From: Desulfoplanes formicivorans
GTDB taxonomy: Bacteria > Desulfobacterota > Desulfovibrionia > Desulfovibrionales > Desulfomicrobiaceae
DNA: 64,000 nucleotides
Assembly: GCF_001748225.1 (NCBI RefSeq)
Contig: NZ_BDFE01000015.1
Coordinates: 62,001 to 126,000 of the forward strand
Reading direction: 5' to 3'
This document shows, one piece after another, positions 1-64,000 of this stretch; position 1 is the stretch's first letter; every line of letters begins with the position of its first letter. Position numbers and translations under genes: made by a program. The notes under the pieces are model-generated. The model saw nothing but the letters and a program-made list of their open reading frames with translations, did no database searches and was not told where the DNA came from.

Positions 1-117
1 ACGGCTGCGCAGGGTGCCAGCACCCTGACAAGAAATGGCCCTGGGTCACGCCTGACCTGAACGGCTGTGTGCCATCAATGGTCCGCAACGCTCCAAGGCG
101 GGAACCACCAACACGAA

Positions 118-172
118 CCCCCAGCAAACAACACCGTGACAAGCAGGTATCATTTGCTGGGGGCTGGTTTTT
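118..172 (+). terminator. Possible terminator of a gene upstream of the window
   Basis: An 11-bp perfect inverted repeat (118-128 with 153-163, core CCCCCAGCAAA) encloses a 24-nt loop and is followed by a CTGGTTTTTC stretch on the + strand. This suits the end of a + strand gene lying before the window. The first 117 bases hold a second small hairpin (10-27) and no credible ORF. Confidence 0.4.
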
Positions 173-238
173 CGTTCATGAACGTACCGGAAGGCATCCT
201 GCCCCGGGAACAGCCGGACATTGCTCCTTGGTGCCCGG

Positions 239-1351
239 CTACCGGCACACGGGCTGGGTACGGCCCTTTCTGGTCATGAGCACCTGCCAGACCTGGATAT
301 CCCGTGCCCGAAACGCCCCGGCACAGGAGAGCAGATAGTATTCCCACATGCGCTTGAAGGCCTGGCCGTATGTCGAGCTCAGGCTGTCCCAGTGGTCAAT
401 GAACCGCTTGTGCCAGGCCAAGAGGGTGGGATCGTAGTGCGGGCCGATGTTGTGCCAGTCCTCGACCACAAAGATTCCTTCGCAGGCCCGGGCTATCTGG
501 CCGATGGCAGGGAGCATGCCATTGGGGAAGATATAGGTGGTGATCCAGGGATCACAGCGCAGATTGGGGGCATTGCCGCCAATGGTGTGCAAAAGAAAGA
601 TACCCTTGTCCGCGAGCAGGGAGTCCACCTTGCGCATGAATGTCCGGTAGTTCTTGGCCCCAACATGCTCGAACATGCCCACGGACACGATTTTGTCAAA
701 GGTCCCGCGCACATCCCGATAGTCCTTTTTCTCGATGGTCACGGGAAGGGAGCGGCACCATGTGCGCGCATACTCGATCTGCTTGTCCGAGATGTTCACA
801 CCCGTGACCCGGCACCCGTACTCCTCGGCCATATACTTGGCCAGGCCGCCCCAGCCACACCCGATATCAAGGACATGGTCGCCGGGAGCAAGCTCAAGCT
901 TGCGACAGATGAGATCCATCTTGTTGCGCTGGGCTATTTCCAGATCGTCTGTATCCTGGAAATAGGCGCAGCTGTACTGGAGGTAGGAATCGAGAAAGGC
1001 AAGGAACAGATCATTGCCCAGGTTGTAATGTACCCGGGCCACCTTGCCAGCCTTGCGTCTGGTCTGGTTGTTGAAAAGGTAGGCAGGCAGGGCCTTGAGC
1101 AAAAGCTTCAGGTTGCCCGAGAGTCGATCCGTAACCCGGGCCGCAAGCACCCGGGAAATAAACGCATCAATGCGGGGACAATCCCACCATCCTTCCACAT
1201 ACGCCTCGCCAAGCCCCAGATTATGGTCGCAAAGGACCCGATCGTAGAGCCGGTCGTCATGAATGCGAATATCCCAGGGCGCGTTGCCACCGGGCGTGAC
1301 ACCGGCCTGCTCAAGCATGGTTTCCACCAGGTGTCTGGCTGCTTTTCGCAT
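239..1351 (-). CDS. cfa: Cyclopropane-fatty-acyl-phospholipid synthase
   Basis: Transfers a methylene group from S-adenosylmethionine to cis double bonds of membrane phospholipid acyl chains. The 370-residue product carries the SAM-binding motif VLDIGCGWGG at about residues 160-169, the family stretch YCQ-like RVHYNLGNDLF near residue 106, and an EHVGAKNY segment typical of CFA synthases; E. coli Cfa has about 380 residues. I chose the ATG at 1351 because AAGGAGGT lies 5 bases upstream; an in-frame ATG 7 codons earlier has no such site. It is a single gene, divergent from the shikimate kinase gene. Function assignment is secure; the lipid substrate is inferred from the family. Confidence 0.93.
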   Translation of the reverse strand: MRKAARHLVETMLEQAGVTPGGNAPWDIRIHDDRLYDRVLCDHNLGLGEAYVEGWWDCPRIDAFISRVLAARVTDRLSGNLKLLLKALPAYLFNNQTRRKAGKVARVHYNLGNDLFLAFLDSYLQYSCAYFQDTDDLEIAQRNKMDLICRKLELAPGDHVLDIGCGWGGLAKYMAEEYGCRVTGVNISDKQIEYARTWCRSLPVTIEKKDYRDVRGTFDKIVSVGMFEHVGAKNYRTFMRKVDSLLADKGIFLLHTIGGNAPNLRCDPWITTYIFPNGMLPAIGQIARACEGIFVVEDWHNIGPHYDPTLLAWHKRFIDHWDSLSSTYGQAFKRMWEYYLLSCAGAFRARDIQVWQVLMTRKGRTQPVCR

Positions 1352-1690
1352 GGTGTACCTCCTTGTGCGCATCTTTTACGTGCGGATGCTGTTCCTCCCT
1401 TGAATCTCTTGCCTGGTGCCTGCACAATATCCACGTACAGGCTGCATAACGGTTGATGACATCAGATCCCTCGCAGAACCACGGGATCGTACTGCCCGCA
1501 GGGAAAAAAGGCCTCATCTATTCAGACAGCCCGCTCCCTGGATTTCCTGCGGATCGGGCTTTGACAACTCCTTGAAAATAGTTGCAGCGTAAGCCTGAAA
1601 GAACTTATTGTAAAGCAAACAATCCTGATTTGTGCACACAAAAGCGGACTATTGCGTGTGTACAGAGCATGGCTCAACAAGGGAGACACC
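1352..1690. other. Divergent intergenic region cfa / aroK
   Basis: About 340 bases without a credible gene between two divergent genes. It holds a weak inverted repeat (AGCCCG at 1528-1533 with CGGGCT at 1555-1560) and a TTGACA at 1562-1567 that has no good -10 box at the usual spacing. Both genes' promoters must lie here but I cannot place them. Confidence 0.4.
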
Positions 1691-2335
1691 ATGAAACCAT
1701 TTATCTGCAAAAAATTTGATGTTGAAAACCCCGACGAAACCATGGTCTTTGGCAAAACCCGACACGTGGTCTTTGACCTGGCCGCATCCAATGTGTTTCT
1801 GGTCGGCCTGCGGGGCAGCGGCAAGACCACCCTTGCCCGCAAGGTGGCTGACAAACTGGACGCATCCTTCGTGGATACGGACAGCCTTGTTGCCCGGAAA
1901 GCGGGCGCAACCATCCGGGAAATCATCGAGGAAAAGGGGTGGGAAACGTTCAGAAAGCTTGAAACAGATGTCCTGCGTGACGTCTGTTCCAACAGGGGGC
2001 AGATAGTGGCCACAGGAGGTGGAATCGTGCTCGCACCGGAAAACCGCGATCTTCTCCAGAAAAACGGGACCACCTTCTACCTCATGGGCAATCCCCCGCT
2101 CCTGGCAAGCCGCATGGAGCAGGACAACGCAACAGCAGAACAACGCCCCCCATTCAGTGACAATCCGCTGCAAGAAGAACTAAGCGAACTTCTCTGGGAA
2201 CGCGAACCCCTGTACATGATGGTGGCCGCCCACACCCTGCAGGCAGAAAAATCCGTGGAGGATCTGGTCAGGGATGTGATCGCCGCCCTCTGGCCTGAAA
2301 AGCCCGAACGGTACAGACTTGAAGAGAATACATGA
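1691..2335 (+). CDS. aroK: Shikimate kinase
   Basis: Phosphorylates shikimate to shikimate 3-phosphate in the chorismate pathway. The 214-residue protein has a Walker A loop GLRGSGKTT at residues 39-47, DTDS just after it for substrate and Mg binding, and the shikimate-binding TGGGIV motif. About 35 extra N-terminal residues precede the P-loop compared with E. coli AroK/AroL (about 173 residues), so the enzyme has an N-terminal extension of unknown role. The ATG at 1691 follows a GGGAG ribosome site; an in-frame ATG at 1652 lacks one. It is convergent with the MFS gene. The pathway partner aroE is about 52 kb away in this window, so the genes are dispersed. Confidence 0.9.
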   Translation: MKPFICKKFDVENPDETMVFGKTRHVVFDLAASNVFLVGLRGSGKTTLARKVADKLDASFVDTDSLVARKAGATIREIIEEKGWETFRKLETDVLRDVCSNRGQIVATGGGIVLAPENRDLLQKNGTTFYLMGNPPLLASRMEQDNATAEQRPPFSDNPLQEELSELLWEREPLYMMVAAHTLQAEKSVEDLVRDVIAALWPEKPERYRLEENT

Positions 2336-2438
2336 GACAGGAGAGACAGACAAAAGCCGGGAAACAAGGTTCCATTCCGGACATGCACGGGCAGGACGGA
2401 CAAGGGTGAGGCCAGCGGCAACCGGCATCCATGCATCC

Positions 2439-2466
2439 GGAGAGACAAGGCCTGCCTTGTCTCTCC
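2439..2466. terminator. Hairpin between convergent aroK and MFS genes
   Basis: An 11-bp perfect stem (GGAGAGACAAG at 2439-2449 with its complement at 2456-2466) and a 6-nt loop sits between two convergent genes. Neither side has a strong T tract, so it would be a bidirectional but non-canonical terminator. Confidence 0.45.
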
Positions 2467-2495
2467 GCCAACCAACCATCAGGCTTTCGCCTTTG

Positions 2496-3683
2496 TTACG
2501 CCTCTGCCCCGTCACCGGCGTCTGTTTTTCCCTTTTCCGGCAGCGCCCAAATACAGGGCAGACTGACCCAGGAAAGCACTGCACACCCGCTTAAGGTAGC
2601 ATCAAAGCCGAACCGGTCCACGCCCCAGCCCACCAGCAAAAGGATCAGGGACGTGATCCCGAAATTGAGTCCCATATACAACCCGTTGGCCGCCCCCCGA
2701 TTCTTTCCGGCATGATCCTGGACCGTGGCCAAAAGGACCGGCGAGCAGGCAAATACAAAAAGACCGATACCCACCAGACACGGCGTGATTGCCCATCCAT
2801 GGGCCCTCACCAACACAAGCAGCCACGCCGGACCAAGAACCATCCCCGCATAAAGGACCTTCTTGCGGCCAATGATATCGCTCAGGGAGCCTCCCAAAAG
2901 CGAACCAGCCGTTCCCACCAGCTCGAACAGCGCCAGGGCCATGCCGCCCATGACCACCGTGTATCCCTTGTCCATGACCATGTACGTGGGTAGAAATCCG
3001 GCAAGGGTACCGGTCAAAAAGGCCCTTGAGGCCAGAAGACCGCTCATGGGGAGCATGACAAACCGCAGCTCGCGCCAGGTCGCCATGACCGAAGGCCGTG
3101 GCCCGTGATCATGCCTGACAACGGGCACCGTGCGGATCTGCTGGTATAAAAGGATTGAGGCAACCATACCAAAAACCATGATGCCCCACATGCCCTCAAA
3201 CCCGAACAGGCCCACGGCACCGGCCGCCACCACCGGACCCACACTGCGCCCCAGTTCACCAGCCACCATCCACACACTCATGCCCCGCCCGACCCGATAC
3301 CCGGAAAACCGGGCCACAAACACGGGTCCCAGCACATGATACAGGGACGCGCTCACCCCGGCCACAAGCAGCATGAGACAGATGAGAGGATAGCTCGTGC
3401 TCAGCCCCAGGCTGGACATGATCATGGCCGTGACAGCCGGCGCGGCCGCAAAATAAACCCGCAGATCCCGGCGGTCCGCCAGAATGCCCAGAAAGGGATT
3501 GGCCAGGGAACTGGATCTGAAAAAAACGGTCAAAAGCCCTGCCAGGGTCATGGAAATGGAGGACCTGGCAATGATCAGGGGAAGAAACGGGGCCAGAAAA
3601 CTCGAATAGACATCATGAACAAAATGCCCTCCAGCAACCATCAGGACCCGACGAAAGGATACACTGTCAGACAAAATCGACAT
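2496..3683 (-). CDS. MFS transporter, Fsr-like
   Basis: A 395-residue integral inner-membrane protein with the length and hydrophobic pattern of a 12-segment major facilitator. The N-terminal GGHFVHDVYSSFLAPFLPLI segment and the following LADRRDLR loop resemble the fosmidomycin-resistance (Fsr) group of drug exporters. The substrate cannot be read from sequence. The ATG at 3683 is preceded by AGGAGG about 11 bases away, slightly long; the longer frame to 3734 has no ribosome site inside it. The gene is divergent from the TonB receptor across an AT-rich spacer. Confidence 0.8.
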   Translation of the reverse strand: MSILSDSVSFRRVLMVAGGHFVHDVYSSFLAPFLPLIIARSSISMTLAGLLTVFFRSSSLANPFLGILADRRDLRVYFAAAPAVTAMIMSSLGLSTSYPLICLMLLVAGVSASLYHVLGPVFVARFSGYRVGRGMSVWMVAGELGRSVGPVVAAGAVGLFGFEGMWGIMVFGMVASILLYQQIRTVPVVRHDHGPRPSVMATWRELRFVMLPMSGLLASRAFLTGTLAGFLPTYMVMDKGYTVVMGGMALALFELVGTAGSLLGGSLSDIIGRKKVLYAGMVLGPAWLLVLVRAHGWAITPCLVGIGLFVFACSPVLLATVQDHAGKNRGAANGLYMGLNFGITSLILLLVGWGVDRFGFDATLSGCAVLSWVSLPCIWALPEKGKTDAGDGAEA

Positions 3684-3966
3684 TCTCCATTGATTCCTCC
3701 TCAGAGGGGGGGCTTTATTGGCTTGAGTTAACAACCGACTTAAATGAATGGATATTTACTCTAACCACACGTTACACGGTATTTTTCAAAATAACACCAC
3801 TTAAATCAATCATCTATTGTCATACATTTTTCATAGTATGGAGCTAAAAAAATCGCATTGTACAACAACAAACAAATCATACATTGCAAAAAAATCTTTA
3901 TTGTTATACACTCCCATCAATTTCTTCTTCACACATATTCATTGCACATCAAATAGGGAGTTTTTG

Positions 3967-6072
3967 ATGCAGGCGAAGCCACAGGGCCATTTTCCTTGCA
4001 GAACCATCCACATCAACCTTTTCCGCACCATGTTCTCCATTGTCTCCATCACGAGTCTGTGCATGCTCATCCTCCAGGCTCGAGCCCTGGCAGCAAGTGC
4101 GTCGACCCTCACCAATCTCAAACACATGGACCTGGAAGAGCTTCTTGCCCAGGAAGTCTCATCGGCATCTAAAACACCGGAAAAATACTTCCAAACAGGG
4201 GCGGCCATCTACGTCATTACCAGTCAGGACATCCAGCGCAGCACGGCAACCACCATTCCGGACCTGCTGCGCATGGTTCCTGGTCTTCAGGTTGCCAGGA
4301 TCGACGCCAATAAATGGGCGGTTTCCTCGCGTGGTTTCAACGGCCGATTTGCCAACAAACTGCAGGTGCTTGTGGACGGTCGCAGCGTGTACAGCCCGTC
4401 CTTTTCCGGAACCTTCTGGGATCTTCAGGACATGGTTTTGGAGGATATTGAACGCATCGAGGTCATCCGCGGACCAGGGGCCTCCCTTTGGGGTGCCAAT
4501 GCGGTCAACGGGGTCGTCAATATCATCACCAAAAAGGCAGAAGACACCCTTGGCTCGCTGGTTTCTTCCCTTGTAGGCACGGAAGATCAGGTTGTTCAGG
4601 CACGCCATGGTGGCCTGATGGGCATGGACACGTCGTACCGCATCTATTTCAAGGGGCGTAATGCCGATACGGGTGGTCCCATCCACATGGATCCCGAGGA
4701 CCAATGGAACAAGGAACAGGGAGGCTTTCGCATCGATTGGAACCCTCTAAACAAAAATTCGGCAACCCTGCAGGGCGACATCTTTACGGGTGCATTTGGC
4801 GAAAACATCAATCTGCTGGATCCGGCCACGGGTACAACAGGCTATGAAGACAAAACCATTCAGAAAAACGGGGGGAACATTCGTTTCCGCTTCGAACGGA
4901 ATCATTCCGAAACATCAAGCACCTCATTTCAGATCTACTATGATCGGCTCAAACACGACGAGTACATCTGCCTGTATCAAAGCGATATCATTGATGCGGA
5001 CATCCAGCACAGCTTTGACCTTAGCCCCAGGCATCATGTACTTGTCGGAGGGGAGCTGCGATACTTGAAGGACAGCTTCAAAGGTGACAGCACACTGGGG
5101 TTTACCCAAAACAAGGAGCGCACAGCCTTGTACACGGGATTCATCCAGGACCGAATTGACCTGGCTCCGGACATGTTGCAGCTCACCCTGGGGGCAAAAT
5201 TCGAATACAGCGACGAATGGGGAGACGCAGTGGAACCCACGGCCCGCATTGTCATGACCCCCAATGCGCACAACACCTTGTGGGCATCGGTCTCTCGTGC
5301 AGTCCGATCTCCTTCAAGGGGGGAACAGTCAGTCCTGTTTTCGGCGGTAGAACAAGTCCCCAAAAACGCAATACCCATTCCCTTGCCGCCTGGACCTCCA
5401 GACACTGTTCCTGTTCGTTTCACCGTACAAGGCAGTAAGGACTACGACAAGGAATGGGTCACGGCTTACGAACTGGGTTACAGGATCATGCCTACCGACA
5501 CCTTTTCCCTGGATATCGCCGGATTTTACAACGAGTATGACGATCTCCGAACAGTAACAACACATTTTCAGGATGGAACAATCAATGCCCAAGGCATGCT
5601 GGAAATTCCTGTGGAACTTACCAACAAAATGGACGCGCAAACCTATGGCGCAGAAATAACTCTGGAATGGCAACCCCGCCCTTTCTGGCGCGTGGAAGGA
5701 GCCTATACCTTTTTGAACATGCATTTTCAAATCCAGGGGAACGAATATGATTCACACGCCGGCACAACTGACGGAGATTCCCCGCAGAACCAGATTTCCA
5801 TCCGCTCCCTGTTGGATCTGGGACATAACGTCCAGTTGGACCTCTGGGGACGCTACGTTGATGAGCTGACCATCTCGGATGAGTACAACATCCCGGCCTA
5901 CACAACCTTGGATGCACGGTTGGCCTGGTCACCCACGCCCAATGTGGAACTGAGCCTTGTAGGACAGAATCTTCTGGAGAAAAATCATCAGGAATATGCC
6001 CAGCAGGATCTCAATGTGGCCCCCACCTCTGTCCAGCGCAGCATGTATGCAAAAATAACCTTTACTTTCTGA
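3967..6072 (+). CDS. TonB-dependent outer-membrane receptor
   Basis: A 701-residue outer-membrane receptor. After a signal peptide ending near ARALA comes the DLEELLAQEVSSASK segment, then a plug domain (AIYVITSQDI; IPDLLRMVPGLQV; VLVDGRSVY; IERIEVIRGPGASLWG; ANAVNGVVNIITK) and a beta-barrel ending in an aromatic residue (KITFTF), as outer-membrane proteins do. The ATG at 3967 has AGGGAG six bases upstream; longer in-frame extensions to 3817 lack a signal peptide at their start. It heads a three-gene unit with a YfiR-like protein and a hybrid histidine kinase, so it may act in sensing as well as uptake. The ligand is unknown. The region upstream is strongly AT-rich. Confidence 0.9.
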   Translation: MQAKPQGHFPCRTIHINLFRTMFSIVSITSLCMLILQARALAASASTLTNLKHMDLEELLAQEVSSASKTPEKYFQTGAAIYVITSQDIQRSTATTIPDLLRMVPGLQVARIDANKWAVSSRGFNGRFANKLQVLVDGRSVYSPSFSGTFWDLQDMVLEDIERIEVIRGPGASLWGANAVNGVVNIITKKAEDTLGSLVSSLVGTEDQVVQARHGGLMGMDTSYRIYFKGRNADTGGPIHMDPEDQWNKEQGGFRIDWNPLNKNSATLQGDIFTGAFGENINLLDPATGTTGYEDKTIQKNGGNIRFRFERNHSETSSTSFQIYYDRLKHDEYICLYQSDIIDADIQHSFDLSPRHHVLVGGELRYLKDSFKGDSTLGFTQNKERTALYTGFIQDRIDLAPDMLQLTLGAKFEYSDEWGDAVEPTARIVMTPNAHNTLWASVSRAVRSPSRGEQSVLFSAVEQVPKNAIPIPLPPGPPDTVPVRFTVQGSKDYDKEWVTAYELGYRIMPTDTFSLDIAGFYNEYDDLRTVTTHFQDGTINAQGMLEIPVELTNKMDAQTYGAEITLEWQPRPFWRVEGAYTFLNMHFQIQGNEYDSHAGTTDGDSPQNQISIRSLLDLGHNVQLDLWGRYVDELTISDEYNIPAYTTLDARLAWSPTPNVELSLVGQNLLEKNHQEYAQQDLNVAPTSVQRSMYAKITFTF

Positions 6073-6085
6073 TTTATATCCAGAC

Positions 6086-6715
6086 ATGACCAATCCACCC
6101 AACACCACCCAGTTGAAAGAATCCCCACCATTTACATACGGGCGCCTTTGGTTGCCAAAGGCGCCCGTATGGTTTGTCCTTATAGCTGGAATCTGCCTGT
6201 TATTAACCCGCCCATTGGCTGCAGAACAATCCGGGTTTGATGAAAATCAAATCAAATCGATTTTCATCTACAATCTGACCTATTTCGTCTTCTGGGACAT
6301 GAAACGCCTGGGCCCGCCATCCACCCCATTCCGCATTCTCAACCTGGGAGACCAAACCATGCAGCACAGCCTGGAAAAAGCAGTCCAGGGTGAATCCGTT
6401 CAAAACCACCACCTCCATGTCGACTCCGTGCCCATGCACCCATTACATGCCTATCAAATCATTTTCGTGCCCAGCAACAAGACGTTTCGGACCAAACAGC
6501 TTCTCCAGGAAATCCATGGCCATCAAACCCTGCTGGTTGGCGAAAGCATTGATTTTTTAGAAAAAGGAGGCATGATAGCTTTTATACGTAATGGAAAAAA
6601 AATAAATATCTATCTAAATATGAATGCTTTAATCAAAGCAAACATTCTTATTAGCTCGAAACTTTACCGGGTAAGTATACCATTCAACAACGACAAAGAG
6701 AATACATCATGGTAA
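6086..6715 (+). CDS. YfiR-like periplasmic protein (DUF4154)
   Basis: A 209-residue protein with an N-terminal hydrophobic segment (VWFVLIAGICLLL) ending near PLAA, so probably exported to the periplasm. The mature part has the family pattern: IKSIFIYNLTYFVFWD at the start, YQIIFVPSN in the middle, LLVGESIDFLEKGGMIAFI near the end. In Pseudomonas, YfiR is a periplasmic inhibitor that binds the sensor part of the diguanylate cyclase YfiN. Here the gene starts 13 bases after the TonB receptor and overlaps the histidine kinase start by 7 bases, so the three are one unit and the kinase sensor is the likely partner. No clear ribosome site precedes the ATG. Confidence 0.8.
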   Translation: MTNPPNTTQLKESPPFTYGRLWLPKAPVWFVLIAGICLLLTRPLAAEQSGFDENQIKSIFIYNLTYFVFWDMKRLGPPSTPFRILNLGDQTMQHSLEKAVQGESVQNHHLHVDSVPMHPLHAYQIIFVPSNKTFRTKQLLQEIHGHQTLLVGESIDFLEKGGMIAFIRNGKKINIYLNMNALIKANILISSKLYRVSIPFNNDKENTSW

Positions 6716-8775
6716 AGTTTATCAAAAACATTTCCATTCGAAAAAAAATCAATATAGCCTTTGGATTGATATGCCTTGGAATCCTTATCATCCTATCCAT
6801 TTTTTTCTGCATTGAAAAATACATATCCTTCAAAAATGATTTACTAAAAAAAACACATATAGTCAGCGATATCATATCCAGCAACATCTCAGCTGCAATA
6901 GCCTTTAGTGACAAAATAACCGCAACTGAAATCATTTCAGGGCTGAGCTCTGATAATTCAATTATTTTTGCATGTATAACAAACAAGGAAAATGAAGTTT
7001 TTGCCTCATATACAAATGCCAAACACAACGTCTATATCTCACCGAAAGAAAAAATACACCATTTGCAAACATATGGAGAACAAAAAGAATCACTCCTTTT
7101 TTTATTTTCACCTCTTCAGCTTGAGCTGCTACAAGATATTCGTCTTCAAGGCAAAAAAATTGGAAGTATCTACATTATCGCGAGCATGCACAAACTGCAT
7201 GATGACTTCAGACAGTTTTTTATCTTGAGCTTCTGCATCGCCATATCCATTTTCATTATCGCCATGATTTTCAATGCTCACATGCAAGGCATGATTCTGG
7301 ATCCCATCAATGATCTTGTCAGCGCCATGGTCCATGTCAGTAAAAGCCAAAATTACACCATACGTGTTCGCAAACAAGGCAATGATGAATTGGGCAAGGT
7401 TGTAGACGGATTCAACGACATGCTTGAGACCATTGAAGAAAACCAAACCCTTTTGGACAAGACCCTCAAGGCGGAGTCTGAGGCCAAAAAACAGGCCATG
7501 GAGGCCAATGAATCCAAGTCCCGATTTCTGGCCAACATGAGCCATGAAATCCGGACTCCCATGAACGGCGTTTTGGGCATGATCCAGGTGCTGCAAAAAA
7601 CTAATCTCACCAACCAACAGTATAGATATACCGAATTGATCCGTCTTTCAGGTGAAAATCTGCTCTCTTTGATCAATGACCTGCTGGATTTCTCCAAGAT
7701 TGAGGCCGACAAGATGAAATTGGTCCTCGACAAGATTGATCCCTACCATCTCTTCGCGGAAATCCACGACATGATGGAAGTCCAGGCCAAAGACAAAGGG
7801 CTTGCCCTGTCGACCATCCTATGCACGGACATTCCAACACCCCTTGTAGGCGATACCGATCGCATCCGCCAGATCATGATCAATCTGGTAGGCAACGGCA
7901 TAAAATTCACCAAGACCGGGTATGTCATGGTCAAAGTGACGATGCAACAATCCTCGGCGCACGGCATCACCCTGGGAATCGAGGTCAAGGACACGGGCAT
8001 CGGCATCCCCCAAAAGGTGCAAAGTCATATTTTCAACAGCTTTGTCCAGGCCGATGATTCCACAACCCGAAATTTCGGGGGCACAGGCCTGGGGCTGGCC
8101 GTTACCAAACAACTGGTGAGCATGATGCACGGAGACATCGACATTGCGAGCGAACCCGGCAAAGGCTCCACCTTCACCGTGTCCATCCTTCTTGGCAGAG
8201 CCAGGGACACAGCAGCATTTCCGGTTACGTTTGCCCGCCCGGCTACACCCCCGAGCAACGTTCAGGCGGCGCAGTCGGCCTGCACACAAAATCACCAACA
8301 GATCAAGGTCTTGATCGCCGAGGACAACGAGGTCAACCAGGAAGTTCTGGTGGACGTCCTGAAATTCATGGGATGTTCCGTAACCCTGGCCGTGAATGGT
8401 GAAAAAGCGGTGTACCTGGCGTCCAGGGAACGGTTCGACCTGATTCTCATGGACTGCCAGATGCCGGTCATGGATGGCTTTGAGGCCACTCGACGCATTC
8501 GAGCCTTCAAGGATCCGATTCTGGCCAGCGTTCCCATCGTGGCCATGACCGCCCTGGCCCAGGCCAAGGACCGGCAGGCCTGCCTTGATGCAGGCATGAA
8601 CGACTACCAGAGCAAGCCCTTTTCCATGGACAAACTGGAGGCATGCATTGCGAAGTGGACGGGGAACAAACAGGAGGAAAACGAAAGCAGAGATCAAAAG
8701 GCAGGCAGGAGAATTCAGGACGTGTCACCCGGCCGCCGGGGTCATCCTTCGGTATCCATGTCTTCCATGAAATAA
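6709..8775 (+). CDS. Hybrid histidine kinase with CHASE8-like sensor
   Basis: A 688-residue inner-membrane sensor kinase. Order: transmembrane segment (about 19-38); a periplasmic region of about 120 residues whose start (KKTHIVSDIISSNISAAIAF) resembles CHASE8; second transmembrane segment (about 170-190); HAMP; HisKA with SHEIRTPMNG (His near 280); ATPase domain with GTGLGLAV; and a C-terminal receiver with MDCQMPVMDG (Asp near 582). There is no HPt, GGDEF or DNA-binding domain, so the phosphoryl group must go to another protein. The first 600 bases are much richer in A/T than the kinase half. The last 34 bases overlap the convergent HD-GYP gene. Confidence 0.92.
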   Translation: MVKFIKNISIRKKINIAFGLICLGILIILSIFFCIEKYISFKNDLLKKTHIVSDIISSNISAAIAFSDKITATEIISGLSSDNSIIFACITNKENEVFASYTNAKHNVYISPKEKIHHLQTYGEQKESLLFLFSPLQLELLQDIRLQGKKIGSIYIIASMHKLHDDFRQFFILSFCIAISIFIIAMIFNAHMQGMILDPINDLVSAMVHVSKSQNYTIRVRKQGNDELGKVVDGFNDMLETIEENQTLLDKTLKAESEAKKQAMEANESKSRFLANMSHEIRTPMNGVLGMIQVLQKTNLTNQQYRYTELIRLSGENLLSLINDLLDFSKIEADKMKLVLDKIDPYHLFAEIHDMMEVQAKDKGLALSTILCTDIPTPLVGDTDRIRQIMINLVGNGIKFTKTGYVMVKVTMQQSSAHGITLGIEVKDTGIGIPQKVQSHIFNSFVQADDSTTRNFGGTGLGLAVTKQLVSMMHGDIDIASEPGKGSTFTVSILLGRARDTAAFPVTFARPATPPSNVQAAQSACTQNHQQIKVLIAEDNEVNQEVLVDVLKFMGCSVTLAVNGEKAVYLASRERFDLILMDCQMPVMDGFEATRRIRAFKDPILASVPIVAMTALAQAKDRQACLDAGMNDYQSKPFSMDKLEACIAKWTGNKQEENESRDQKAGRRIQDVSPGRRGHPSVSMSSMK

Positions 8776-10019
8776 GAAATTCTGGCTTTGGGCTTGAGAT
8801 ATCTGACTTCGGAAGAGGAAAGATCTGCCACAGCCACAGTGCGTTTGATCTTCAAGTCCTCACTGGCCAGATCCAGGACAACGGCATCTTCAGGAGAAAC
8901 GCCGTTCACATAGGGCAGGACCATGGGAGTCAGGGGATTCTGTGGGTTCACCGCCATAACCTTGGCTACAACATCATTGGTCAGAAGGACAATGGTTCCG
9001 GGAGGAAAGACCCCAAGACGTCTGACAAACTGAGAAAACAGCCCCATATCGATGATCATGTCATATTTTTTAAACATGAGCTGCAAAGCGTCATGGGGAG
9101 AAAGTCGTTTTTCCGGATCATAATGGTTGCACAGATTGTCGAAAATATTTGCAATGGTCGTCATTTTGGCAAGCAGATGCAGGTTCCGACCATCACAACC
9201 TTCAGGATAGCCCAATCCGTCGATCCGTTCATGATGCTGGCCGATAATGGCCAAAATGTCCTTGTTGCGGGCACCGTTTTGGCCAGCGATCTCCAAACCG
9301 TAGCGAGGATGGAGTTGTAAAAGCTCCCATTCGTGTTTGGTCATGGTTTCGCGGGGCTTGCGCCAATGCTTTTTCTCGATGCGCATCTTCCCCAAGTCGT
9401 GCATGAGCGCCCCTGCCCCCAAAGCATGGAGCTGCTCCTTGGACAAATCCAGGGAACTGCCGATCATGAGGGAAAGAACAGACACGTTCAAAAAATGATA
9501 GGTCAGCTCCAGTTCCTTATCATTGGCACTCATGAGATGCATGACGGTGTCGGACAGGGAGGCAAAGGTATCGACCATCTCCCCGACAATCAGATCAACC
9601 TCGACAAGCCCCTCACCCTTTCCGGCCATCAGTTTGCTCATGAGATTGGGTACTTTGTCAGCTGTTTGACTAAATTTTTTGGCGGTCTTGGCAATTCGGC
9701 TTCGTATCTGCATCAACCGCTTCTTGCGTTCCTGCTTCAGCTGGAATTCCTTGTCGATCTCTGCATCCCGAGGAGTCGAGGCAGCGTGCACCTCACGATG
9801 CCGGGTCTGCACCGGCAAGGGAGGCCGATCGCTTCGATCTGGGTCATACCTGAATTCAGTAATACCCAACTGTTTGAGAATGGCCAGTTGTTTCTCGGTC
9901 TTGATTTTGAAATTATTCAAAAGAAACGGATGCTTAAGCCAATGCTCCTCCAGACAGACAAAAATACCTGTTTGCAGTTGATCCGCGCTTATGGTGTGTT
10001 CGTTATTTTTCCGTGCCAT
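8742..10019 (-). CDS. HD-GYP domain protein (cyclic-di-GMP phosphodiesterase)
   Basis: A 425-residue cytoplasmic protein. The N-terminal part (residues 10-60: ADQLQTGIFVCLEEHWLKHPF) matches the DUF3391 domain often fused to HD-GYP. The catalytic domain has the HD pair at 207-208 (LMHDLGK) and the HD-GYP signature HHERIDGLGYPEG from 262. Family members hydrolyse cyclic-di-GMP to pGpG or GMP; key residues are present, so activity is expected. It lies 11 bases downstream of the REC-HDOD gene and probably shares its transcript. Its last 34 bases overlap the convergent histidine kinase gene. Confidence 0.9.
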   Translation of the reverse strand: MARKNNEHTISADQLQTGIFVCLEEHWLKHPFLLNNFKIKTEKQLAILKQLGITEFRYDPDRSDRPPLPVQTRHREVHAASTPRDAEIDKEFQLKQERKKRLMQIRSRIAKTAKKFSQTADKVPNLMSKLMAGKGEGLVEVDLIVGEMVDTFASLSDTVMHLMSANDKELELTYHFLNVSVLSLMIGSSLDLSKEQLHALGAGALMHDLGKMRIEKKHWRKPRETMTKHEWELLQLHPRYGLEIAGQNGARNKDILAIIGQHHERIDGLGYPEGCDGRNLHLLAKMTTIANIFDNLCNHYDPEKRLSPHDALQLMFKKYDMIIDMGLFSQFVRRLGVFPPGTIVLLTNDVVAKVMAVNPQNPLTPMVLPYVNGVSPEDAVVLDLASEDLKIKRTVAVADLSSSEVRYLKPKARISYFMEDMDTEG

Positions 10020-10030
10020 GAAAATGCGTT

Positions 10031-11269
10031 TTACCAGTGAAGCAGGGTCAGCTCGCTTGCTGCCTGGGAAAAAAATTTTTTGCAGGCCTTTTGCCAGCGC
10101 TGCAGTTTTTCTTTGGAAATAGTCTGTTGCAAAAAGGTAACATCAAGTTGGCCCAAAGGATCATTCTTGCCCATGCGTAAGAACAAATGATCCAGGACGT
10201 TGGCCACATGCACTATACATAAAGGAGAAACCTCCCATCGCTTGATGGCTGAAGGCCGCTCGTGAAAGGCAATCGCCTCAACAATCTCCTTGGGCAGTCC
10301 CCAGATCCCCATGAGATAGGCCCCGACCATTCCGTGGCAGGCCCCAAGTGCCGCTCTCTCCAAAGCCCAAAGAGGTTGTTCCTGACTGGGGGCATGCTTC
10401 AAGACCGATGCATAATCTCCAGGATAGGTCGTGATGAGCAGATATTTCCCAATATCATGCAACAAGCCGGCCAGATAGCACTTGTTGACAAAAGAAGAAT
10501 CTGCCGACTCGAGAGCAGCGATAATAGCGGCATATCTGGCCGTACGCAGACAATGACGCCAAAGATTATCAATGGAAAATCCGCTATACGGCATCTCATT
10601 GTACGCGGCAAAAATATCCTTGGACGAGACAATCTCATACAACAGATCCATGCCGATCAATTTAGCCGAATCGCTCAATGAGGGGAGCCCCTGAGTCTTG
10701 GTGAAAAACGTATTCAGGGTCACCTTCAGCAGATTGGCGGCCATATTCACGTCATAGGGCAGGATTTCCCCCACTTCCTGGGGATCATCATGGGCAATGG
10801 CCTCGAACAAAAGGGCAAAAAACAGGGGCTGACCGGGCAACGCCCCGATGCCGTTGAGCTGTTCCCGCAATTCCCTGCTGGGAAGGATCTGGCGAAAAAA
10901 AAGGATGTCCTTGACCCAGGCAATAAGGGTTTCAGGGGAGCAGGGCTTGTGCAGAAATTTATGCGCCGGCTTAAGGGTCTTGAGGATGAGCGACTTATCG
11001 GAATGACCGGACAAAATCGTCCTGATGGTGTTGGGATAGTGCTCCATGACCTGACGCAGAAACGCTGCACCGTCCATCTCGGGCATGTACATATCCGACA
11101 CCACCAGATCCATTTCCTGTTGAGCCAGAATCGCCAGGCCCTGTCGACCACTGGTAGCAAAATGCATGTCCCATTGTTTGCGCATGGACCGCAAAGGACG
11201 CCTTAGCCCATCCAGGACGTTTTTTTCATCGTCCACAAAGAGAATTTGAAATTTTTGACTTTCAGTCAT
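10031..11269 (-). CDS. Response regulator with HDOD output domain
   Basis: A 412-residue protein: receiver domain (residues 8-125) with acidic pair DDE, phospho-acceptor Asp59 in SDMYMPEMDG and the conserved Lys in HKPCS, followed by an HDOD domain (about 165-400) with LLHDIGKY. HDOD proteins are non-catalytic or weakly catalytic relatives of HD hydrolases that usually pass signals to cyclic-di-GMP or motility systems. The ATG at 11269 was chosen because the receiver fold starts just after it; the ribosome site (GGGAACGGGA) is weak. It is the first gene of a two-gene unit with the HD-GYP protein, and is a plausible phospho-acceptor for the convergently encoded hybrid kinase. Confidence 0.85.
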   Translation of the reverse strand: MTESQKFQILFVDDEKNVLDGLRRPLRSMRKQWDMHFATSGRQGLAILAQQEMDLVVSDMYMPEMDGAAFLRQVMEHYPNTIRTILSGHSDKSLILKTLKPAHKFLHKPCSPETLIAWVKDILFFRQILPSRELREQLNGIGALPGQPLFFALLFEAIAHDDPQEVGEILPYDVNMAANLLKVTLNTFFTKTQGLPSLSDSAKLIGMDLLYEIVSSKDIFAAYNEMPYSGFSIDNLWRHCLRTARYAAIIAALESADSSFVNKCYLAGLLHDIGKYLLITTYPGDYASVLKHAPSQEQPLWALERAALGACHGMVGAYLMGIWGLPKEIVEAIAFHERPSAIKRWEVSPLCIVHVANVLDHLFLRMGKNDPLGQLDVTFLQQTISKEKLQRWQKACKKFFSQAASELTLLHW

Positions 11270-11380
11270 TCCCGTTCCCAGACCTTGCTTGTTCCGACCA
11301 TGGTTGCAGCAAGTCACGACTATGCGCCGATACCAAGCCAACGCGCATCAGGGTGACAGGCTGACAATACAGCAAAGACA

Positions 11381-11416
11381 CCTTGGGGTGCTGGTTCAAG
11401 AACCAACACCCCAAGG
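11381..11416 (-). terminator. Hairpin downstream of pyk
   Basis: A strong inverted repeat: 10 bp (CCTTGGGGTG at 11381-11390 with 11407-11416), a 2-base mismatch, then 4 bp around a CAAG loop. It follows the - strand pyruvate kinase gene. The T tract after it is poor. The remaining 313-base gap between pyk and the REC-HDOD gene shows nothing else. Confidence 0.55.
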
Positions 11417-11582
11417 ACCGATACTCTACTCCACCAGGGAACTCGGACAGTCAATCCGGGCAACACCCCGCATTCTCCACCCATTCCGAGCTCCATGTTT
11501 TTTGTCCCCCTTCTGCCCTGCTGGCCGGAACGGTCTTCTGCCCTGTATCCCATCGCGGGTCAATCACACCAGTTCTGCTTCG

Positions 11583-13004
11583 TCATTTCACATACACCTT
11601 GATCTCGTTGGTCTGGACCTTCTTCTGACCCGGCGTGGCCTCGCCCGAAGTGATGACCAGCTTGTCACCGGAATCAAAGTGAGAAGCCGTCTGAATAAAA
11701 CGTTCGGCCCGCTGAACATGTGCCTTGAGAGAGGTGTCTGCAAGATGGGGACGTACCCCCCAGAAAAAGTTCATGGCCCGCATCACACGCGGATTGGAAG
11801 TAAGGGTGTCGATATCCTGGACCGGCCTGCGACTGGAAAGATACCTGGCCGTGGAGCCAGTGGTGGAATGGCTGACAATGGCTGCTGCCTCGGTGTTGTC
11901 CGCCAGAAGACAGGCGGCATAGGCCAGATACTTGGGCGGATTTTTTTCCTGTTTGGGCGCATAGGGGCCCTTGATCCTTTCCAGATAATAGGGTTCGCAC
12001 TGGGCAGCGATGTCCCGGATCATGTTCACTGCTTCCACGGGATAGGTGCCGATGGCGGTTTCCTCGGAAAGCATGACGCAATCGGCACCATCCATGATGG
12101 CGTTGCCCACGTCCGCTGCCTCGGCCCGGGTGGGAATGGGATTTCTGACCATGGACAACAACATCTGGGTGGCCACAATGGAGGCCTTCTGGGCGTGGCG
12201 GCAGGTGCGGATGATCTTGTTTTGGAGAACGGGCAAAGACGCCAGGGGACATTCAAGTCCCAGATCACCCCGGGCCACCATGATCACGTCAGCCAGATCC
12301 ACGATGGACTGAAGATTGTCCATGGCATTTTTGCGTTCCAGTTTGGCAACAACCGGCACCCAGGTTCCGTGGCGGGCAATGAGGGCCTTGGCATCAGCAA
12401 TATCATCTTTGGTCTGGACAAAGGAAACAGCCAATGCGTCCAGACCAATTTCCAGGCCCTCATCCAGGTCCTTGCGATCCTTGTCCGTGATGGCAGAAAT
12501 GGCGTGTTCTTTGCCGGGGAAAAAGATGCCTTTGTTGGAGGTGAGCAGCCCCCCGTTGTGGGCCTGGAGCAAAAAACAGGCATCCTTTTTCATTACCCGG
12601 GTGATGGTAAAGGTGAGCAACCCGTCGCTCAAGGAAACCGGCATACCAACTTCAAGTCCCTTGAGAAGCTCGGGAAAATCCAGAGGCAGGAACGGATATC
12701 TGCCGGCCTGCTCCCTGTACTCGGGTAGCCCGAGACAAACATACCATCCTTTTTCAATTTCAAGGGGCGAATCCTGGACCTTGCCGATGCGGATCTTGGG
12801 TCCGCATAGATCCCCCAAAGCGGTAAGCGGGATGTCCAGCTCGTTTTCGATCTCCCGGATCATCTTTACCGTGGGGGCAAAAAAGGCTGCATCAGCATGG
12901 GAAAAATTGAGCCGGAAAATCCTGACCCCGCCCTGGACCATGGCCTTCATGGTCTCGTAGTTCGAAGAAGCAGGACCCAGCGTGGCAACAATCTTTGTTT
13001 TCAT
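11583..13004 (-). CDS. pyk: Pyruvate kinase
   Basis: Converts phosphoenolpyruvate and ADP to pyruvate and ATP. The 473-residue protein begins with the family start MKTKIVATLGPASS and contains FRLNFSHA, the barrel motif VAKLERKNAM, and VMVARGDLGLE; a C-terminal allosteric-type domain follows (AAIVSHSTTGSTARYLSSRRP). Length fits the family. The ATG at 13004 has AAGGAG eight bases upstream, so a 16-residue N-terminal extension in the same frame is not needed. Single gene with its own terminator hairpin, divergent from the carbonic anhydrase gene. Confidence 0.95.
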   Translation of the reverse strand: MKTKIVATLGPASSNYETMKAMVQGGVRIFRLNFSHADAAFFAPTVKMIREIENELDIPLTALGDLCGPKIRIGKVQDSPLEIEKGWYVCLGLPEYREQAGRYPFLPLDFPELLKGLEVGMPVSLSDGLLTFTITRVMKKDACFLLQAHNGGLLTSNKGIFFPGKEHAISAITDKDRKDLDEGLEIGLDALAVSFVQTKDDIADAKALIARHGTWVPVVAKLERKNAMDNLQSIVDLADVIMVARGDLGLECPLASLPVLQNKIIRTCRHAQKASIVATQMLLSMVRNPIPTRAEAADVGNAIMDGADCVMLSEETAIGTYPVEAVNMIRDIAAQCEPYYLERIKGPYAPKQEKNPPKYLAYAACLLADNTEAAAIVSHSTTGSTARYLSSRRPVQDIDTLTSNPRVMRAMNFFWGVRPHLADTSLKAHVQRAERFIQTASHFDSGDKLVITSGEATPGQKKVQTNEIKVYVK

Positions 13005-13386
13005 GACCAACTCCTTGGCAAGAGCATTCCGTTTGTCCAACTGATAACGCATAACCCTGCAATGGTCTATGGGTATACCGTATTGAGAAGCAGCCGCAAC
13101 GATCGCATGTCCTTTTCATACTCCCAACGTCTTACCTGTCGCGATCATAAATCAGGACATCCCCCTACATCTGTCGGGTATTTTTGGGTATATACCCTCA
13201 AAATCATCAATGCAGAGGTCGAGTCGGCCAAGACCATCCAGCATCCAGATTCTGAAACCTCTCTTGCAGACCGGGAACAAAAACCTTGCCTCTATCTTTT
13301 TCAATGGATAAAGCTCAAGGGTACGTACTGTTTTGCCAACACGATGAGAAACGATCCCCATCCATGTAACCGAAGGAGAGATGATT
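13005..13386. other. Divergent intergenic region pyk / carbonic anhydrase
   Basis: About 380 bases without a gene. It contains repeated GGGTAT elements: GGTATACC (13072-13079), GGGTATT near 13176 and the 12-bp palindrome GGGTATATACCC (13186-13197). These could be operator half-sites for one of the two divergent genes, but no regulator is identified. Confidence 0.35.
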
Positions 13387-14385
13387 ATGAAACGCCTGAT
13401 TGCCTTGCTGGGAACCCTGACCGCCCTCCTGGTGCTGACCAGCCCCCTTGGGGCAACAACCATTCCGACCCAGCGCATGTTCACCCCGGAGGAGGCCCTT
13501 ACTCAGTTAAAAGCCGGCAATGACCGCTTTGCCACGGGCCATGCCATCCATCCCAATCAGGATCGTCAGCGCCGCCTATTCACCACCACCAAAGGACAGC
13601 ACCCCTTTGCCACGGTCATTGCCTGTTCCGATTCCCGGGTGCCCGTGGAAATTCTCTTTGATCAGGGCGTGGGCGACCTGTTTGTCATCAAGGTGGCCGG
13701 CAATGTTCTGGATGTGGATGAAATCGCTTCCGTGGAATACGGCGTCGATCATCTGGAAACGCCCCTCATGCTCGTACTCGGTCACACCCATTGCGGAGCC
13801 GTAACAGCCGTTGTCCAGGACGCTCCCCTCCACGGCTCCATCCCCCAGCTGGTGGACAATATCGTTCCGGCGGTCACCAAAACCAAACATGACCATCCCG
13901 AACTCACGGGGAATGAACTGGTCACTGCAGCCGTAATCAACAACGTCTGGCAGGGCATTACCGATCTGCTCATGCACAGCCCGGCCACACGTGCCCGGGT
14001 CCAGGCAGGCACCCTGCAAGTCCAGGGCGCGGTCTACGACATTGACACCGGCAAGGTCGAGTGGCTGGGTCCCCATCCGGGGCAAGAGGCCATCATGGCA
14101 GCTGCCGGTCCCGCTGATATGGACCATGATGCCGAAGCAACGGGCCATGACGAGGCTGCTACCCACGGGGAACAGGAGGAACACCAGGCCTTGACCCACG
14201 AGACCGCCATGGTCGACGAGGAACAGGCATCCGGGGACATGGAAGAGGCATACACCCAGGAAGTGGAAGCCCAGGCCACTCCCCAGCCTGCCGAGAAAGG
14301 CGGTGCCAGCGGCCTCTGGTTCATTTTCTTCCTTCTGGTGATCATTCTGGCCGCCGTATACATGAAATCCAAAACCAAATCCTGA
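13387..14385 (+). CDS. Periplasmic beta-carbonic anhydrase with C-terminal membrane anchor
   Basis: Interconverts CO2 and bicarbonate. The 332-residue protein has a signal peptide (MKRLIALLGTLTALLVLTSP), a beta-class domain with zinc ligands Cys80 (CSDSR), His133 and Cys136 (GHTHCGA), and the catalytic Asp82/Arg84 pair. After the domain (about residue 225) comes an unusual 75-residue linker rich in His, Asp, Glu and Thr, then a single hydrophobic segment (LWFIFFLLVIILAAVYM) and a short basic tail. It should be a periplasmic enzyme tethered to the inner membrane. AAGGAG lies 8 bases before the ATG at 13387; the ATG two codons earlier is too close to it. Confidence 0.88.
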   Translation: MKRLIALLGTLTALLVLTSPLGATTIPTQRMFTPEEALTQLKAGNDRFATGHAIHPNQDRQRRLFTTTKGQHPFATVIACSDSRVPVEILFDQGVGDLFVIKVAGNVLDVDEIASVEYGVDHLETPLMLVLGHTHCGAVTAVVQDAPLHGSIPQLVDNIVPAVTKTKHDHPELTGNELVTAAVINNVWQGITDLLMHSPATRARVQAGTLQVQGAVYDIDTGKVEWLGPHPGQEAIMAAAGPADMDHDAEATGHDEAATHGEQEEHQALTHETAMVDEEQASGDMEEAYTQEVEAQATPQPAEKGGASGLWFIFFLLVIILAAVYMKSKTKS

Positions 14386-14403
14386 ACAACCTCTTGAATA
14401 CTG

Positions 14404-14445
14404 ATACACAAAGGGGAGGGCCTATAGGCCCTCCCCTTTGTGTAT
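14404..14445. terminator. 42-bp perfect palindrome, bidirectional terminator
   Basis: The sequence from 14404 to 14445 is a perfect palindrome centred on GGCCTATAGGCC. It lies between the convergent carbonic anhydrase and GDPD genes, 18 bases after the former's stop. There is no long T tract beyond the stem, though TTTG lies within it. Confidence 0.7.
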
Positions 14446-14535
14446 GCCTCATCCTGCATGCGTTCACGCTCTTGTCAGTCCCTCTCCCGGGTGAACAGGA
14501 CCAAGCCCTGCCCATGAAGGGAAACCCCTGACGCC

Positions 14536-15378
14536 TCAATCAGCAGCAGCCCGCACGATCTGGGGAAAATCCGTGATCAGACCGGTTACGCCCTGAACCA
14601 CCAGGGAACGCATCTCCCGGGGGTCGTTCACCGTCCACACGTTCACATACATCCCCTCGCCAAGAACCTGCCGCAGGTCATTGCCCTGCAGAATCTCCCT
14701 GTCGGGATGCCAGGCCTGGACGCCAAGGGCCACAAGGGTCTCCAGGATGCGTCCCTCTCCCAGGTTGGCCGCTTCCATCAAAGCGGCAGTGGGTATCTCC
14801 GGCATGAGCAGCCTAACCCTTTGCAGATAATCGAAATTAAAGGAAGAGATCAGGATTTGATCCACCAGATCCAGGTGGCGGACCATTTCCACCACCTTCT
14901 CCACAACCACATCATGACCGGGAGTGCCGTGAAGATCCTTGATCTCCACGTTGATCCTGAAATTGTGCTCCCGGGTGAACCGAAGCCCCTCCTCAAGGGT
15001 GGGCAGGATCATGTTCCGAAATCCCAGTATCTCATTGCCGGAAAAAGCGCCTGCCGCCACTTGCTCAAAGGGATCATCGTCCACAAAAAAGGAACCAAAA
15101 TCCAGTCCCCGGAGTTCCTCCAGGGTAAAATCAGCCACGCGCCAGGGTTTACGCGCGGCAAATGCGGGAAGCCGGGCAACATTGGTTACCCGGCTCAGGG
15201 TGTTGTCATGCGTGAGCACCAGGTGACCGTCACGGCTCATCTGGACATCGGTTTCCCAGGCATAAGCCCCGGCATCCAGGGCTTTTTGGACGGCAGAAAG
15301 GGTATTTTCCGGAGCCAGTGACCGCGCGCCCCGATGGGCAAGGGCCAGCACCGACCCTGTATACGCATCAAAAAACAT
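14536..15378 (-). CDS. ugpQ: Glycerophosphodiester phosphodiesterase
   Basis: Hydrolyses glycerophosphodiesters to glycerol 3-phosphate and an alcohol. The 280-residue protein has the three family motifs in order: AHRGARSLAPENT (residues 13-25), WETDVQMSRDGHLVLTHD with the metal-binding acidic residues and catalytic His, and INVEIKD in the barrel. No signal peptide, so cytoplasmic like UgpQ rather than GlpQ. GGAG lies six bases before the ATG. Single gene, convergent with carbonic anhydrase and divergent from flavoredoxin. The gene symbol is by analogy. Confidence 0.88.
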   Translation of the reverse strand: MFFDAYTGSVLALAHRGARSLAPENTLSAVQKALDAGAYAWETDVQMSRDGHLVLTHDNTLSRVTNVARLPAFAARKPWRVADFTLEELRGLDFGSFFVDDDPFEQVAAGAFSGNEILGFRNMILPTLEEGLRFTREHNFRINVEIKDLHGTPGHDVVVEKVVEMVRHLDLVDQILISSFNFDYLQRVRLLMPEIPTAALMEAANLGEGRILETLVALGVQAWHPDREILQGNDLRQVLGEGMYVNVWTVNDPREMRSLVVQGVTGLITDFPQIVRAAAD

Positions 15379-15611
15379 GGGTTCTCCAAGGGTAAACGAT
15401 TCAGTGTCTTTCGCACGGATCCTTAATCATATCCCCGGCCAAGGGCAAGAAAAGTCCGTCACGATTCCCCATTGCCTTGCATACTCAAACAAGGCAGTTT
15501 GGCCTTGCCTTGTTCCCCACCTGCCAAACCTTCTTCACATAATCATCTCCATGACCAGAACCGCCTGCACCCGGGATGCGCACGCACCCGCTCCCCTAGC
15601 CTTTCTTTTTC

Positions 15612-15640
15612 TTGAAAAGGTGGTACATAGGAAGTATTTT
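15612..15640 (+). promoter_or_regulatory. Probable sigma-70 promoter of the flavoredoxin gene
   Basis: TTGAAA (15612-15617) and TATTTT (15635-15640) are separated by 17 bases and end 32 bases before the start codon at 15672. A 9-bp hairpin with AACAAGGCA arms lies further upstream, near 15490. Confidence 0.45.
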
Positions 15641-15671
15641 ACAGGCTACATCAATTATCAAGGAGAAAGAC

Positions 15672-16247
15672 ATGAAACAATCACTTGGCCCCAAGATACT
15701 GGCGCAACCAACCCCTGCCTGGGTTATTGGCAGCTATGATCAGACCGGAGCTCCCAACGTCATGACCGCAGCCTGGTGCGGGGTATGCTGCTCCAAACCG
15801 CCCTGTCTGACCGTATCCATCCAGACTCCCCGTCACAGCTTTGCCGCCATCATGGAACGCAAGGCGTTCACCGTGAACATTGCTTCGGCCCATCAGGCGG
15901 CTGAGGTGGATTACTTCGGAATGGTCTCGGGCAAAAACGTGGACAAATTCCAAACAACAGGAATGACCCCGGTCAGGGGGGAAATGGTTGATGCCCCGTA
16001 TATCGAGGAATTTCCCCTTATCGTGGAATGCAAGGTCGTCGCGGTGCACGACCTGGGCGTACACACCCAGTTCGTGGGACAGATCATGGACGTCAAGGCC
16101 GATCCGTCAGTACTGGACGACAAGGGCATGCCCGACATGTCCAAGATCAGCCCCTTTGTGTTTACCCCCGGAAACCGCGCCTATTATGGAATCGGAGCGT
16201 ATCTGGGACAGGGCTTTGATCTGGGCAAAGCCTTCATGAACACATAG
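15672..16247 (+). CDS. Flavoredoxin-type FMN protein (flavin reductase-like)
   Basis: A 191-residue cytoplasmic protein of the flavin reductase-like FMN-binding fold, closest in style to flavoredoxin of Desulfovibrio, an electron carrier linked to sulfite or thiosulfate reduction. Visible features are PTPAWVIGSYDQTGAPNVMTAAWCG at the start, the CCSKPPCLTVSI strand, FTVNIAS and the NRAYYGIG segment near the end. Three cysteines cluster at CGVCCSKPPC. AAGGAG lies upstream of the ATG at 15672; the 20-residue in-frame extension overlaps the promoter and is unlikely. Single gene. Confidence 0.82.
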   Translation: MKQSLGPKILAQPTPAWVIGSYDQTGAPNVMTAAWCGVCCSKPPCLTVSIQTPRHSFAAIMERKAFTVNIASAHQAAEVDYFGMVSGKNVDKFQTTGMTPVRGEMVDAPYIEEFPLIVECKVVAVHDLGVHTQFVGQIMDVKADPSVLDDKGMPDMSKISPFVFTPGNRAYYGIGAYLGQGFDLGKAFMNT

Positions 16248-16272
16248 TCCGCCAGAACAATCACCCAGCAAC

Positions 16273-16326
16273 AAAACCCCTCCGGAAAAGGAACAGCAGG
16301 TCAGGTTCCTTTCCCGGAGGGGTTTT
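16273..16326. terminator. Bidirectional terminator flavoredoxin / potC
   Basis: A long inverted repeat (AACCCCTCCGG at 16275-16285 and AAAGGAAC pair with GTTCCTTT and CCGGAGGGGTT), about 20 bp with one mismatch and a 10-nt loop. It is flanked by A runs on one side and TTTT on the other, suiting both converging genes. Confidence 0.75.
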
Positions 16327-16395
16327 CGTTATTCAGGAGCAAACAGCCCCCTGTCCGTACACATCCAGACACAATCCAGCCGTTGCCAGTCCGGC

Positions 16396-17256
16396 CTATT
16401 CCAGCTTCTCCTTCCGGCTTATGTACAGATTAAACAGGGCCAACGACGAGGTCCCCACAATGAGCAGAAAAGAGATGGCATTGATCACCGGCGTGCTGCC
16501 GTCCCTGACCTGGAGATAGAGATTGATGGGCAGGGTGGCCTCGGAACCCACCAGAAAGAGAGTGGTGTTGAAGTTTTCAAAGGACATGAGAAAGGCCACG
16601 GCCCCGGAACCGATAATGGCCGGACGCAAAAATCTCAGGGTGATGTACCAGATAACCTGCCATCGGGTGGCACCGAGATTAAGGGCCGCCTCTTCCAGAG
16701 TCCGGTCGAACTTCTTGAGTCGGGCTGAAACCACAAGGGTCACAAAGGTGGTGATAAAGGAAAACTGCCCCAGCACCACCAGCCAGAATCCCGGCCGGAA
16801 CAATCCCACATCGATCCCCCAGGTATCTTCAAAGAACATCCCCAGGGTATTGCTGAAAAGCAGGATGGAGATACCCAGGATGACGCCGGGAATGACCAGA
16901 GGCATGAGCATGAGAAAATAAAGGGGGGTCTTGAGGGGAAAATTCTCCTGTTCAAAGAGAAAGGATGCTGCCGTGCCCACCATCACCGAAAGCACGGAAA
17001 CACAGATGGCCACCTTGAAACTGACCCAGATGCTGGCCAGATTGATCTGATCGTGAAAAATCCCCACACGCTGGGCAACATTTCCCGTAAACCACTCCAC
17101 GGTAAAGCCCTTCCAGGGCAGGGAGGGGAACTGGGAATCATTGAAGGCCAGGATGCAGGTAATGACAAGGGGGGCAAAGAGAAAAAAGAAATAAAGCCCC
17201 ATGAACACCCCGAACGAAAGGGTATAGGTTCTGGATTTGGGAAGCGTACGTATCAT
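16396..17256 (-). CDS. potC: ABC transporter permease, spermidine/putrescine type
   Basis: Second membrane subunit of a polyamine-type ABC importer. The 286-residue protein has about six transmembrane segments and the permease EAA loop (LEEAALNLGATRWQVIWYITLRFLRPAI), which contacts the ATPase. The true start is the ATG at 17256, whose ATGA overlaps the potB stop by 4 bases. The longer open frame reaching 17535 reads out of frame through potB and is not coding. Last gene of potDABC. Confidence 0.92.
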   Translation of the reverse strand: MIRTLPKSRTYTLSFGVFMGLYFFFLFAPLVITCILAFNDSQFPSLPWKGFTVEWFTGNVAQRVGIFHDQINLASIWVSFKVAICVSVLSVMVGTAASFLFEQENFPLKTPLYFLMLMPLVIPGVILGISILLFSNTLGMFFEDTWGIDVGLFRPGFWLVVLGQFSFITTFVTLVVSARLKKFDRTLEEAALNLGATRWQVIWYITLRFLRPAIIGSGAVAFLMSFENFNTTLFLVGSEATLPINLYLQVRDGSTPVINAISFLLIVGTSSLALFNLYISRKEKLE

Positions 17257-18110
17257 GATGCCACCTTCCCGAGATTTTGACGGGTCAGCTTGAGACCGAC
17301 CCAGATGATGAACGAAGAAAGAATGAGCAGCAGAAAACCAAAGGCCGAACCCTGATTCCAGTTGAAGCTGGCAATGAACTGGTTGTAGATCTGCTCGGTG
17401 AACCACAGGGAACTCTTGCCGCCCATGAGATTGGGAGTCAGATAATTGCCCAGGGTGAGCATGAACACCACAATGGATCCGGAAACAATACCGGGCTTGG
17501 CATGGGGAATGATAATCTTGCCCACAATGGTCCACATCCCGGAGCCCAGATCATAGGCTGCTTCAATCAGGGCATCATCCAGACTGTCCAGAGCGGAAAT
17601 GAGCGGCACCACCATGAACAGCATGGAAGTGTACACCAGGCCCAGCAGCATGGTGGCGTCGTTATACAACATTTCCACCGGGGTGCTCGTGATGCCCAGC
17701 ATCATGAGAAAATGATTGATCACCCCGCTTTCACGCAGCAGGATCATCCATCCGTACACCCGCACCAGTTCACTGACCCAAAAGGGCATGAGCAGCAGAA
17801 CAATGAGAAATCCCTTGACCCGGGGCGAAACAACCTTGGTGATGTAAAAGGCCACGGGCAGGGCAATCACGAACGTGATGCAGGTGACCAGGATGGAGTA
17901 CACGGCCGTGCGCACAAAGGTCAGCCAGTAAATGGGTTCGGTAAAAAACTCCTTGTAGTTGACCAGGCTCCAGACCATGTCCCCATAATCGTCTTCCGCC
18001 CGAAAGGACATGATCAACAGATCAATATGGGGCAGAACAATAAGAAAAATGAGCCAGATCAGGACCGGAGCCAGGAAAAAGCAGGTCATCCAGGAAAAAT
18101 GTCGTTTCAT
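17253..18110 (-). CDS. potB: ABC transporter permease, spermidine/putrescine type
   Basis: First membrane subunit of the polyamine-type importer, 285 residues. It has an N-terminal membrane segment (FFLAPVLIWLIFLIVLPHIDLLIMSF), five further hydrophobic segments and the EAA loop LIEAAYDLGSGMWTIVGKIIIPHAKPGI. It overlaps potA and potC by 4 bases each (ATGA junctions), so the three are translationally coupled. Confidence 0.92.
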   Translation of the reverse strand: MKRHFSWMTCFFLAPVLIWLIFLIVLPHIDLLIMSFRAEDDYGDMVWSLVNYKEFFTEPIYWLTFVRTAVYSILVTCITFVIALPVAFYITKVVSPRVKGFLIVLLLMPFWVSELVRVYGWMILLRESGVINHFLMMLGITSTPVEMLYNDATMLLGLVYTSMLFMVVPLISALDSLDDALIEAAYDLGSGMWTIVGKIIIPHAKPGIVSGSIVVFMLTLGNYLTPNLMGGKSSLWFTEQIYNQFIASFNWNQGSAFGFLLLILSSFIIWVGLKLTRQNLGKVAS

Positions 18111-19213
18111 GACGCATCTCCGGCAAAACAGATGCCTGATTTCTCATCCCAGCCGATCTCCAGCACATCCCCCTTTTTGACATGATCGTACTGCCGGTTC
18201 TGGGGCAGGGCAACGATCAGTTCCTTTTCCTGGCCCGTACCCTCCCTGGGGTGCACCAGAATGCTGCTGTTGGCGCCATTGAACAAAATGGAGCGCACAA
18301 CCACCTGAAACCGGTTCAGCGAAGGGATGGAGGCGTCGGGCTCGATAAGCATGGCCTCGGGCCGCAAAAAAACCCGAACCTTGTCGCCGGGCGCGAACTT
18401 CTGATCGGTGCGAATGTGGCACGTGTTCCCGTTTTGGGTCTGCACCGTGACCCGATCATTCTCCCGGCCCGTCACCATGCCGTCCCAGGCATTGTTGTCT
18501 CCCACAAAGCTGGCCACAAAGGGTGTTGCGGGTTTGGCGTACAGATTCTGGGGTTTGTCCATCTGTTCAAAACGGCCCTTGTTCATGACCGCCACAAAAT
18601 CGGACATGATCAGGGCCTCGGACTGATCGTGGGTGATATAGATAAAGGTGGTGCCCACCTGGGCCTGCAGGGTCTTGAGTTCCACCTTCATCTGCTCCCG
18701 GAGTTTCAGATCCAGGGCACCCAGGGGTTCATCCAGAAGCAGCACGGCGGGCTCCAGAACCAGAGAACGGGCAATGGCCACCCGTTGGCGCTGGCCGCCT
18801 GAAAGCTGATGTACCTGTTTGTCTCCATATCCGGGCAACCCCACCCGTTCCAGAATGGACTCCACTTTCTGGGTAATCACTGCCCCGCGTTCCCCCCTTC
18901 GCCGAAGGCCAAAAGCAATATTTTCAGCCACATTCATCATGGGGAACAGGGCCAGATGCTGAAAAATCAGATTGACCGGCCGTTTATTGGGGGGGATTCC
19001 GAGCATATCCCTGCCACGGATGGCAATGGTGCCGGCGGTGGGCTCGATAAATCCTGAAATCATGCGCAACAGCGTTGTCTTACCGCACCCCGAGGGACCG
19101 AGAATGGAAAAGAACTTTCCCTGATGCACATCAAAGGACACCCTGTCGACGGCGGTAAAGGCGTCAAAACGTTTTACCAGTTCGTGAACCTGCAGATCAA
19201 TCTTTCGAGACAT
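18107..19213 (-). CDS. potA: ABC transporter ATP-binding protein, spermidine/putrescine type
   Basis: ATPase of the importer, 368 residues, cytoplasmic face of the inner membrane. Walker A GPSGCGKTT, Q-loop region LIFQHLALFP, signature LSGGQRQRVAIARSL, Walker B VLLLDEPLGALD and the switch His in YITHDQSEA are present. A TOBE-type domain follows (KVRVFLRPEAMLI). I start at the ATG at 19213, which has AAGGAAGAGGT directly before it; the ATG six codons earlier lacks a ribosome site. It lies behind a terminator that separates it from potD. Confidence 0.93.
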   Translation of the reverse strand: MSRKIDLQVHELVKRFDAFTAVDRVSFDVHQGKFFSILGPSGCGKTTLLRMISGFIEPTAGTIAIRGRDMLGIPPNKRPVNLIFQHLALFPMMNVAENIAFGLRRRGERGAVITQKVESILERVGLPGYGDKQVHQLSGGQRQRVAIARSLVLEPAVLLLDEPLGALDLKLREQMKVELKTLQAQVGTTFIYITHDQSEALIMSDFVAVMNKGRFEQMDKPQNLYAKPATPFVASFVGDNNAWDGMVTGRENDRVTVQTQNGNTCHIRTDQKFAPGDKVRVFLRPEAMLIEPDASIPSLNRFQVVVRSILFNGANSSILVHPREGTGQEKELIVALPQNRQYDHVKKGDVLEIGWDEKSGICFAGDAS

Positions 19214-19243
19214 ACCTCTTCCTTGGGACATGAGAAAACAAAC

Positions 19244-19284
19244 GAAAAAAGGCGACCCCGAAGGTCATGATTCTCCGGGGTCGC
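19244..19284 (-). terminator. Intrinsic terminator between potD and potA
   Basis: On the - strand a 9-bp stem (GCGACCCCG arms, 19276-19284 and 19252-19260) is followed by CCTTTTTTCG. It sits after the binding-protein gene and before the rest of the same operon, so it probably lowers expression of potABC relative to potD. Confidence 0.8.
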
Positions 19285-19299
19285 AGGTGCAAGCAAAGG

Positions 19300-20367
19300 T
19301 TACTGGGCAGCCTTGACCTTGTCCAGGATCTTGCCCTCAATGGATTCCAGCTTGGCCGGAACCGGGGGATACCATTTGATATTGTCGATGTCCGCCTGGG
19401 AAAACCCGCGCTGGAAATCGGCACGCACATCGGCCTTTGTCAGCTCAATGGCACCCTGGGAAGCCGTGCCGTATTTGCCGATATTGGTGAATTGGGCAGC
19501 ATTTTCCGGACGGAGCATGAAATTGATCCACTTGTAGGCCGCATCCACATTTTTGGCCTTGGCCGGCAAAGCAAAGGTATCGATCCAGCCCAGAGCACCG
19601 CTTTTGGGCGCCACAAAATCAATGTCCGGATTTTCCGCGTGCAGTTTCCAGCCACCATTGTCCCAGGCCATGGCCACATGGACTTCACCGGAACGCATGG
19701 ACTGGAGCAGGGCGTCGCCATTGGCCCAGTAATTCTTGACCAGCTTCTTGCCCGCGGTCAATTGACCGGCAACCTTGTCCATGAGTTCCTTGTACGCCTT
19801 GACATCCGCATACTTGGCAAAGGGATCATCGCCCATGGCAAAGGCTATGGCAATGAGGGTGGGCCGTTTCAACCGGTAGCTGATGCGGCCGGCATATTGG
19901 GGATCCAAAAGGGCAGTGTAATCATCGGCATGGGGAGCAAATTTCTTGTTCACAATAAGACCGGACGTGCCCCAGCAAAAGGGAACCGCATAAAAATGTT
20001 CCTTGACCATGGTGTTCTTTTTGACCGCATTGAGCATGGAAGGAATGATCTGCTCGGTCTTGACCTTGGTGATATCAATGGGCTGATAGATCTTGTATTT
20101 GGCCTGAACCGACGAAATCCGGTCCTGGCTGGGCTGGGCCAGGTCGAAACCGGCACCGCGGGTGGCCCGCAATTTGGCAATCATCTCTTCATTATTGGAA
20201 TAGGTCACATTGACCTTGATGCCCGTTTCCTTGGTAAACTGATCCACCAGCACCTTGGGAGCATACCCCTTCCAGGTCAAAAGATTCAATTCTTCCGCCA
20301 GACCGCTGGTCACACCGGCCATAAGCAAAGCAACAACCATACATCCCAGTACAAATCCTCTTTTCAT
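19300..20367 (-). CDS. potD: Periplasmic spermidine/putrescine-type binding protein
   Basis: Solute-binding protein of the importer, 355 residues. A signal peptide (MKRGFVLGCMVVALLMAGVTSGLAEE) precedes ELNLLTWKGYAPKVLVDQFTKETGIKV, the classic PotD/PotF start, and PLTQ-like WGTSGLIVNKK and AMAWDNGGW segments of the polyamine pocket. The ATG at 20367 has GGAGG 9 bases upstream; upstream in-frame sequence to 20454 is Cys-rich and not a signal peptide. It is the first gene of the transporter operon, separated from potABC by a terminator. Exact substrate (polyamine or other cation) is inferred. Confidence 0.9.
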   Translation of the reverse strand: MKRGFVLGCMVVALLMAGVTSGLAEELNLLTWKGYAPKVLVDQFTKETGIKVNVTYSNNEEMIAKLRATRGAGFDLAQPSQDRISSVQAKYKIYQPIDITKVKTEQIIPSMLNAVKKNTMVKEHFYAVPFCWGTSGLIVNKKFAPHADDYTALLDPQYAGRISYRLKRPTLIAIAFAMGDDPFAKYADVKAYKELMDKVAGQLTAGKKLVKNYWANGDALLQSMRSGEVHVAMAWDNGGWKLHAENPDIDFVAPKSGALGWIDTFALPAKAKNVDAAYKWINFMLRPENAAQFTNIGKYGTASQGAIELTKADVRADFQRGFSQADIDNIKWYPPVPAKLESIEGKILDKVKAAQ

Positions 20368-20691
20368 CAGTGACTGCCTCCGCGTCATAGGTTGGTACGC
20401 ACAACATTGTTCACACATTGAGGATACACATTTCAGGTTACAATCAGGTGACATACACCCATCATTGTACCCTTGGCATCAACACGCACTCCCTATCATG
20501 AAACACCTCTCAAGGCCACAACCCCGGCAGGCACGCAAGCGGGAAAATCGCCTCGCACAAGGGCGTGCATCCGGGCACACACATGACGTCTTTCTCCTGG
20601 ATACTTTCCCCAGGCCCAAAAATAGTGTAGACTTTCAGATCACCTTCCACCCGGAAGACTGTTTGCCCCTCACTTTGACGCAAGAGGTCTC
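20368..20691. other. Divergent intergenic region potD / zinc-ribbon gene
   Basis: About 320 bases without a recognisable gene, RNA or riboswitch. The potD promoter should lie here on the - strand, but I could not find a convincing -35/-10 pair. Confidence 0.3.
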
Positions 20692-20868
20692 GTGAATCCC
20701 TTGTTCATCTCCTCCATCATTGGTGCCATTCGCGGGCTCAAACGCGTCTGCCCCCGCTGCAGGCACGCCCAGATCGTCTCCTTGGATAACAAAAACAGGA
20801 CAGTACGCTGCTCGCGATGCGGTGCACATATTCCCCCGTCCAAGCCCAAACAGGGCCCCGCTACCTGA
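20692..20868 (+). CDS. Small zinc-ribbon protein, GTG start
   Basis: A 58-residue protein read from GTG at 20692 with AAGAGGT just upstream, ending with TGA at 20866-20868. It has two CxxC pairs, VCPRCRHAQIV and VRCSRCGAHIPPSKPK, spaced 18 residues apart, so it should bind one zinc or iron atom as a rubredoxin-like or zinc ribbon. Codon choice matches the neighbours. Small proteins of this layout are common in Desulfovibrio relatives but I know no function. The region after it to 21317 holds only a doubtful ORF. Confidence 0.65.
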   Translation: MNPLFISSIIGAIRGLKRVCPRCRHAQIVSLDNKNRTVRCSRCGAHIPPSKPKQGPAT

Positions 20869-21039
20869 AAAACATCACAAGAGACGCAAAAACGTCTTGA
20901 AAACAGGACAGGGGTTGGTTCCGCCTGCCCGAATGTTGAAAGAATGTGCTGGTCGGGGGGATGTCTCCGTGGACAGTATTCGTGTGGAGACCATAGTCAA
21001 ACTTCTGATCCGTGAAAAATTTTTCTGGAAATAAGCGAT

Positions 21040-21273
21040 ATGGGGAAAAAATGCAAAATCGGCTGCTGCGCCTGTTTTCCCTCTTACGGAAGAGAGATCC
21101 CGGAAAAATATCAATCCCATGCGCCGCCAATCCCTGCCAGGAAAACAATGCGCGTGATTCACTCCGAGTTCGGCCTTCTTATGCCCATGGGTATTGCCTG
21201 GACCGAGAGCGACACCAGGGGGCTGGTCAACATGCAATGCATGACGGAAGCCATGAAGGGGATGCTCCTCTGA
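21040..21273 (+). CDS. Doubtful small ORF
   Basis: A 77-codon frame with no recognised domain. Its last 41 codons, from an ATG at 21148 with AGGA five bases upstream, use codons like the neighbours (MRVIHSEFGLLMPMGIAWTE at the start), so this part may be a small gene or a remnant of one. The opposite strand is also open here. I would not rely on it without a homologue. Confidence 0.3.
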   Translation: MGKKCKIGCCACFPSYGREIPEKYQSHAPPIPARKTMRVIHSEFGLLMPMGIAWTESDTRGLVNMQCMTEAMKGMLL

Positions 21274-21317
21274 ACCCAGGACGCCCTTCGGCCCTTTGAT
21301 TGGGGCCACCCGCCAGC

Positions 21318-21935
21318 CTACCAGGGGTCTCCCACCGTCTCCATGATGGTCCCCACATTCCGTCCATGGGTATAATGCTCCATCACGAATTCCAAAACCT
21401 TTGCCAAAAGATCCAGGGCCTCCTCTGGAGCAAAGACCCCGGGAAGTTCCCGGCCCAACCGGGGATGACGACCCAGTTTGCCTCCCACCACCACCCGGTA
21501 TCCGGTACTCACCGGGACCAGAGCGGACTGTTCACACACCCGCACGCACGTACCGCACCCAAGGCATGATCCTCCCGCTATCTGCACGCCCTCTTCCATG
21601 GCCGTAATGGCCCCATCCGGACACGCCCGGATGCATTTGCCGCACCCGATGCAAAGATCCTGATCCACCACGGGATACTCGGCGGCAATAAACCCCACAT
21701 CCACGATATGCGGCCTGGAACAGCCATTGGCACAGGCAGCAATGCTGACTCGAAACTGGTGGTGATGACCTATCCTGCCATGCACGTTTTCCTGCAAAAA
21801 GGCCGGCCATCCGGAATGTTCAATGACCCGGCTCACCTCCCGGGCAAACCCGTGGGCAAGCTCCAGGCCTTTTGGACATCCGGCAGGGCGGGTCCCTCGA
21901 CAGACAATGACCTCATGGGTGGATGGTGGTGTCAT
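21318..21935 (-). CDS. Siroheme/[4Fe-4S] sulfite-reductase-like protein with ferredoxin insert
   Basis: A 205-residue cytoplasmic iron-sulfur protein. It has half of a nitrite/sulfite reductase core: cysteines in VCRGTRPAGCPKG and ACANGCSRPHI (C-x3-C) that could ligate the siroheme-linked cluster, and the family ending GGKLGRHPRLGRELPG. Between them lie two ferredoxin motifs, CIGCGKCIRACP and CLGCGTCVRVCEQ. This resembles the small assimilatory-type or AsrC-type sulfite reductases of anaerobes, but the extra ferredoxin module is notable. The start at 21935 follows AGGGGA. It is divergent from a lipoprotein gene. Substrate (sulfite, nitrite or none) is not determined. Confidence 0.75.
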   Translation of the reverse strand: MTPPSTHEVIVCRGTRPAGCPKGLELAHGFAREVSRVIEHSGWPAFLQENVHGRIGHHHQFRVSIAACANGCSRPHIVDVGFIAAEYPVVDQDLCIGCGKCIRACPDGAITAMEEGVQIAGGSCLGCGTCVRVCEQSALVPVSTGYRVVVGGKLGRHPRLGRELPGVFAPEEALDLLAKVLEFVMEHYTHGRNVGTIMETVGDPW

Positions 21936-22171
21936 GCTGATCCCCTTGTAATTGGTTGGTTTCCTTGCTGCCCGATTCCCGGGCATTGCCCCGGGTCAAA
22001 CAGCCTTTGTGCTTTATGAACACAGGCCCGCATGGCCGTTTTTCCCCGGCAATGTGAACTCTCCGGATATGTCCTCGCACACAAAAGGATTCCATTTTTT
22101 TGTTTGACAAACCCATTTGTTATCTAGATGGCCTATTGCTGTTTTTTTCTTCAACCCAAACAGGAGAGACA

Positions 22172-22879
22172 ATGAAACAGATATTTGTCATTGCCATGGC
22201 CATGATTCTTGGTGGATGTGCAGGAAGTGGCGGCTTCAACATGAACGGAGCACCGCAACAGGCAACCATTGCACAGCTCGAATATACCTCTGTGGGCGTT
22301 ACCTCGAAATACAAACTGGGTAACCTGGCCACCGGAACCTACAGGTCCCTGGGCGCCGAAGCCGGCTTGGTGGTGCATACCGGGGTGCAGAAGATTTCCC
22401 TGACTGTTGACGCCGCTGAACACTGGTCCATTGAAACAACCAGTGACAGGACCGCTGTCAAAAACATCGGCCTTGAAATCGATATCAAGAATCCCTATGT
22501 GGCCACGGTCAAAAAAGGAAACAAAAAAATCGGCTCCATGTACTTCAACGTCCCGTCCATTGACGGAACCAAGCAGGCCCTCAAATACATCGGCCTGGAC
22601 AACCTGATCCAGCGCAACCTCGCCCTGACCGGCCAGGCCATGATCCACAAGAAGGGTTTCCTGCTGGATCCCGTGTACACGGACCGTTCCGGCAAGAACC
22701 AATCCAGCCCCATAGGGTACAAGGTCACGGACACCCGTCACAAACTGCTGGGCATGATCCAGGTGGATCATAACGCCATGGGCGGCCAGGTTCTGCAGGT
22801 CATGGTGGTTCCCGGACTCAATCCCATCACCCGGCAAAGTGTCGTATCCATGCTTCTTGTGGCCGGCTATGCCGTGTAA
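22172..22879 (+). CDS. Lipoprotein of unknown function
   Basis: A 235-residue protein with a lipoprotein signal peptide (MKQIFVIAMAMILGGC, lipobox LGGC at 13-16), so anchored in a membrane facing the periplasm. The mature part has no motif I recognise; it is mostly predicted beta-rich and moderately basic. AGGAGAG lies five bases before the ATG. A single gene followed by its own terminator hairpin. Upstream, TTGACA at about 22105 and TATCTA nearby give a weak promoter. Confidence 0.75.
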   Translation: MKQIFVIAMAMILGGCAGSGGFNMNGAPQQATIAQLEYTSVGVTSKYKLGNLATGTYRSLGAEAGLVVHTGVQKISLTVDAAEHWSIETTSDRTAVKNIGLEIDIKNPYVATVKKGNKKIGSMYFNVPSIDGTKQALKYIGLDNLIQRNLALTGQAMIHKKGFLLDPVYTDRSGKNQSSPIGYKVTDTRHKLLGMIQVDHNAMGGQVLQVMVVPGLNPITRQSVVSMLLVAGYAV

Positions 22880-22902
22880 AGAGCACCCTTGCCTTGTGAC
22901 CA

Positions 22903-22957
22903 AAAAGCAGGGCTTGTGCCTGCATGAGTCCTGCTTTTCGGTCTGCGTTGCAGACCG
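22903..22957 (+). terminator. Terminator after the lipoprotein gene
   Basis: AAAAGCAGG (22903-22911) pairs with CCTGCTTTT (22930-22938), followed at once by a second hairpin CGGTCTGC-GTT-GCAGACCG (22939-22957). The first ends in TTTT on the + strand. The rest of the gap to tex shows nothing. Confidence 0.6.
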
Positions 22958-23103
22958 TTCCCGGCACCATCCTGCTAGGCCACGATTGTTTATGGAGGAC
23001 CCTGGCATGATCGGCATGCGCGCCTGAGACGGATCCCAGGCCACCCGACCAAAAGCATGATCCATGGGGACCCGCGGAAACCGACCATTCCGGGTCCATC
23101 CTT

Positions 23104-25242
23104 TTATCCTTCCGCTCTCATGGACAGAGAAATCCGCTTTCTGGCAACATTCACCTCCAGAACCGCAACCTCCACCTGCTGGCCCACCTTGACCACGTCG
23201 GCCGGATCCTTCACGTATCTGTCGGCCAATTGGCTTATGTGCACCAGACCGTCCTGGTGAACCCCCACATCCACAAAGGCCCCGAACCGGGTCACATTGG
23301 TGACAATGCCCGGCAGACGCATGCCCGGTTGGAGGTCCTGGATGGCAGCCACGTTGTCCGCAAAGACAAAGGGCTTGAACACCGATCGGGGGTCCCGGCC
23401 GGGTTTTTTCAACTCGGCCATGATATGGCGCAGCGTGGGCAGGCCCACCTTGTGGGTAACATAGTCCTTGATGCGGATGTGTTCCTGCAAGGCAGGGGAA
23501 GCCATGAGCTCGCTGACCGTACATCCGAGATCCCTGGCCATGGTTTCCACAAGGGGATAACGTTCAGGATGCACGGCCGAACCGTCCAGAGGCTGTTTGC
23601 CTCCCCGGATACGCAAAAACCCGGCTGCCTGTTCAAAGGCCTTGGGGCCGAGGCGTTTGACCTTGAGAAGCTGCTTGCGGGAGGTGAACGGGCCGTGTTC
23701 GTTCCTGTACGCCACAATATGGGCCGCCAATGTCGGTCCAAGCCCGGACACAAATGTCAACAATTCCTTGCTGGCCCAATTCACATCAACTCCGACCTGG
23801 TTGACGCAGGAAACCACCACATCTTCCAGGCTTTTCTTGAGTTCTTTCTGATCCACATCATGCTGATACTGCCCCACCCCGATGGCCTTGGGATCAATCT
23901 TGACCAGTTCGGCCAGGGGGTCCATGAGCCGGCGGGCAATGGACACAGCGCCCCGCACCGTGACATCATGGTGGGGAAACTCCTCCCTGGCAACACGGGA
24001 AGCCGAATAGACCGAAGCCCCCGACTCGTTGACCATGACAACATCCACCTCAGGTCCCAAATCCAGAGAACGGACAAAGGATTCGGTTTCCCGCCCGGCC
24101 GTACCATTGCCAATGGCAACGGCCTGGATATGATATCGGGTGCATAACGCGGTCACCTGCCGGGCAGCCTGAACCCGTTTCTTGTCACCAGGAAAGGGGA
24201 AGATGGTTTCAGCATGGACCAGCCCGCCCTGCTCGTCCAGACAAACCAGCTTGACGCCGGTCCTGAACCCGGGATCAAGTCCCATGATCCGCTTGGGTCC
24301 CAGAGGCGGCGCCATGAGCAATTGGCGAAGATTTTCCGCAAACACCCGGATGGCTTCCTGGTCTGCCCGTTTCTTGAGCTCTCCGCGAAGTTCCGTTTCC
24401 ATGGACGGAGCAAGGAGCCGCTTGTAGGCATCCCGGGCTGCCAGCTCCACCTGCCTGGCCGACGGTGTATTGTTTTGTACCGCATGAGACAGGACGAGCG
24501 CCATGGCTTGGGTTTCATCGGGCAGGATCCTGAGCCCCAGAACCCCCTCGCGCTCCCCCCGCAACACGGCCAGAATCCGATGGCTCGGAGCCTGAGACGC
24601 CTTTTCCGACCAGGCAAAATAATCCTTGAACTTGATCCCCTCTTCCTGTTTTCCCGGTTTCACCCTGGTCACAATACGGGCCTGGGTGGCAAACAATCGA
24701 CGCAGTTTCTTGCGCAATGATCCGTCTTCACTCAACATTTCAGCCAGGATATGCCGGGCGCCCTCAAGGGCCAGGGAGCCATCCATAACCCCCTTGTCCG
24801 GATCCACATACCTGCCGGCCAGAGCATCAACATCCCCGGGTTGCTGCCGCAACAACACCTTGGCCAGGGGAGCCAGTCCCTTTTCCCTGGCCATGGCCGC
24901 CTTGGTCCGCCGCTTGGGTCGGTACGGCAGATAGATATCCTCGAGCACGGGCAGACTTTCGGCCGCAGCAATGCGATCGCGCAAAGCAGCGGTCAACAGA
25001 TCCCGCTCCCCCAGGGAAGCAAGAATGGCCTCCCGCCGCTGATCAAGTTGCGCTAGTCTGGCCAGCCCATCCCTGATCCCGGCAATGGCCACCTCATCCA
25101 GGTCGCCGGTCATTTCCTTGCGATACCGGGCAATGAACGGAACGGTTGCCCCTTCGCCCAACAGCCCGGCAACCTTTTCCACCTGGCCCGTTCCCAAGCC
25201 CATTTCCCTGGCCACACGTGCACATTGTTCCTTCACATTCAC
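23104..25242 (-). CDS. tex: Tex-family RNA-binding transcription accessory protein
   Basis: A 712-residue cytoplasmic protein with the complete Tex layout: N-terminal helical domain (VPFIARYRKEMTGDLDE), YqgF-like domain (MGLDPGFRTGVKLVCLD), helix-hairpin-helix repeats (VNWASKELLTFVSGLGPTLA and KRLGPKAFEQAAGFLRI) and a C-terminal S1 domain (GIVTNVTRFGAFVDVGVHQDGLVHISQL). Family members bind nucleic acid and affect transcription; the precise role is not settled. Single gene, divergent from the GntR regulator. Confidence 0.95.
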   Translation of the reverse strand: MNVKEQCARVAREMGLGTGQVEKVAGLLGEGATVPFIARYRKEMTGDLDEVAIAGIRDGLARLAQLDQRREAILASLGERDLLTAALRDRIAAAESLPVLEDIYLPYRPKRRTKAAMAREKGLAPLAKVLLRQQPGDVDALAGRYVDPDKGVMDGSLALEGARHILAEMLSEDGSLRKKLRRLFATQARIVTRVKPGKQEEGIKFKDYFAWSEKASQAPSHRILAVLRGEREGVLGLRILPDETQAMALVLSHAVQNNTPSARQVELAARDAYKRLLAPSMETELRGELKKRADQEAIRVFAENLRQLLMAPPLGPKRIMGLDPGFRTGVKLVCLDEQGGLVHAETIFPFPGDKKRVQAARQVTALCTRYHIQAVAIGNGTAGRETESFVRSLDLGPEVDVVMVNESGASVYSASRVAREEFPHHDVTVRGAVSIARRLMDPLAELVKIDPKAIGVGQYQHDVDQKELKKSLEDVVVSCVNQVGVDVNWASKELLTFVSGLGPTLAAHIVAYRNEHGPFTSRKQLLKVKRLGPKAFEQAAGFLRIRGGKQPLDGSAVHPERYPLVETMARDLGCTVSELMASPALQEHIRIKDYVTHKVGLPTLRHIMAELKKPGRDPRSVFKPFVFADNVAAIQDLQPGMRLPGIVTNVTRFGAFVDVGVHQDGLVHISQLADRYVKDPADVVKVGQQVEVAVLEVNVARKRISLSMRAEG

Positions 25243-25379
25243 CTTCCACCGTCAAAGGGTTCATCTGCACAGACGAAACCAAAACCCGACGGGCGTCAAC
25301 CACTGACGGACAGGAAAAAGGGATTGACATCTACCCCACAACTCCATATTGGCCCAACCAAATGAAACAAAAAGAGACC

Positions 25380-26081
25380 ATGACACATCCGGAAACATCA
25401 GCCCGGCCTCCCAAAAAACTGTATATCGAAATTGTCCATCGGATCAGGACCCTGATCCAGGAAGACGAATTCGGACCGGGTTCCCGGCTGCCTGCCGAGC
25501 GAAAACTGGCCCAGCAGTTCGGGGTTTCCCGCAATTCCGTGCGTGAGGCCATCAAGCAGCTGGAAGAGGCCGGTATCCTTGAAAGCCGGATGGGTGCCGG
25601 AACCTATGTGGCGGCCAAAAACAAGAAAACCCTGGTCCGGGCCCTGGCCAGGGAACTGGAGCGTGGCAAAGCCCGCATCAGGGAAATCTTCGAGATACGA
25701 ACCATGCTCGAACCCCAGATCGCGGGACTGGCGGCCACACGGATCAGCACAACCCACCTCAACAACCTGCACAAAATCATCACCAGGCAGGAACAGGCCG
25801 TGGGGAACATCAAAACATTCACGGCCCTGGACGCCCGCTTTCACAGGCTCCTGGTCCAGGCGGCAGGCAATGAAGTGCTGGAACAGGTCATGGTCACCCT
25901 GCGCAGCATTCTCCGGGAAAGCCGCTCCGCACCTCTGATGACAACGGCCCGGCAACACGCCTCCATCAAGGGACATCGGGCCATTGTGGAGGCCTTGAGC
26001 AACCGGGACGCCCAAGGCGCGATCCGGGCCATGAACGAACATATCAGGGATATTGAACAGCCCGATCCAACCCCGGACTGA
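25380..26081 (+). CDS. FadR/LldR-type GntR transcription regulator
   Basis: A 233-residue DNA-binding regulator. Residues 12-80 form a winged helix (SRLPAERKLAQQFGVSRNSVREAIKQLEEAGILESR), and the rest is an FCD ligand domain (FEIRTMLEPQIAGLAA; DARFHRLLVQAAGNEVL; QHASIKGHRAIVEAL), typically binding small carboxylates with a metal. The ATG at 25380 follows AAAGAGACC. The TSUP permease gene starts 92 bases downstream on the same strand, so it is the likely target. Effector unknown. Confidence 0.9.
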   Translation: MTHPETSARPPKKLYIEIVHRIRTLIQEDEFGPGSRLPAERKLAQQFGVSRNSVREAIKQLEEAGILESRMGAGTYVAAKNKKTLVRALARELERGKARIREIFEIRTMLEPQIAGLAATRISTTHLNNLHKIITRQEQAVGNIKTFTALDARFHRLLVQAAGNEVLEQVMVTLRSILRESRSAPLMTTARQHASIKGHRAIVEALSNRDAQGAIRAMNEHIRDIEQPDPTPD

Positions 26082-26173
26082 TACCTGCTTGCCGGCCGTC
26101 CGATGGTGCCCCAGATCGAGGCCCGCACCCCGGAAAACCATACGACCCAACACCCCAACCACAAGGACCACCC

Positions 26174-26971
26174 ATGATCACAGCCCTTGTTCTGTACCTG
26201 CTCACCGGCGCCCTGGCCGGTTTTCTGGCCGGACTCCTCGGTATCGGCGGCGGCCTGGTCATCGTACCCATGCTCACCTTCATGTTCACCGCCCAGGGAC
26301 TTCCCCAGGAACACATTCTCCACCTGGCCTTGGGAACCTCCCTGACCAGTATTCTGTTCACCTCCCTGTCCAGCCTGCGCGCCCACAACAAACGCGGTGC
26401 CGTCATCTGGCCCGTGGTCTGGCGCATCACCCCGGGAATCATCCTGGGTACCCTGCTGGGAACATGGATCGCGGCCCAGCTTTCCACCTCCTTTTTGAAA
26501 ATCTTTTTTGCCTGCTTCCTCTATTATGTTGGCACCCAGATGCTTCTGGGCATCCGCCCCAAGGCCAACCGCGACCTTCCACGCACCCCGGGCATGACCC
26601 TGTCCGGCGGGATCATCGGCATTTTTTCCAGTCTGGTAGGCATCGGGGGAGGAACCCTTTCCGTGCCCTTTCTCACCTGGTGCAACACGCCCATGCACAA
26701 GGCCATTGGCACATCAGCGGCCATTGGCTTTCCCATTGCCCTGGCCGGGGCAACCGGCTATCTCATCAACGGTCTCATGGCCCAAGGGCTGCCGGCATCC
26801 TGCTTCGGGTTCATCCATGTGACCGCCCTTGTCACCATTGTGCTTGCCAGCGTATCCTTGGCTCCCCTTGGCGCCAGAACTGCCCACAGCCTGCCCGTGC
26901 CCAAGCTCAAGAAATTCTTTGCCCTTCTTCTGTTTGTACTGGCCACAAGAATGGTCTGGAGTCTTTTCTAA
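26174..26971 (+). CDS. TauE/SafE (TSUP) family membrane permease
   Basis: A 265-residue inner-membrane protein with the duplicated family motif GLLGIGGGLVIVPML (residues 21-35) and SSLVGIGGGTLSVPFL (about 157-172), and about eight membrane segments. TSUP proteins are proposed to export sulfite, sulfoacetate or other organosulfur anions. In a sulfate reducer a sulfur oxyanion or an organic acid is plausible, but only the GntR neighbour gives context. It ends 12 bases from the convergent rhodanese gene. Confidence 0.88.
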   Translation: MITALVLYLLTGALAGFLAGLLGIGGGLVIVPMLTFMFTAQGLPQEHILHLALGTSLTSILFTSLSSLRAHNKRGAVIWPVVWRITPGIILGTLLGTWIAAQLSTSFLKIFFACFLYYVGTQMLLGIRPKANRDLPRTPGMTLSGGIIGIFSSLVGIGGGTLSVPFLTWCNTPMHKAIGTSAAIGFPIALAGATGYLINGLMAQGLPASCFGFIHVTALVTIVLASVSLAPLGARTAHSLPVPKLKKFFALLLFVLATRMVWSLF

Positions 26972-26983
26972 CGGTTGTCCCGA

Positions 26984-27844
26984 TCATTCCTGGACGGCTG
27001 CAAAGCAATCCTCGAAAAACCTGGAAACCACACGTACGTGCCCCTTTTCCTGTTCTGCAAGCAGCCGGAAAAAGGCCTGTTCCCGGGGATCATCCACCGT
27101 ACCGGTCAGATGCCTGTACAGATCATAGGCCTGGTTCTCAATGACCAGGGCGGCCTCGGCAAGATCAATGCACGTCAGTTCCCCCGCCTGTTCAAGACGC
27201 GTGGCCCAGGCGTCAAAAGGTTCGCCCCCTTCGAGGATATCCCCCTTGAGGGACATAAACAGATCTTCAAAGGTCTCGGAGGGTTTCGGGCTGACATGAC
27301 GCTTCCAGTAAACATGCAGGGCCCGGGCATGTTTCTTTTCCAGATCAATAAGCCGAGCCAGACGCTCGACAAATTGAACCTGCGGAAAACGCTCCTGAAA
27401 AAGGGAATAAAACCGGAAAGCCCCCTTTTCCATGTTCATGGCCCGCATGATCATCCGGTCCATGGGTTCATGCACGTCAAAGACATCCAACCGGGGCAGA
27501 CCGACCAGCTCGACGCCCTCATACCCGCCAAACCCTCCGACCAGGTTATAGATCCCCCGAAACCCGACTCCCGTGTCCCGAAGCAGCCTGGCCGCGGCCA
27601 TGGAACGCGCTCCACTCCGGCAATAGAATATGATATCCCGGTCGAGCTCAAATACATCCAGGTGCTGCTCCAGTTCTCCCAACGGGACCAGTCTGGCCCC
27701 GGGAATATGTCCTGATGCATACTCATCGGGTTGACGGACATCCACTATTTCGTATTCGTCTTCCCTGTGCGAGCCCACAAAGCCTTCCCATTCTTCCGGG
27801 AAAACATCCTTAATCTCTGTCTGTTCCTTGCTGGCATCCAGCAT
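26984..27844 (-). CDS. Rhodanese domain fused to ferritin-like (rubrerythrin-type) domain
   Basis: A 286-residue protein. Residues 10-110 are a rhodanese domain (EIVDVRQPDEYASGHIPGARLVPL) with the active-site loop YCRSGARS and its catalytic Cys, then GGFGGYEG. Residues 130-286 form a long-helix domain with Glu and His spaced as in ferritin-like di-iron proteins (MEKGAFRFY; LIDLEKKHARALHVY; ENQAYDLYRHL; LLAEQEKGHVRVVSRF). A sulfur-transfer or persulfide function linked to di-iron redox chemistry is suggested. GGAGGAG lies just before the ATG at 27844. Upstream, 100 bases away, is a ferredoxin gene on the same strand. Confidence 0.82.
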   Translation of the reverse strand: MLDASKEQTEIKDVFPEEWEGFVGSHREDEYEIVDVRQPDEYASGHIPGARLVPLGELEQHLDVFELDRDIIFYCRSGARSMAAARLLRDTGVGFRGIYNLVGGFGGYEGVELVGLPRLDVFDVHEPMDRMIMRAMNMEKGAFRFYSLFQERFPQVQFVERLARLIDLEKKHARALHVYWKRHVSPKPSETFEDLFMSLKGDILEGGEPFDAWATRLEQAGELTCIDLAEAALVIENQAYDLYRHLTGTVDDPREQAFFRLLAEQEKGHVRVVSRFFEDCFAAVQE

Positions 27845-27944
27845 GTCTCCTCCCGGGTTTTCCCCTGCACGGGTCAAAAACCAGGAAAGGGCCAAGAGCC
27901 CGGAAGGCTTTTGACCCTTTCAAATGGTACAATGATCATTACTC

Positions 27945-28154
<210 letters not shown>

Positions 28155-28365
28155 TCACCCTCCCATATATCGTTCCCCCGGGTTTGGCAATTACCCGGTA
28201 ACATTTTCTTCGATCATGAGCAGGGGAGTCCAATACAGGCCCGGCTTGGGAGCTTTTTTACCGCGAAGTCCCCTTTTTTCTTGATCTTTACAGCGGACGT
28301 CAGCTAGCCTTATCCGTGCCAGCAGCTTGTGGAGCTCATAACCAAGGAAAAAGGAGAGAGCAGCC

Positions 28366-28605
28366 ATGGTAGCAAGTCTCGACATCACCGACACCAACAC
28401 CCGTTTTCGGGTCAGCAAGAACCCTGACGGAACCATTTTGCTCGACTGTCAGGGAGAAATCGCCTGCATCGAAACCTTTCCCGATGGACAGGCTCTGGCC
28501 CGGTTCTGCCAGGAGAACAAGGTTGATCTGAATACATTTTTCACCCAACTGGCCACATGGGACAAGTCCGTTGCCGCCCAATTCGCCAAGGGAATCTATC
28601 GCTGA
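28366..28605 (+). CDS. Small conserved-looking protein of unknown function
   Basis: A 79-residue soluble protein with two cysteines (LLDCQGEIACIE) and no recognised domain. A good ribosome site (AGGAGAG, 8 bases before the ATG) and neighbour-like codon use support it as a real gene. It is divergent from the ferredoxin gene. Function unknown. Confidence 0.65.
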   Translation: MVASLDITDTNTRFRVSKNPDGTILLDCQGEIACIETFPDGQALARFCQENKVDLNTFFTQLATWDKSVAAQFAKGIYR

Positions 28606-28778
28606 CCCCTTGCCAATGCAACAGGCCTGGTTATGTATGCACTATGACGAGGGTGCAGGTGTTTCCGGCCTGCAGGGAAAACGAACATCAAAAAGCTGAA
28701 AGAGTCCGTACTTCGGACTGACACGTTGACAAGAAGAGTTTCTCCCCATCGGATCACGGCACCCTGGTCATGGTCATG

Positions 28779-28821
28779 AAAAGCGCCAACAACCGGTCCT
28801 CAACAGGTTGTTGGCGCTTTT
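28779..28821 (+). terminator. Strong terminator hairpin
   Basis: A perfect 16-bp stem (AAAAGCGCCAACAACC at 28779-28794 with 28806-28821) and an 11-nt loop, ending in TTTT. It lies 174 bases after the stop of the preceding small gene; the space between holds a short hairpin (AGTCCG at 28703-28708 with CGGACT at 28714-28719). Confidence 0.75.
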
Positions 28822-28877
28822 ATGGTTTCCCGACTTGAATTCCTTGTTGGACCGGTATAGCGTACATATCATCTCAA

Positions 28878-29153
28878 ATGGACGTGAACCCCTTGCAACA
28901 GGACCGAACCGACATGGAAAGACAATGTTCCCCCCTGAGTGATCTTTTCAAAAAACTGGCCCTGTCCTTTGCCATTGGATGGGGACTGATCATTCTCCTT
29001 CAGACGGTTCTATGGTTTCAGCATGACGCCTGGATCCCCATTCCCTTTGGCAGGTACGATATCTCCCTGAGTCAGATTCTGGGCTGGGGAACAGTGTTTT
29101 CCCTCATTGCCAAATGGGTCATTGACCACAAACCCCGCCGTCCCCGCTCATAG
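28878..29153 (+). CDS. Small inner-membrane protein, two predicted membrane segments
   Basis: A 91-residue protein with hydrophobic segments LALSFAIGWGLIILLQTVLWF and LSQILGWGTVFSLIAKWVI and a basic tail (DHKPRRPRS). No domain recognised. The start is uncertain: neither the ATG at 28878 nor the one at 28914 has a strong ribosome site. It is convergent with the MBL-fold gene. Confidence 0.5.
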   Translation: MDVNPLQQDRTDMERQCSPLSDLFKKLALSFAIGWGLIILLQTVLWFQHDAWIPIPFGRYDISLSQILGWGTVFSLIAKWVIDHKPRRPRS

Positions 29154-29177
29154 CCCTTGCAATGCTGCCGACCATGT

Positions 29178-29209
29178 AAAAAGGCTGATCCCGTTAAAAG
29201 ATCAGCCTT
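29178..29209 (-). terminator. Terminator of the MBL-fold hydrolase gene
   Basis: On the - strand a 10-bp stem (AAGGCTGATC arms, 29181-29190 and 29200-29209) ends in a run of five T. It follows the MBL gene by about 46 bases. Confidence 0.75.
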
Positions 29210-29255
29210 ACGCTTGTTCATGGCCCATGATGTTTTCGGCCTTTGGAAAGTCCCC

Positions 29256-30098
29256 TCATCCAAGGGTCCACTGCATGTCCTGGGCAACGGCAAAGCAGTC
29301 CACCGTGCTCCCCCTGGCCGCCAGGATCTCCCGGCAGTGCAGAACGATACGATCAATGTCCGTATCACTTCGTTCCTGGTTGTGATGAAACAGTCCCAGC
29401 CTGGCCACCCGGGCATCAGCAGCCAGCCGCACGGCATCCTCGTACCGGGAGTGTCCCCAGGTACGGGTCAGCTCGTACTCCTCCCGCGTATACTCGCCGT
29501 CATGCACAAGCAGATCCGCGCCCTGACAAAAATCCACAAAACGGGCATAGGAAGAACCGTTCTCATAGCTTTTGCCCAGCTCATTGTCCGTCAGAAAGAC
29601 AAAGGATCTGCCCTGTTCCGTAATCCGGAATCCAAGCCCCTGGTTGGGATGATTCAAGGCAATGGTCTCAATGTGCAACCCGCCCAGGTCAAGGGAGGAG
29701 TGTTCACAGGACACGGTAGTGATCCTGGCGCTGATATCACGGGCCGGCACGGGAAAATGGGGCGGGGCCATGACATGAAATAACTTTTCCTGCACGTTTC
29801 CCTGCACCTTGGGCCATCCGTACAGGGTTATCCGGGTCGAAGATTGGTACAACGGCCTGAAAAAAGGCAGGCCCAGCACGTGATCCCAGTGGAAATGGGT
29901 CATGATCAGGGCAATCTGCTCAATACCTTCCTGCATGAGCCGCATGCCCAGCCGACGTATCCCGGTCCCGCAATCAATGATCAGACAGCCGCCGAACCGA
30001 TCTCTGACCTCCATGCATGGAGAGTCCCCCCCGTACCGTTCGTACTGTTTTCCGGAAACCGGAATGGACCCTCTGGCCCCCCAACATCGGATCAGCAT
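29256..30098 (-). CDS. MBL-fold metallohydrolase
   Basis: A 280-residue cytoplasmic protein of the metallo-beta-lactamase fold. It starts with RCWGARGSIPVSG, has the metal motif THFHWDHVLG, later ligands His (ALNHPNQ), Asp (HDGEY) and His (GHSRYEDAV), and FLTDNEL. The style matches the PhnP/ribonuclease Z-like phosphodiesterase group, so a phosphodiester or cyclic nucleotide substrate is possible but not shown. Possibly downstream of the nrd operon, 139 bases after it, on the same strand. Confidence 0.82.
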   Translation of the reverse strand: MLIRCWGARGSIPVSGKQYERYGGDSPCMEVRDRFGGCLIIDCGTGIRRLGMRLMQEGIEQIALIMTHFHWDHVLGLPFFRPLYQSSTRITLYGWPKVQGNVQEKLFHVMAPPHFPVPARDISARITTVSCEHSSLDLGGLHIETIALNHPNQGLGFRITEQGRSFVFLTDNELGKSYENGSSYARFVDFCQGADLLVHDGEYTREEYELTRTWGHSRYEDAVRLAADARVARLGLFHHNQERSDTDIDRIVLHCREILAARGSTVDCFAVAQDMQWTLG

Positions 30099-30237
30099 GC
30101 ATGCCTCGCCAGCCTGAAATCATGTGTCTTGTCATCCCCGACATCCTACCGCCAAGAATGACAAGGGTTCATACACGGTTTCTTTCCCGGTATCCAGTGC
30201 CTTTTTCCCGTTTTCATGCCCCGCCCCTGAACAGCAA

Positions 30238-32070
30238 TCAATGGATACGCACAAGGGATATGCCTGAATACCTGGAAAGCTTCCGGAAGATTGTGGGGAG
30301 AAGGGTGTCGGCGGTTTGATGGGGTAAGGCTAGATCCAGCACCGCTCCCCCGGGAAAACGAGATGCAAGTTGGGCCTGGTGCTCGATCTCGGCGTCCAGG
30401 GAAAGACCGTGGCCAGGGGGCAGGCCCATGCCGTTGGTATAATGGGGACGACCATTGCTGGAAAAAACGATCTCTGTGTACAGCGACTCATCAATCTCTG
30501 CTAGGCGGTAACAGGCCCTGTTGTTGGTCATGGTGGTCACGGCATAGGGGTGACCCGTTTCCCGGGTACAATCCGAGGCAATGGCTGCCAAACGGTCAAT
30601 GACCTTGACCATGAGAGCGATCCCCTCGGGGGTTGCGATACCCGCCCCAAGCAGGTTCATACACGCTTCATGGCCACCGACAACAGTCAGCAGGCTGCAA
30701 TGGTTGGTTAATCCGTTTTCAAGATAGTGCTGCGAATAGGGAAACATCCCGCTATGGGTGTAGTCCACAATGAATTTTCGCTTGAATTCCAGAGCCTGCC
30801 TGGCATACTCCGCATACTCCCCGATGAGATCGAGAAAATCCGATTCCCGCCCGGCCAGAAAAGCAAGCTTGGGAAGATTCAGGGAAATGGCCCCGATGGC
30901 CCCTGTCACACCCTCCACACCCCAAGAGCAATCACACCCCGTCCCAGCCATCTCCCTGTGCCTTTGTTCTCCGGCATCACCTCCACCACGCACGCGCAGG
31001 CAGACACAGCGTCCCAAGGCAGCCAGACGCACAATCCTTGAGCCCGACTCGCTTTCCCAGGAAAATCCGGGAACAAGATCATGGGACAGGACCGGAGATT
31101 CAAGAGGTTGGCCCAGATGGTCTCCTGCAAGCAGCACCTCACCCAGGGCCTTGTTGAGCATGGCTACCTCGCGCTGATATTCGCCATAGGTTGTCTTCTG
31201 ACAGCCCGCAGGCACCCCAACAGGGGTTTGCGCCAGCCAGGGAGGCACATCGCCGTCCAGTCCCAGGGAACACATCGGCAGTCGCTGGCGCCCTTGGGAA
31301 AAGGAGTTGAGGGCCAGAACGAACTGACGCACAAGATGATGGACCCGGTCATAATCCAGGTTTTCCGCCCGGACAAACGGGGCCAGCATGGTGTCGAAAT
31401 GACCGAAGAACTGGGTTGCGGCCCATTCCCCCCCCATGGCGCCCAGAAAAGAGATCACCTGACCAAGGGCCGCATCCAGGTGTTCTGCCGGACCAAAGGC
31501 TGGTACTCCCCTGAATCCAAATCCCTTGCCGAGCAAGGCCTGCAAATCCCATCCAGCACTGTGCCCGGCCATGCCAAAGGCCAGTTCATGAATATGCAGG
31601 TACCCGTTTTCATGAGCCATGCGTATTTCTTCGGGATATTGCTCCAGGGCGTAGCGCTGCTGCACAGCCCCTGCAAGATGTCGGGAAAGCCCCCTGAAGG
31701 AATGGGGCCTGACCGTGCTGCGTCCCTGGGCATCTCCCTTGTGCACATAGGTATCAATGGCGTCCCTGACATCAAGAAAGGCCATGTCCTGGCTCCTGAT
31801 GCCCCGCCTTTTCTCCCGGTACAAAATGTACTTCTTGGCCACGGAGTAGAGCCGGGCTTCCATGAGCACCTGTTCAACCATGTCCTGGACATCTTCCTGC
31901 TCGGGAACGGCCACATCAGCAAGATGTTCTTCCACATTCTGGGCCAGCCGTCTGGCCAGCAGGGGATCCCTGATACCGCTGGCGTTCAGGGATTTGAAGA
32001 TGGCCTTGGCAATGCGGTCCACGGACCAGGTTTCCAGTCGTCCGTCTCGTTTTTGGATTTTTTCAGGCAT
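30238..32070 (-). CDS. Degenerate class III ribonucleotide reductase (NrdD-like) lacking the glycyl radical domain
   Basis: A 610-residue NrdD paralogue. An ATP-cone (MPEKIQKRDGRLETWSVDRI) and most of the barrel are kept (YLHIHELAFGMAGHSAGWDL; GAIGAISLNLPKLAFL; VVGGHEACMNLLG). But it stops at ...SGISLVRIH, where the active paralogue continues 59 more residues with the zinc cysteines and the glycyl radical motif RVTGFY. The GYCAGW cysteine of the active copy is GHSAGW here, and the PYFQNF finger-loop segment is missing. It should not reduce ribonucleotides by the known mechanism. ATG at 32070 overlaps the nrdG stop by 8 bases; a longer frame to 32160 is inside nrdG. An uninterrupted frame argues for a retained, perhaps regulatory, role. 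Confidence 0.85.
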   Translation of the reverse strand: MPEKIQKRDGRLETWSVDRIAKAIFKSLNASGIRDPLLARRLAQNVEEHLADVAVPEQEDVQDMVEQVLMEARLYSVAKKYILYREKRRGIRSQDMAFLDVRDAIDTYVHKGDAQGRSTVRPHSFRGLSRHLAGAVQQRYALEQYPEEIRMAHENGYLHIHELAFGMAGHSAGWDLQALLGKGFGFRGVPAFGPAEHLDAALGQVISFLGAMGGEWAATQFFGHFDTMLAPFVRAENLDYDRVHHLVRQFVLALNSFSQGRQRLPMCSLGLDGDVPPWLAQTPVGVPAGCQKTTYGEYQREVAMLNKALGEVLLAGDHLGQPLESPVLSHDLVPGFSWESESGSRIVRLAALGRCVCLRVRGGGDAGEQRHREMAGTGCDCSWGVEGVTGAIGAISLNLPKLAFLAGRESDFLDLIGEYAEYARQALEFKRKFIVDYTHSGMFPYSQHYLENGLTNHCSLLTVVGGHEACMNLLGAGIATPEGIALMVKVIDRLAAIASDCTRETGHPYAVTTMTNNRACYRLAEIDESLYTEIVFSSNGRPHYTNGMGLPPGHGLSLDAEIEHQAQLASRFPGGAVLDLALPHQTADTLLPTIFRKLSRYSGISLVRIH

Positions 32071-32755
32071 GGTCGCAAAGAGGTAAACTCGTGCTTTGGG
32101 AAAAAACGCCGGATTCGACGCAAGGGCCATCGTCCGAACAATCATTCCCGGACGGTTCAATGAAGTCCTGCAGGATCAACTCGAAACCATCGGGCAGATA
32201 CGAACGGGTCGTTGCAATATCCTCGCAGGTGAGGCAGGGCACCTTTGTACACCGGAAATAAAAACGCTCGGGATACCGGATGGCCAGGGCAAAGATGGCT
32301 TCCAGATGTTTGCGGGCCAGACCGGGGTCAACCCTGTCCCCGGTCAATTGAGGATATTTGTCCCAGGGCCCCTTGACGTCCACAGCGCAACAATCCACCC
32401 GGTCCTGTTCCAGAAACTCGTGTATGAGATCCGGACGCATGCCATTGGTATCCAGCTTGATGGGCAGCCCCATGGTGCGCAGATCCGCAAACACCTGCTC
32501 AATACCCGCAACAATGCAGGCCTCGCCTCCGGTCACCACCACCCCGTCCAGCCAGGATCGCCGCTTGGCCAGATCATTCATGGTCTCTTCCCTGGAGAGC
32601 CTGGGCACGCGCTGAGGATTCCAGGCAATGGTCCGGTTATGACAGGTGGGGCAGCGAAGATTGCAACCCCCGAAAAAGAGCACCGAACAGACATGCCCCG
32701 GCCAGTCACACAGACTGACCGGAGCTATACCGCGCAACAAGTCCCAACCGTTCAT
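32063..32755 (-). CDS. nrdG: Anaerobic ribonucleotide reductase activating enzyme
   Basis: Radical SAM enzyme that installs the glycyl radical on NrdD. The 230-residue protein has the cluster motif CNLRCPTCHN (C-x3-C-x2-C), the SAM-contact VVTGGEA, and KLDTNG. The C terminus has about 25 residues rich in Ser, Cys and Asp beyond the fold. It lies 68 bases after the active nrdD and overlaps the degenerate nrdD-like gene. Confidence 0.92.
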   Translation of the reverse strand: MNGWDLLRGIAPVSLCDWPGHVCSVLFFGGCNLRCPTCHNRTIAWNPQRVPRLSREETMNDLAKRRSWLDGVVVTGGEACIVAGIEQVFADLRTMGLPIKLDTNGMRPDLIHEFLEQDRVDCCAVDVKGPWDKYPQLTGDRVDPGLARKHLEAIFALAIRYPERFYFRCTKVPCLTCEDIATTRSYLPDGFELILQDFIEPSGNDCSDDGPCVESGVFSQSTSLPLCDHA

Positions 32756-32823
32756 GTTACCTCTTCTTTCCGCACGAGTTCACAACACCACGGGGGCAAA
32801 AGATGCCCAAACGCCCGGACATA

Positions 32824-34881
32824 TCATGCAATCTTGTAGGTCACCCGATCACGGTACTCGGCAGCCTTGCCCTTGTTGAACTTGGTCACAGGCCGGTAAA
32901 AGCCCGTCACCCGGGTGTACACCTCGCACCCCTTGCCGCACTCGGGGCAGGAAAAATGCTCGCCCGACAGGTACCCGTGTTCCTGGCACACGCTAAAGGT
33001 CGGCGTAATGGTGATATAAGGGAGTTTGGTCAGGGTCATAGTCCGGATGATCATTTTCTTGAGGGCTTCCAGGTCATGCACGCTTTCCCCGAGATAGCAG
33101 TGAAAAACCGTGCCGCCCGTGTACAAGGTCTGCAAGGTTGTCTGGTGCTCCATGGCCGCCACCACATCGGACGTGGCTCCCACGGGCAGGTTGGTACTGT
33201 TGGTGTAGTAGGGATCGTCCTCGCCCGAGGCAATAATGCGATCACCATAGGTTGCCTTGTCGATCTTGGCCAGACGGTAGCAGGTTCCCTCGGCCGGAGT
33301 GGCCTCAAGATTGTACAGGTTCCCGGTCTCTTCCTGAAACCGGATCATCAATTCCCGCAACCGGCTGAGCACTCTCTGCATGAAGGCCTGTCCCTGCGGG
33401 GTCTCGATTCCCTTGCCCAGAAGATTCAGACAGGCCTCATGCCCGCCCACCAGGCCAATGGTGGAAAAATGATTCTTGAACCCTTGTTTGAGATACCGTT
33501 TGGTAAAGGGGTAGAATCCCTGCTCAAGAAACGCGGAAATGGTCTTGCGCTTGAGTTCCAGGGCTTCCTTGGCCTGTTCGGCATGCTCTGTCAGTAATTC
33601 GAAGAATTCGTCCTCGTCACGGGCCAGAAAGGCGTATTTGGGCAGGTTCAGGGTGACCACGCCAATACTTCCGGTCATGTCCCCGGACCCGAAAAGACCG
33701 CCGGTCTTCTTGCGCAACTCCCGCAGATCCATGCGCAAACGGCAGCACATGGAACGAACGTCCTCGGGTGTGATGTCCGAGTTGATAAAATTCTGAAAAT
33801 ACGGTGCCCCGTATTTGGCCGTCACCTTGAGAACCAGCTTGCCCACCTCGGAATCCCAGGGAAAATCCTTGGTCACATTATAGGTGGGTATGGGATAGGA
33901 GAAGATCTTGCCGTAGGAATCCCCTTCCAGCATGACCTCCAGAAAGGCCTTGTTGAACAGGTCCTGGGCCTCCTGGAACTCCTTGTAGGTCAGGCTGTCA
34001 TGGTAGGCCCCGCCGATGACCACGGGTTCGTCGGCCATGGACCGGGGACAATGCAAATCCAGGGTGAAATTGGTGAACGGGCTCTGACCGCCCCAGCGGG
34101 AAGTGGTGTTCAGGTTGAAGATGAATTTCTGCATCTCCTGCTTCACCTGCTCGTAGCTGAGGTTGTCGATGCCAATATAGGGGGCCAGCAGGGTATCAAT
34201 ATTGTTGAAGGCCTGGGCTCCGGCCCATTCGTTCTGCAGGGTGCCCAGAAAGTTGACCATCTGCATGAGGGCCGAATCCAGATGCTTGGGCGGCTTGCTG
34301 GAACAAAAACCCGGCGCATTGAATCCTTCCAGCAAGAGGTCCTTGAGGCTCCATCCGGCACAATATCCGGCCAGGCCAAAAGAAAGATCATGGATGTGAA
34401 AATACCCGTTGCGATGGGCCTGCCGGATGTGCTCGGGAAAGGCCTCCAGGGCGTACCTAGCCTGCACCGAACCCGAGGTATGCAGAATAAGCCCCTGAAA
34501 GGAATGACTGACATTGGAATTTTCCTTGGACCGCCAGTCGAATTCCTGAACATATCCATCAATGGTATCACGCACAAAATCCGCTTCCGCTTCCCGGGCC
34601 CGCCTGCGGCTGTCCCTGTACAGGATATAGGCCTTGACCACCTTGGGCAGATTCTGCTGCACCAAAACCTGTTCCACCCGGTCCTGAACATCCTCGATAT
34701 GGGGACAATCGTCTCCTTCGAGCAATTGTTCCACCTTGTTGGTCAATCGTTTGGCCAACAAGACATCGTTGATTTTCTGGGACTGGAGAGCCTTGAAAAT
34801 GGCCGCCTGGATCTTGGATGAATCCCACTCGGCCATGGAGCCGTCGCGTTTGATGATATGCTTGGTTTGCATTCCGGGCAC
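32824..34881 (-). CDS. nrdD: Anaerobic (class III) ribonucleoside-triphosphate reductase
   Basis: Reduces ribonucleoside triphosphates to deoxy forms under anaerobic conditions. The 685-residue protein has an ATP-cone (residues 5-95), FHIHDLSFGLAGYCAGWSL with one active cysteine, the PYFQNF...MCCRLR finger loop with another, four zinc cysteines (SVCQEH; CPECGKGC) and the glycyl radical site RVTGFYRP. GTG at 34881 lies 6 bases after AGGGGA; an ATG three codons later is 15 bases away, so GTG is preferred. It heads nrdD-nrdG-nrdD-like and is preceded by a cobalamin riboswitch. Confidence 0.95.
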   Translation of the reverse strand: MPGMQTKHIIKRDGSMAEWDSSKIQAAIFKALQSQKINDVLLAKRLTNKVEQLLEGDDCPHIEDVQDRVEQVLVQQNLPKVVKAYILYRDSRRRAREAEADFVRDTIDGYVQEFDWRSKENSNVSHSFQGLILHTSGSVQARYALEAFPEHIRQAHRNGYFHIHDLSFGLAGYCAGWSLKDLLLEGFNAPGFCSSKPPKHLDSALMQMVNFLGTLQNEWAGAQAFNNIDTLLAPYIGIDNLSYEQVKQEMQKFIFNLNTTSRWGGQSPFTNFTLDLHCPRSMADEPVVIGGAYHDSLTYKEFQEAQDLFNKAFLEVMLEGDSYGKIFSYPIPTYNVTKDFPWDSEVGKLVLKVTAKYGAPYFQNFINSDITPEDVRSMCCRLRMDLRELRKKTGGLFGSGDMTGSIGVVTLNLPKYAFLARDEDEFFELLTEHAEQAKEALELKRKTISAFLEQGFYPFTKRYLKQGFKNHFSTIGLVGGHEACLNLLGKGIETPQGQAFMQRVLSRLRELMIRFQEETGNLYNLEATPAEGTCYRLAKIDKATYGDRIIASGEDDPYYTNSTNLPVGATSDVVAAMEHQTTLQTLYTGGTVFHCYLGESVHDLEALKKMIIRTMTLTKLPYITITPTFSVCQEHGYLSGEHFSCPECGKGCEVYTRVTGFYRPVTKFNKGKAAEYRDRVTYKIA

Positions 34882-35017
34882 TATGATTCCCCTTTAATGG
34901 TTGGTCCCCGAGCATCCCTGACACGTGACGCGCCACATCACGCCTCGTTGTACACGTCATGGACGAGAAAAGCGTGCCCTTGTGCACGCTGGTTGCTGGA
35001 TGATCGGGGAAGAAATG

Positions 35018-35042
35018 AATCAGGGAGCGAACATCCCTGATT
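35018..35042 (-). terminator. Candidate expression-platform hairpin of the cobalamin riboswitch
   Basis: A perfect 9-bp stem (AATCAGGGA at 35018-35026 with 35034-35042) with a 7-nt loop, followed on the - strand by CATTTCTTCC. It lies between the riboswitch aptamer and nrdD and could stop transcription when cobalamin binds, although its T tract is poor. A second hairpin (GGTTGGT/ACCAACC, 35064-35091) lies closer to the aptamer. Confidence 0.4.
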
Positions 35043-35099
35043 ACAACATGAATGGAATTCTCGCACCGGGTTGGTCTGAACCAACCGGGCGCAAAGATA

Positions 35100-35226
35100 C
35101 TTCAGGCCAGGCGTCTGACTCGCACCGGTCGCGCTGATTTATGGCAGCGGATCTGGTGTTCACAGTGGCTGAACCGTTCCGGAATCCCACCGGATTACCC
35201 CAAAAGCCCCAGAGGGCAACCTGAAG
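35100..35226 (-). promoter_or_regulatory. Cobalamin (adenosylcobalamin) riboswitch
   Basis: On the - strand the closing stem CTTCAGG (35226 side) pairs with CCTGAAG (35100 side). Between them are GGTGGGATTCCGG, the invariant core GCCACTGT (35162-35169) and a B12-box-like element AGTCAGACGCCTGGCC (about 35105-35122). Order and spacing fit the cobalamin riboswitch. It sits in the leader of nrdD, a B12-independent reductase. In other bacteria such riboswitches shut off B12-independent isozymes when cobalamin is plentiful. Confidence 0.85.
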
Positions 35227-35245
35227 ACATGGTGACAAAGCTGTT

Positions 35246-35274
35246 TATCTATCTTTGCATTGCGTTCTTGGCAA
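35246..35274 (-). promoter_or_regulatory. Probable sigma-70 promoter of the nrdD operon
   Basis: On the - strand TTGCCA (35269-35274) and TAGATA (35246-35251) are 17 bases apart, and transcription would start about 15 bases before the riboswitch closing stem. The rest of the 754-base gap, from 35275 to 35563, shows no gene or structure I can support. Confidence 0.55.
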
Positions 35275-35563
35275 TATCAATTCACACATACGTTCATGCA
35301 ATCCCACCATGCCTTTACCCAGGCTCGATATCCGAATGGCCTCTTTTCTTTCCAGAGCTGATTTATTTTTCCACAAGCATTACGCTTTTTTTCTGCTGAT
35401 ATCTCGCCATATCTTCATCTGACTCTTTGGAAGGACGATCGCAAGGTGTTTCTTCCCTGTTGTCGGGACAAGGGTTCAGCGTCCGAAACATTGGATACAA
35501 GGCCTATGTGCCGCATCCGCAGGCAGGCAGAGGCGGGCAGACTGCCACCGCTCCCTGGCACAT

Positions 35564-35607
35564 GAAAAAAACAAGGCAGGACCGCCCGAGGACGACCCTG
35601 CCTTGTT
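35564..35607 (-). terminator. Terminator of the qrcABCD operon
   Basis: On the - strand an 11-bp stem (AACAAGGCAGG arms, 35597-35607 and 35570-35580) is followed by seven T. It begins 28 bases after the qrcD stop. Confidence 0.85.
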
Positions 35608-35635
35608 ATATGATCATGTATCTTCCTGCAGGAAA

Positions 35636-36868
35636 CTAGGAGTTGAGCTCCTTTTCCTTGGGAAAGATGGGCAGATACCTGTAGGACAGGCTCATGAGCA
35701 ACGCACCATAGGCCACAATCATGAGGGACGTGGACCACTCTGCCCAGTTGGGAATATAGACGTTCCAGACATCAAAGGGCATGACCGGATGGGCCGAAGT
35801 CTGCACCGTCTGGACGAACCGATTGATGACAATGCCCGTACAGTTGAGCAGGGCCGCAAGGTACATCAGACCATGGATTTTGCGGATGGCCGGAACCACC
35901 AGCATGATGGCAGGAATGACCCCGCAAAAGAGCAGTTCGGTCCACAAAAGCCATTTGCCGTAGGCAAGGCCGTAGAACATCTGGTCAAAGGTCAGCCCCG
36001 CCTTGGGCAGCAGGCCATTGGCCCATGCCCACGTATCCAGAATCTTCCAGAATATGTAGAAGGCGAGCAAAAGACCGGAGATCTTGGCCATGAGTTCTTT
36101 GGTAGCGTCATCCACAAGCCTCTTGCCGGACATGAGCTCCATGAGCTTGTTCACCAACAGGGTAAAGGACGGACCCGAGGCAATGGCCGAGGCAATGAAC
36201 AGAAAGAAGGTCCACGGCCAGATGAAAAACCCTTCACGAAAGGCATAGGGACGGCCGAAAAGCACGCCGTACATGCCACCCAGGGAACCCTGATGGAAAA
36301 AGGACAGAAAGGTACCGATCCCTGCAAAAAGCGGCATGTACACATGGAAATTGTGGGCCAGATGATGCAGGAAACGATTCTTGTTGAGGACCCGGTTTTC
36401 CAGGATCAGGGGAACGTATTCGATGATCAGGACCGTACAGTAACAGGTGATACAGAAGATAACTTCCGTGAGCATGGAATGGACATTGGGATGCCAGTAT
36501 CCGAACCATGCCCGCAACGGCTGACCAATATCAAGGACCAGGACCATCATGGCTCCCGAATAGCAGAGGAACCCGATGATGACCGTGAGGTTGATGATGT
36601 TCTTGAGCTGGTCAATGCGCAGGATATACCGCAAAAACCCGGTAAAAAAGGCTCCGGCACCCAGGGCGATGACCGCCAGGTCAAAGGTGATCCACAAACC
36701 AAATCCGAAGTAGTTGTCCAGACCGGTCGTACCCAGTCCCTGCGAAAGGATGACATAGGCGCCGTAAAGTCCCCAGCCAAGGAAGATGCCCACAAATGCC
36801 AACCAGAGCAGAAACCTGCCAATTGAACACCGTTGTACCCCTTCGGGTATCCAAGCTTTATCAATCAT
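35636..36868 (-). CDS. qrcD: Menaquinone reductase Qrc, integral membrane subunit
   Basis: NrfD/PsrC-family membrane subunit that carries the menaquinone site of the Qrc complex. The 410-residue protein has about ten hydrophobic segments, beginning with FLLWLAFVGIFLGWGLYGAYVIL, and loops such as LDIGQPLRAWFGYWHPN and FFHQGSLGGMYGVLFGRPYAF typical of the family. It starts 3 bases after qrcC stops. The gene order qrcABCD and each subunit type match the complex described from Desulfovibrio vulgaris. Confidence 0.93.
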   Translation of the reverse strand: MIDKAWIPEGVQRCSIGRFLLWLAFVGIFLGWGLYGAYVILSQGLGTTGLDNYFGFGLWITFDLAVIALGAGAFFTGFLRYILRIDQLKNIINLTVIIGFLCYSGAMMVLVLDIGQPLRAWFGYWHPNVHSMLTEVIFCITCYCTVLIIEYVPLILENRVLNKNRFLHHLAHNFHVYMPLFAGIGTFLSFFHQGSLGGMYGVLFGRPYAFREGFFIWPWTFFLFIASAIASGPSFTLLVNKLMELMSGKRLVDDATKELMAKISGLLLAFYIFWKILDTWAWANGLLPKAGLTFDQMFYGLAYGKWLLWTELLFCGVIPAIMLVVPAIRKIHGLMYLAALLNCTGIVINRFVQTVQTSAHPVMPFDVWNVYIPNWAEWSTSLMIVAYGALLMSLSYRYLPIFPKEKELNS

Positions 36869-36871
36869 TGC

Positions 36872-37639
36872 CTACGCTCCCTTGGTCTTTTCGGTTTTGA
36901 GGTAGTTGTCACCCTGACGGCGGACCCACTCCCTTTTGGAATAGTAATAGACCTGCGGGTCAGTACCCAAACGCTCCAGGAGCCTGAACGCGTATTTTTC
37001 ATGGGCCATCTTGTAAACCGTGTGCTCGGGGTTGTTCAGATCGCCGAAATGCATGGCCCCGCTGGGACAGGCAGCCACACATGCCGGGATGTAATCGTTT
37101 TCTTCGAGATGCAGGGGATCACGTCCTTCGGCCCTGGCAAGCTCCTTGGCCTCGGCATACTTATGGTGGCAGAAGGTACATTTCTCGGCCACACCACGAG
37201 GACGTACGGACACGTTGGGAGTCAGGGTCTTTTCCATGCCCTCGGGCCAGATGGGATCATACCAGTTGAAGTACCGGGCATGGTAGGGGCAGGCGGCCAT
37301 GCAGTACCGGCAACCGATACAGCGGGGATAGATCTGGCTGACGATCCCGCCTTCCTCGTTCTTGTCAATGGCCGTAACCGGACAGACGGTCATGCACGAA
37401 GGTTTGCCGCACTGCATGCACGGACGGGGAAGATAGGCCACATCATGATCGGGATAGGCCTTGCCGTTGGTCAATTCGTACACAAGCATCCAAGAAAGCG
37501 TGCGCAGCTTGTTGGATGAATCAGTGGTAGGGGCAATATTGTTCTCGGCCTCGCAGGCAACCATACAGGCACCGCAGCCCGTACACTTGTCCAGGTCAAC
37601 GACCATGCCCCAGCGGATTTTCGATTCTTTATGCTCCAT
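36872..37639 (-). CDS. qrcC: Menaquinone reductase Qrc, iron-sulfur subunit
   Basis: A 255-residue ferredoxin-like subunit with four cysteine motifs: CTGCGACMVACEAEN, CMQCGKPSCMTVCP, CIGCRYCMAACPYHARYF, and CTFCHH...CVAACPSGAM. It wires the cytochrome QrcA and QrcB to the quinone site of QrcD. It has no signal peptide, so export to the periplasmic face is expected by co-transport with the twin-arginine QrcB. Third gene of the operon. Confidence 0.93.
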   Translation of the reverse strand: MEHKESKIRWGMVVDLDKCTGCGACMVACEAENNIAPTTDSSNKLRTLSWMLVYELTNGKAYPDHDVAYLPRPCMQCGKPSCMTVCPVTAIDKNEEGGIVSQIYPRCIGCRYCMAACPYHARYFNWYDPIWPEGMEKTLTPNVSVRPRGVAEKCTFCHHKYAEAKELARAEGRDPLHLEENDYIPACVAACPSGAMHFGDLNNPEHTVYKMAHEKYAFRLLERLGTDPQVYYYSKREWVRRQGDNYLKTEKTKGA

Positions 37640-37657
37640 TATGGACTACCTCTCTCC

Positions 37658-39709
37658 TTAGGCCCTGGTGATTTGTACCTGGGGATTGCCGAACAGGGAC
37701 ATACCGGTCCCGGGTTCAGGCTTTATTTCCATCAGCTTGTACACATTGTCGCCCTTGTTCTTGGCAAACTCGTCCCAGGCCGTGTGACCGAACCCGAGGG
37801 GCATGGCGACCACACCGGGCATGATGGATTCAGACAGGGAAACAACAGCCTGACAGGAACCGGCAGCGCTTCTGGCTACAATGGCCTGCCCGTCTCTGAC
37901 TCCGAGTTTGCCGGCCGTGGCCCTGTTCATCTGGGCGCACAGGATATTGTTCTTGAGTTCGGTGTCCCTGATGGTCAAAACGCCAAAGGGAGTCGTGGGC
38001 ATACCCGCTGTTCCCAGGTGCAGTTTGGCCATGGGAGCAAGCACGAGGTCGTCAGCAGCACGGGGAACCCCCAGGGCACGGAGACTCTCGTTCCACAGGG
38101 CCAGACCATAGCCGTTGGTGGAGGTTGCAGCCACCCAGGCCGTTCCCTCGACCAACTCGTCCCAATCGGCACCCAGGGCCTCGGCCTTGGCCTTGAGAGC
38201 ATCCTCAAAAGAGCTCACGCCCAGATCAATGCCTGTTGCTGCAGCCAGTTCCAGAAGCACGTCAGCAGCGGGCCGGGTGTCGAACACGGGCTCCACGATC
38301 GCCGGGGAAACCGTGTAATTGGCCTGTCCGGAACCAAAGGGTGTATATACGTCATCCATGGCCTCGAGAAAATAGGATGCAGGCAGGATGAGATCAGCCA
38401 TGGCAGCGGTTTCATCCATAAAGGTGGCAAAGCTGACCACAAAACCGCTTTTTTCCAGGGCCTTGGCGACCATATCGGGTTGCGGCAGGGCATAGGCGGG
38501 ATTGGCGTCCACAATGAGCGTCACCTTGGGGGCCTGGGCCTTGCCCTGGGCCACGGCCTGGACATATCCGGCCGCATCACGGGCAAGCAAGGTATCCCTG
38601 GCCGGTGCGTTGGCAACCACCTGCGGGGCAAAGGGAATATCCCTGACTCCTCCCCTGGCGTTGATCCGTCCAAGAAGCATGTTCAGGGCCAGCCCCATGG
38701 CCGCACCCATGGCATCCGAACCCTGGCCCATTTCCGAACCGGTAAGAACCAGCGGCCGCTTGGCCCGCATGAGTTCTTCGGCCATACGCTTCATGGTCGC
38801 TTCGGAAACCCCCGTTGCCTTGGCAATGCGGGAAGGCGGATTGGTGACCGTGACGAATTCGCTGAACGCGCCGTAGCCGGGCATATCCATGCCCTTGCCG
38901 GCCTTGATGAGATATGCCGCAATTCCCAGAGCCACAAGGGATTCACGCCCGGGCTTGCAGGCAACCCAGGTTTTGGACGGGATGGAGGTACCGGGCTTTT
39001 GCACCGCGCCCACATAGACATACGCGGCCTTGTTGGCGGCCATGGCCTTGCCGTTGCGGACAACCGTACCCCAGGATTCATTGATATCGCCACCCAGGCT
39101 GAGAACATAATCCGCGTTTTCCAGATCATAACCGGGCGTTCCCTGCCCACCAAGCATCTTCCAGGCGGTGACGGCCGGAGCGGTTTCACCAGACATGAGA
39201 AAACACTTGTCAGATCCCAGACCGGCCAGCAATCCGGCAAGAATGTCTGTCGTGGTTCCTGTTTCATCCCCGGTGATGGCGCAGACATCACTGCCCGCGC
39301 TCTTGACCTTGGCGGCCAGGAGTTTGCCGGCCTCGTCCCATGAAATGTTTTCAAATCCGTTGCCGGACTTCTTCATTGGCCCCTGAATGCGTGACGGGCT
39401 GTACAGCATCTGCACGCTGGCAACGCCCAGGGGATCAATGCCTCCCTGACTCAGGGGGTGGTCCGGATTGCCTCTGGCGGTAAAAGGGCGTCCTGCAGCG
39501 GTTTCAACCAGAATGCCATAGGCGTCGGAGCCAAACTTGCAGGCCACGGGCTTGTTCACCCGCTCGCCATACTGCAATTTGGGAATCCACGGCCAATTCT
39601 GGCTCCAGATGGAAACATCGTCCAGGAACTTCCATACCATGGGGGTACAGAGGATCCCGCCTGTGCCGCCAGCCAAAAACGCTATAAAACTTCTGCGATC
39701 AAGTCCCAT
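37658..39709 (-). CDS. qrcB: Menaquinone reductase Qrc, molybdopterin-oxidoreductase-like subunit
   Basis: A 683-residue periplasmic subunit with a twin-arginine signal (LDRRSFIAFLAGGTGG). The body follows the molybdopterin oxidoreductase fold (ENISWDEAGKLLAAKV; ADYVLSLGGDINESWG; LTGSEMGQGSDAMGAA; ADLILPASYFLEAMDD). No N-terminal cluster-binding cysteine motif and no obvious Cys/Sec/Ser metal ligand are seen, in keeping with QrcB lacking a molybdenum cofactor. Structural role in electron transfer inferred from the known complex. Confidence 0.93.
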   Translation of the reverse strand: MGLDRRSFIAFLAGGTGGILCTPMVWKFLDDVSIWSQNWPWIPKLQYGERVNKPVACKFGSDAYGILVETAAGRPFTARGNPDHPLSQGGIDPLGVASVQMLYSPSRIQGPMKKSGNGFENISWDEAGKLLAAKVKSAGSDVCAITGDETGTTTDILAGLLAGLGSDKCFLMSGETAPAVTAWKMLGGQGTPGYDLENADYVLSLGGDINESWGTVVRNGKAMAANKAAYVYVGAVQKPGTSIPSKTWVACKPGRESLVALGIAAYLIKAGKGMDMPGYGAFSEFVTVTNPPSRIAKATGVSEATMKRMAEELMRAKRPLVLTGSEMGQGSDAMGAAMGLALNMLLGRINARGGVRDIPFAPQVVANAPARDTLLARDAAGYVQAVAQGKAQAPKVTLIVDANPAYALPQPDMVAKALEKSGFVVSFATFMDETAAMADLILPASYFLEAMDDVYTPFGSGQANYTVSPAIVEPVFDTRPAADVLLELAAATGIDLGVSSFEDALKAKAEALGADWDELVEGTAWVAATSTNGYGLALWNESLRALGVPRAADDLVLAPMAKLHLGTAGMPTTPFGVLTIRDTELKNNILCAQMNRATAGKLGVRDGQAIVARSAAGSCQAVVSLSESIMPGVVAMPLGFGHTAWDEFAKNKGDNVYKLMEIKPEPGTGMSLFGNPQVQITRA

Positions 39710-39725
39710 AGTTCTTTATCCTCTT

Positions 39726-40271
39726 TTATTTATGGCACACATAGCAGGCATTACTGGCGCCGTTCTCGGCATGACAGCGCTCACACTGCCACATCTTCAT
39801 GGTCTGTTTGCTGTACCCGGTCAGTTTGTTTTCATAATAGACCGGCGGGGTATCCACTTCAGACATGTCCATGTGACAATCCGTACAATCGAGATCCGCA
39901 TGGGCCATATGCGAAAAGTACACGTTGTCGGGTTGCTTCTGGTAAACGAGCCATGGGACTTCCTTGCCTTGAGCCACATACTTCTCGACAAATTCGATTT
40001 CTGCGGGATCTTCGCTTACAGCCTCTTCATGACACTCGGCGCACTGTTCCGTTGTTGGCAACCCGGCATAGGATCCATCATCCCGAAAAGAGTGACACTC
40101 GTCACACCCCATGCCCTGATCCGAGACATGCACGTTGTGACTGAACCTGATCGGCTGTGTCTTTTCGGAAAAAACCAATTTGGGGTAGCCCCACCACCCC
40201 AACGCCACTGCCGCCACAAACCCAACTAAAAGGGGCAGCATGATGCAGCTTTTTTTTCTCCGCACGTTCAT
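39726..40271 (-). CDS. qrcA: Menaquinone reductase Qrc, multihaem cytochrome c subunit
   Basis: Membrane-anchored periplasmic cytochrome that accepts electrons from type I cytochrome c3. An N-terminal basic stretch (RRKKSC) and a hydrophobic segment (IMLPLLVGFVAAVALGWWGY) form the anchor. Five CxxCH motifs are visible: CDECH, CAECH, CTDCH, CERCH, CYVCH. The homologue in D. vulgaris is described as hexahaem, so one haem may be absent or bound atypically. GGAGGT ends 1 base before the ATG at 40271 but 7 bases before an in-frame GTG at 40265, which may be the true start. Confidence 0.92.
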   Translation of the reverse strand: MNVRRKKSCIMLPLLVGFVAAVALGWWGYPKLVFSEKTQPIRFSHNVHVSDQGMGCDECHSFRDDGSYAGLPTTEQCAECHEEAVSEDPAEIEFVEKYVAQGKEVPWLVYQKQPDNVYFSHMAHADLDCTDCHMDMSEVDTPPVYYENKLTGYSKQTMKMWQCERCHAENGASNACYVCHK

Positions 40272-40366
40272 TACCTCCATACCCGATTTCGCATCCTTTT
40301 CGTCGAGCCAAGGATACTGATTTGAAAAAAACATCCACCATTTGCCCGGCTAAAATTCGGGCACAC

Positions 40367-40394
40367 GTTATAGAACACCCCAAACGGGTGTCAA
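40367..40394 (-). promoter_or_regulatory. Sigma-70 promoter of qrcABCD
   Basis: On the - strand a perfect -35 TTGACA (40389-40394) and -10 TATAAC (40367-40372) are 16 bases apart, leaving a leader of about 90 bases before qrcA. No riboswitch or operator is recognised in the leader. Confidence 0.75.
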
Positions 40395-40466
40395 GCGCAA
40401 ATGAAAAAATTCACGATCTCAAGCCAAAGCACACGGTCTCGGACAGGGCCGGGATTCGCTGCCGGA

Positions 40467-41912
40467 TCATGACTTTTCTGCATCTCTGGGCTTGATTCTG
40501 CCGTACACATCATCAAAGCGGACAATGTCGTCCTCTTCCAGATAGGGACCGGTCTGGATCTCGATGATCTCCACAGGAACCCTGCCGGGATTGGCCAACC
40601 GGTGGGTGGCCGTCTTGGGAATATCAATGGACTGATTTTCCGTGAGCAGATACTCGGTATCATCAACCTCCACCTGGGCGGTGCCGGCAACAACCACCCA
40701 GTGTTCGCTGCGATGGTGATGCATCTGCTTGCTCAGCTTGGCCCCGGGCAACACCTCAAGACGCTTGATCTTGTAATAGGGACCTTCCTCAAGAATGGTA
40801 TAGCTCCCCCACGGACGGTAGACAGTGAGATGCGCCTCCACCAGACTGCTCTCTTCCTTCTTGAGCATCTCCACCACATTCTTGACCTTTTGGACTTCAC
40901 CCTTGTCACACACCAAAGTGGCGTCCCGGGTCTGGACCACCACCACATTGTCCAGTCCCACGGCAGCGAGCTTGCCGCCCGAAGAATAGAGCAGACTGTC
41001 CTTGCAATTCAGGGAAAGAACATTGCCGCTGACCACGCACCCGCTCTCGTCCTTGTCCCCCATCCGGTACAAGGCTTCCCAGTTGCCCAGATCGTCCCAG
41101 CCGAAATCGGCAGGCACCACGGCGATGCGCTCGGCACGTTCCATAATGCCGTAGTCAACGGATTCCTCGGGGATGGACCCGTACCCGTCTTCAAGGGGGC
41201 GCTGGTCACGACTCTCCCACCAGGCAAAAAGCTCGGGCTGGAATTGCTGCACAGCCTTCATAAAGGGCGCTATGCCGAACATGAACATCCCGCTGTTCCA
41301 GGAGTAGTTCCCGCTGGCCACAAAGGCCTCGGCACGCTTGCGGTCAGGTTTCTCCACAAACCGTTTGACCTCGAACCCGCCCGGTTCAAGGGGTTCGCCC
41401 TGTTCGATATAACCGTACCCGGTCTCGGCCTTGTCCGGGGTCACACCAAAGGTGACAAAATAATCCTTCTGGGCAAGCTCCTTGCCCAGAAGCAGGGCCT
41501 CCTGCCACCTGGCCTCGTCCCTGATCTCGTGGTCCGAAGGGAAAACAGCCACAACAGCCTGTTCATCCTGCATGGCAATACGGTCCATGGCCAGAATGAT
41601 GGCTGGCAGGGTGTTGCGTTTCATGGGCTCGCTCAGAACCTGCTGTTCCAGGGTGGGATTGATCTTCTTGAGCTGGGAACGGACCTCGAAAACATGTTCT
41701 TCGTTGGTCACCACCCAGATTTTCTCGGGCCCAAGGATGTTCAGCACCCGGGAAACCGTTTGCTGCAGCAGGGAAACGGTCCCATTGAGGGGAAGGAGCT
41801 GTTTGGGAAAAAGGGTGCGGGACAAGGGCCATAATCTGGTCCCGGAACCTCCCGCCAAAATCAGGGCGTGACAATTGTCCCAGGAATTGCTTGTTGCGGA
41901 TGCGTCACTCAT
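40467..41912 (-). CDS. manC: Mannose-1-phosphate guanylyltransferase / mannose-6-phosphate isomerase
   Basis: Bifunctional enzyme making GDP-mannose for polysaccharide synthesis. The 481-residue protein has the nucleotidyltransferase motif LAGGSGTRLWPLSR near the start, FVEKPDRKRAEAF for sugar binding, and a C-terminal cupin isomerase domain (YRPWGSYTILEEGPYYKIKR; QMHHHRSEHWVVVAGTA). Length fits AlgA/ManC. The ATG at 41912 has GAGG 9 bases upstream; another ATG two codons earlier is too close. It lies 66 bases downstream of rfbC on the same strand. Confidence 0.94.
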   Translation of the reverse strand: MSDASATSNSWDNCHALILAGGSGTRLWPLSRTLFPKQLLPLNGTVSLLQQTVSRVLNILGPEKIWVVTNEEHVFEVRSQLKKINPTLEQQVLSEPMKRNTLPAIILAMDRIAMQDEQAVVAVFPSDHEIRDEARWQEALLLGKELAQKDYFVTFGVTPDKAETGYGYIEQGEPLEPGGFEVKRFVEKPDRKRAEAFVASGNYSWNSGMFMFGIAPFMKAVQQFQPELFAWWESRDQRPLEDGYGSIPEESVDYGIMERAERIAVVPADFGWDDLGNWEALYRMGDKDESGCVVSGNVLSLNCKDSLLYSSGGKLAAVGLDNVVVVQTRDATLVCDKGEVQKVKNVVEMLKKEESSLVEAHLTVYRPWGSYTILEEGPYYKIKRLEVLPGAKLSKQMHHHRSEHWVVVAGTAQVEVDDTEYLLTENQSIDIPKTATHRLANPGRVPVEIIEIQTGPYLEEDDIVRFDDVYGRIKPRDAEKS

Positions 41913-41978
41913 GAGCATAAACCTCGTGTACCGTTGAAGTTTGTAGGAAAGTGTCAAGAGGTTGTCGCTTCATTCACG

Positions 41979-42539
41979 TCAGTAGGGGGTATAGACAAAA
42001 GGGGAATCAAAGTCCTTCATCAAGGGCAATCGCGTATCCTTTTCCGAAAGAATGGGCTCATCAACGGGCCAGGGGATGCCGATATCCGGATCGTCCCAGC
42101 GCAGGCCACCATCATGCTCCGGCGCATAAAACCCATCCACCTTGTACTGGAACTCGGTCATGGGCTCCAGGGTGACATAGCCGTGGGCAAAGCCCTTGGG
42201 TATGAGCATCTGCTTGAAATTTTTACCGGAAAGCTTTTCACCGTACCATTGGCCGTAGGTGGGAGAACCCTTGCGAACATCCACAACCACATCATAAACC
42301 GAGCCGCGGGTCACGCGTACCAGTTTGGCCTGGGCTGCCGGAGGCGTCTGAAAATGGAGGCCCCGAAGCACTCCCACCTGTTCTGACCGGGCATGGTTGT
42401 CCTGAACAAAATCGCAGTAAATACCATGGGCGATAAAATCCCGCTGGTTGTAGGTCTCCACGAAAAAGCCCCGATGATCCTGAAATACCTTGGGCTGGAT
42501 GACCCACAATCCCGGAAAACGTGTTGGTATGATTTCCAT
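41979..42539 (-). CDS. rfbC: dTDP-4-dehydrorhamnose 3,5-epimerase
   Basis: Third enzyme of dTDP-rhamnose synthesis. The 186-residue protein starts MEIIPTRFPGLWVIQPKVFQ and has the cupin motifs DHRGFFVETYN, DNHARSEQVGVLRGLHFQ with the catalytic His, GSVYDVVVDVRKGSPTYG, and IPKGFAHGYVTL. Length is as in RmlC. No strong ribosome site precedes the ATG; the long upstream frame to 42701 is Cys/Phe-rich and unlikely. Pairs with manC as a surface polysaccharide sugar unit. Confidence 0.94.
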   Translation of the reverse strand: MEIIPTRFPGLWVIQPKVFQDHRGFFVETYNQRDFIAHGIYCDFVQDNHARSEQVGVLRGLHFQTPPAAQAKLVRVTRGSVYDVVVDVRKGSPTYGQWYGEKLSGKNFKQMLIPKGFAHGYVTLEPMTEFQYKVDGFYAPEHDGGLRWDDPDIGIPWPVDEPILSEKDTRLPLMKDFDSPFVYTPY

Positions 42540-42712
42540 ATGTGCACCACAAGAAAGAGTAAGGAAAAAGGCCTTGTAACCCCATACCGGGACCGGCAAG
42601 GCTTCACGTGGCTGTAAACGAAAACAGGGGATGAAACAAGAAAAACAAGGGGGGAGAAAAAAGAAAATCCCGACCATTACTGGAACGGGACAGGGATGCA
42701 TGCATGAAATAA

Positions 42713-42803
42713 TGGCGGAGGGCTAGGGATTCGAACCCCAGATACCCGTGAAGGTATGCCGGTTTTCAAGACCGGTGCAATCAACCAACTCTGCCAGCCC
42801 TCC
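42713..42803 (-). tRNA. tRNA-Ser (anticodon UGA)
   Basis: The - strand folds as a class II tRNA: acceptor GGAGGGC/GCCCTCC, anticodon arm CGGTCTTGAAAACCG with anticodon TGA, a long variable arm (CATACCTTCACGGGTATC) and T arm GGGGTTCGAATCCC. CCA is encoded (42713-42715). Confidence 0.95.
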
Positions 42804-42814
42804 GGGCAAAAAAA

Positions 42815-42909
<95 letters not shown>

Positions 42910-42927
42910 TTGAACAGCGGAAGGCAG

Positions 42928-42956
42928 TACCTATCCAAATCACCCAGCATCGTCAA
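42928..42956 (-). promoter_or_regulatory. Promoter of the tRNA-Ser pair
   Basis: On the - strand TTGACG (42951-42956) and TAGGTA (42928-42933) are 17 bases apart, and the start point would be about 10 bases before the first tRNA. Confidence 0.6.
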
Positions 42957-43084
42957 CTCTCTTTTGCCGGTTTTCCCCCAAGATGATTTCTGGATAAGCG
43001 AACGGTTTTTTGCTATATGATTCTTTCTCGGTACTTTTCCAGCCACAAAAGCTGCAATCGCCCCACGCAACGAGGAAAATCATT

Positions 43085-44380
43085 TTGAATCGACCATGCA
43101 TCAACCTGGCCGTCGCCGGTTTCGGCACCGTGGGTACGGGTCTTGCCAAAGCCATCCGGGAAAACGCCGAATGGATAGGTCGCCGATTGGGAAAAACCCT
43201 TCGCATCCACACGGTTCTTGTGAGGGATATCCACAAGAACCGCTCCTTTATCCCCGATCCGGACACCGCATTCACCAGCGATCCCGAAACGTTTCTGAAC
43301 ACGCCGGATATCGATATCGTGGTGGAGCTCATGGGCGGGACCGGTCTGGCCCATGAAATCATTGCCAGATCTCTGACCATGGGCCGCTCCGTGGTCACGG
43401 CCAACAAGGCTCTGCTGGCCGAACATGGCAGTGAACTCTTTGCCCTGGCCGCTCGCAACCATGCCGGCTTGTACTACGAGGCCAGTGTTGCCGGCGGCAT
43501 TCCCATTGTCCAGACCCTCAAGGAAAGTCTGGCCGGGAACCGCATCAGGAATCTGCTGGGCATCCTCAACGGCACGGCCAACTACATCCTTTCGGAAATG
43601 ACTGCCAAGGGCCTTGATTTTCAGGATGCCCTGGCCATGGCCCAGGCCAAGGGGTATGCCGAAGCCGATCCCACCTTCGACATCCAGGGCATTGACGCGG
43701 CCCACAAGCTGACCCTGCTCATCCGTCTGGCCCATGGTCAGGACTATCCCTTTGCCGATCTCGCTGTAACCGGTATCTCCCAGGTCCAGGCCCTGGACAT
43801 CGCCCTGGGCGGAGAATTCGGATACAAGCTCAAACTTCTGGCCCAGGTTTCCCATACGTCGGGCAAACTTCTGGCAGGGGTGTTTCCCGCATTCATTGCC
43901 AAAAACCACATGCTCGCCAAGGTCGAAGGCCCCTTCAACTCCATCCTTCTGGAAGGCAATGTGGTGGGCCCCATCATGCTCTATGGCCAGGGCGCAGGGG
44001 ATCTGCCAACAGGCAGCGCTGTCCTGGCCGATATCATGGCCCTGGCCAAGAACCCCACCACGCCCAATAATACGGGTTTCCCCGAACCGGTCCTGCCAGC
44101 GGCAGACATCCTCGACCCCATGCTCTCCCTGTCCGGCCATTATTTCCGGTTTTCGGTTCAGGACAGACCCGGCGTGCTCTCGGCCATTGCGGGCATCATG
44201 GGCAACAATGCCATCAGCATTGCCCAGGCGGTCCAGAAACAAACGGACGATCCGGCCAAGGGGGTCTCCATTGTCTTTTTGACCCACAAGGCCCTGCTCA
44301 GGGATGTCAAAAAGGCCATGACCGAAATCGATGCATGCGATTTCATCATGGCCCCCACCGTGCATTACAGGATTGTTTGA
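43085..44380 (+). CDS. hom: Homoserine dehydrogenase
   Basis: Reduces aspartate semialdehyde to homoserine for threonine and methionine synthesis. The 431-residue protein has the NAD(P) motif VAGFGTVGTGLA, VVTANKALLAEHG, YEASVAGGIPIVQTL, GILNGTANYIL and a C-terminal ACT domain (YFRFSVQDRPGVLSAIAGIMG) for feedback control. I choose the TTG at 43085, which follows GAGGA by eight bases; the open frame runs on to an ATG at 43010 but those 25 residues are not conserved in type. The next gene is the proposed homoserine kinase. Confidence 0.93.
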   Translation: MNRPCINLAVAGFGTVGTGLAKAIRENAEWIGRRLGKTLRIHTVLVRDIHKNRSFIPDPDTAFTSDPETFLNTPDIDIVVELMGGTGLAHEIIARSLTMGRSVVTANKALLAEHGSELFALAARNHAGLYYEASVAGGIPIVQTLKESLAGNRIRNLLGILNGTANYILSEMTAKGLDFQDALAMAQAKGYAEADPTFDIQGIDAAHKLTLLIRLAHGQDYPFADLAVTGISQVQALDIALGGEFGYKLKLLAQVSHTSGKLLAGVFPAFIAKNHMLAKVEGPFNSILLEGNVVGPIMLYGQGAGDLPTGSAVLADIMALAKNPTTPNNTGFPEPVLPAADILDPMLSLSGHYFRFSVQDRPGVLSAIAGIMGNNAISIAQAVQKQTDDPAKGVSIVFLTHKALLRDVKKAMTEIDACDFIMAPTVHYRIV

Positions 44381-44536
44381 TCACGGGAATAAGAGCCGCG
44401 TACCCTTCGGCCAGACGTAAGCCGAAACAGCCGGTCCTGTCGGACGTTCCCATGCCCACGGCATGACAACGCACCTGTACGCATCCATGCACCCGATAAC
44501 GCATGCACAAGCATGTACAACCCCATCCATTCCTTC

Positions 44537-45739
44537 ATGAAACAACTACTCGTTCTCGTTGCCGACGGTATGGGCGATTGGCCCCTGGAAGCACTGGGCA
44601 ACAAAACCCCCCTTGAGGCGGCCCATACCCCCAACATGGATTTTCTGGCTGCAAACGGCTGCATGGGCACCTGCCAGACCGTGCCTGAAGGCATGCAACC
44701 GGGATCCGACGTGGCCAACATGGCCCTGCTCGGATACGCGCCCGAAACCTATCACACGGGCCGGGGGCCCATTGAGGCGGCCGCCCAGGGTCTGGAACTC
44801 GACCCTGACGATCTCGTCTGGCGGCTCAACCTGGTCACGGTCTCGGGATATGACCACCAGGCCACCATGCTCGACTATTCGGCCGGGCATATGGACACCA
44901 AGGTGGCCCGGGAGATCATCACCCATCTCCAGGACCAACTGGGCGACGCAACCTTTACCTTTTACCCGGGTATCCAGTACCGCCATCTGCTGGTTCAGAA
45001 AAAAGGCAGGACCGCGCCGGAAGCCGGATTGAGCATCAATCCGCCCCACGACATCACCGATCAGCCCATTGCGGCCGATCTTGGCGCCTATGCGTCCAGT
45101 ACGCGCCTCATGAACCTGTTGACACGCGCCAGGGAGCTCATGGCCCCATGGTCGAACAGATGCGCGGCCAATGCCATCTGGCCCTGGGGACAGGGAACTC
45201 CCCTGATGTTGCCAGGGTTCGAGTCGACCTTTGGCCCCAGAGGCGGGATCATCTCGGCCGTAGATCTGGTCAAGGGCCTTGGCCGGGCCGCCGGCATGGA
45301 GGTCATGGAGATTCCCGGTGCCACCGGATTTCTGGATACCAACTATCAGGGAAAGGTGGATGCAGCCCGCATGTTTCTGGACCAGGGTGATTACGTGTAC
45401 CTTCACGTGGAGGCCCCGGACGAATGCGGTCACATGGGTGACCCGGCCAAAAAAATCCAGGCCATTGAGGACTTTGATGCCAAGGTTCTCGGCCCCCTTC
45501 TCCAATCCCACGGCCAGCGGGATATGCTCTGGGTCCTCACCTGCGATCATTTCACCCCCATTGCCCGCAGAACCCATACCACCGACCCGGTACCCTTTGT
45601 CATCCACTCGGCAGGGATCACGCCCAGCCACCACAGCACCAGGTTTGATGAAGCCCAAGCCGCCAGGACCGGTCTCCTTCTGGATGGAGGCCCGACCCTC
45701 ATGGCAACCATACTTGATTGGGCGGGGTGGAAAGCGTAA
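44537..45739 (+). CDS. ApgM-like phosphoglycerate mutase family protein, proposed homoserine kinase
   Basis: A 400-residue alkaline-phosphatase-superfamily protein: VLVADGMGDWPL with metal Asp at the start, PGSDVANMALLGY with the catalytic Ser, GYDHQATMLDYS, and late metal ligands HVEAPDECGHMGD and LTCDHFTPI. The same family includes 2,3-bisphosphoglycerate-independent mutase (ApgM). A subgroup found next to homoserine dehydrogenase in genomes without thrB is proposed to be homoserine kinase, and this gene follows hom by 156 bases. Which activity it has cannot be read from sequence. The start lacks a clear ribosome site; an in-frame ATG at 44513 is possible. Confidence 0.85.
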   Translation: MKQLLVLVADGMGDWPLEALGNKTPLEAAHTPNMDFLAANGCMGTCQTVPEGMQPGSDVANMALLGYAPETYHTGRGPIEAAAQGLELDPDDLVWRLNLVTVSGYDHQATMLDYSAGHMDTKVAREIITHLQDQLGDATFTFYPGIQYRHLLVQKKGRTAPEAGLSINPPHDITDQPIAADLGAYASSTRLMNLLTRARELMAPWSNRCAANAIWPWGQGTPLMLPGFESTFGPRGGIISAVDLVKGLGRAAGMEVMEIPGATGFLDTNYQGKVDAARMFLDQGDYVYLHVEAPDECGHMGDPAKKIQAIEDFDAKVLGPLLQSHGQRDMLWVLTCDHFTPIARRTHTTDPVPFVIHSAGITPSHHSTRFDEAQAARTGLLLDGGPTLMATILDWAGWKA

Positions 45740-45832
45740 ACCATCAGGCAGCCATCCCCCAGGGGCCCGTGGATCCGGATCAATCAGGGTTCACGGGCCG
45801 ACGCAGACCTTCATCTCCAACCCCTCACCGCC

Positions 45833-46252
45833 ATGAAACCATCCACCACCTTTCCCACTCCCGACGCCTGGCTCGAGCACCGCGTCTCCTACGGCGAAAC
45901 CGATGCCATGGGTGTTGTCTATTACGCCAACTACCTGCACTGGTTTGAAATGTCCCGAAGCCTCTACATCCGCGAGCTGGGCATGAGCTACCGTCTCATC
46001 GAGGAAAGGGGGATCTTTTTGCCCGTACGCCAGGCCTCATGCCGCTATGTGGCCCCGGCCCGCTTCGACCAGCTGGTTCAGATCCATGCGGCCATCAGCA
46101 CCTGGACCAGGGCATCCCTGACCTTTGTGTATGAGGTTACCGACAGCCATAAGACCCGTGTACTGGCAACCGGATCCACCCAGCACGCTGTTGTTGATCC
46201 CCACGGCAAACCGTGCAGAGTCCCCCACTGGTTGTGGGAATTGTGTACCTGA
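45833..46252 (+). CDS. ybgC: YbgC-type acyl-CoA thioesterase
   Basis: A 139-residue hot-dog-fold thioesterase. HRVSYGETDAMGVVYYANYLHWFE holds the catalytic Asp and family signature, and FLPVRQASCRYVAPARFDQLVQI the second half. Length is normal for the 4-hydroxybenzoyl-CoA thioesterase/YbgC group. It lies 93 bases after the apgM-like gene on the same strand. Substrate inferred as a short acyl thioester. Confidence 0.88.
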   Translation: MKPSTTFPTPDAWLEHRVSYGETDAMGVVYYANYLHWFEMSRSLYIRELGMSYRLIEERGIFLPVRQASCRYVAPARFDQLVQIHAAISTWTRASLTFVYEVTDSHKTRVLATGSTQHAVVDPHGKPCRVPHWLWELCT

Positions 46253-46383
46253 GGTGCCTGGCTTTTGCCACGAAACCGTCCGAGTCCGCGCCAATGTCCC
46301 TACTTCCCTGCTGTCGTTTGCATGCGCCAGCATCGTTCAAGCCTCCGGGAATCTGATTCCCGGATTTTTTTGGTGGTATCATC

Positions 46384-47172
46384 ATGTCACTGGATATTCA
46401 CACCCACGCTTTTCATCCCAAAATCGCCAACAAGGTTCTGGCCCAACTTGAGGGCCATTATCGCATCCATCCAACCGGCACAGGCACGGTGGAGGATCTG
46501 CTGCCGCGGCTGCACAAGGCCGGAATCAACCACGCGGCCGTGCATTCGGCAGCCACCAAACCCGACCAGGTCATCCCGGCCAACAACTGGGCCATGGCCA
46601 TGCAAAAAAACCATCCCCAGCTGATCTCCTTTGGCACCATCCATCCCGGCTATGCCCAATGGGAAAAGGAACTGGACCGCCTGGAACGCAATGGGATCAA
46701 AGGGCTCAAGATCCATCCTGATTTTCAGGGCTTTTCCATGACAGACAAACGCCTGGCCCCCATCTATGAAGCCATTGGAACCCGTTTTGTCATCATGCTT
46801 CACGTGGGCGACAACAAACCACCCGAGGAAAACGCCTCCAGCCCCCAGAAGGTGGCCGAGCTCATCAAAAACTTTCCCTTTCTCACGGTCATTGCAGCCC
46901 ATTTCGGGGGCTACCACCACTGGGAATACGTCTGCGAGCACCTTGCCGGCAAAAACGTCTACCTGGACACCTCAAGTTCCCTGTTCACCATTCCCCAGGA
47001 CCTGCTGGAAGCCATCTTCAACACCCACCCCAGGGAACGGATACTTTTTGGCAGCGACTACCCCCTGTTTGACCCCAAAGATGAAATTCAATTGCTTGCT
47101 CAACGGCTGCACCTCAAGGATTCGGAAATCCAGGACCTGCTGACCAATGGGGAAGCATTACTGGATTTGTAA
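46384..47172 (+). CDS. Amidohydrolase family (TIM-barrel metal hydrolase)
   Basis: A 262-residue protein with N-terminal DIHTHAFHP metal ligands, KGLKIHPDFQGF, VIMLHVGDNKPP, TVIAAHFGGYHHWE and FGSDYPLFDP with the final Asp. This is the amidohydrolase-2 layout (decarboxylases and lactonases). Substrate unknown. It follows the thioesterase by 131 bases. Confidence 0.85.
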   Translation: MSLDIHTHAFHPKIANKVLAQLEGHYRIHPTGTGTVEDLLPRLHKAGINHAAVHSAATKPDQVIPANNWAMAMQKNHPQLISFGTIHPGYAQWEKELDRLERNGIKGLKIHPDFQGFSMTDKRLAPIYEAIGTRFVIMLHVGDNKPPEENASSPQKVAELIKNFPFLTVIAAHFGGYHHWEYVCEHLAGKNVYLDTSSSLFTIPQDLLEAIFNTHPRERILFGSDYPLFDPKDEIQLLAQRLHLKDSEIQDLLTNGEALLDL

Positions 47173-47196
47173 GAAAAGCCCGCCCTACCAAACAAG

Positions 47197-47238
47197 CAAC
47201 GGCCGCCTTTTCCGTAGATGCAGAAAAGGCGGCCGTTG
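47197..47238. terminator. Bidirectional terminator hairpin
   Basis: A perfect 16-bp stem (CAACGGCCGCCTTTTC at 47197-47212 with 47223-47238) with a 10-nt loop between two convergent genes. T tracts are weak on both sides. Confidence 0.65.
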
Positions 47239-47284
47239 GGTTATGTCGCCTCAGGTCGAAAGGCCTCTCTCACACGACCGAGTT

Positions 47285-48220
47285 TTAGGACTCATAGTCC
47301 CCGGCTGCCAAGGTCTGGATCAGCCCGAGCACGCAGGAAATACCCCCGCCGCTGCCCGGATTGGTGACGTGTATGATATCGCTGGCAGCAAGACGTTTTT
47401 TGGCCTGAAGCGCGGCAGTGAAACCGCAAGGCAAACCGACAAGGGCGCCAGGACGCATTGAGCCGGCCTGGACCAGATCCATGGCCATTTCGAGGACCAG
47501 GGAGCTTGATCCAACGGCAACCACCGCGCCCGGCATGTGTTGCTCAAGGAACTCCCGGGCCTGTGCAGGAGACGGGGGAATGCACGCGGCTGCAAGTCCC
47601 AGGGATCGGACCCCGGCAGTCAGCGTCTGCGTGTCGCACAAAATAGCGGTTTGGGATGCCATGGAATGGGCCATGGCGCGGCCCACATCACCCTGAACCC
47701 GCATCTCCGCAGCAAGGGCCAGATCGCCCGTGGCCAGGGCCATGGCCCTGAAAAGGGGGAATTGATGGGGAGGCTTGCTGGTCAGAGAAAAATGTCCGGC
47801 AATGACATCTTCATCGCGGCAGTCACCAGAAACGGCATGGCATGCTGTGCGGACAAAACCCTGCAGCCGGGTGACCACCACGGTCTCCAGCAGGGGTTCG
47901 TCTTCCATGGTTTTCAAAAGATCAAAACGGGCGTGAGGAAAAGTTTCCCGCAGCTCCTGGACCTCCAAGGGAAGCTCGTCGGCAATGTGCTTTCCGCTCA
48001 AAAGAAAATAGGGGAAAATGATGATCTGGGAGACCTTTTCCCGAATCAATGCCGCAGCCTGTTCCCCAAGGGTCGGTTGTCCGCAGGAAAAGCACGCAGG
48101 CACGACCCGGATGGGGGCGAGTCGCAGGGCGATCCGGTCCACCAGGGCAAAAAAACCCTGTGAGGCGGTTGTACGTCGGGTGCCGTGTCCAAGAATGATG
48201 ACTGCGCAGGAAGTACTCAT
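47285..48220 (-). CDS. CbiX-type cobaltochelatase fused to a divergent CbiC (precorrin-8X methylmutase) domain
   Basis: A 311-residue fusion. Residues 1-120 are a short CbiX domain (VIILGHGTRR with catalytic His12; FPYFLLSGKHIADELP), which inserts cobalt into sirohydrochlorin. Residues 150-311 follow the CbiC/CobH fold (TAILCDTQTLTAGV; GALVGLPCGFTAALQAKKRL; GSGGGIS). Compared with CobH from memory, the catalytic His of RMVHACG is Leu162 here (RAMALATG), the GNAPTAL loop reads GSSSLVL, and PVGFVGAAESK reads PCGFTAALQAKK. So the methylmutase half may be inactive or altered. Single gene, divergent from the UGA-containing gene. Confidence 0.82.
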   Translation of the reverse strand: MSTSCAVIILGHGTRRTTASQGFFALVDRIALRLAPIRVVPACFSCGQPTLGEQAAALIREKVSQIIIFPYFLLSGKHIADELPLEVQELRETFPHARFDLLKTMEDEPLLETVVVTRLQGFVRTACHAVSGDCRDEDVIAGHFSLTSKPPHQFPLFRAMALATGDLALAAEMRVQGDVGRAMAHSMASQTAILCDTQTLTAGVRSLGLAAACIPPSPAQAREFLEQHMPGAVVAVGSSSLVLEMAMDLVQAGSMRPGALVGLPCGFTAALQAKKRLAASDIIHVTNPGSGGGISCVLGLIQTLAAGDYES

Positions 48221-48658
48221 ACCAAAACCTTATTGCTCGTTTATGAATGCCATGTTCCTGCACGGGTTTTTGTCTGTCCGTCAAGGATGAAAAAAACGTC
48301 TTTCGCACAAATTATTTTTTCGTGCCCTCCCTGTTTCTGGAATCCCGACCAGCCCCCCTGCATGACGGTCTATTTTTTTTTACAATAAATACTGGAAATT
48401 AGACTTGAATTCATCTATACGAATGACGGATTCGTTAACGCCGTGGAAACTTGAGAATTTCTTCTCTGCGTATTGCGATTTCTCCCTTTCCATGGCATTG
48501 TCCCCCAGAAATTGAGCACGTAACGGAAACGTGAGGGGATGCCATCGACCTGGCTCATATTTGCTTTAATCCTTCACGATTCTTGAAAGTTAACGTCAAG
48601 AAGATTCGTTCCCGACGAATTGCCATGTGTCTAACAATTATTTCCTAAGGAGGAGAAT
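48221..48658. other. Divergent intergenic region with two matched inverted repeats
   Basis: About 440 AT-rich bases without a gene. ACGAAT-gacgg-ATTCGT (48419-48435) and ATTCGT-tcccg-ACGAAT (48604-48620) use the same half-site with the same 5-base spacing but in opposite order. The second ends 38 bases before the start codon of the HdrD-like gene. No clear promoter boxes were found. Confidence 0.4.
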
Positions 48659-49957
48659 ATGGCAGACGCAGCAGTCAAAGTTGGGACAGAACCCAAGACC
48701 ACCTTTATGGACAAGGTGAAAGAGATTGTGCCCGAGGGCGGGAATCTGAATCTCTGTCTCACCTGCGGTGCCTGTTCCGCTGGTTGTCCTGCTACTGGTC
48801 TTGAGGGGATGGACCCGAGAAAGTTCTTGCGAATGGCTGCCCTGGGACTGGATGAGGAAGTGACCTCAACCCCTTGGGTTTGGATGTGTACACAATGCAT
48901 GCGGTGTGTCCACGCCTGTCCTATGAACATCAACATCCCACAGCTTGTTTTCTATGCCCGGCAGTCCTGGCCCCGGGAAGACCGTCCCAAGGGTATTCGG
49001 GGGTCCTGCGACTTTGCATTGAAAACCGAAGGCAACAGCGCCATGGGCGCCAATTCCGACGACTTCAAGTTCGTTGTTGAGGATGTACTCGACGAAGTCC
49101 GTGAGAATCAGCCTCAATTCAAGGACATGGTCGCCCCCATCGACAAGGAAGGTGCCTATTTCTTCTTCAACCAGAACTCTCGAGAGCCTGTAACCGAACC
49201 CGAAGAGATGATCCCCTCCTGGAAGATCTTCCACACGGTGGGCGCCGACTGGACCTATGGTTCCAGAGGCTGGGGCGGAGAGAACTACTGCATGTTCCTG
49301 GCCGATGAAGACGCCTGGGAACAGGTTGTCCGCAACAAGGTCAAGGCTTGCGAAGACCTGGGGTGCAAGGTGTACCTCAACACCGAGTGAGGCCACGAAT
49401 TTTATGCACTCCGGGCCGGAATGCAAAAGTTTGGTATCACCCCCAAGTTCGAACTCAAGTCCATCATTGAATACTATGCCAAATGGATTCGCGAAGGCAA
49501 ACTGCCCGTGAATTCCGACTGGAACAAGGACCTCAAGGTCACCTTCACCGTTCAGGACCCGTGTCAGCTGGTCCGCAAAACCCTTGGCGATCCCATTGCC
49601 GAAGACCTCCGGTTTGTCATCAAATCCGTGGTCGGTGAAGAAAACTTCATCGACATGTACCCCAACAAGTCCAACAACTTCTGTTGCGGCGGCGGTGGCG
49701 GTACCCAGCAGACCGAGTATAAGGCACAGCGGGCCAAATTCGGCAAGGTCAAGGCCGACCAGATTATGACCACGGGCGCCGACTACTGCATCGCCCCCTG
49801 TCACAACTGTCATTCCCAGATTCACTTCCTCAGTGAGTACTTTGAAGGACACTGGCATACGGTCCATCTGTGGACCCTCATCTGCCTGTCCCTGGGCATC
49901 CTCGGGCCCGAAGAAAGAGAATATCTCGGCCCCAAGTTGAAAAACGTTGGGCTGTAG
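48659..49957 (+). CDS. HdrD/DsrK-like CCG-domain iron-sulfur protein with in-frame UGA (probable selenocysteine 244)
   Basis: A 432-residue heterodisulfide-reductase-type protein read through TGA at 49388-49390. Residues 33-43 (CLTCGACSAGCP) and 77-87 (CTQCMRCVHACP) bind two [4Fe-4S] clusters. Two CCG-like repeats follow. The second is complete: DPC, 39 residues, CCGGGGG, 33 residues, CIAPCHNC. The first ends in NTE-U-GHEFYAL, where related proteins have Cys in ECGH, so UGA sits exactly at a metal/thiol-binding cysteine. Both halves keep one frame and normal codon use. A SECIS-like hairpin follows the UGA. Strong AAGGAGGAG site before the ATG. Alternative: a nonsense mutation or a sequencing error. 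Likely role: cytoplasmic electron transfer to disulfides. Confidence 0.82.
49391..49432 (+). promoter_or_regulatory. Candidate bacterial SECIS element
   Basis: Directly after the UGA the RNA can fold: AATTTT pairs with AAAGTT (one wobble), a bulged A, TGCA (49405-49408) with TGCA (49422-49425), a C.A mismatch, TCC (49410-49412) with GGA (49418-49420), and loop GGGCC (49413-49417). The loop begins 22 bases after the UGA and starts with G, as expected for bacterial SECIS elements bound by SelB. Confidence 0.6.
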
Positions 49958-49982
49958 ATCTCAATACGTCTGTATGGAACGC

Positions 49983-50021
49983 AAAAAAAGACCTGTCCGG
50001 AATCCGGGCAGGTCTTTTTTT
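49983..50021 (+). terminator. Terminator of the HdrD-like gene
   Basis: AAAAAAAGACCTG pairs with CAGGTCTTTTTTT, with an inner CCGG/CCGG stem. Fully bidirectional, serving also the convergent His-rich gene. Confidence 0.9.
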
Positions 50022-50048
50022 GTTTGCCGCCTTGCCATGAACCAGTTT

Positions 50049-50273
50049 TTAATCGTGCTCATGTTCGTGGGTGTGCACGTGATCATGTTCATGAGCATGG
50101 CCCTGACCGTCCCTGGATTCATAAAACACGGTCTCCCCGGTCTCGGGATCATGATAGTGATCCGAATGCTCATGGTCATGGGAATGGTCATGATCGTGTT
50201 CGTGATAATGATCCTTGATGAACTTGGCGTACTTGGATGGCTTGCGCTGACCGCATCCGCAATTCTTGCACAT
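50049..50273 (-). CDS. Small histidine-rich metal-binding protein with HypB-like N terminus
   Basis: A 74-residue protein. It begins MCKNCGCGQ, close to the N-terminal nickel-binding motif of HypB, and then has two runs of alternating His with Asp/Glu (from residue 22 and near the end, about 20 His in all). There is no GTPase domain. GGAGG lies 5 bases before the ATG. It probably binds or stores nickel or zinc in the cytoplasm, perhaps for hydrogenase maturation, by inference. The opposite strand reads as a false hydrophobic ORF because His/Asp codons reverse to Met/Val/Ile. Confidence 0.75.
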   Translation of the reverse strand: MCKNCGCGQRKPSKYAKFIKDHYHEHDHDHSHDHEHSDHYHDPETGETVFYESRDGQGHAHEHDHVHTHEHEHD

Positions 50274-50668
50274 ACCTGCCTCCCTTGGCTCTCGCTGTTA
50301 TTCGTTCCTGCTGTTCTGCTGCCGGTTACTCACAAGACAACGCGACTTAAATCCTCTTGCCGGGCTTGCAACCATGACCGGCGACCTGTTTTTGCAAGGA
50401 GTCCTACCTACTCCCCCAAAGGGCAAAAAGGCAAGCCTCGGCAAGGGATTGACCCTTACCATTTGGCGCTTGCCACCCGCTCAGTTCGTGCATAGAAACA
50501 ACACGCTTTGCATGTTGCAGGATCATTGCTGTCTGCGCAGGCCTGCCATGCTCCAGCTCAAGGTGCCATGCGTCCTTCATTGCCGTGTCCCTGCCGCACT
50601 TTGATGACACCTCCAAGAGAAGAACTCTGCCCGTTTTTCTGTACGACAACCCTTTGCCCCCACACACC
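50274..50668. other. Divergent intergenic region, His-rich gene / queA
   Basis: About 395 bases with no gene, RNA or riboswitch that I recognise. The queA reading frame is open back to 50585 but that part is not conserved in type. Confidence 0.3.
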
Positions 50669-51775
50669 ATGCACGACCCATCACCCTCCCCAACCATTCC
50701 GGCGGATTTTGATCTCGCCTCCTATGAATACCACCTGGACGAATCCCGCATCGCCCAGACCCCTGCCCCCAACCGGGAAGATTCCAGGCTGCTGGTGCTG
50801 GACCGTTCCCGGCCAGGACAAACAGCCACGGTCTTCAGCTCCATAGCCGATTATCTCCCGGAAAACGCCCTGCTGGTGGCCAACAACACCAAGGTGCTTC
50901 CGGCGAGACTTATGGGGCACAAGGAGTCCGGAGGCAAAACAGAATTCCTGCTTCTGACCCCTCTGGTGCTCATCAAGGAGATTCCGGGCAGGTCGGGATG
51001 GTCCACGGCCCGGGTGCAGGGACTTTTAAGAGCGTCCAAGGCCCCCAAACCCGGATCCAAGGTCATCTTCAACCATCGCCTGTTTCTCACGGTAGTCCAG
51101 CGGGGCCAATTCGGCCAGGCAACGGTCATGCTTTCCTGGCAAGGAAATCTCACGGATCATTTCCTGACAGACGGGCACATCCCCCTGCCCCCGTACATCC
51201 ACCGCCAGGACCGGCCAGAGGACCGGGAACGCTATCAAACCATCTTTGCCCGGGAGGACAAGCTCGGGTCCGTGGCCGCTCCCACAGCAGGGCTGCATTT
51301 CACGCCCAAGGTCAAGGAAAGCCTGGCCCGCAAGTCCATCACCTGGGAGGAAATCACCTTGTATGTGGGGTACGGCACCTTTTCCCCCCTGCGGTGTCAG
51401 GATATCCGCAACCACTCCATGCACGCCGAGTACATTGAAATATCAGCCCCCACGGCCGCGGCCATCAAACAGGCCAAGGACGAGGGACGCCCCATCGTGG
51501 CCCTGGGAACCACAACCGTCAGGACCCTGGAATCCATGTACGCCAAGACAGGGGGCATTCACCCCTTTGCCGGATGGACCGATCTGTTCATCATGCCGGG
51601 ATACCGGTTCCGTGTGATTGACCATTTAATCACAAACTTTCACTTGCCCGGGTCATCTCTTATCGTCCTTGTCTCGGCCTTGGCAGGCAGAGACAGGATC
51701 AAAGAGGCCTATGCCTTTGCCCTTGATCATGACTTTCGTTTCTTTTCCTATGGCGACGCCATGCTGATCCTGTGA
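50669..51775 (+). CDS. queA: tRNA preQ1(34) S-adenosylmethionine ribosyltransferase-isomerase
   Basis: Adds the epoxycyclopentane ring in queuosine synthesis on tRNA. The 368-residue protein has DESRIAQTPAPNREDSRLLVLDR, LVANNTKVLPARL, the central GSVAAPTAGLHFT, ITLYVGYGTFSPL and NFHLPGSSLIVLVSAL near the end, all characteristic of QueA. The start at 50669 fits the family length, but no clear ribosome site was seen; an ATG or GTG earlier in frame is possible. Confidence 0.92.
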   Translation: MHDPSPSPTIPADFDLASYEYHLDESRIAQTPAPNREDSRLLVLDRSRPGQTATVFSSIADYLPENALLVANNTKVLPARLMGHKESGGKTEFLLLTPLVLIKEIPGRSGWSTARVQGLLRASKAPKPGSKVIFNHRLFLTVVQRGQFGQATVMLSWQGNLTDHFLTDGHIPLPPYIHRQDRPEDRERYQTIFAREDKLGSVAAPTAGLHFTPKVKESLARKSITWEEITLYVGYGTFSPLRCQDIRNHSMHAEYIEISAPTAAAIKQAKDEGRPIVALGTTTVRTLESMYAKTGGIHPFAGWTDLFIMPGYRFRVIDHLITNFHLPGSSLIVLVSALAGRDRIKEAYAFALDHDFRFFSYGDAMLIL

Positions 51776-51883
51776 TCCGGTCCAGTTGGTTCTCGGTGAT
51801 TGTTGTCGCGACTTTCCGGTACCGGATGTAAGAGCGCATTGTCCCCACGTACACGCAACCCAAACCACCAAACGAGGATTCCC

Positions 51884-52126
51884 ATGTCCAGAATCGTGAT
51901 CCAGGAAGATCGGTGCAAGGGGTGCCTGCTCTGTACCCAGGTCTGTCCCACAGGCATCATTGTCCAGTCGAACCGCTTCAACCAGCAGGGTTACAAGGTT
52001 GCCGAGGTTCCCGAGGACAAGATGGACCTTTGTAAAGGGTGTGCCTTCTGTGCTGAGATCTGTCCCGATTATGCCATCACCGTGTTTCGGACCAGAACCT
52101 CTCCCACCAAAGGAGATGCGTCATGA
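51884..52126 (+). CDS. korD: 2-oxoacid:ferredoxin oxidoreductase, ferredoxin (delta) subunit
   Basis: An 80-residue 2[4Fe-4S] protein with CKGCLLCTQVCP and CKGCAFCAEICP, the electron-accepting subunit of the complex. GAGGA lies 6 bases before the ATG at 51884. It overlaps the alpha subunit gene by 4 bases (ATGA). Subunit order delta-alpha-beta-gamma suits KOR or VOR enzymes. Confidence 0.88.
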   Translation: MSRIVIQEDRCKGCLLCTQVCPTGIIVQSNRFNQQGYKVAEVPEDKMDLCKGCAFCAEICPDYAITVFRTRTSPTKGDAS

Positions 52127-53190
52127 CCCAGCAGACACCAAAACGAATTTTCGTCAAAGGCAATGAAGCCATTGCCCGGGGCGCCCTGGCCGCCGGGTGC
52201 AGATGCTATTTCGGCTATCCCATTACTCCCCAGAACGACATTCCCGAGTACATGTCCAAGGCCATTCGCGATGCCGGCGGCCAGTTTGTCCAGGCTGAAA
52301 GCGAAATCGCGGCTGCCAACATGGTTCTTGGAGCCACGGCCTGCGGCATCCGGGCCATGACCTCCTCGTCCAGCCCGGGCATTTCCCTCAAGCAGGAGGC
52401 CATTTCCTACATGGCCGGGAGCGAACTTCCCGGGGTCATCGTGGACATGGTGCGCGGCGGACCCGGCCTGGGCGATATCGGACCTTCCCAGGGCGATTAT
52501 TTCCAGGCCACCCGGGGCGGTGGTCACGGCGACTACCGATTGCTCGTCCTGGCTCCGGCCTCGGGTCAGGAAGCCTATGACCTGACCATCAAGGCCTTTG
52601 ATCTGGCTTTCAAGTACCGCAATCCGGTCATGATCCTGGGGGACGCCATCCTGGGGCAGATGAAGGAACCCATTGTTCCCTGGGTGCCCGACAACCTTGA
52701 CCCGGATGAAGCAGCCCACTGGCAGCTTGACGGTGCAGCAGGACGCCCCCCGCGCCTGCACAAGTCCCTGTTCCTGCAGGAAGGCGAACTGGCCGGCCAG
52801 AACATCAAACTGCAGAAAAAGTACAAGGCCATGGAAGCCGAGATCGACTATGAATTCTTTCTGGTGGACGATGCCGACCTTGTTGTGGTGGCCTTTGGCT
52901 CCATCGGGCGGATCACCAAGTCCACCATCCGCAAACTCCGGGCCCAGGGCAAGAAGGTCGGGCTCATCCGGCCCATCACCGTATACCCCTTTCCTTCGGA
53001 AGTTCTCAAGGACCTGGCGACCCAGGGCAAACGATTTTTGACCATTGAGCACAACATGGGACAAATGGTGGAAGATGTCCGCCTGGCCATCCGCACCATC
53101 ACGGATTCAGATTTCTACGGATGTCTGCCCGGCAACCTGCCCACGCCCGACGATTTTGAAGAACCCATTCTCAAGGCTCTGGAGGGATAA
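52123..53190 (+). CDS. korA: 2-oxoacid:ferredoxin oxidoreductase, alpha subunit
   Basis: A 355-residue subunit with GNEAIARGALAAGCRCYFGYPITPQ, FVQAESEIAAANMVLGA, TSSSSPGISLKQEAISYMAG and the C-terminal domain VVVAFGSIGR. It forms the catalytic dimer with the beta subunit. The substrate is probably 2-oxoglutarate or a branched-chain 2-oxoacid; separate subunits exclude a fused pyruvate type, but sequence alone does not decide. Confidence 0.88.
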   Translation: MTQQTPKRIFVKGNEAIARGALAAGCRCYFGYPITPQNDIPEYMSKAIRDAGGQFVQAESEIAAANMVLGATACGIRAMTSSSSPGISLKQEAISYMAGSELPGVIVDMVRGGPGLGDIGPSQGDYFQATRGGGHGDYRLLVLAPASGQEAYDLTIKAFDLAFKYRNPVMILGDAILGQMKEPIVPWVPDNLDPDEAAHWQLDGAAGRPPRLHKSLFLQEGELAGQNIKLQKKYKAMEAEIDYEFFLVDDADLVVVAFGSIGRITKSTIRKLRAQGKKVGLIRPITVYPFPSEVLKDLATQGKRFLTIEHNMGQMVEDVRLAIRTITDSDFYGCLPGNLPTPDDFEEPILKALEG

Positions 53191-53191
53191 C

Positions 53192-53943
<752 letters not shown>

Positions 53944-53947
<4 letters not shown>

Positions 53948-54504
53948 GCATATACAACGATGTGGTGATCGCGGGATTCGGAGGCCAGGGTGTCATGCTC
54001 ATCGGCAACCTTCTGGCCTATTCGGCCATGGAGGCAGGCCTCAACGTCACCTACATGCCGGTTTACGGCCCGGAAATGCGTGGTGGCACCGCCAATTGCG
54101 CCGTGGTCATATCCGACGACGATATCGGCTCCCCCATCATTCACAGCCCCCTCAGCCTGATCATCATGAACCGCCCCTCCCTGGACAAATTCCAGCCACG
54201 CATGCAGGACAACGGCATCATGATCCTCAATACCTCCCTGGTGGATGCGGACCTGGCCGATACCGGCAGGGTCAGGGCCTTTGGCGTTCCCTGCAACGAT
54301 ATTGCCGACCAGCTGGGCAACACCCGCATGGCCAATATGGTTGCAGCCGGTGCCTATGCCAAGGCAACCGGTGTTCTGGAAGTGGAACAGATTCAGGACT
54401 GCCTGGAAAAGGTCATCTCGCCCCATTACGCCCATCTCATTCCCAAAAACAGCCAAGCCATTGCTGCCGGAGCAGCCCATGTGGCCGACCACGGCACATT
54501 ATAA
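53944..54504 (+). CDS. korC: 2-oxoacid:ferredoxin oxidoreductase, gamma subunit
   Basis: A 186-residue subunit starting with VVIAGFGGQGVMLIGNLLAYSAM, the gamma-domain signature, followed by YGPEMRGGTANCAVVIS. It overlaps korB by 4 bases (ATGA). Last gene of the operon, with a terminator right after. Confidence 0.9.
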
Positions 54505-54507
54505 AAC

Positions 54508-54541
54508 CAAAGCGCCGGTTCCACCCGGAACCGGCGCTTTG
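54508..54541 (+). terminator. Terminator of the korDABC-type operon
   Basis: A perfect 15-bp GC-rich stem (CAAAGCGCCGGTTCC arms, 54508-54522 and 54527-54541) with a 4-nt loop, 4 bases after the korC stop. No T tract beyond CTTTG. Confidence 0.75.
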
Positions 54542-54576
54542 TAACATCTTGTTCAAGGCAGCAAGGACCGTCACGC

Positions 54577-55377
54577 ATGGAAATCTACGGCATCCTGGGA
54601 CATCCGGTCAGCCACAGCCTGAGCCCGACCATCCACAATGACGGGTTTGCATCCAAGGGGCTGGGCAAGACCTATCATGCCTTTGACGTCCCTGTGCACG
54701 GGCTGGAAACCTTCATGAGCTGCGTCCGGTCCCTGCCCGTCCACGGTCTCAGTGTAACCATCCCCCATAAAGAGGCCATCCTCCCCTTTATGGACTCCCT
54801 GACCCCTGCGGCCCGGGACATTGGTGCGGTCAATACCGTAATCAGAACCAGAGACAACCACCTTGTGGGCGACAACACGGATGTCACCGGATTTCTGGCC
54901 CCCCTTGCAGGCCAGGGCATCAAGCCTGAAACGGCCTTGGTCCTTGGTGCAGGCGGAGCAGCCAGGGCGGTTATCTATGGACTGGGCCAACTGGGCACCA
55001 CGGTTTTTGTCTCCTGCCGCACCATGGCAACAGGAGTCAAACTGGCTCGGGCGATGAACGCAACCTTTGTGCCCTGGGACGATCGCTCGTCCATCCGGGC
55101 CCAACTGCTGGTCAACACCACTCCTCTGGGCATGCACGGCCCCTTGCAGGCAGCCTCCCCCTGGCCCTTTTCCCTGGTCGGCTACCGGATCTGTTACGAC
55201 CTGGTCTATACCCCCCGCATGACCCCCTTTTTGCAGCAGGCCCGAAGTGAAAACCTGCGCATCATCTCCGGTCTGGACATGTTCATCCATCAGGCCGCTG
55301 CCCAATTCCATCTCTGGACAGGGCAGCCCTTATCCATCCCCAGGGCCGCTGTTCTTGCGGCCTCCCGGCTCTTCTGA
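54577..55377 (+). CDS. aroE: Shikimate dehydrogenase
   Basis: Reduces 3-dehydroshikimate with NADPH. The 266-residue protein has GHPVSHSLSPTIHN, LSVTIPHKEAI with the catalytic Lys, GAVNTVI, GDNTDVTGF, the dinucleotide loop VLGAGGAARAVIYGL and LDMFIHQAAAQF. Normal length. It ends 13 bases from the convergent REC-HD-GYP gene. Confidence 0.94.
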   Translation: MEIYGILGHPVSHSLSPTIHNDGFASKGLGKTYHAFDVPVHGLETFMSCVRSLPVHGLSVTIPHKEAILPFMDSLTPAARDIGAVNTVIRTRDNHLVGDNTDVTGFLAPLAGQGIKPETALVLGAGGAARAVIYGLGQLGTTVFVSCRTMATGVKLARAMNATFVPWDDRSSIRAQLLVNTTPLGMHGPLQAASPWPFSLVGYRICYDLVYTPRMTPFLQQARSENLRIISGLDMFIHQAAAQFHLWTGQPLSIPRAAVLAASRLF

Positions 55378-55390
55378 ACTTCCCGCAGCA

Positions 55391-56518
55391 TCAATGAACC
55401 GTGCGCTGAGCCGGGGAATGATGCTGGCGATAAATCCTTGCGACCTTTTCCGGCTTCATGACAAAGGCATCAAACACCTTGGGATCAAAGTGTTTGCCCC
55501 GCACCATGTTCATGATGGACAGGGCCTCTTCCATGGGCAGGGTCTTTTTGTACGGCCTGGCCGTTGTCAGGGCATCAAAGACATCGGCCACCGCGCAGAT
55601 CCGGCCGAACAGGGGAATGTGACGTCCTGAAATGCCCCGAGGGTAGCCACTGCCATCCCATTTTTCATGATGCGTCATGGCGATGAGACTTCCGGTCTGG
55701 ATCAGGGTCGAGGAGGCTGAATCCAGAATATTTGCTCCGATCAGGGAATGCTCCTTCATGGCATTCCACTCCCCGGGCGTCAGCTTGCCCGGCTTGAGCA
55801 AGATGGAATCGGCAATGCCGATCTTGCCGATATCGTGCATGGGGCTGGCCTCAAGGATCAAAGTGACGTCTTCATCCGAAAGACCGAGATTTTCGGCAAT
55901 GAGCGCGGCATACTTGCTCATGCGCATGATGTGACCAGCCACGTTGGCGTCGCGGTACTCCGCGGCAACAGCCAGACACCGGATGGTTTCGCGATGGGCC
56001 TGGCACATGCTTCGTCGAGCAAGGGTCAGATTCTCCACGGTGTAGGTCAGGGCCCGGGTCTTGATCCTGACCATGTCCTCCAGATGGGCCTGATACTGTT
56101 TGACCCCATCCTGGGCCTGCTTCATCCGGAGCATGGAGCGAACCCGGATCCTAAGCTCCATGACATCAATGGGCTTGGCAATGAAGTCGTTTGCTCCCGC
56201 TTCCACGGCCTCCAGTCGACACTGCCTGCTGGTCAGACTGGTGACCATGACAAGGGGAATATCCCCCACATCCGAACGCTTGCGGATCTCCCTTGCCAAA
56301 CTGAGCCCGTCCATGCCCGGCATGACCACGTCCAGGAGAACGAGGTCACAGGAATCATCCAACAAGGCCAATGCCTGCAAGGCACCGTCGGCACACACGA
56401 CCTCATGCCCAAAAGACGTCAGCAGCTCCTTCATGAGCTGCCGGTTCATGGGCTCGTCATCAACAACGAGGATACGCCCCGTCAATGCTTCCGGATCGAA
56501 CGATTGGTTCGCGGACAT
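55391..56518 (-). CDS. Response regulator with HD-GYP output (RpfG-like)
   Basis: A 375-residue protein: receiver domain (residues 15-135) with Asp63 in LVLLDVVMPGMDG and AKPID, a short coiled linker, and an HD-GYP domain with SPMHDIGKIGI and HHEKWDGSGYPRG. It is expected to hydrolyse cyclic-di-GMP in response to phosphorylation by an unlinked kinase. AGGAGA lies before the ATG at 56518; a longer frame to 56644 is Cys-rich and not conserved in type. Confidence 0.93.
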   Translation of the reverse strand: MSANQSFDPEALTGRILVVDDEPMNRQLMKELLTSFGHEVVCADGALQALALLDDSCDLVLLDVVMPGMDGLSLAREIRKRSDVGDIPLVMVTSLTSRQCRLEAVEAGANDFIAKPIDVMELRIRVRSMLRMKQAQDGVKQYQAHLEDMVRIKTRALTYTVENLTLARRSMCQAHRETIRCLAVAAEYRDANVAGHIMRMSKYAALIAENLGLSDEDVTLILEASPMHDIGKIGIADSILLKPGKLTPGEWNAMKEHSLIGANILDSASSTLIQTGSLIAMTHHEKWDGSGYPRGISGRHIPLFGRICAVADVFDALTTARPYKKTLPMEEALSIMNMVRGKHFDPKVFDAFVMKPEKVARIYRQHHSPAQRTVH

Positions 56519-56877
56519 GCTTTCTCCTGTTTGTCGACCAGCGGGGCACATCACAAGGGCCACGACGGGTCCGACCTGCAACCTGTGCCCAACAGGTTCG
56601 TACCAGCTGCAGCCGCATGCATGCCTGGCCGCCAGCTGGAACAATCACGGCAGACAACAGTCGATTTATTGACAGCTTCAGGCCTCACAACCCCAAACCG
56701 TTTGCCAAACCACCTTGGCGGGCACATGATAACACGCCAACAAGGGTTTTACGCAACCTGTAAACAATGCCATCAACCAGACAGGCATCAATCCTTCCGG
56801 TTGCAACCAGGAGAATGGACCTGGACATTGCTCCCCTGATCATCCACAGACAACCGGTGCAGATCCCTTGCCTGATC
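56519..56877. other. Intergenic region between mutM and the REC-HD-GYP gene
   Basis: About 360 bases on which I see no convincing gene. A small hairpin (AACCTGT/ACAGGTT) and a 37-codon ORF with a CxxCH motif (56726-56839, no ribosome site) are the only features. Confidence 0.3.
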
Positions 56878-57723
56878 TTAGTCGTGTCGGGAAGTTATCT
56901 TGAAACAGGCCTGGCAGTGGGGACAAAAAGTTGATGTTCGTCCCGCCACCCTGATCACCTCAAGGGGAGCGTGGCAACGGTTGCAGGCCAGGCCGCCTCG
57001 CCCGTACACGGACAGGTTCACCTGGAACAAGCCCCTGTCCCCATGAGCATTGCGATAATCACGAATGGAACTTCCTCCGGCCTTGATGGCCTCAGCCAGT
57101 ACCTCCTTGAGCCCGTCAAGAAGGGCGTCGGCCCGGGAAACTGACAGGGCGCAGGCCTGGGAACAGGGATGGATCCCGGCCCGAAACAGGGATTCATCCG
57201 CGTAGATGTTCCCGATCCCGGCGATACGCTTTTGATCCAGCAGCACCGCCTTGATCCGGGCCCTGGTGGATGCAAGGATCTTTCTGAACACGGGAGGGGT
57301 CAACGTGAGGGGTTCGGGACCCAGATCCCTGTAAAAGGGCCAGGCCGCGAGTTCGTCGGCAGTAAACAATCCCGCATACCCGAATTTGCGCTGATCATTG
57401 AAAACCACCCGTTCCCCTCCCTGCAGATGGATAACCAGATGATCATGCATGCATACCCGGTATGACAGAGGGACAACCCATACCCTCCCGGTCATTTTGA
57501 GATGAAACACCAGAAAAAGCCCGCCACTGAGGGTGCAGACAAGCAGCTTTCCCCTGCGGCCAACCTCCTGAATGGTTCTCGTGGCCAGCCTTTGTTCCCA
57601 GGAGGATCCGTCACCACCAAGAACGATTTCTGGATAACGGATTTCCACTCCGACAATGGTCCTGCCCCTGAGCAGGGTCCCAAGCCCCCGGGCAATGGTT
57701 TCCACTTCCGGCAATTCCGGCAT
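56878..57723 (-). CDS. mutM: Formamidopyrimidine-DNA glycosylase
   Basis: Removes oxidised purines from DNA. The 281-residue protein must start MPELPEVET because Pro2 is the catalytic residue after Met removal; the ATG at 57723 follows GGAGGAG, while the longer frame (MPVTEEN) is wrong. Further motifs are GRRGKLLV with the catalytic Lys, IGNIYADESLFRAGIHP, and a zinc finger CNRCHAPLEVIRVAGRTSTFCPHC. Single gene. Confidence 0.95.
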   Translation of the reverse strand: MPELPEVETIARGLGTLLRGRTIVGVEIRYPEIVLGGDGSSWEQRLATRTIQEVGRRGKLLVCTLSGGLFLVFHLKMTGRVWVVPLSYRVCMHDHLVIHLQGGERVVFNDQRKFGYAGLFTADELAAWPFYRDLGPEPLTLTPPVFRKILASTRARIKAVLLDQKRIAGIGNIYADESLFRAGIHPCSQACALSVSRADALLDGLKEVLAEAIKAGGSSIRDYRNAHGDRGLFQVNLSVYGRGGLACNRCHAPLEVIRVAGRTSTFCPHCQACFKITSRHD

Positions 57724-57784
57724 GTTCTCCTCCGTCACAGGCATGAAGGGTACTACAAGGTACAGACGTTGTTAAGGAATCCAT

Positions 57785-57813
57785 AAAAAAAGGCGGACCT
57801 GCAGGTCCGCCTT
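57785..57813 (-). terminator. Terminator of the lytic transglycosylase gene
   Basis: A 24-bp perfect palindrome (57790-57813, AAGGCGGACC arms) followed on the - strand by a run of T. It begins 23 bases after the transglycosylase stop. Confidence 0.88.
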
Positions 57814-57836
57814 GGCAACACATCTTTGGCAATCAG

Positions 57837-59519
57837 CTATTGATCAACATAGACCTTGATCCGGTCTCCGGGACGAAGAATGGATCGTTTGTTCAGGTTG
57901 TTCCAGGCATAGAGCTGCCGGGTTGTCACGCCGAACCTGCGGGCAATGGCCCAGAGATTGTCCCCCTTGCGAACGTGGTAGCGCACCAGCCGCTTGAACT
58001 CCTTGTCCGCGTTCTGTCGAGCCAGCCTGGTTGAGGAACTCGAGGCATCGGGAATGTACAATTTTTGCCCGATGCGCAGGTGCCGTCCCGACCGAAGGCC
58101 GTTGGCCCGCAACAGGGTCGTGGAAGACGTACCGAACCGTTTAGCAATCTCCCAAAGGGTATCTCCCTTTTTGACCGTGTAATTGGCCCGTTTTTTGGCA
58201 AACTCCCGGGTATTGGACAGGGCCGAAGCCGTAACAATCCGGTCCCCCTTGCCGGGGATCATGATCTGCTGCCCGGGCCGAAGCAGGTTGTTGCGATGTC
58301 CGTTGACCTTTTTGAGCACACTAATGGGAACGCCCGAACGACGGGAGATCCGCCACCAGGAGTCGCCCTTGCGCACGCGATAATGTTTGTATCCGGCATA
58401 GGGCCGGGCATCGGGCGAGCTCAGATACTCCTGGGCCAGGGCTGTTTTTTCCAGGGGCAGGTAGACCGCACAGGTCTTGCCGGGAGGAGAAACCTGCCTG
58501 CGAAAGGCCGGATTGAGCTTGCGAAATTCCTTCCAGGAAAGGCCGGTATACGAGGCAAGGGCCAGAAGGTCCGTGCCGCCCTTGACCAGCAACTGCTCGT
58601 GTTCCAGGCGGGCATCCCAGTTGATGGGCTCGAATCCCAGTTCCTCAAGATTGCGAACGATCTTGAGAATGGCGATGAACTTGGGAACATAATGACGGGT
58701 TTCGCGCTTGAGATATCTGCGGGTCTTGGCCAGATCGAAAAAATTGTCGCAACCGGTCTTGCGCAAGGCCCGGCCAATGGTCCCTTCCCCGGCGTTGTAC
58801 GCGGCAAGGGCCAGGTACCAGTCGTTAAAGTCGTTGTGCAGTTTTTTGAGATACCCGATGGCTGCCTGGGTGGCCAGAAAGGGATTGCGCCGTTCGTCCA
58901 GCCACCAATCCACCTGCAAGCCATACCGGCGCCCTGTCGCGGGCATGAACTGCCACATGCCGGCAGCCCCGGCCCAGGAATAGGCCCAGGGGTTGAAACC
59001 GCTCTCGGCAAAAGGAAGAAAAATAAGATCCTGGGGAAGGCCGTGCTTCTTGAATTCGTCCCGCAGATACGGCAAATAGGGCTCCGCCCGCTTGAGCCAG
59101 CGGGCAAAGGTTTTCCTGTGCTTGCGGGTATAGTAGCGGAAATAGAGCTGGACATCCTCGGTATCCCGCAGGTCAAGGTCAAAATGAATGTCCGGCTCGG
59201 TGTCCAGAGCTGTTTCTTCCTGGGGGGTCAGCGGGGTAGACGCATCCACAGAAGGAGGCTCTTTCCCTTCTTGAATCTCCTCAACCAAGGCCGTCTCGTC
59301 CTCGTCAGGCAACGCTGCGGCATCGGCTTGCGCTGACTCGTCAAGCATGACAGAGGATGCATCCTGGGATACGTCGGAAGGACAGGACGTCGCATTGCCG
59401 GCATCAGCCCCGGGCTGAACCACGGACGGGGCATCCAGACGGGACACGGCCTGCTGCCTGGGCACGCAGGACGTGCAAACCACCAACAAGACGACAAGAA
59501 CACAAATACGATTACGCAC
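57837..59519 (-). CDS. mltD: MltD-like lytic transglycosylase with three LysM domains
   Basis: Cleaves peptidoglycan with anhydromuramic acid formation in the periplasm. The 560-residue protein has an export segment (VRNRICVLVVLLVVCTSC, possible lipoprotein Cys), an acidic linker of about 110 residues, an SLT domain (LPFAESGFNPWAYSWAGAAGMWQF with catalytic Glu; ALAAYNAGEG) and three LysM repeats (YRVRKGDSWWRISRRSG; YTVKKGDTLWEIAKRFG; YHVRKGDNLWAIARRFG). The GTG at 59519 follows GAGG by five bases and places the signal at the N terminus; the longer frame would bury it. Confidence 0.92.
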   Translation of the reverse strand: MRNRICVLVVLLVVCTSCVPRQQAVSRLDAPSVVQPGADAGNATSCPSDVSQDASSVMLDESAQADAAALPDEDETALVEEIQEGKEPPSVDASTPLTPQEETALDTEPDIHFDLDLRDTEDVQLYFRYYTRKHRKTFARWLKRAEPYLPYLRDEFKKHGLPQDLIFLPFAESGFNPWAYSWAGAAGMWQFMPATGRRYGLQVDWWLDERRNPFLATQAAIGYLKKLHNDFNDWYLALAAYNAGEGTIGRALRKTGCDNFFDLAKTRRYLKRETRHYVPKFIAILKIVRNLEELGFEPINWDARLEHEQLLVKGGTDLLALASYTGLSWKEFRKLNPAFRRQVSPPGKTCAVYLPLEKTALAQEYLSSPDARPYAGYKHYRVRKGDSWWRISRRSGVPISVLKKVNGHRNNLLRPGQQIMIPGKGDRIVTASALSNTREFAKKRANYTVKKGDTLWEIAKRFGTSSTTLLRANGLRSGRHLRIGQKLYIPDASSSSTRLARQNADKEFKRLVRYHVRKGDNLWAIARRFGVTTRQLYAWNNLNKRSILRPGDRIKVYVDQ

Positions 59520-59749
59520 ACATACCTCGGGAAAAAGGATCTGACCGGCGCGAACATGCCAGGCCGCAACACTGTTCTCCCTCCAAGGGAAACCAGGATT
59601 GTCCACCGCTAGCGTAAAGCCAGGCTAATTGCAACAGGCGTAGCACACGCCTTTTTGCCGATCAGATCCATGCCCGGGCCACGTTCATCCATCTTTTTGC
59701 AAGGGCGGCCGACCCGGCATCCATGCCCTGCCACACAACAAGGAATCTC

Positions 59750-60505
59750 ATGAGCCAGGACGACGTACACCATCTGATCATAGGCAGAAAACCCGTACAG
59801 GAACTCTTGCACACCGCACCGGAAAAGATAGAGACCATCTATTTGCAAAATCGCCCCGGACGCGACCTGCATGCGATCATCGATCTCTGCCGAACCCTTC
59901 ACATCAAGTTCAAGCGATTGCCCGCCGACAAGCTGCACCACATCTTTCCGGGCAATCATCAGGGAGTCATTGCCCGCATCATGTCCAAGGGATTTTGCAC
60001 GTTGGACGAGGTGATCACCTCGTCCCTGGCCAGCCCCTTTCCCCTTGTCCTGGCCCTGGACCAGGTCCAGGATCCGGGCAATCTCGGAACCCTGTGCAGA
60101 ACCCTGTTCGCCTTGGGAGGAGGAGGCATCATTGTGCCCAAAAACAGATCAGCCTTTCCGGGACCGGCTGCCTCCAGGGCCTCGGCCGGGGCCCTGGAAA
60201 AGATTCCCATGGCCCAGGTGACCAACCTGTCAAGGGCCCTTGAGACATGCGCCCGAGCGGGCGTGCCCATTTACGGAGCCGGGCTGGGCAAGGACGCGGC
60301 CAGCCTGTTTGCGGCCCGACTTGTCCTGCCAGCGGTGCTGGTCCTTGGCAACGAGGAAAAGGGCATCCGACCGGGTGTTCTCAAGCGCTGCGACCACCTG
60401 CTGACCATTCCCATGGCCGGCACCTTTGATTCCCTCAACGTGGCCCAGGCAGGGGCCATGATCATGGGGCAGTTTTTGCGGACCAGACACGCTCAAAAAG
60501 GATAA
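59750..60505 (+). CDS. rlmB: 23S rRNA (guanosine-2'-O-)-methyltransferase, TrmH/SpoU family
   Basis: A 251-residue SPOUT methyltransferase: an N-terminal substrate domain (LIIGRKPVQELLH; HHIFPGNHQGVIARI) and a knotted catalytic domain with LALDQVQDPGNLGTLCRT, VLVLGNEEKGIRPGV and IPMAGTFDSLNVAQAGAMIM. Matches RlmB in layout and length. AAGGA precedes the ATG at 59750. It ends 11 bases from convergent fliQ. Confidence 0.92.
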   Translation: MSQDDVHHLIIGRKPVQELLHTAPEKIETIYLQNRPGRDLHAIIDLCRTLHIKFKRLPADKLHHIFPGNHQGVIARIMSKGFCTLDEVITSSLASPFPLVLALDQVQDPGNLGTLCRTLFALGGGGIIVPKNRSAFPGPAASRASAGALEKIPMAQVTNLSRALETCARAGVPIYGAGLGKDAASLFAARLVLPAVLVLGNEEKGIRPGVLKRCDHLLTIPMAGTFDSLNVAQAGAMIMGQFLRTRHAQKG

Positions 60506-60516
60506 GCAGGCAGGCT

Positions 60517-60786
60517 CTATTTGATATATTGAGGAAAATTGAGAAAAAGATCACGGGTATAGGTAATCATCTTGTCCATGATCCAGGGGAAGGCCACCAG
60601 CAGGGCGATGAATACGGCCAGAATCTTGGGTACAAAGGTGAGGGTCATCTCCTGGATCTGTGTGGCGGCCTGGATAATGCTGATGAGCACACCCACGATG
60701 AGACCAACCCCCAGCATGGGCATGGAAATGGCCAGGGTTATCTCAATGGCCTGTCTGGCAAAACCGATCACAAACTCCGGAGTCAT
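60517..60786 (-). CDS. fliQ: Flagellar export apparatus protein FliQ
   Basis: An 89-residue membrane protein of the type III export gate with two hydrophobic helices (TLAISMPMLGVGLIVGVLISIIQ and the C-terminal one) and the family stretch QAATQIQEMTLTFVPKI. Start at 60786 follows AAGGGGT. Last visible gene of the fliLMNOPQ block. Confidence 0.95.
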   Translation of the reverse strand: MTPEFVIGFARQAIEITLAISMPMLGVGLIVGVLISIIQAATQIQEMTLTFVPKILAVFIALLVAFPWIMDKMITYTRDLFLNFPQYIK

Positions 60787-60851
60787 ACACACCCCTTGAC
60801 GGTTGAAGGCCGGATCACGGGAGTCCCTTGGGCATCCCGCCCGACCATGGT

Positions 60852-61625
60852 TCACATGAAGCTGTTGACCAGGGACCCCACGAGCAGATTCCACCCGTCA
60901 ACCATGACAAAGAGCAGAATCTTGAACGGCAGGGAAACCATGACTGGTGGCAGCATCATCATGCCCATGGACAAAAGGACACTGGCCACGACCATGTCCA
61001 GGATGAGAAAGGGTACATAGAGCAGAAAGCCGATCTGAAAGCCCGTCTTGAGTTCACTGATGACATAGGCGGGAATGAGAATCTTGGTCTGCACGTCCTC
61101 CTTGGTCCGGGGACGCTCCAGTCCGGAGATGGAATAGAAGATGGAAAGATCCTTTTCCCGGGTATGCTTGAACAAAAAGGCGCGCAAGGGCTTTTCGGCC
61201 CGGGAAAGGGCCTCCTTGTAGCCGATCTCCTCTTCCAGATAGGGCTGCAGGGCGTTCTGGTTGATCTGAGACCCCACAGGGGTCATGATGGCCACGGTGA
61301 TGAAAATGGCCAGTCCGGCCAGCACCTGGTTGGGGGGCATCTGCTGGGTGCCCATGGCCTGCCGCAGAAAGTGAAAGACAATGATGATCCGCGTGAAGGA
61401 GGTCATGGTCAACACGATTCCCGGCGCCATGGCCAGGACCGTGAAAAGGGCCAGGATCTCCAGAAGGACCGAAACCTTTTCCGGCGAGGTCTGGTCTCCT
61501 GAAAGGGTCAGGGAAAGGGTCGGCATGGACGGATCAGCCGCCCACGCCACAGCAGGAAGCAGGAAGAGCAGACAACTAGCCAGGACGAGAAGTTTTGTTC
61601 CCTCGGGTTGTCGCGTCCAAAACAT
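60852..61625 (-). CDS. fliP: Flagellar export apparatus protein FliP
   Basis: A 257-residue export-gate protein with a cleavable signal (LLVLASCLLFLLPAVAWA), then LSLTLSG, FTRIIIVFHFLRQAMGTQQMPPNQVLAGLA and GFLLYVPFLILDMVVASVLLSMGMMMLPP. The start overlaps fliO by about 50 bases; ATG codons at 61625 and 61646 are both possible and neither has a strong ribosome site, suggesting translational coupling. Confidence 0.94.
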   Translation of the reverse strand: MFWTRQPEGTKLLVLASCLLFLLPAVAWAADPSMPTLSLTLSGDQTSPEKVSVLLEILALFTVLAMAPGIVLTMTSFTRIIIVFHFLRQAMGTQQMPPNQVLAGLAIFITVAIMTPVGSQINQNALQPYLEEEIGYKEALSRAEKPLRAFLFKHTREKDLSIFYSISGLERPRTKEDVQTKILIPAYVISELKTGFQIGFLLYVPFLILDMVVASVLLSMGMMMLPPVMVSLPFKILLFVMVDGWNLLVGSLVNSFM

Positions 61626-61935
61626 CTTCAAAAGAGGTACTCTCATCCGTGGTCATCTCCGTGACAAGGTTGATCTGGGTGTCGGTAACGCCGAGCACGA
61701 GAATTTTATTCAAGAAGCGGACCACGACAAGATGTTTCTTGGGGCCCAGACTGACCTGGCCGAGGATCTTCACACTTTTGCCTCCCCCCATGGACAATCC
61801 GGCCTGAGGACCAAAGCGCTTGAGGAGATACAGGACCACGAACACAAGGGCCAGGATGACGCACAACCAGCCCAGCATGTGCAGAAAATCCCCCATGTAC
61901 GAGGACGATCCGGAAAAGGAGGTCGCGTTAGGCAA
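61576..61935 (-). CDS. fliO: Flagellar protein FliO
   Basis: A 119-residue single-pass membrane protein (LGWLCVILALVFVVLYLLKRFG) with the FliO cytoplasmic domain (KSVKILGQVSLGPKKHLVVVRFLNK; LVLGVTDTQINLV), which helps assemble FliP. It overlaps fliN by 8 bases and fliP by about 50. Confidence 0.9.
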   Translation of the reverse strand: MPNATSFSGSSSYMGDFLHMLGWLCVILALVFVVLYLLKRFGPQAGLSMGGGKSVKILGQVSLGPKKHLVVVRFLNKILVLGVTDTQINLVTEMTTDESTSFEDVLDATTRGNKTSRPG

Positions 61936-62506
61936 GTTGTTTCACCCGTTCAATGGGGCTGATGATGTCGGTGAGACGGACCCCGAATTTTTCATTGATG
62001 ACCACGGCTTCACCCCTGGCCACCAACTTCCCGTTGACCAGGATCTCCAGGGGCTCCCCGGCCAGTTTGTTCAGCTCGATGACCGAACCCTGACCAAGCT
62101 GGAGCAGCTCGTTGATCAGAAGCTGGGTGCTTCCGAGCTGAGCACTGACGTTGAGAGGAATATCCAGGATGAAATCTAGGTCCCGTTTGGTCTTTTCCCC
62201 TTGGTTTACCTTGGCGTCAGCTGTCAAATTTTTGAATTCATAGTCATGTCCCTGTCGGCTCATGCCTTCCCTACCCCGCTCCTGGGTGAGCTTGTCATGT
62301 TCTTCCTGGGCCAGGGCCGCGGCCCACTCATCAGCCAAATCATCCTTCTCAGCCTTGGGTTTATCCGCACTCGGATCCTCTTTGAGAGCTGCCGACCACT
62401 GTGCGGCCAGGGCCTCCTCATCCTGACCACTTTCTGCGTCGCCATCCTTTTCCAATGCCTTTGCCCATTCTTCAGCAAGTTTGTCCTGATTGTCCTTATC
62501 CGCCAT
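61928..62506 (-). CDS. fliN: Flagellar motor switch protein FliN
   Basis: A 192-residue C-ring protein. The C-terminal 85 residues are the SpoA domain (DIPLNVSAQLGSTQLLINELL; LNKLAGEPLEILVNGKLVARGEAVVI). The first 100 residues are very charged, with a repeated pattern of LAEEWAKAL, LAAQWSAAL and LADEWAAAL spaced about 25 residues apart, an unusual extension for FliN. AAGGAG precedes the ATG at 62506. Confidence 0.93.
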   Translation of the reverse strand: MADKDNQDKLAEEWAKALEKDGDAESGQDEEALAAQWSAALKEDPSADKPKAEKDDLADEWAAALAQEEHDKLTQERGREGMSRQGHDYEFKNLTADAKVNQGEKTKRDLDFILDIPLNVSAQLGSTQLLINELLQLGQGSVIELNKLAGEPLEILVNGKLVARGEAVVINEKFGVRLTDIISPIERVKQLA

Positions 62507-62637
62507 ATTTTCTCCTTGGATGAACCATCTCAGCGACTGGTCCACGCCCATACCTTGTCCGGCACGTCATGAGTTCACAGGGATCTACACAGTCTTTCGA
62601 AGACAACCCCACTCCTGTGCAATTCGTCAGGTTGCCC

Positions 62638-63615
62638 CTAAAAATGGGTTTCCTCTTCCTTGAAAATCTGAAAGGCCTTGTTACCTTTGACCACTCCCGG
62701 TCTTCCATAAAACTTGAGCACCCCCTGAATCTCTGCCTTGAGCAAATCATCTTCATCCGCATCCAGAAGGATAATGTCCCCCACATCCAGGTTAAGCAAT
62801 TGACGACCACTGAGTTGGCAGGTCCCCAAGGTGACATCCATGGTCACCGGAGTTTCCATGAGCCGGTCTTTGAACCTTGAAATCCATGCGTGATCGACCT
62901 CAAGTCGTTCCGACTGAAAAGCAGCGTATAATTTGGCCCGAATGGGTTCGATGGTCGCATAGGGCAGGGCAATGAGCATGGACCCAATGGAATTTTCCAA
63001 TTCCACTTCAAAAGAAATAACAACAACCACATCACTGGGGGGGACAATAGTTGCGAATTGAGGATTGATCTCCGATCGTACCAGCTCAATATTCACTTCA
63101 TGCACTGGGCGCCAGGAATCCTCCAGGTTGGTCAGCATAACCTTGACCACAGTGTCAATGATGCGCTGTTCAATAGGGGTGAAATCTCGCCCTTCCACCT
63201 TTGGCTGCGAACCCGCGCCCCCGAAAAAATTTTCCACCAGGGCAAAAACCAGTCTGGTATCCACAATCAAAATGGCGTTTCCCCGCAGGGGCTCAATTTT
63301 GAAAATATTGATGCTGGTGGGCACGGGCAGTGACCGCATAAAGTCCCCGAACTTGGACATGTCAATAGACACGGGATTCACGTCAACCCGCTTGCGTACG
63401 GAATTGGCCAATGCGTTGGAAGCCAAACGCGAAAAGCGATCATTGATGATCTCCAGAACCGGCATGCGCCCACGAATGATGCGATCCTGGTTGGCCAGGT
63501 CAAAGGCGACGATGTCCCCTTCATCCACAGCAATGTCGTCATCAACTTCTATTTCACCGCCTGATAACCCCCGCAACAGGGCATCGACTTCATCCTGGTT
63601 CAGAATCTTGTTCAT
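62638..63615 (-). CDS. fliM: Flagellar motor switch protein FliM
   Basis: A 325-residue C-ring protein starting MNKILNQDEVDALLRGL (family N terminus; the CheY-binding segment follows the start), with GRMPVLEIINDRFSR and a C-terminal SpoA domain ending LKFYGRPGVVKGNKAFQI. Normal length. It lies 131 bases upstream of fliN. Confidence 0.95.
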   Translation of the reverse strand: MNKILNQDEVDALLRGLSGGEIEVDDDIAVDEGDIVAFDLANQDRIIRGRMPVLEIINDRFSRLASNALANSVRKRVDVNPVSIDMSKFGDFMRSLPVPTSINIFKIEPLRGNAILIVDTRLVFALVENFFGGAGSQPKVEGRDFTPIEQRIIDTVVKVMLTNLEDSWRPVHEVNIELVRSEINPQFATIVPPSDVVVVISFEVELENSIGSMLIALPYATIEPIRAKLYAAFQSERLEVDHAWISRFKDRLMETPVTMDVTLGTCQLSGRQLLNLDVGDIILLDADEDDLLKAEIQGVLKFYGRPGVVKGNKAFQIFKEEETHF

Positions 63616-63731
63616 ACCGCCTCACAAGGCTTTGGGACGAATCATCAAAAAGGTGCTGGCCGGCTTTTTCATAACGAGATGACAAGGGTGCACAAGCACT
63701 CACACGCTACCGAACATTTCCGGTCACCTCC

Positions 63732-63753
63732 GGGAACACCACAAGGTGTTCCC
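63732..63753. repeat. Hairpin between fliL and fliM
   Basis: GGGAACACC (63732-63740) and GGTGTTCCC (63745-63753) form a 9-bp stem with a 4-nt loop. There is no T tract, so it may be a processing or partial termination site within the flagellar operon. Confidence 0.45.
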
Positions 63754-63772
63754 CAAGAGCTCGGCCTGCCAC

Positions 63773-64000
63773 CTACTGTATGATAAACTCCGTGAAATAG
63801 ACATTGGACACATTGCCGTTGCCCACGATCTGCCCCAACCGAGAAATGATTTCATTCTTCAGGGCGATCTTGTTTTCCATGGAGGCAAGATCTGAATAGG
63901 ACTTGCTGGAAAGCAACAGCAACAAAGCGTCCTTAATCCGGGGCATGGCCTTTTCCGTTTTTTCAAGAACACTCTTGTTCTTGACCTCTATTTCCAAGGA
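63773..64000 (-). CDS. fliL: Flagellar basal body-associated protein FliL (C-terminal part)
   Basis: The last 75 or so residues of FliL (EKAMPRIKDALLLLLSSKSYSDLAS; KNEIISRLGQIVGNGNVSNVYFTEFIIQ), with the family's final strand. FliL usually has 150-180 residues with an N-terminal membrane helix, so the start lies beyond the window edge. It precedes fliM in the flagellar operon. Confidence 0.88.
   Translation of the reverse strand, partial: SLEIEVKNKSVLEKTEKAMPRIKDALLLLLSSKSYSDLASMENKIALKNEIISRLGQIVGNGNVSNVYFTEFIIQ

Follow-up and report, generated by a model that had tools for sequence, protein, structure and literature searches.

Why should a cobalamin-sensing RNA stand in front of genes for a reductase that is itself independent of B12, does that RNA still look able to work, and what does the operon behind it encode? 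These questions are raised by a leader on the minus strand of a stretch of 64,000 nucleotides of Desulfoplanes formicivorans DNA, hereafter the window. A preliminary description had read in this leader a closing stem, a core and a B12-box in that order, preceded by a promoter and followed by a class III ribonucleotide reductase operon, and had proposed that the organism also possesses a B12-dependent class II reductase, NrdJ, and switches between the two isozymes according to cobalamin supply.

The Rfam covariance model for cobalamin riboswitches (RF00174), run on the minus-strand leader, matches at 35239-35088 with 33.0 bits against a gathering cut-off of 31.5 (E-value 1.3e-4 in the search of the window and 1.4e-6 in that of the genome); in the 64-kb window, an Rfam search returned no other RNA family at or above its own cut-off except two tRNAs. 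The P2 stem (CUUCAGG/CCUGAAG), the core GCCACUGU and the B12-box are all present in the order that had been described, the B12-box in an altered form common to D. formicivorans and its sister species Desulfoplanes sp.: GAAAACC has become GACGCC, the junction before P4 (J3/4) has likewise changed from GGGAA to GGUAA in both, and both retain the P2 and P4 stems. The window aptamer deviates at six of 54 conserved columns, as does that of the sister, four of the deviations being common to the two. Single-sequence folding of the aptamer gives no signal (z 0.2). The riboswitch element proper comprises the promoter-like segment (35246-35274) and the aptamer (35088-35239), the remainder, from 34881 to 35087, being structured leader.

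In 21 of the 22 Desulfomicrobiaceae genomes, the nrdD/nrdG operon for the class III reductase has an RF00174 match upstream, and the contig of the remaining one (G009) stops inside nrdG, before the leader. A chance match was considered and rejected on the strength of these 21 orthologous elements. Between the window and the sister species, the aptamer is 67% identical and the next 188 nt of the leader 35%. Because of this family-wide association, and because the aptamer is more conserved than the leader behind it, the element must be regarded as real, and selection must have preserved it until recent times at the least; the presence of a cobalamin riboswitch-family element before the class III operon is confirmed. 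By its score it is a weak copy of the family element, since matches ahead of nrd genes in genera g2 and g3 reach 57-118 bits, and it is also the weaker of two RF00174 matches in the D. formicivorans genome, the other scoring 120.8 bits. It is best described as a homologue of the aptamer family with a putative regulatory role. The features of the locus are collected in Table 1.

Table 1. Features of the nrd operon and its leader in the window.
Feature	Position	Strand	Basis or remark
nrdD2, NrdD-like putative pseudoenzyme, 610 aa	30238..32070	-	ATG overlaps nrdG stop by 8 nt
nrdG, radical-SAM activase, NrdG2 family	32063..32755	-	TIGR02495, 136.3 bits (cut-off 131.15)
nrdD, class III ribonucleotide reductase, 685 aa, GTG start	32824..34881	-	NF006126, TIGR02487
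Long-range stem, 34998-35010 with 34905-34917, ending 10 nt before Shine-Dalgarno	34905..35010	-	Fold
Terminator-like hairpin 2, followed by TTTCTC	34971..34990	-	Terminator scan
Terminator-like hairpin 1, poor T tract	35018..35042	-	Terminator scan
P13-like hairpin, loop UCAG, directly after aptamer	35063..35092	-	Inverted repeat I2 and minimum-energy fold
Cobalamin riboswitch aptamer (RF00174)	35088..35239	-	33.0 bits; orthologues in 21/22 family genomes
B12-box region AGTCAGACGCCTGGCC	35105..35120	-	Altered in Desulfoplanes; alignment of 20 aptamers
L5 pentamer UUCAG (UCCCG in most relatives)	35169..35173	-	Leader comparison
Promoter-like element TTGCCA-N17-TAGATA	35246..35274	-	Spacing and similar hexamers in sister

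The class III operon is also as expected, NrdD being full length and scoring 1004.6 bits with NF006126 (cut-off 548) and 533.7 bits with TIGR02487 (cut-off 326), with a Shine-Dalgarno sequence, AAAGGGG, at 34895-34889. The order riboswitch-nrdG-nrdD is found in nearly all other family members; G010 has riboswitch-nrdD-nrdG and a more distant NrdD, and in Desulfoplanes nrdD comes after the riboswitch, the order in the window being nrdD-nrdG-nrdD2.

The promoter fared less well: it is weak by consensus, and a sigma-70 consensus scan did not pick it up. What speaks for it is its counterpart in the sister, TTGCAA-N17-TACATA, with similar hexamers and identical spacing and place, the two elements ending 6 (window) and 10 nt (sister) before the matched aptamer. 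Directly upstream of the nrd leader, on the same strand (35636-39709), lies a quinone-reductase complex in which QrcD exceeds its NCBIfam cut-off and is accompanied by apparent iron-sulfur and molybdopterin-type subunits. Downstream of the aptamer, the leader is unusually structured (z -3.1 for 34860-35110), with two terminator-like hairpins where shuffles give 0.6, and the long-range stem close to the Shine-Dalgarno sequence has a counterpart formed by different bases in the sister leader. Separately, GGUUGGU (35080-35086), which forms the 5' arm of the P13-like hairpin, could alternatively pair with ACCAACC (34899-34905) just before the Shine-Dalgarno sequence, a 7-nt match near chance level.

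For regulation, corrinoid riboswitches depend on L5 and L13 forming a kissing loop (PMC10653944). In 13 of 18 family nrd leaders, the sister species included, an L5 of the sequence UCCCG is matched by an L13 of the sequence CGnGGA, borne on a hairpin that follows P2 at a distance of about 20 nt and forming five pairs with one bulged base; the G003 leader, for which the wrong stretch was examined, falls outside these 13. For UUCAG, the L5 pentamer of the window, the 90 nt that follow contain no L13 partner, and inspection of the remaining leader by eye revealed none either. The canonical pair is also absent from the leaders of G010, G019 and G020, so that its loss need not abolish function; since the complementarity is nevertheless absent here, a response to B12 is likely, not certain.

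On these comparisons it is fairly probable that the leader before the three-gene class III operon is a cobalamin riboswitch through which cobamides regulate nrd expression. The same element could be a riboswitch decaying in an apparently B12-auxotrophic species, a homologue in which cobalamin binding has become uncoupled from expression, as its score close to the cut-off and the loss of both UCCCG and any L13 partner would suggest. We hold this to be somewhat doubtful: the aptamer has accumulated no more departures from the conserved columns than that of the sister, most of them shared, it has remained far more similar to its orthologue than has the adjoining leader, and L5 is also non-canonical (UGCUG) in two members of another genus, so that the loss need not mean death of the switch. 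Alternatively, the changes in the B12-box and J3/4, which are shared by both Desulfoplanes and leave P2 and P4 intact, might reflect a preference shifted towards another cobamide or upper ligand instead of decay; yet relaxed constraint is expected to give the very same changes, and a shift of this kind seems distinctly unlikely.

Regulation by cobamides would make sense in a genome that also encodes a B12-dependent reductase, and the class II NrdJ that had been predicted was looked for and found elsewhere in the genome as a single protein (TIGR02504, 406.1 bits; cut-off 399.95). Encoded at L007:650-3508 in a longer frame, the NrdJ of this genus scores far lower (406 bits) than those of most other family members (about 720-744), and looks like a different NrdJ lineage. 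As for the cofactor, CbiD was not found by two models, nor CobS by one, in the D. formicivorans genome, which is scored 100% complete; CbiD is present in 18 of the 22 family genomes, the sister included. B12 synthesis appears to have been lost in D. formicivorans, dependence on outside B12 is made plausible by the lack of CbiD and CobS, and cobamides are probably imported. The 120.8-bit riboswitch directly precedes an uptake locus comprising a TonB-dependent receptor (BtuB) and a BtuF-like binding protein. Near that riboswitch, a single frame (L008:4237-5106) matches models of both the MntA antitoxin and the HepT toxin, an apparent fusion.

With NrdJ present and cobamides probably imported, it is reasonable to suppose that the availability of B12 decides whether NrdJ or NrdDG is used. 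With imported cobalamin in good supply, the ligand-bound aptamer would lower expression of the B12-independent reductase and leave dNTP supply to NrdJ; when cobalamin is scarce, the nrd operon would be on. The switching step would lie in the 200-nt structured leader, with its P13-like hairpin, two terminator-like hairpins and the long-range stem by the Shine-Dalgarno sequence. The proposed isozyme switch draws on the riboswitch family, the class III operon and NrdJ, all of which stand; against it count the missing L5-L13 pair and two relatives, G015 (99% complete) and G021 (85%), in which neither NrdJ nor a class I large subunit was detected and which retain riboswitch-nrdG-nrdD (L072 and L063, respectively). 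If true, B12 repression would in these two hit the sole reductase.

The idea of such a switch has, moreover, already been published, and the pairing of riboswitch and nrdDG is not new: in 2004 Rodionov et al. (PMC545781) predicted it for Desulfovibrio vulgaris and Desulfuromonas, in which a B12-element stands ahead of nrdDG and, as here, a cobalamin riboswitch precedes a class III reductase in a genome that also contains NrdJ. By comparison with these, the window has the order nrdD-nrdG-nrdD2 and a weak aptamer without the L5-L13 pair, in a genome where CbiD and CobS were not found. Cutibacterium (Propionibacterium) acnes, from a different phylum, likewise has NrdJ and a cobalamin riboswitch annotated in the nrdDG 5' UTR, but also one before nrdAB; a choice between isozymes by B12 supply was put forward for it in 2013 with RNA-seq, which suggests early termination in nrdAB, and no second NrdD is mentioned there (PMC3848588). 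As regards the pairing of riboswitch and nrdDG, the 2004 prediction is confirmed in one more genus, and the novelty of the locus is NrdD2 as third gene, a second, non-catalytic NrdD that the preliminary description had missed.

NrdD2 is 41-42% identical to the NrdD of its own operon, and its divergence is distributed very unevenly. Counted over the residues strictly invariant in 23 NrdDs of the order, the window copy of NrdD2 keeps 36 of 36 in the ATP-cone, 131 of 228 in the barrel, seven of 36 in the radical-cysteine loop and none of 34 in the glycyl-radical domain with its zinc cysteines; the substrate-covering NxN flap (NSN in NrdD) is replaced as well. For the NrdD of the window, the corresponding counts are 205 of 228 in the barrel and 27 of 36 in the ATP-cone, a bias in the opposite sense; to the cones of most relatives, that of NrdD2 is 64-75% identical and that of NrdD 42-49%. 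A partial NrdD2 of the sister (residues 211-610) ends at the identical point and is without the same two catalytic parts; its N-terminal part is absent from the contig, and the conservation of the ATP-cone is therefore that of the window sequence alone. AlphaFold2 predicts a reductase-like fold for NrdD2 (mean pLDDT 76, pTM 0.69), with pLDDT below 50 only at residues 94-97, in the former flap (112-122), at 258-262 and in the former cysteine loop (362-388), and the solved structures nearest to the model are class III reductases (Foldseek top matches 9d3x and 8p28).

NrdD2 has been seen only in Desulfoplanes. When 297 genomes of the order were scanned for NrdD2 outside this genus, none stood out among the listed matches read, the NrdDs listed being of 44-50% identity and mostly in frames of at least 680 aa; in a scan of named genomes, the cysteine loop, the flap and the glycyl-radical motif were found at 19 of 21 loci, the exceptions being the Desulfoplanes sister and a Salidesulfovibrio frame broken late. 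No inactive NrdD paralogue was met with in the literature searched. In a tree the two NrdD2s group together, long branches leaving the origin of NrdD2 and of NrdD without resolution. In relatives the gene after nrdG is nrdD, and in the window that place is taken by nrdD2; this suggests that the original copy gave rise to NrdD2 and that today's NrdD was added ahead of it.

That the gaps of NrdD2 are frameshifts introduced by sequencing or assembly is very improbable indeed. The window copy does have a scrambled, shortened cysteine-loop segment, as such an error might leave, but the missing motifs occur in no other frame, a glycyl-radical domain is absent downstream of nrdD2 in every frame, and the independently assembled sister is without the same two parts; the explanation was rejected on these grounds. 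A pseudogene on its way out, its frame open by chance, is a more natural thought, given that the catalytic elements are gone and that divergence of the protein is rapid (it is 52% identical to its counterpart in the sister, residues 1-127 of NrdD being 84% identical). It is nonetheless unlikely: the frame is open over 610 codons in the window, as is the part of it present in the sister (412 codons), the start overlaps the nrdG stop, the ATP-cone is complete in its invariant residues, and the two NrdD2 genes differ most often at third codon positions (37, 31 and 60% at positions 1, 2 and 3). With dN 0.44 and dS 2.08, the latter near saturation, dN/dS is about 0.21, by which estimate NrdD2 is under purifying selection.

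The simplest reading of these sequences is that NrdD2 would be a pseudoenzyme retained because of its ATP-cone and its contacts in oligomers, perhaps a non-catalytic, regulatory subunit. In NrdDs of solved structure, the cone exerts its control over activity either by contacts between cones within dimers or by way of tetramers (PMC12662201, PMC11226230), and a mixed NrdD-NrdD2 oligomer could thus carry such control. By operon layout NrdD2 would be co-expressed with NrdD, and its likeliest role would be to bind ATP/dATP and modulate NrdD via mixed oligomers. Tentatively, the class III functions of Desulfoplanes might be split over two genes of one B12-controlled operon, NrdD providing catalysis with a drifted cone and NrdD2 acting as an ATP/dATP-sensing subunit in trans without catalysis. 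A comparable protein is NrdR, the ATP-cone transcriptional repressor of reductase genes, which binds DNA and carries a zinc ribbon: both are non-catalytic proteins with an ATP-cone, a domain that can sense ATP/dATP, and NrdD2 has a reductase barrel where NrdR has the zinc ribbon. With the NrdD structures of P. copri and S. thermophilus, NrdD2 shares the ATP-cone and the predicted barrel, but it is without their NxN flap, radical cysteine loop and glycyl-radical domain (PMC11226230, PMC12662201).

In D. formicivorans, where B12 synthesis has apparently been lost, the proposed isozyme switch takes on real weight. In class III reductases with solved structures, activity control and catalysis reside in the same chain, and the control of the active site by the cone has been ascribed either to the glycyl-radical domain together with the flap (PMC11226230) or to the substrate flap alone (PMC12662201). 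For the study of this control, a conserved NrdD that has lost catalysis and kept a perfect ATP-cone would amount to a natural experiment.
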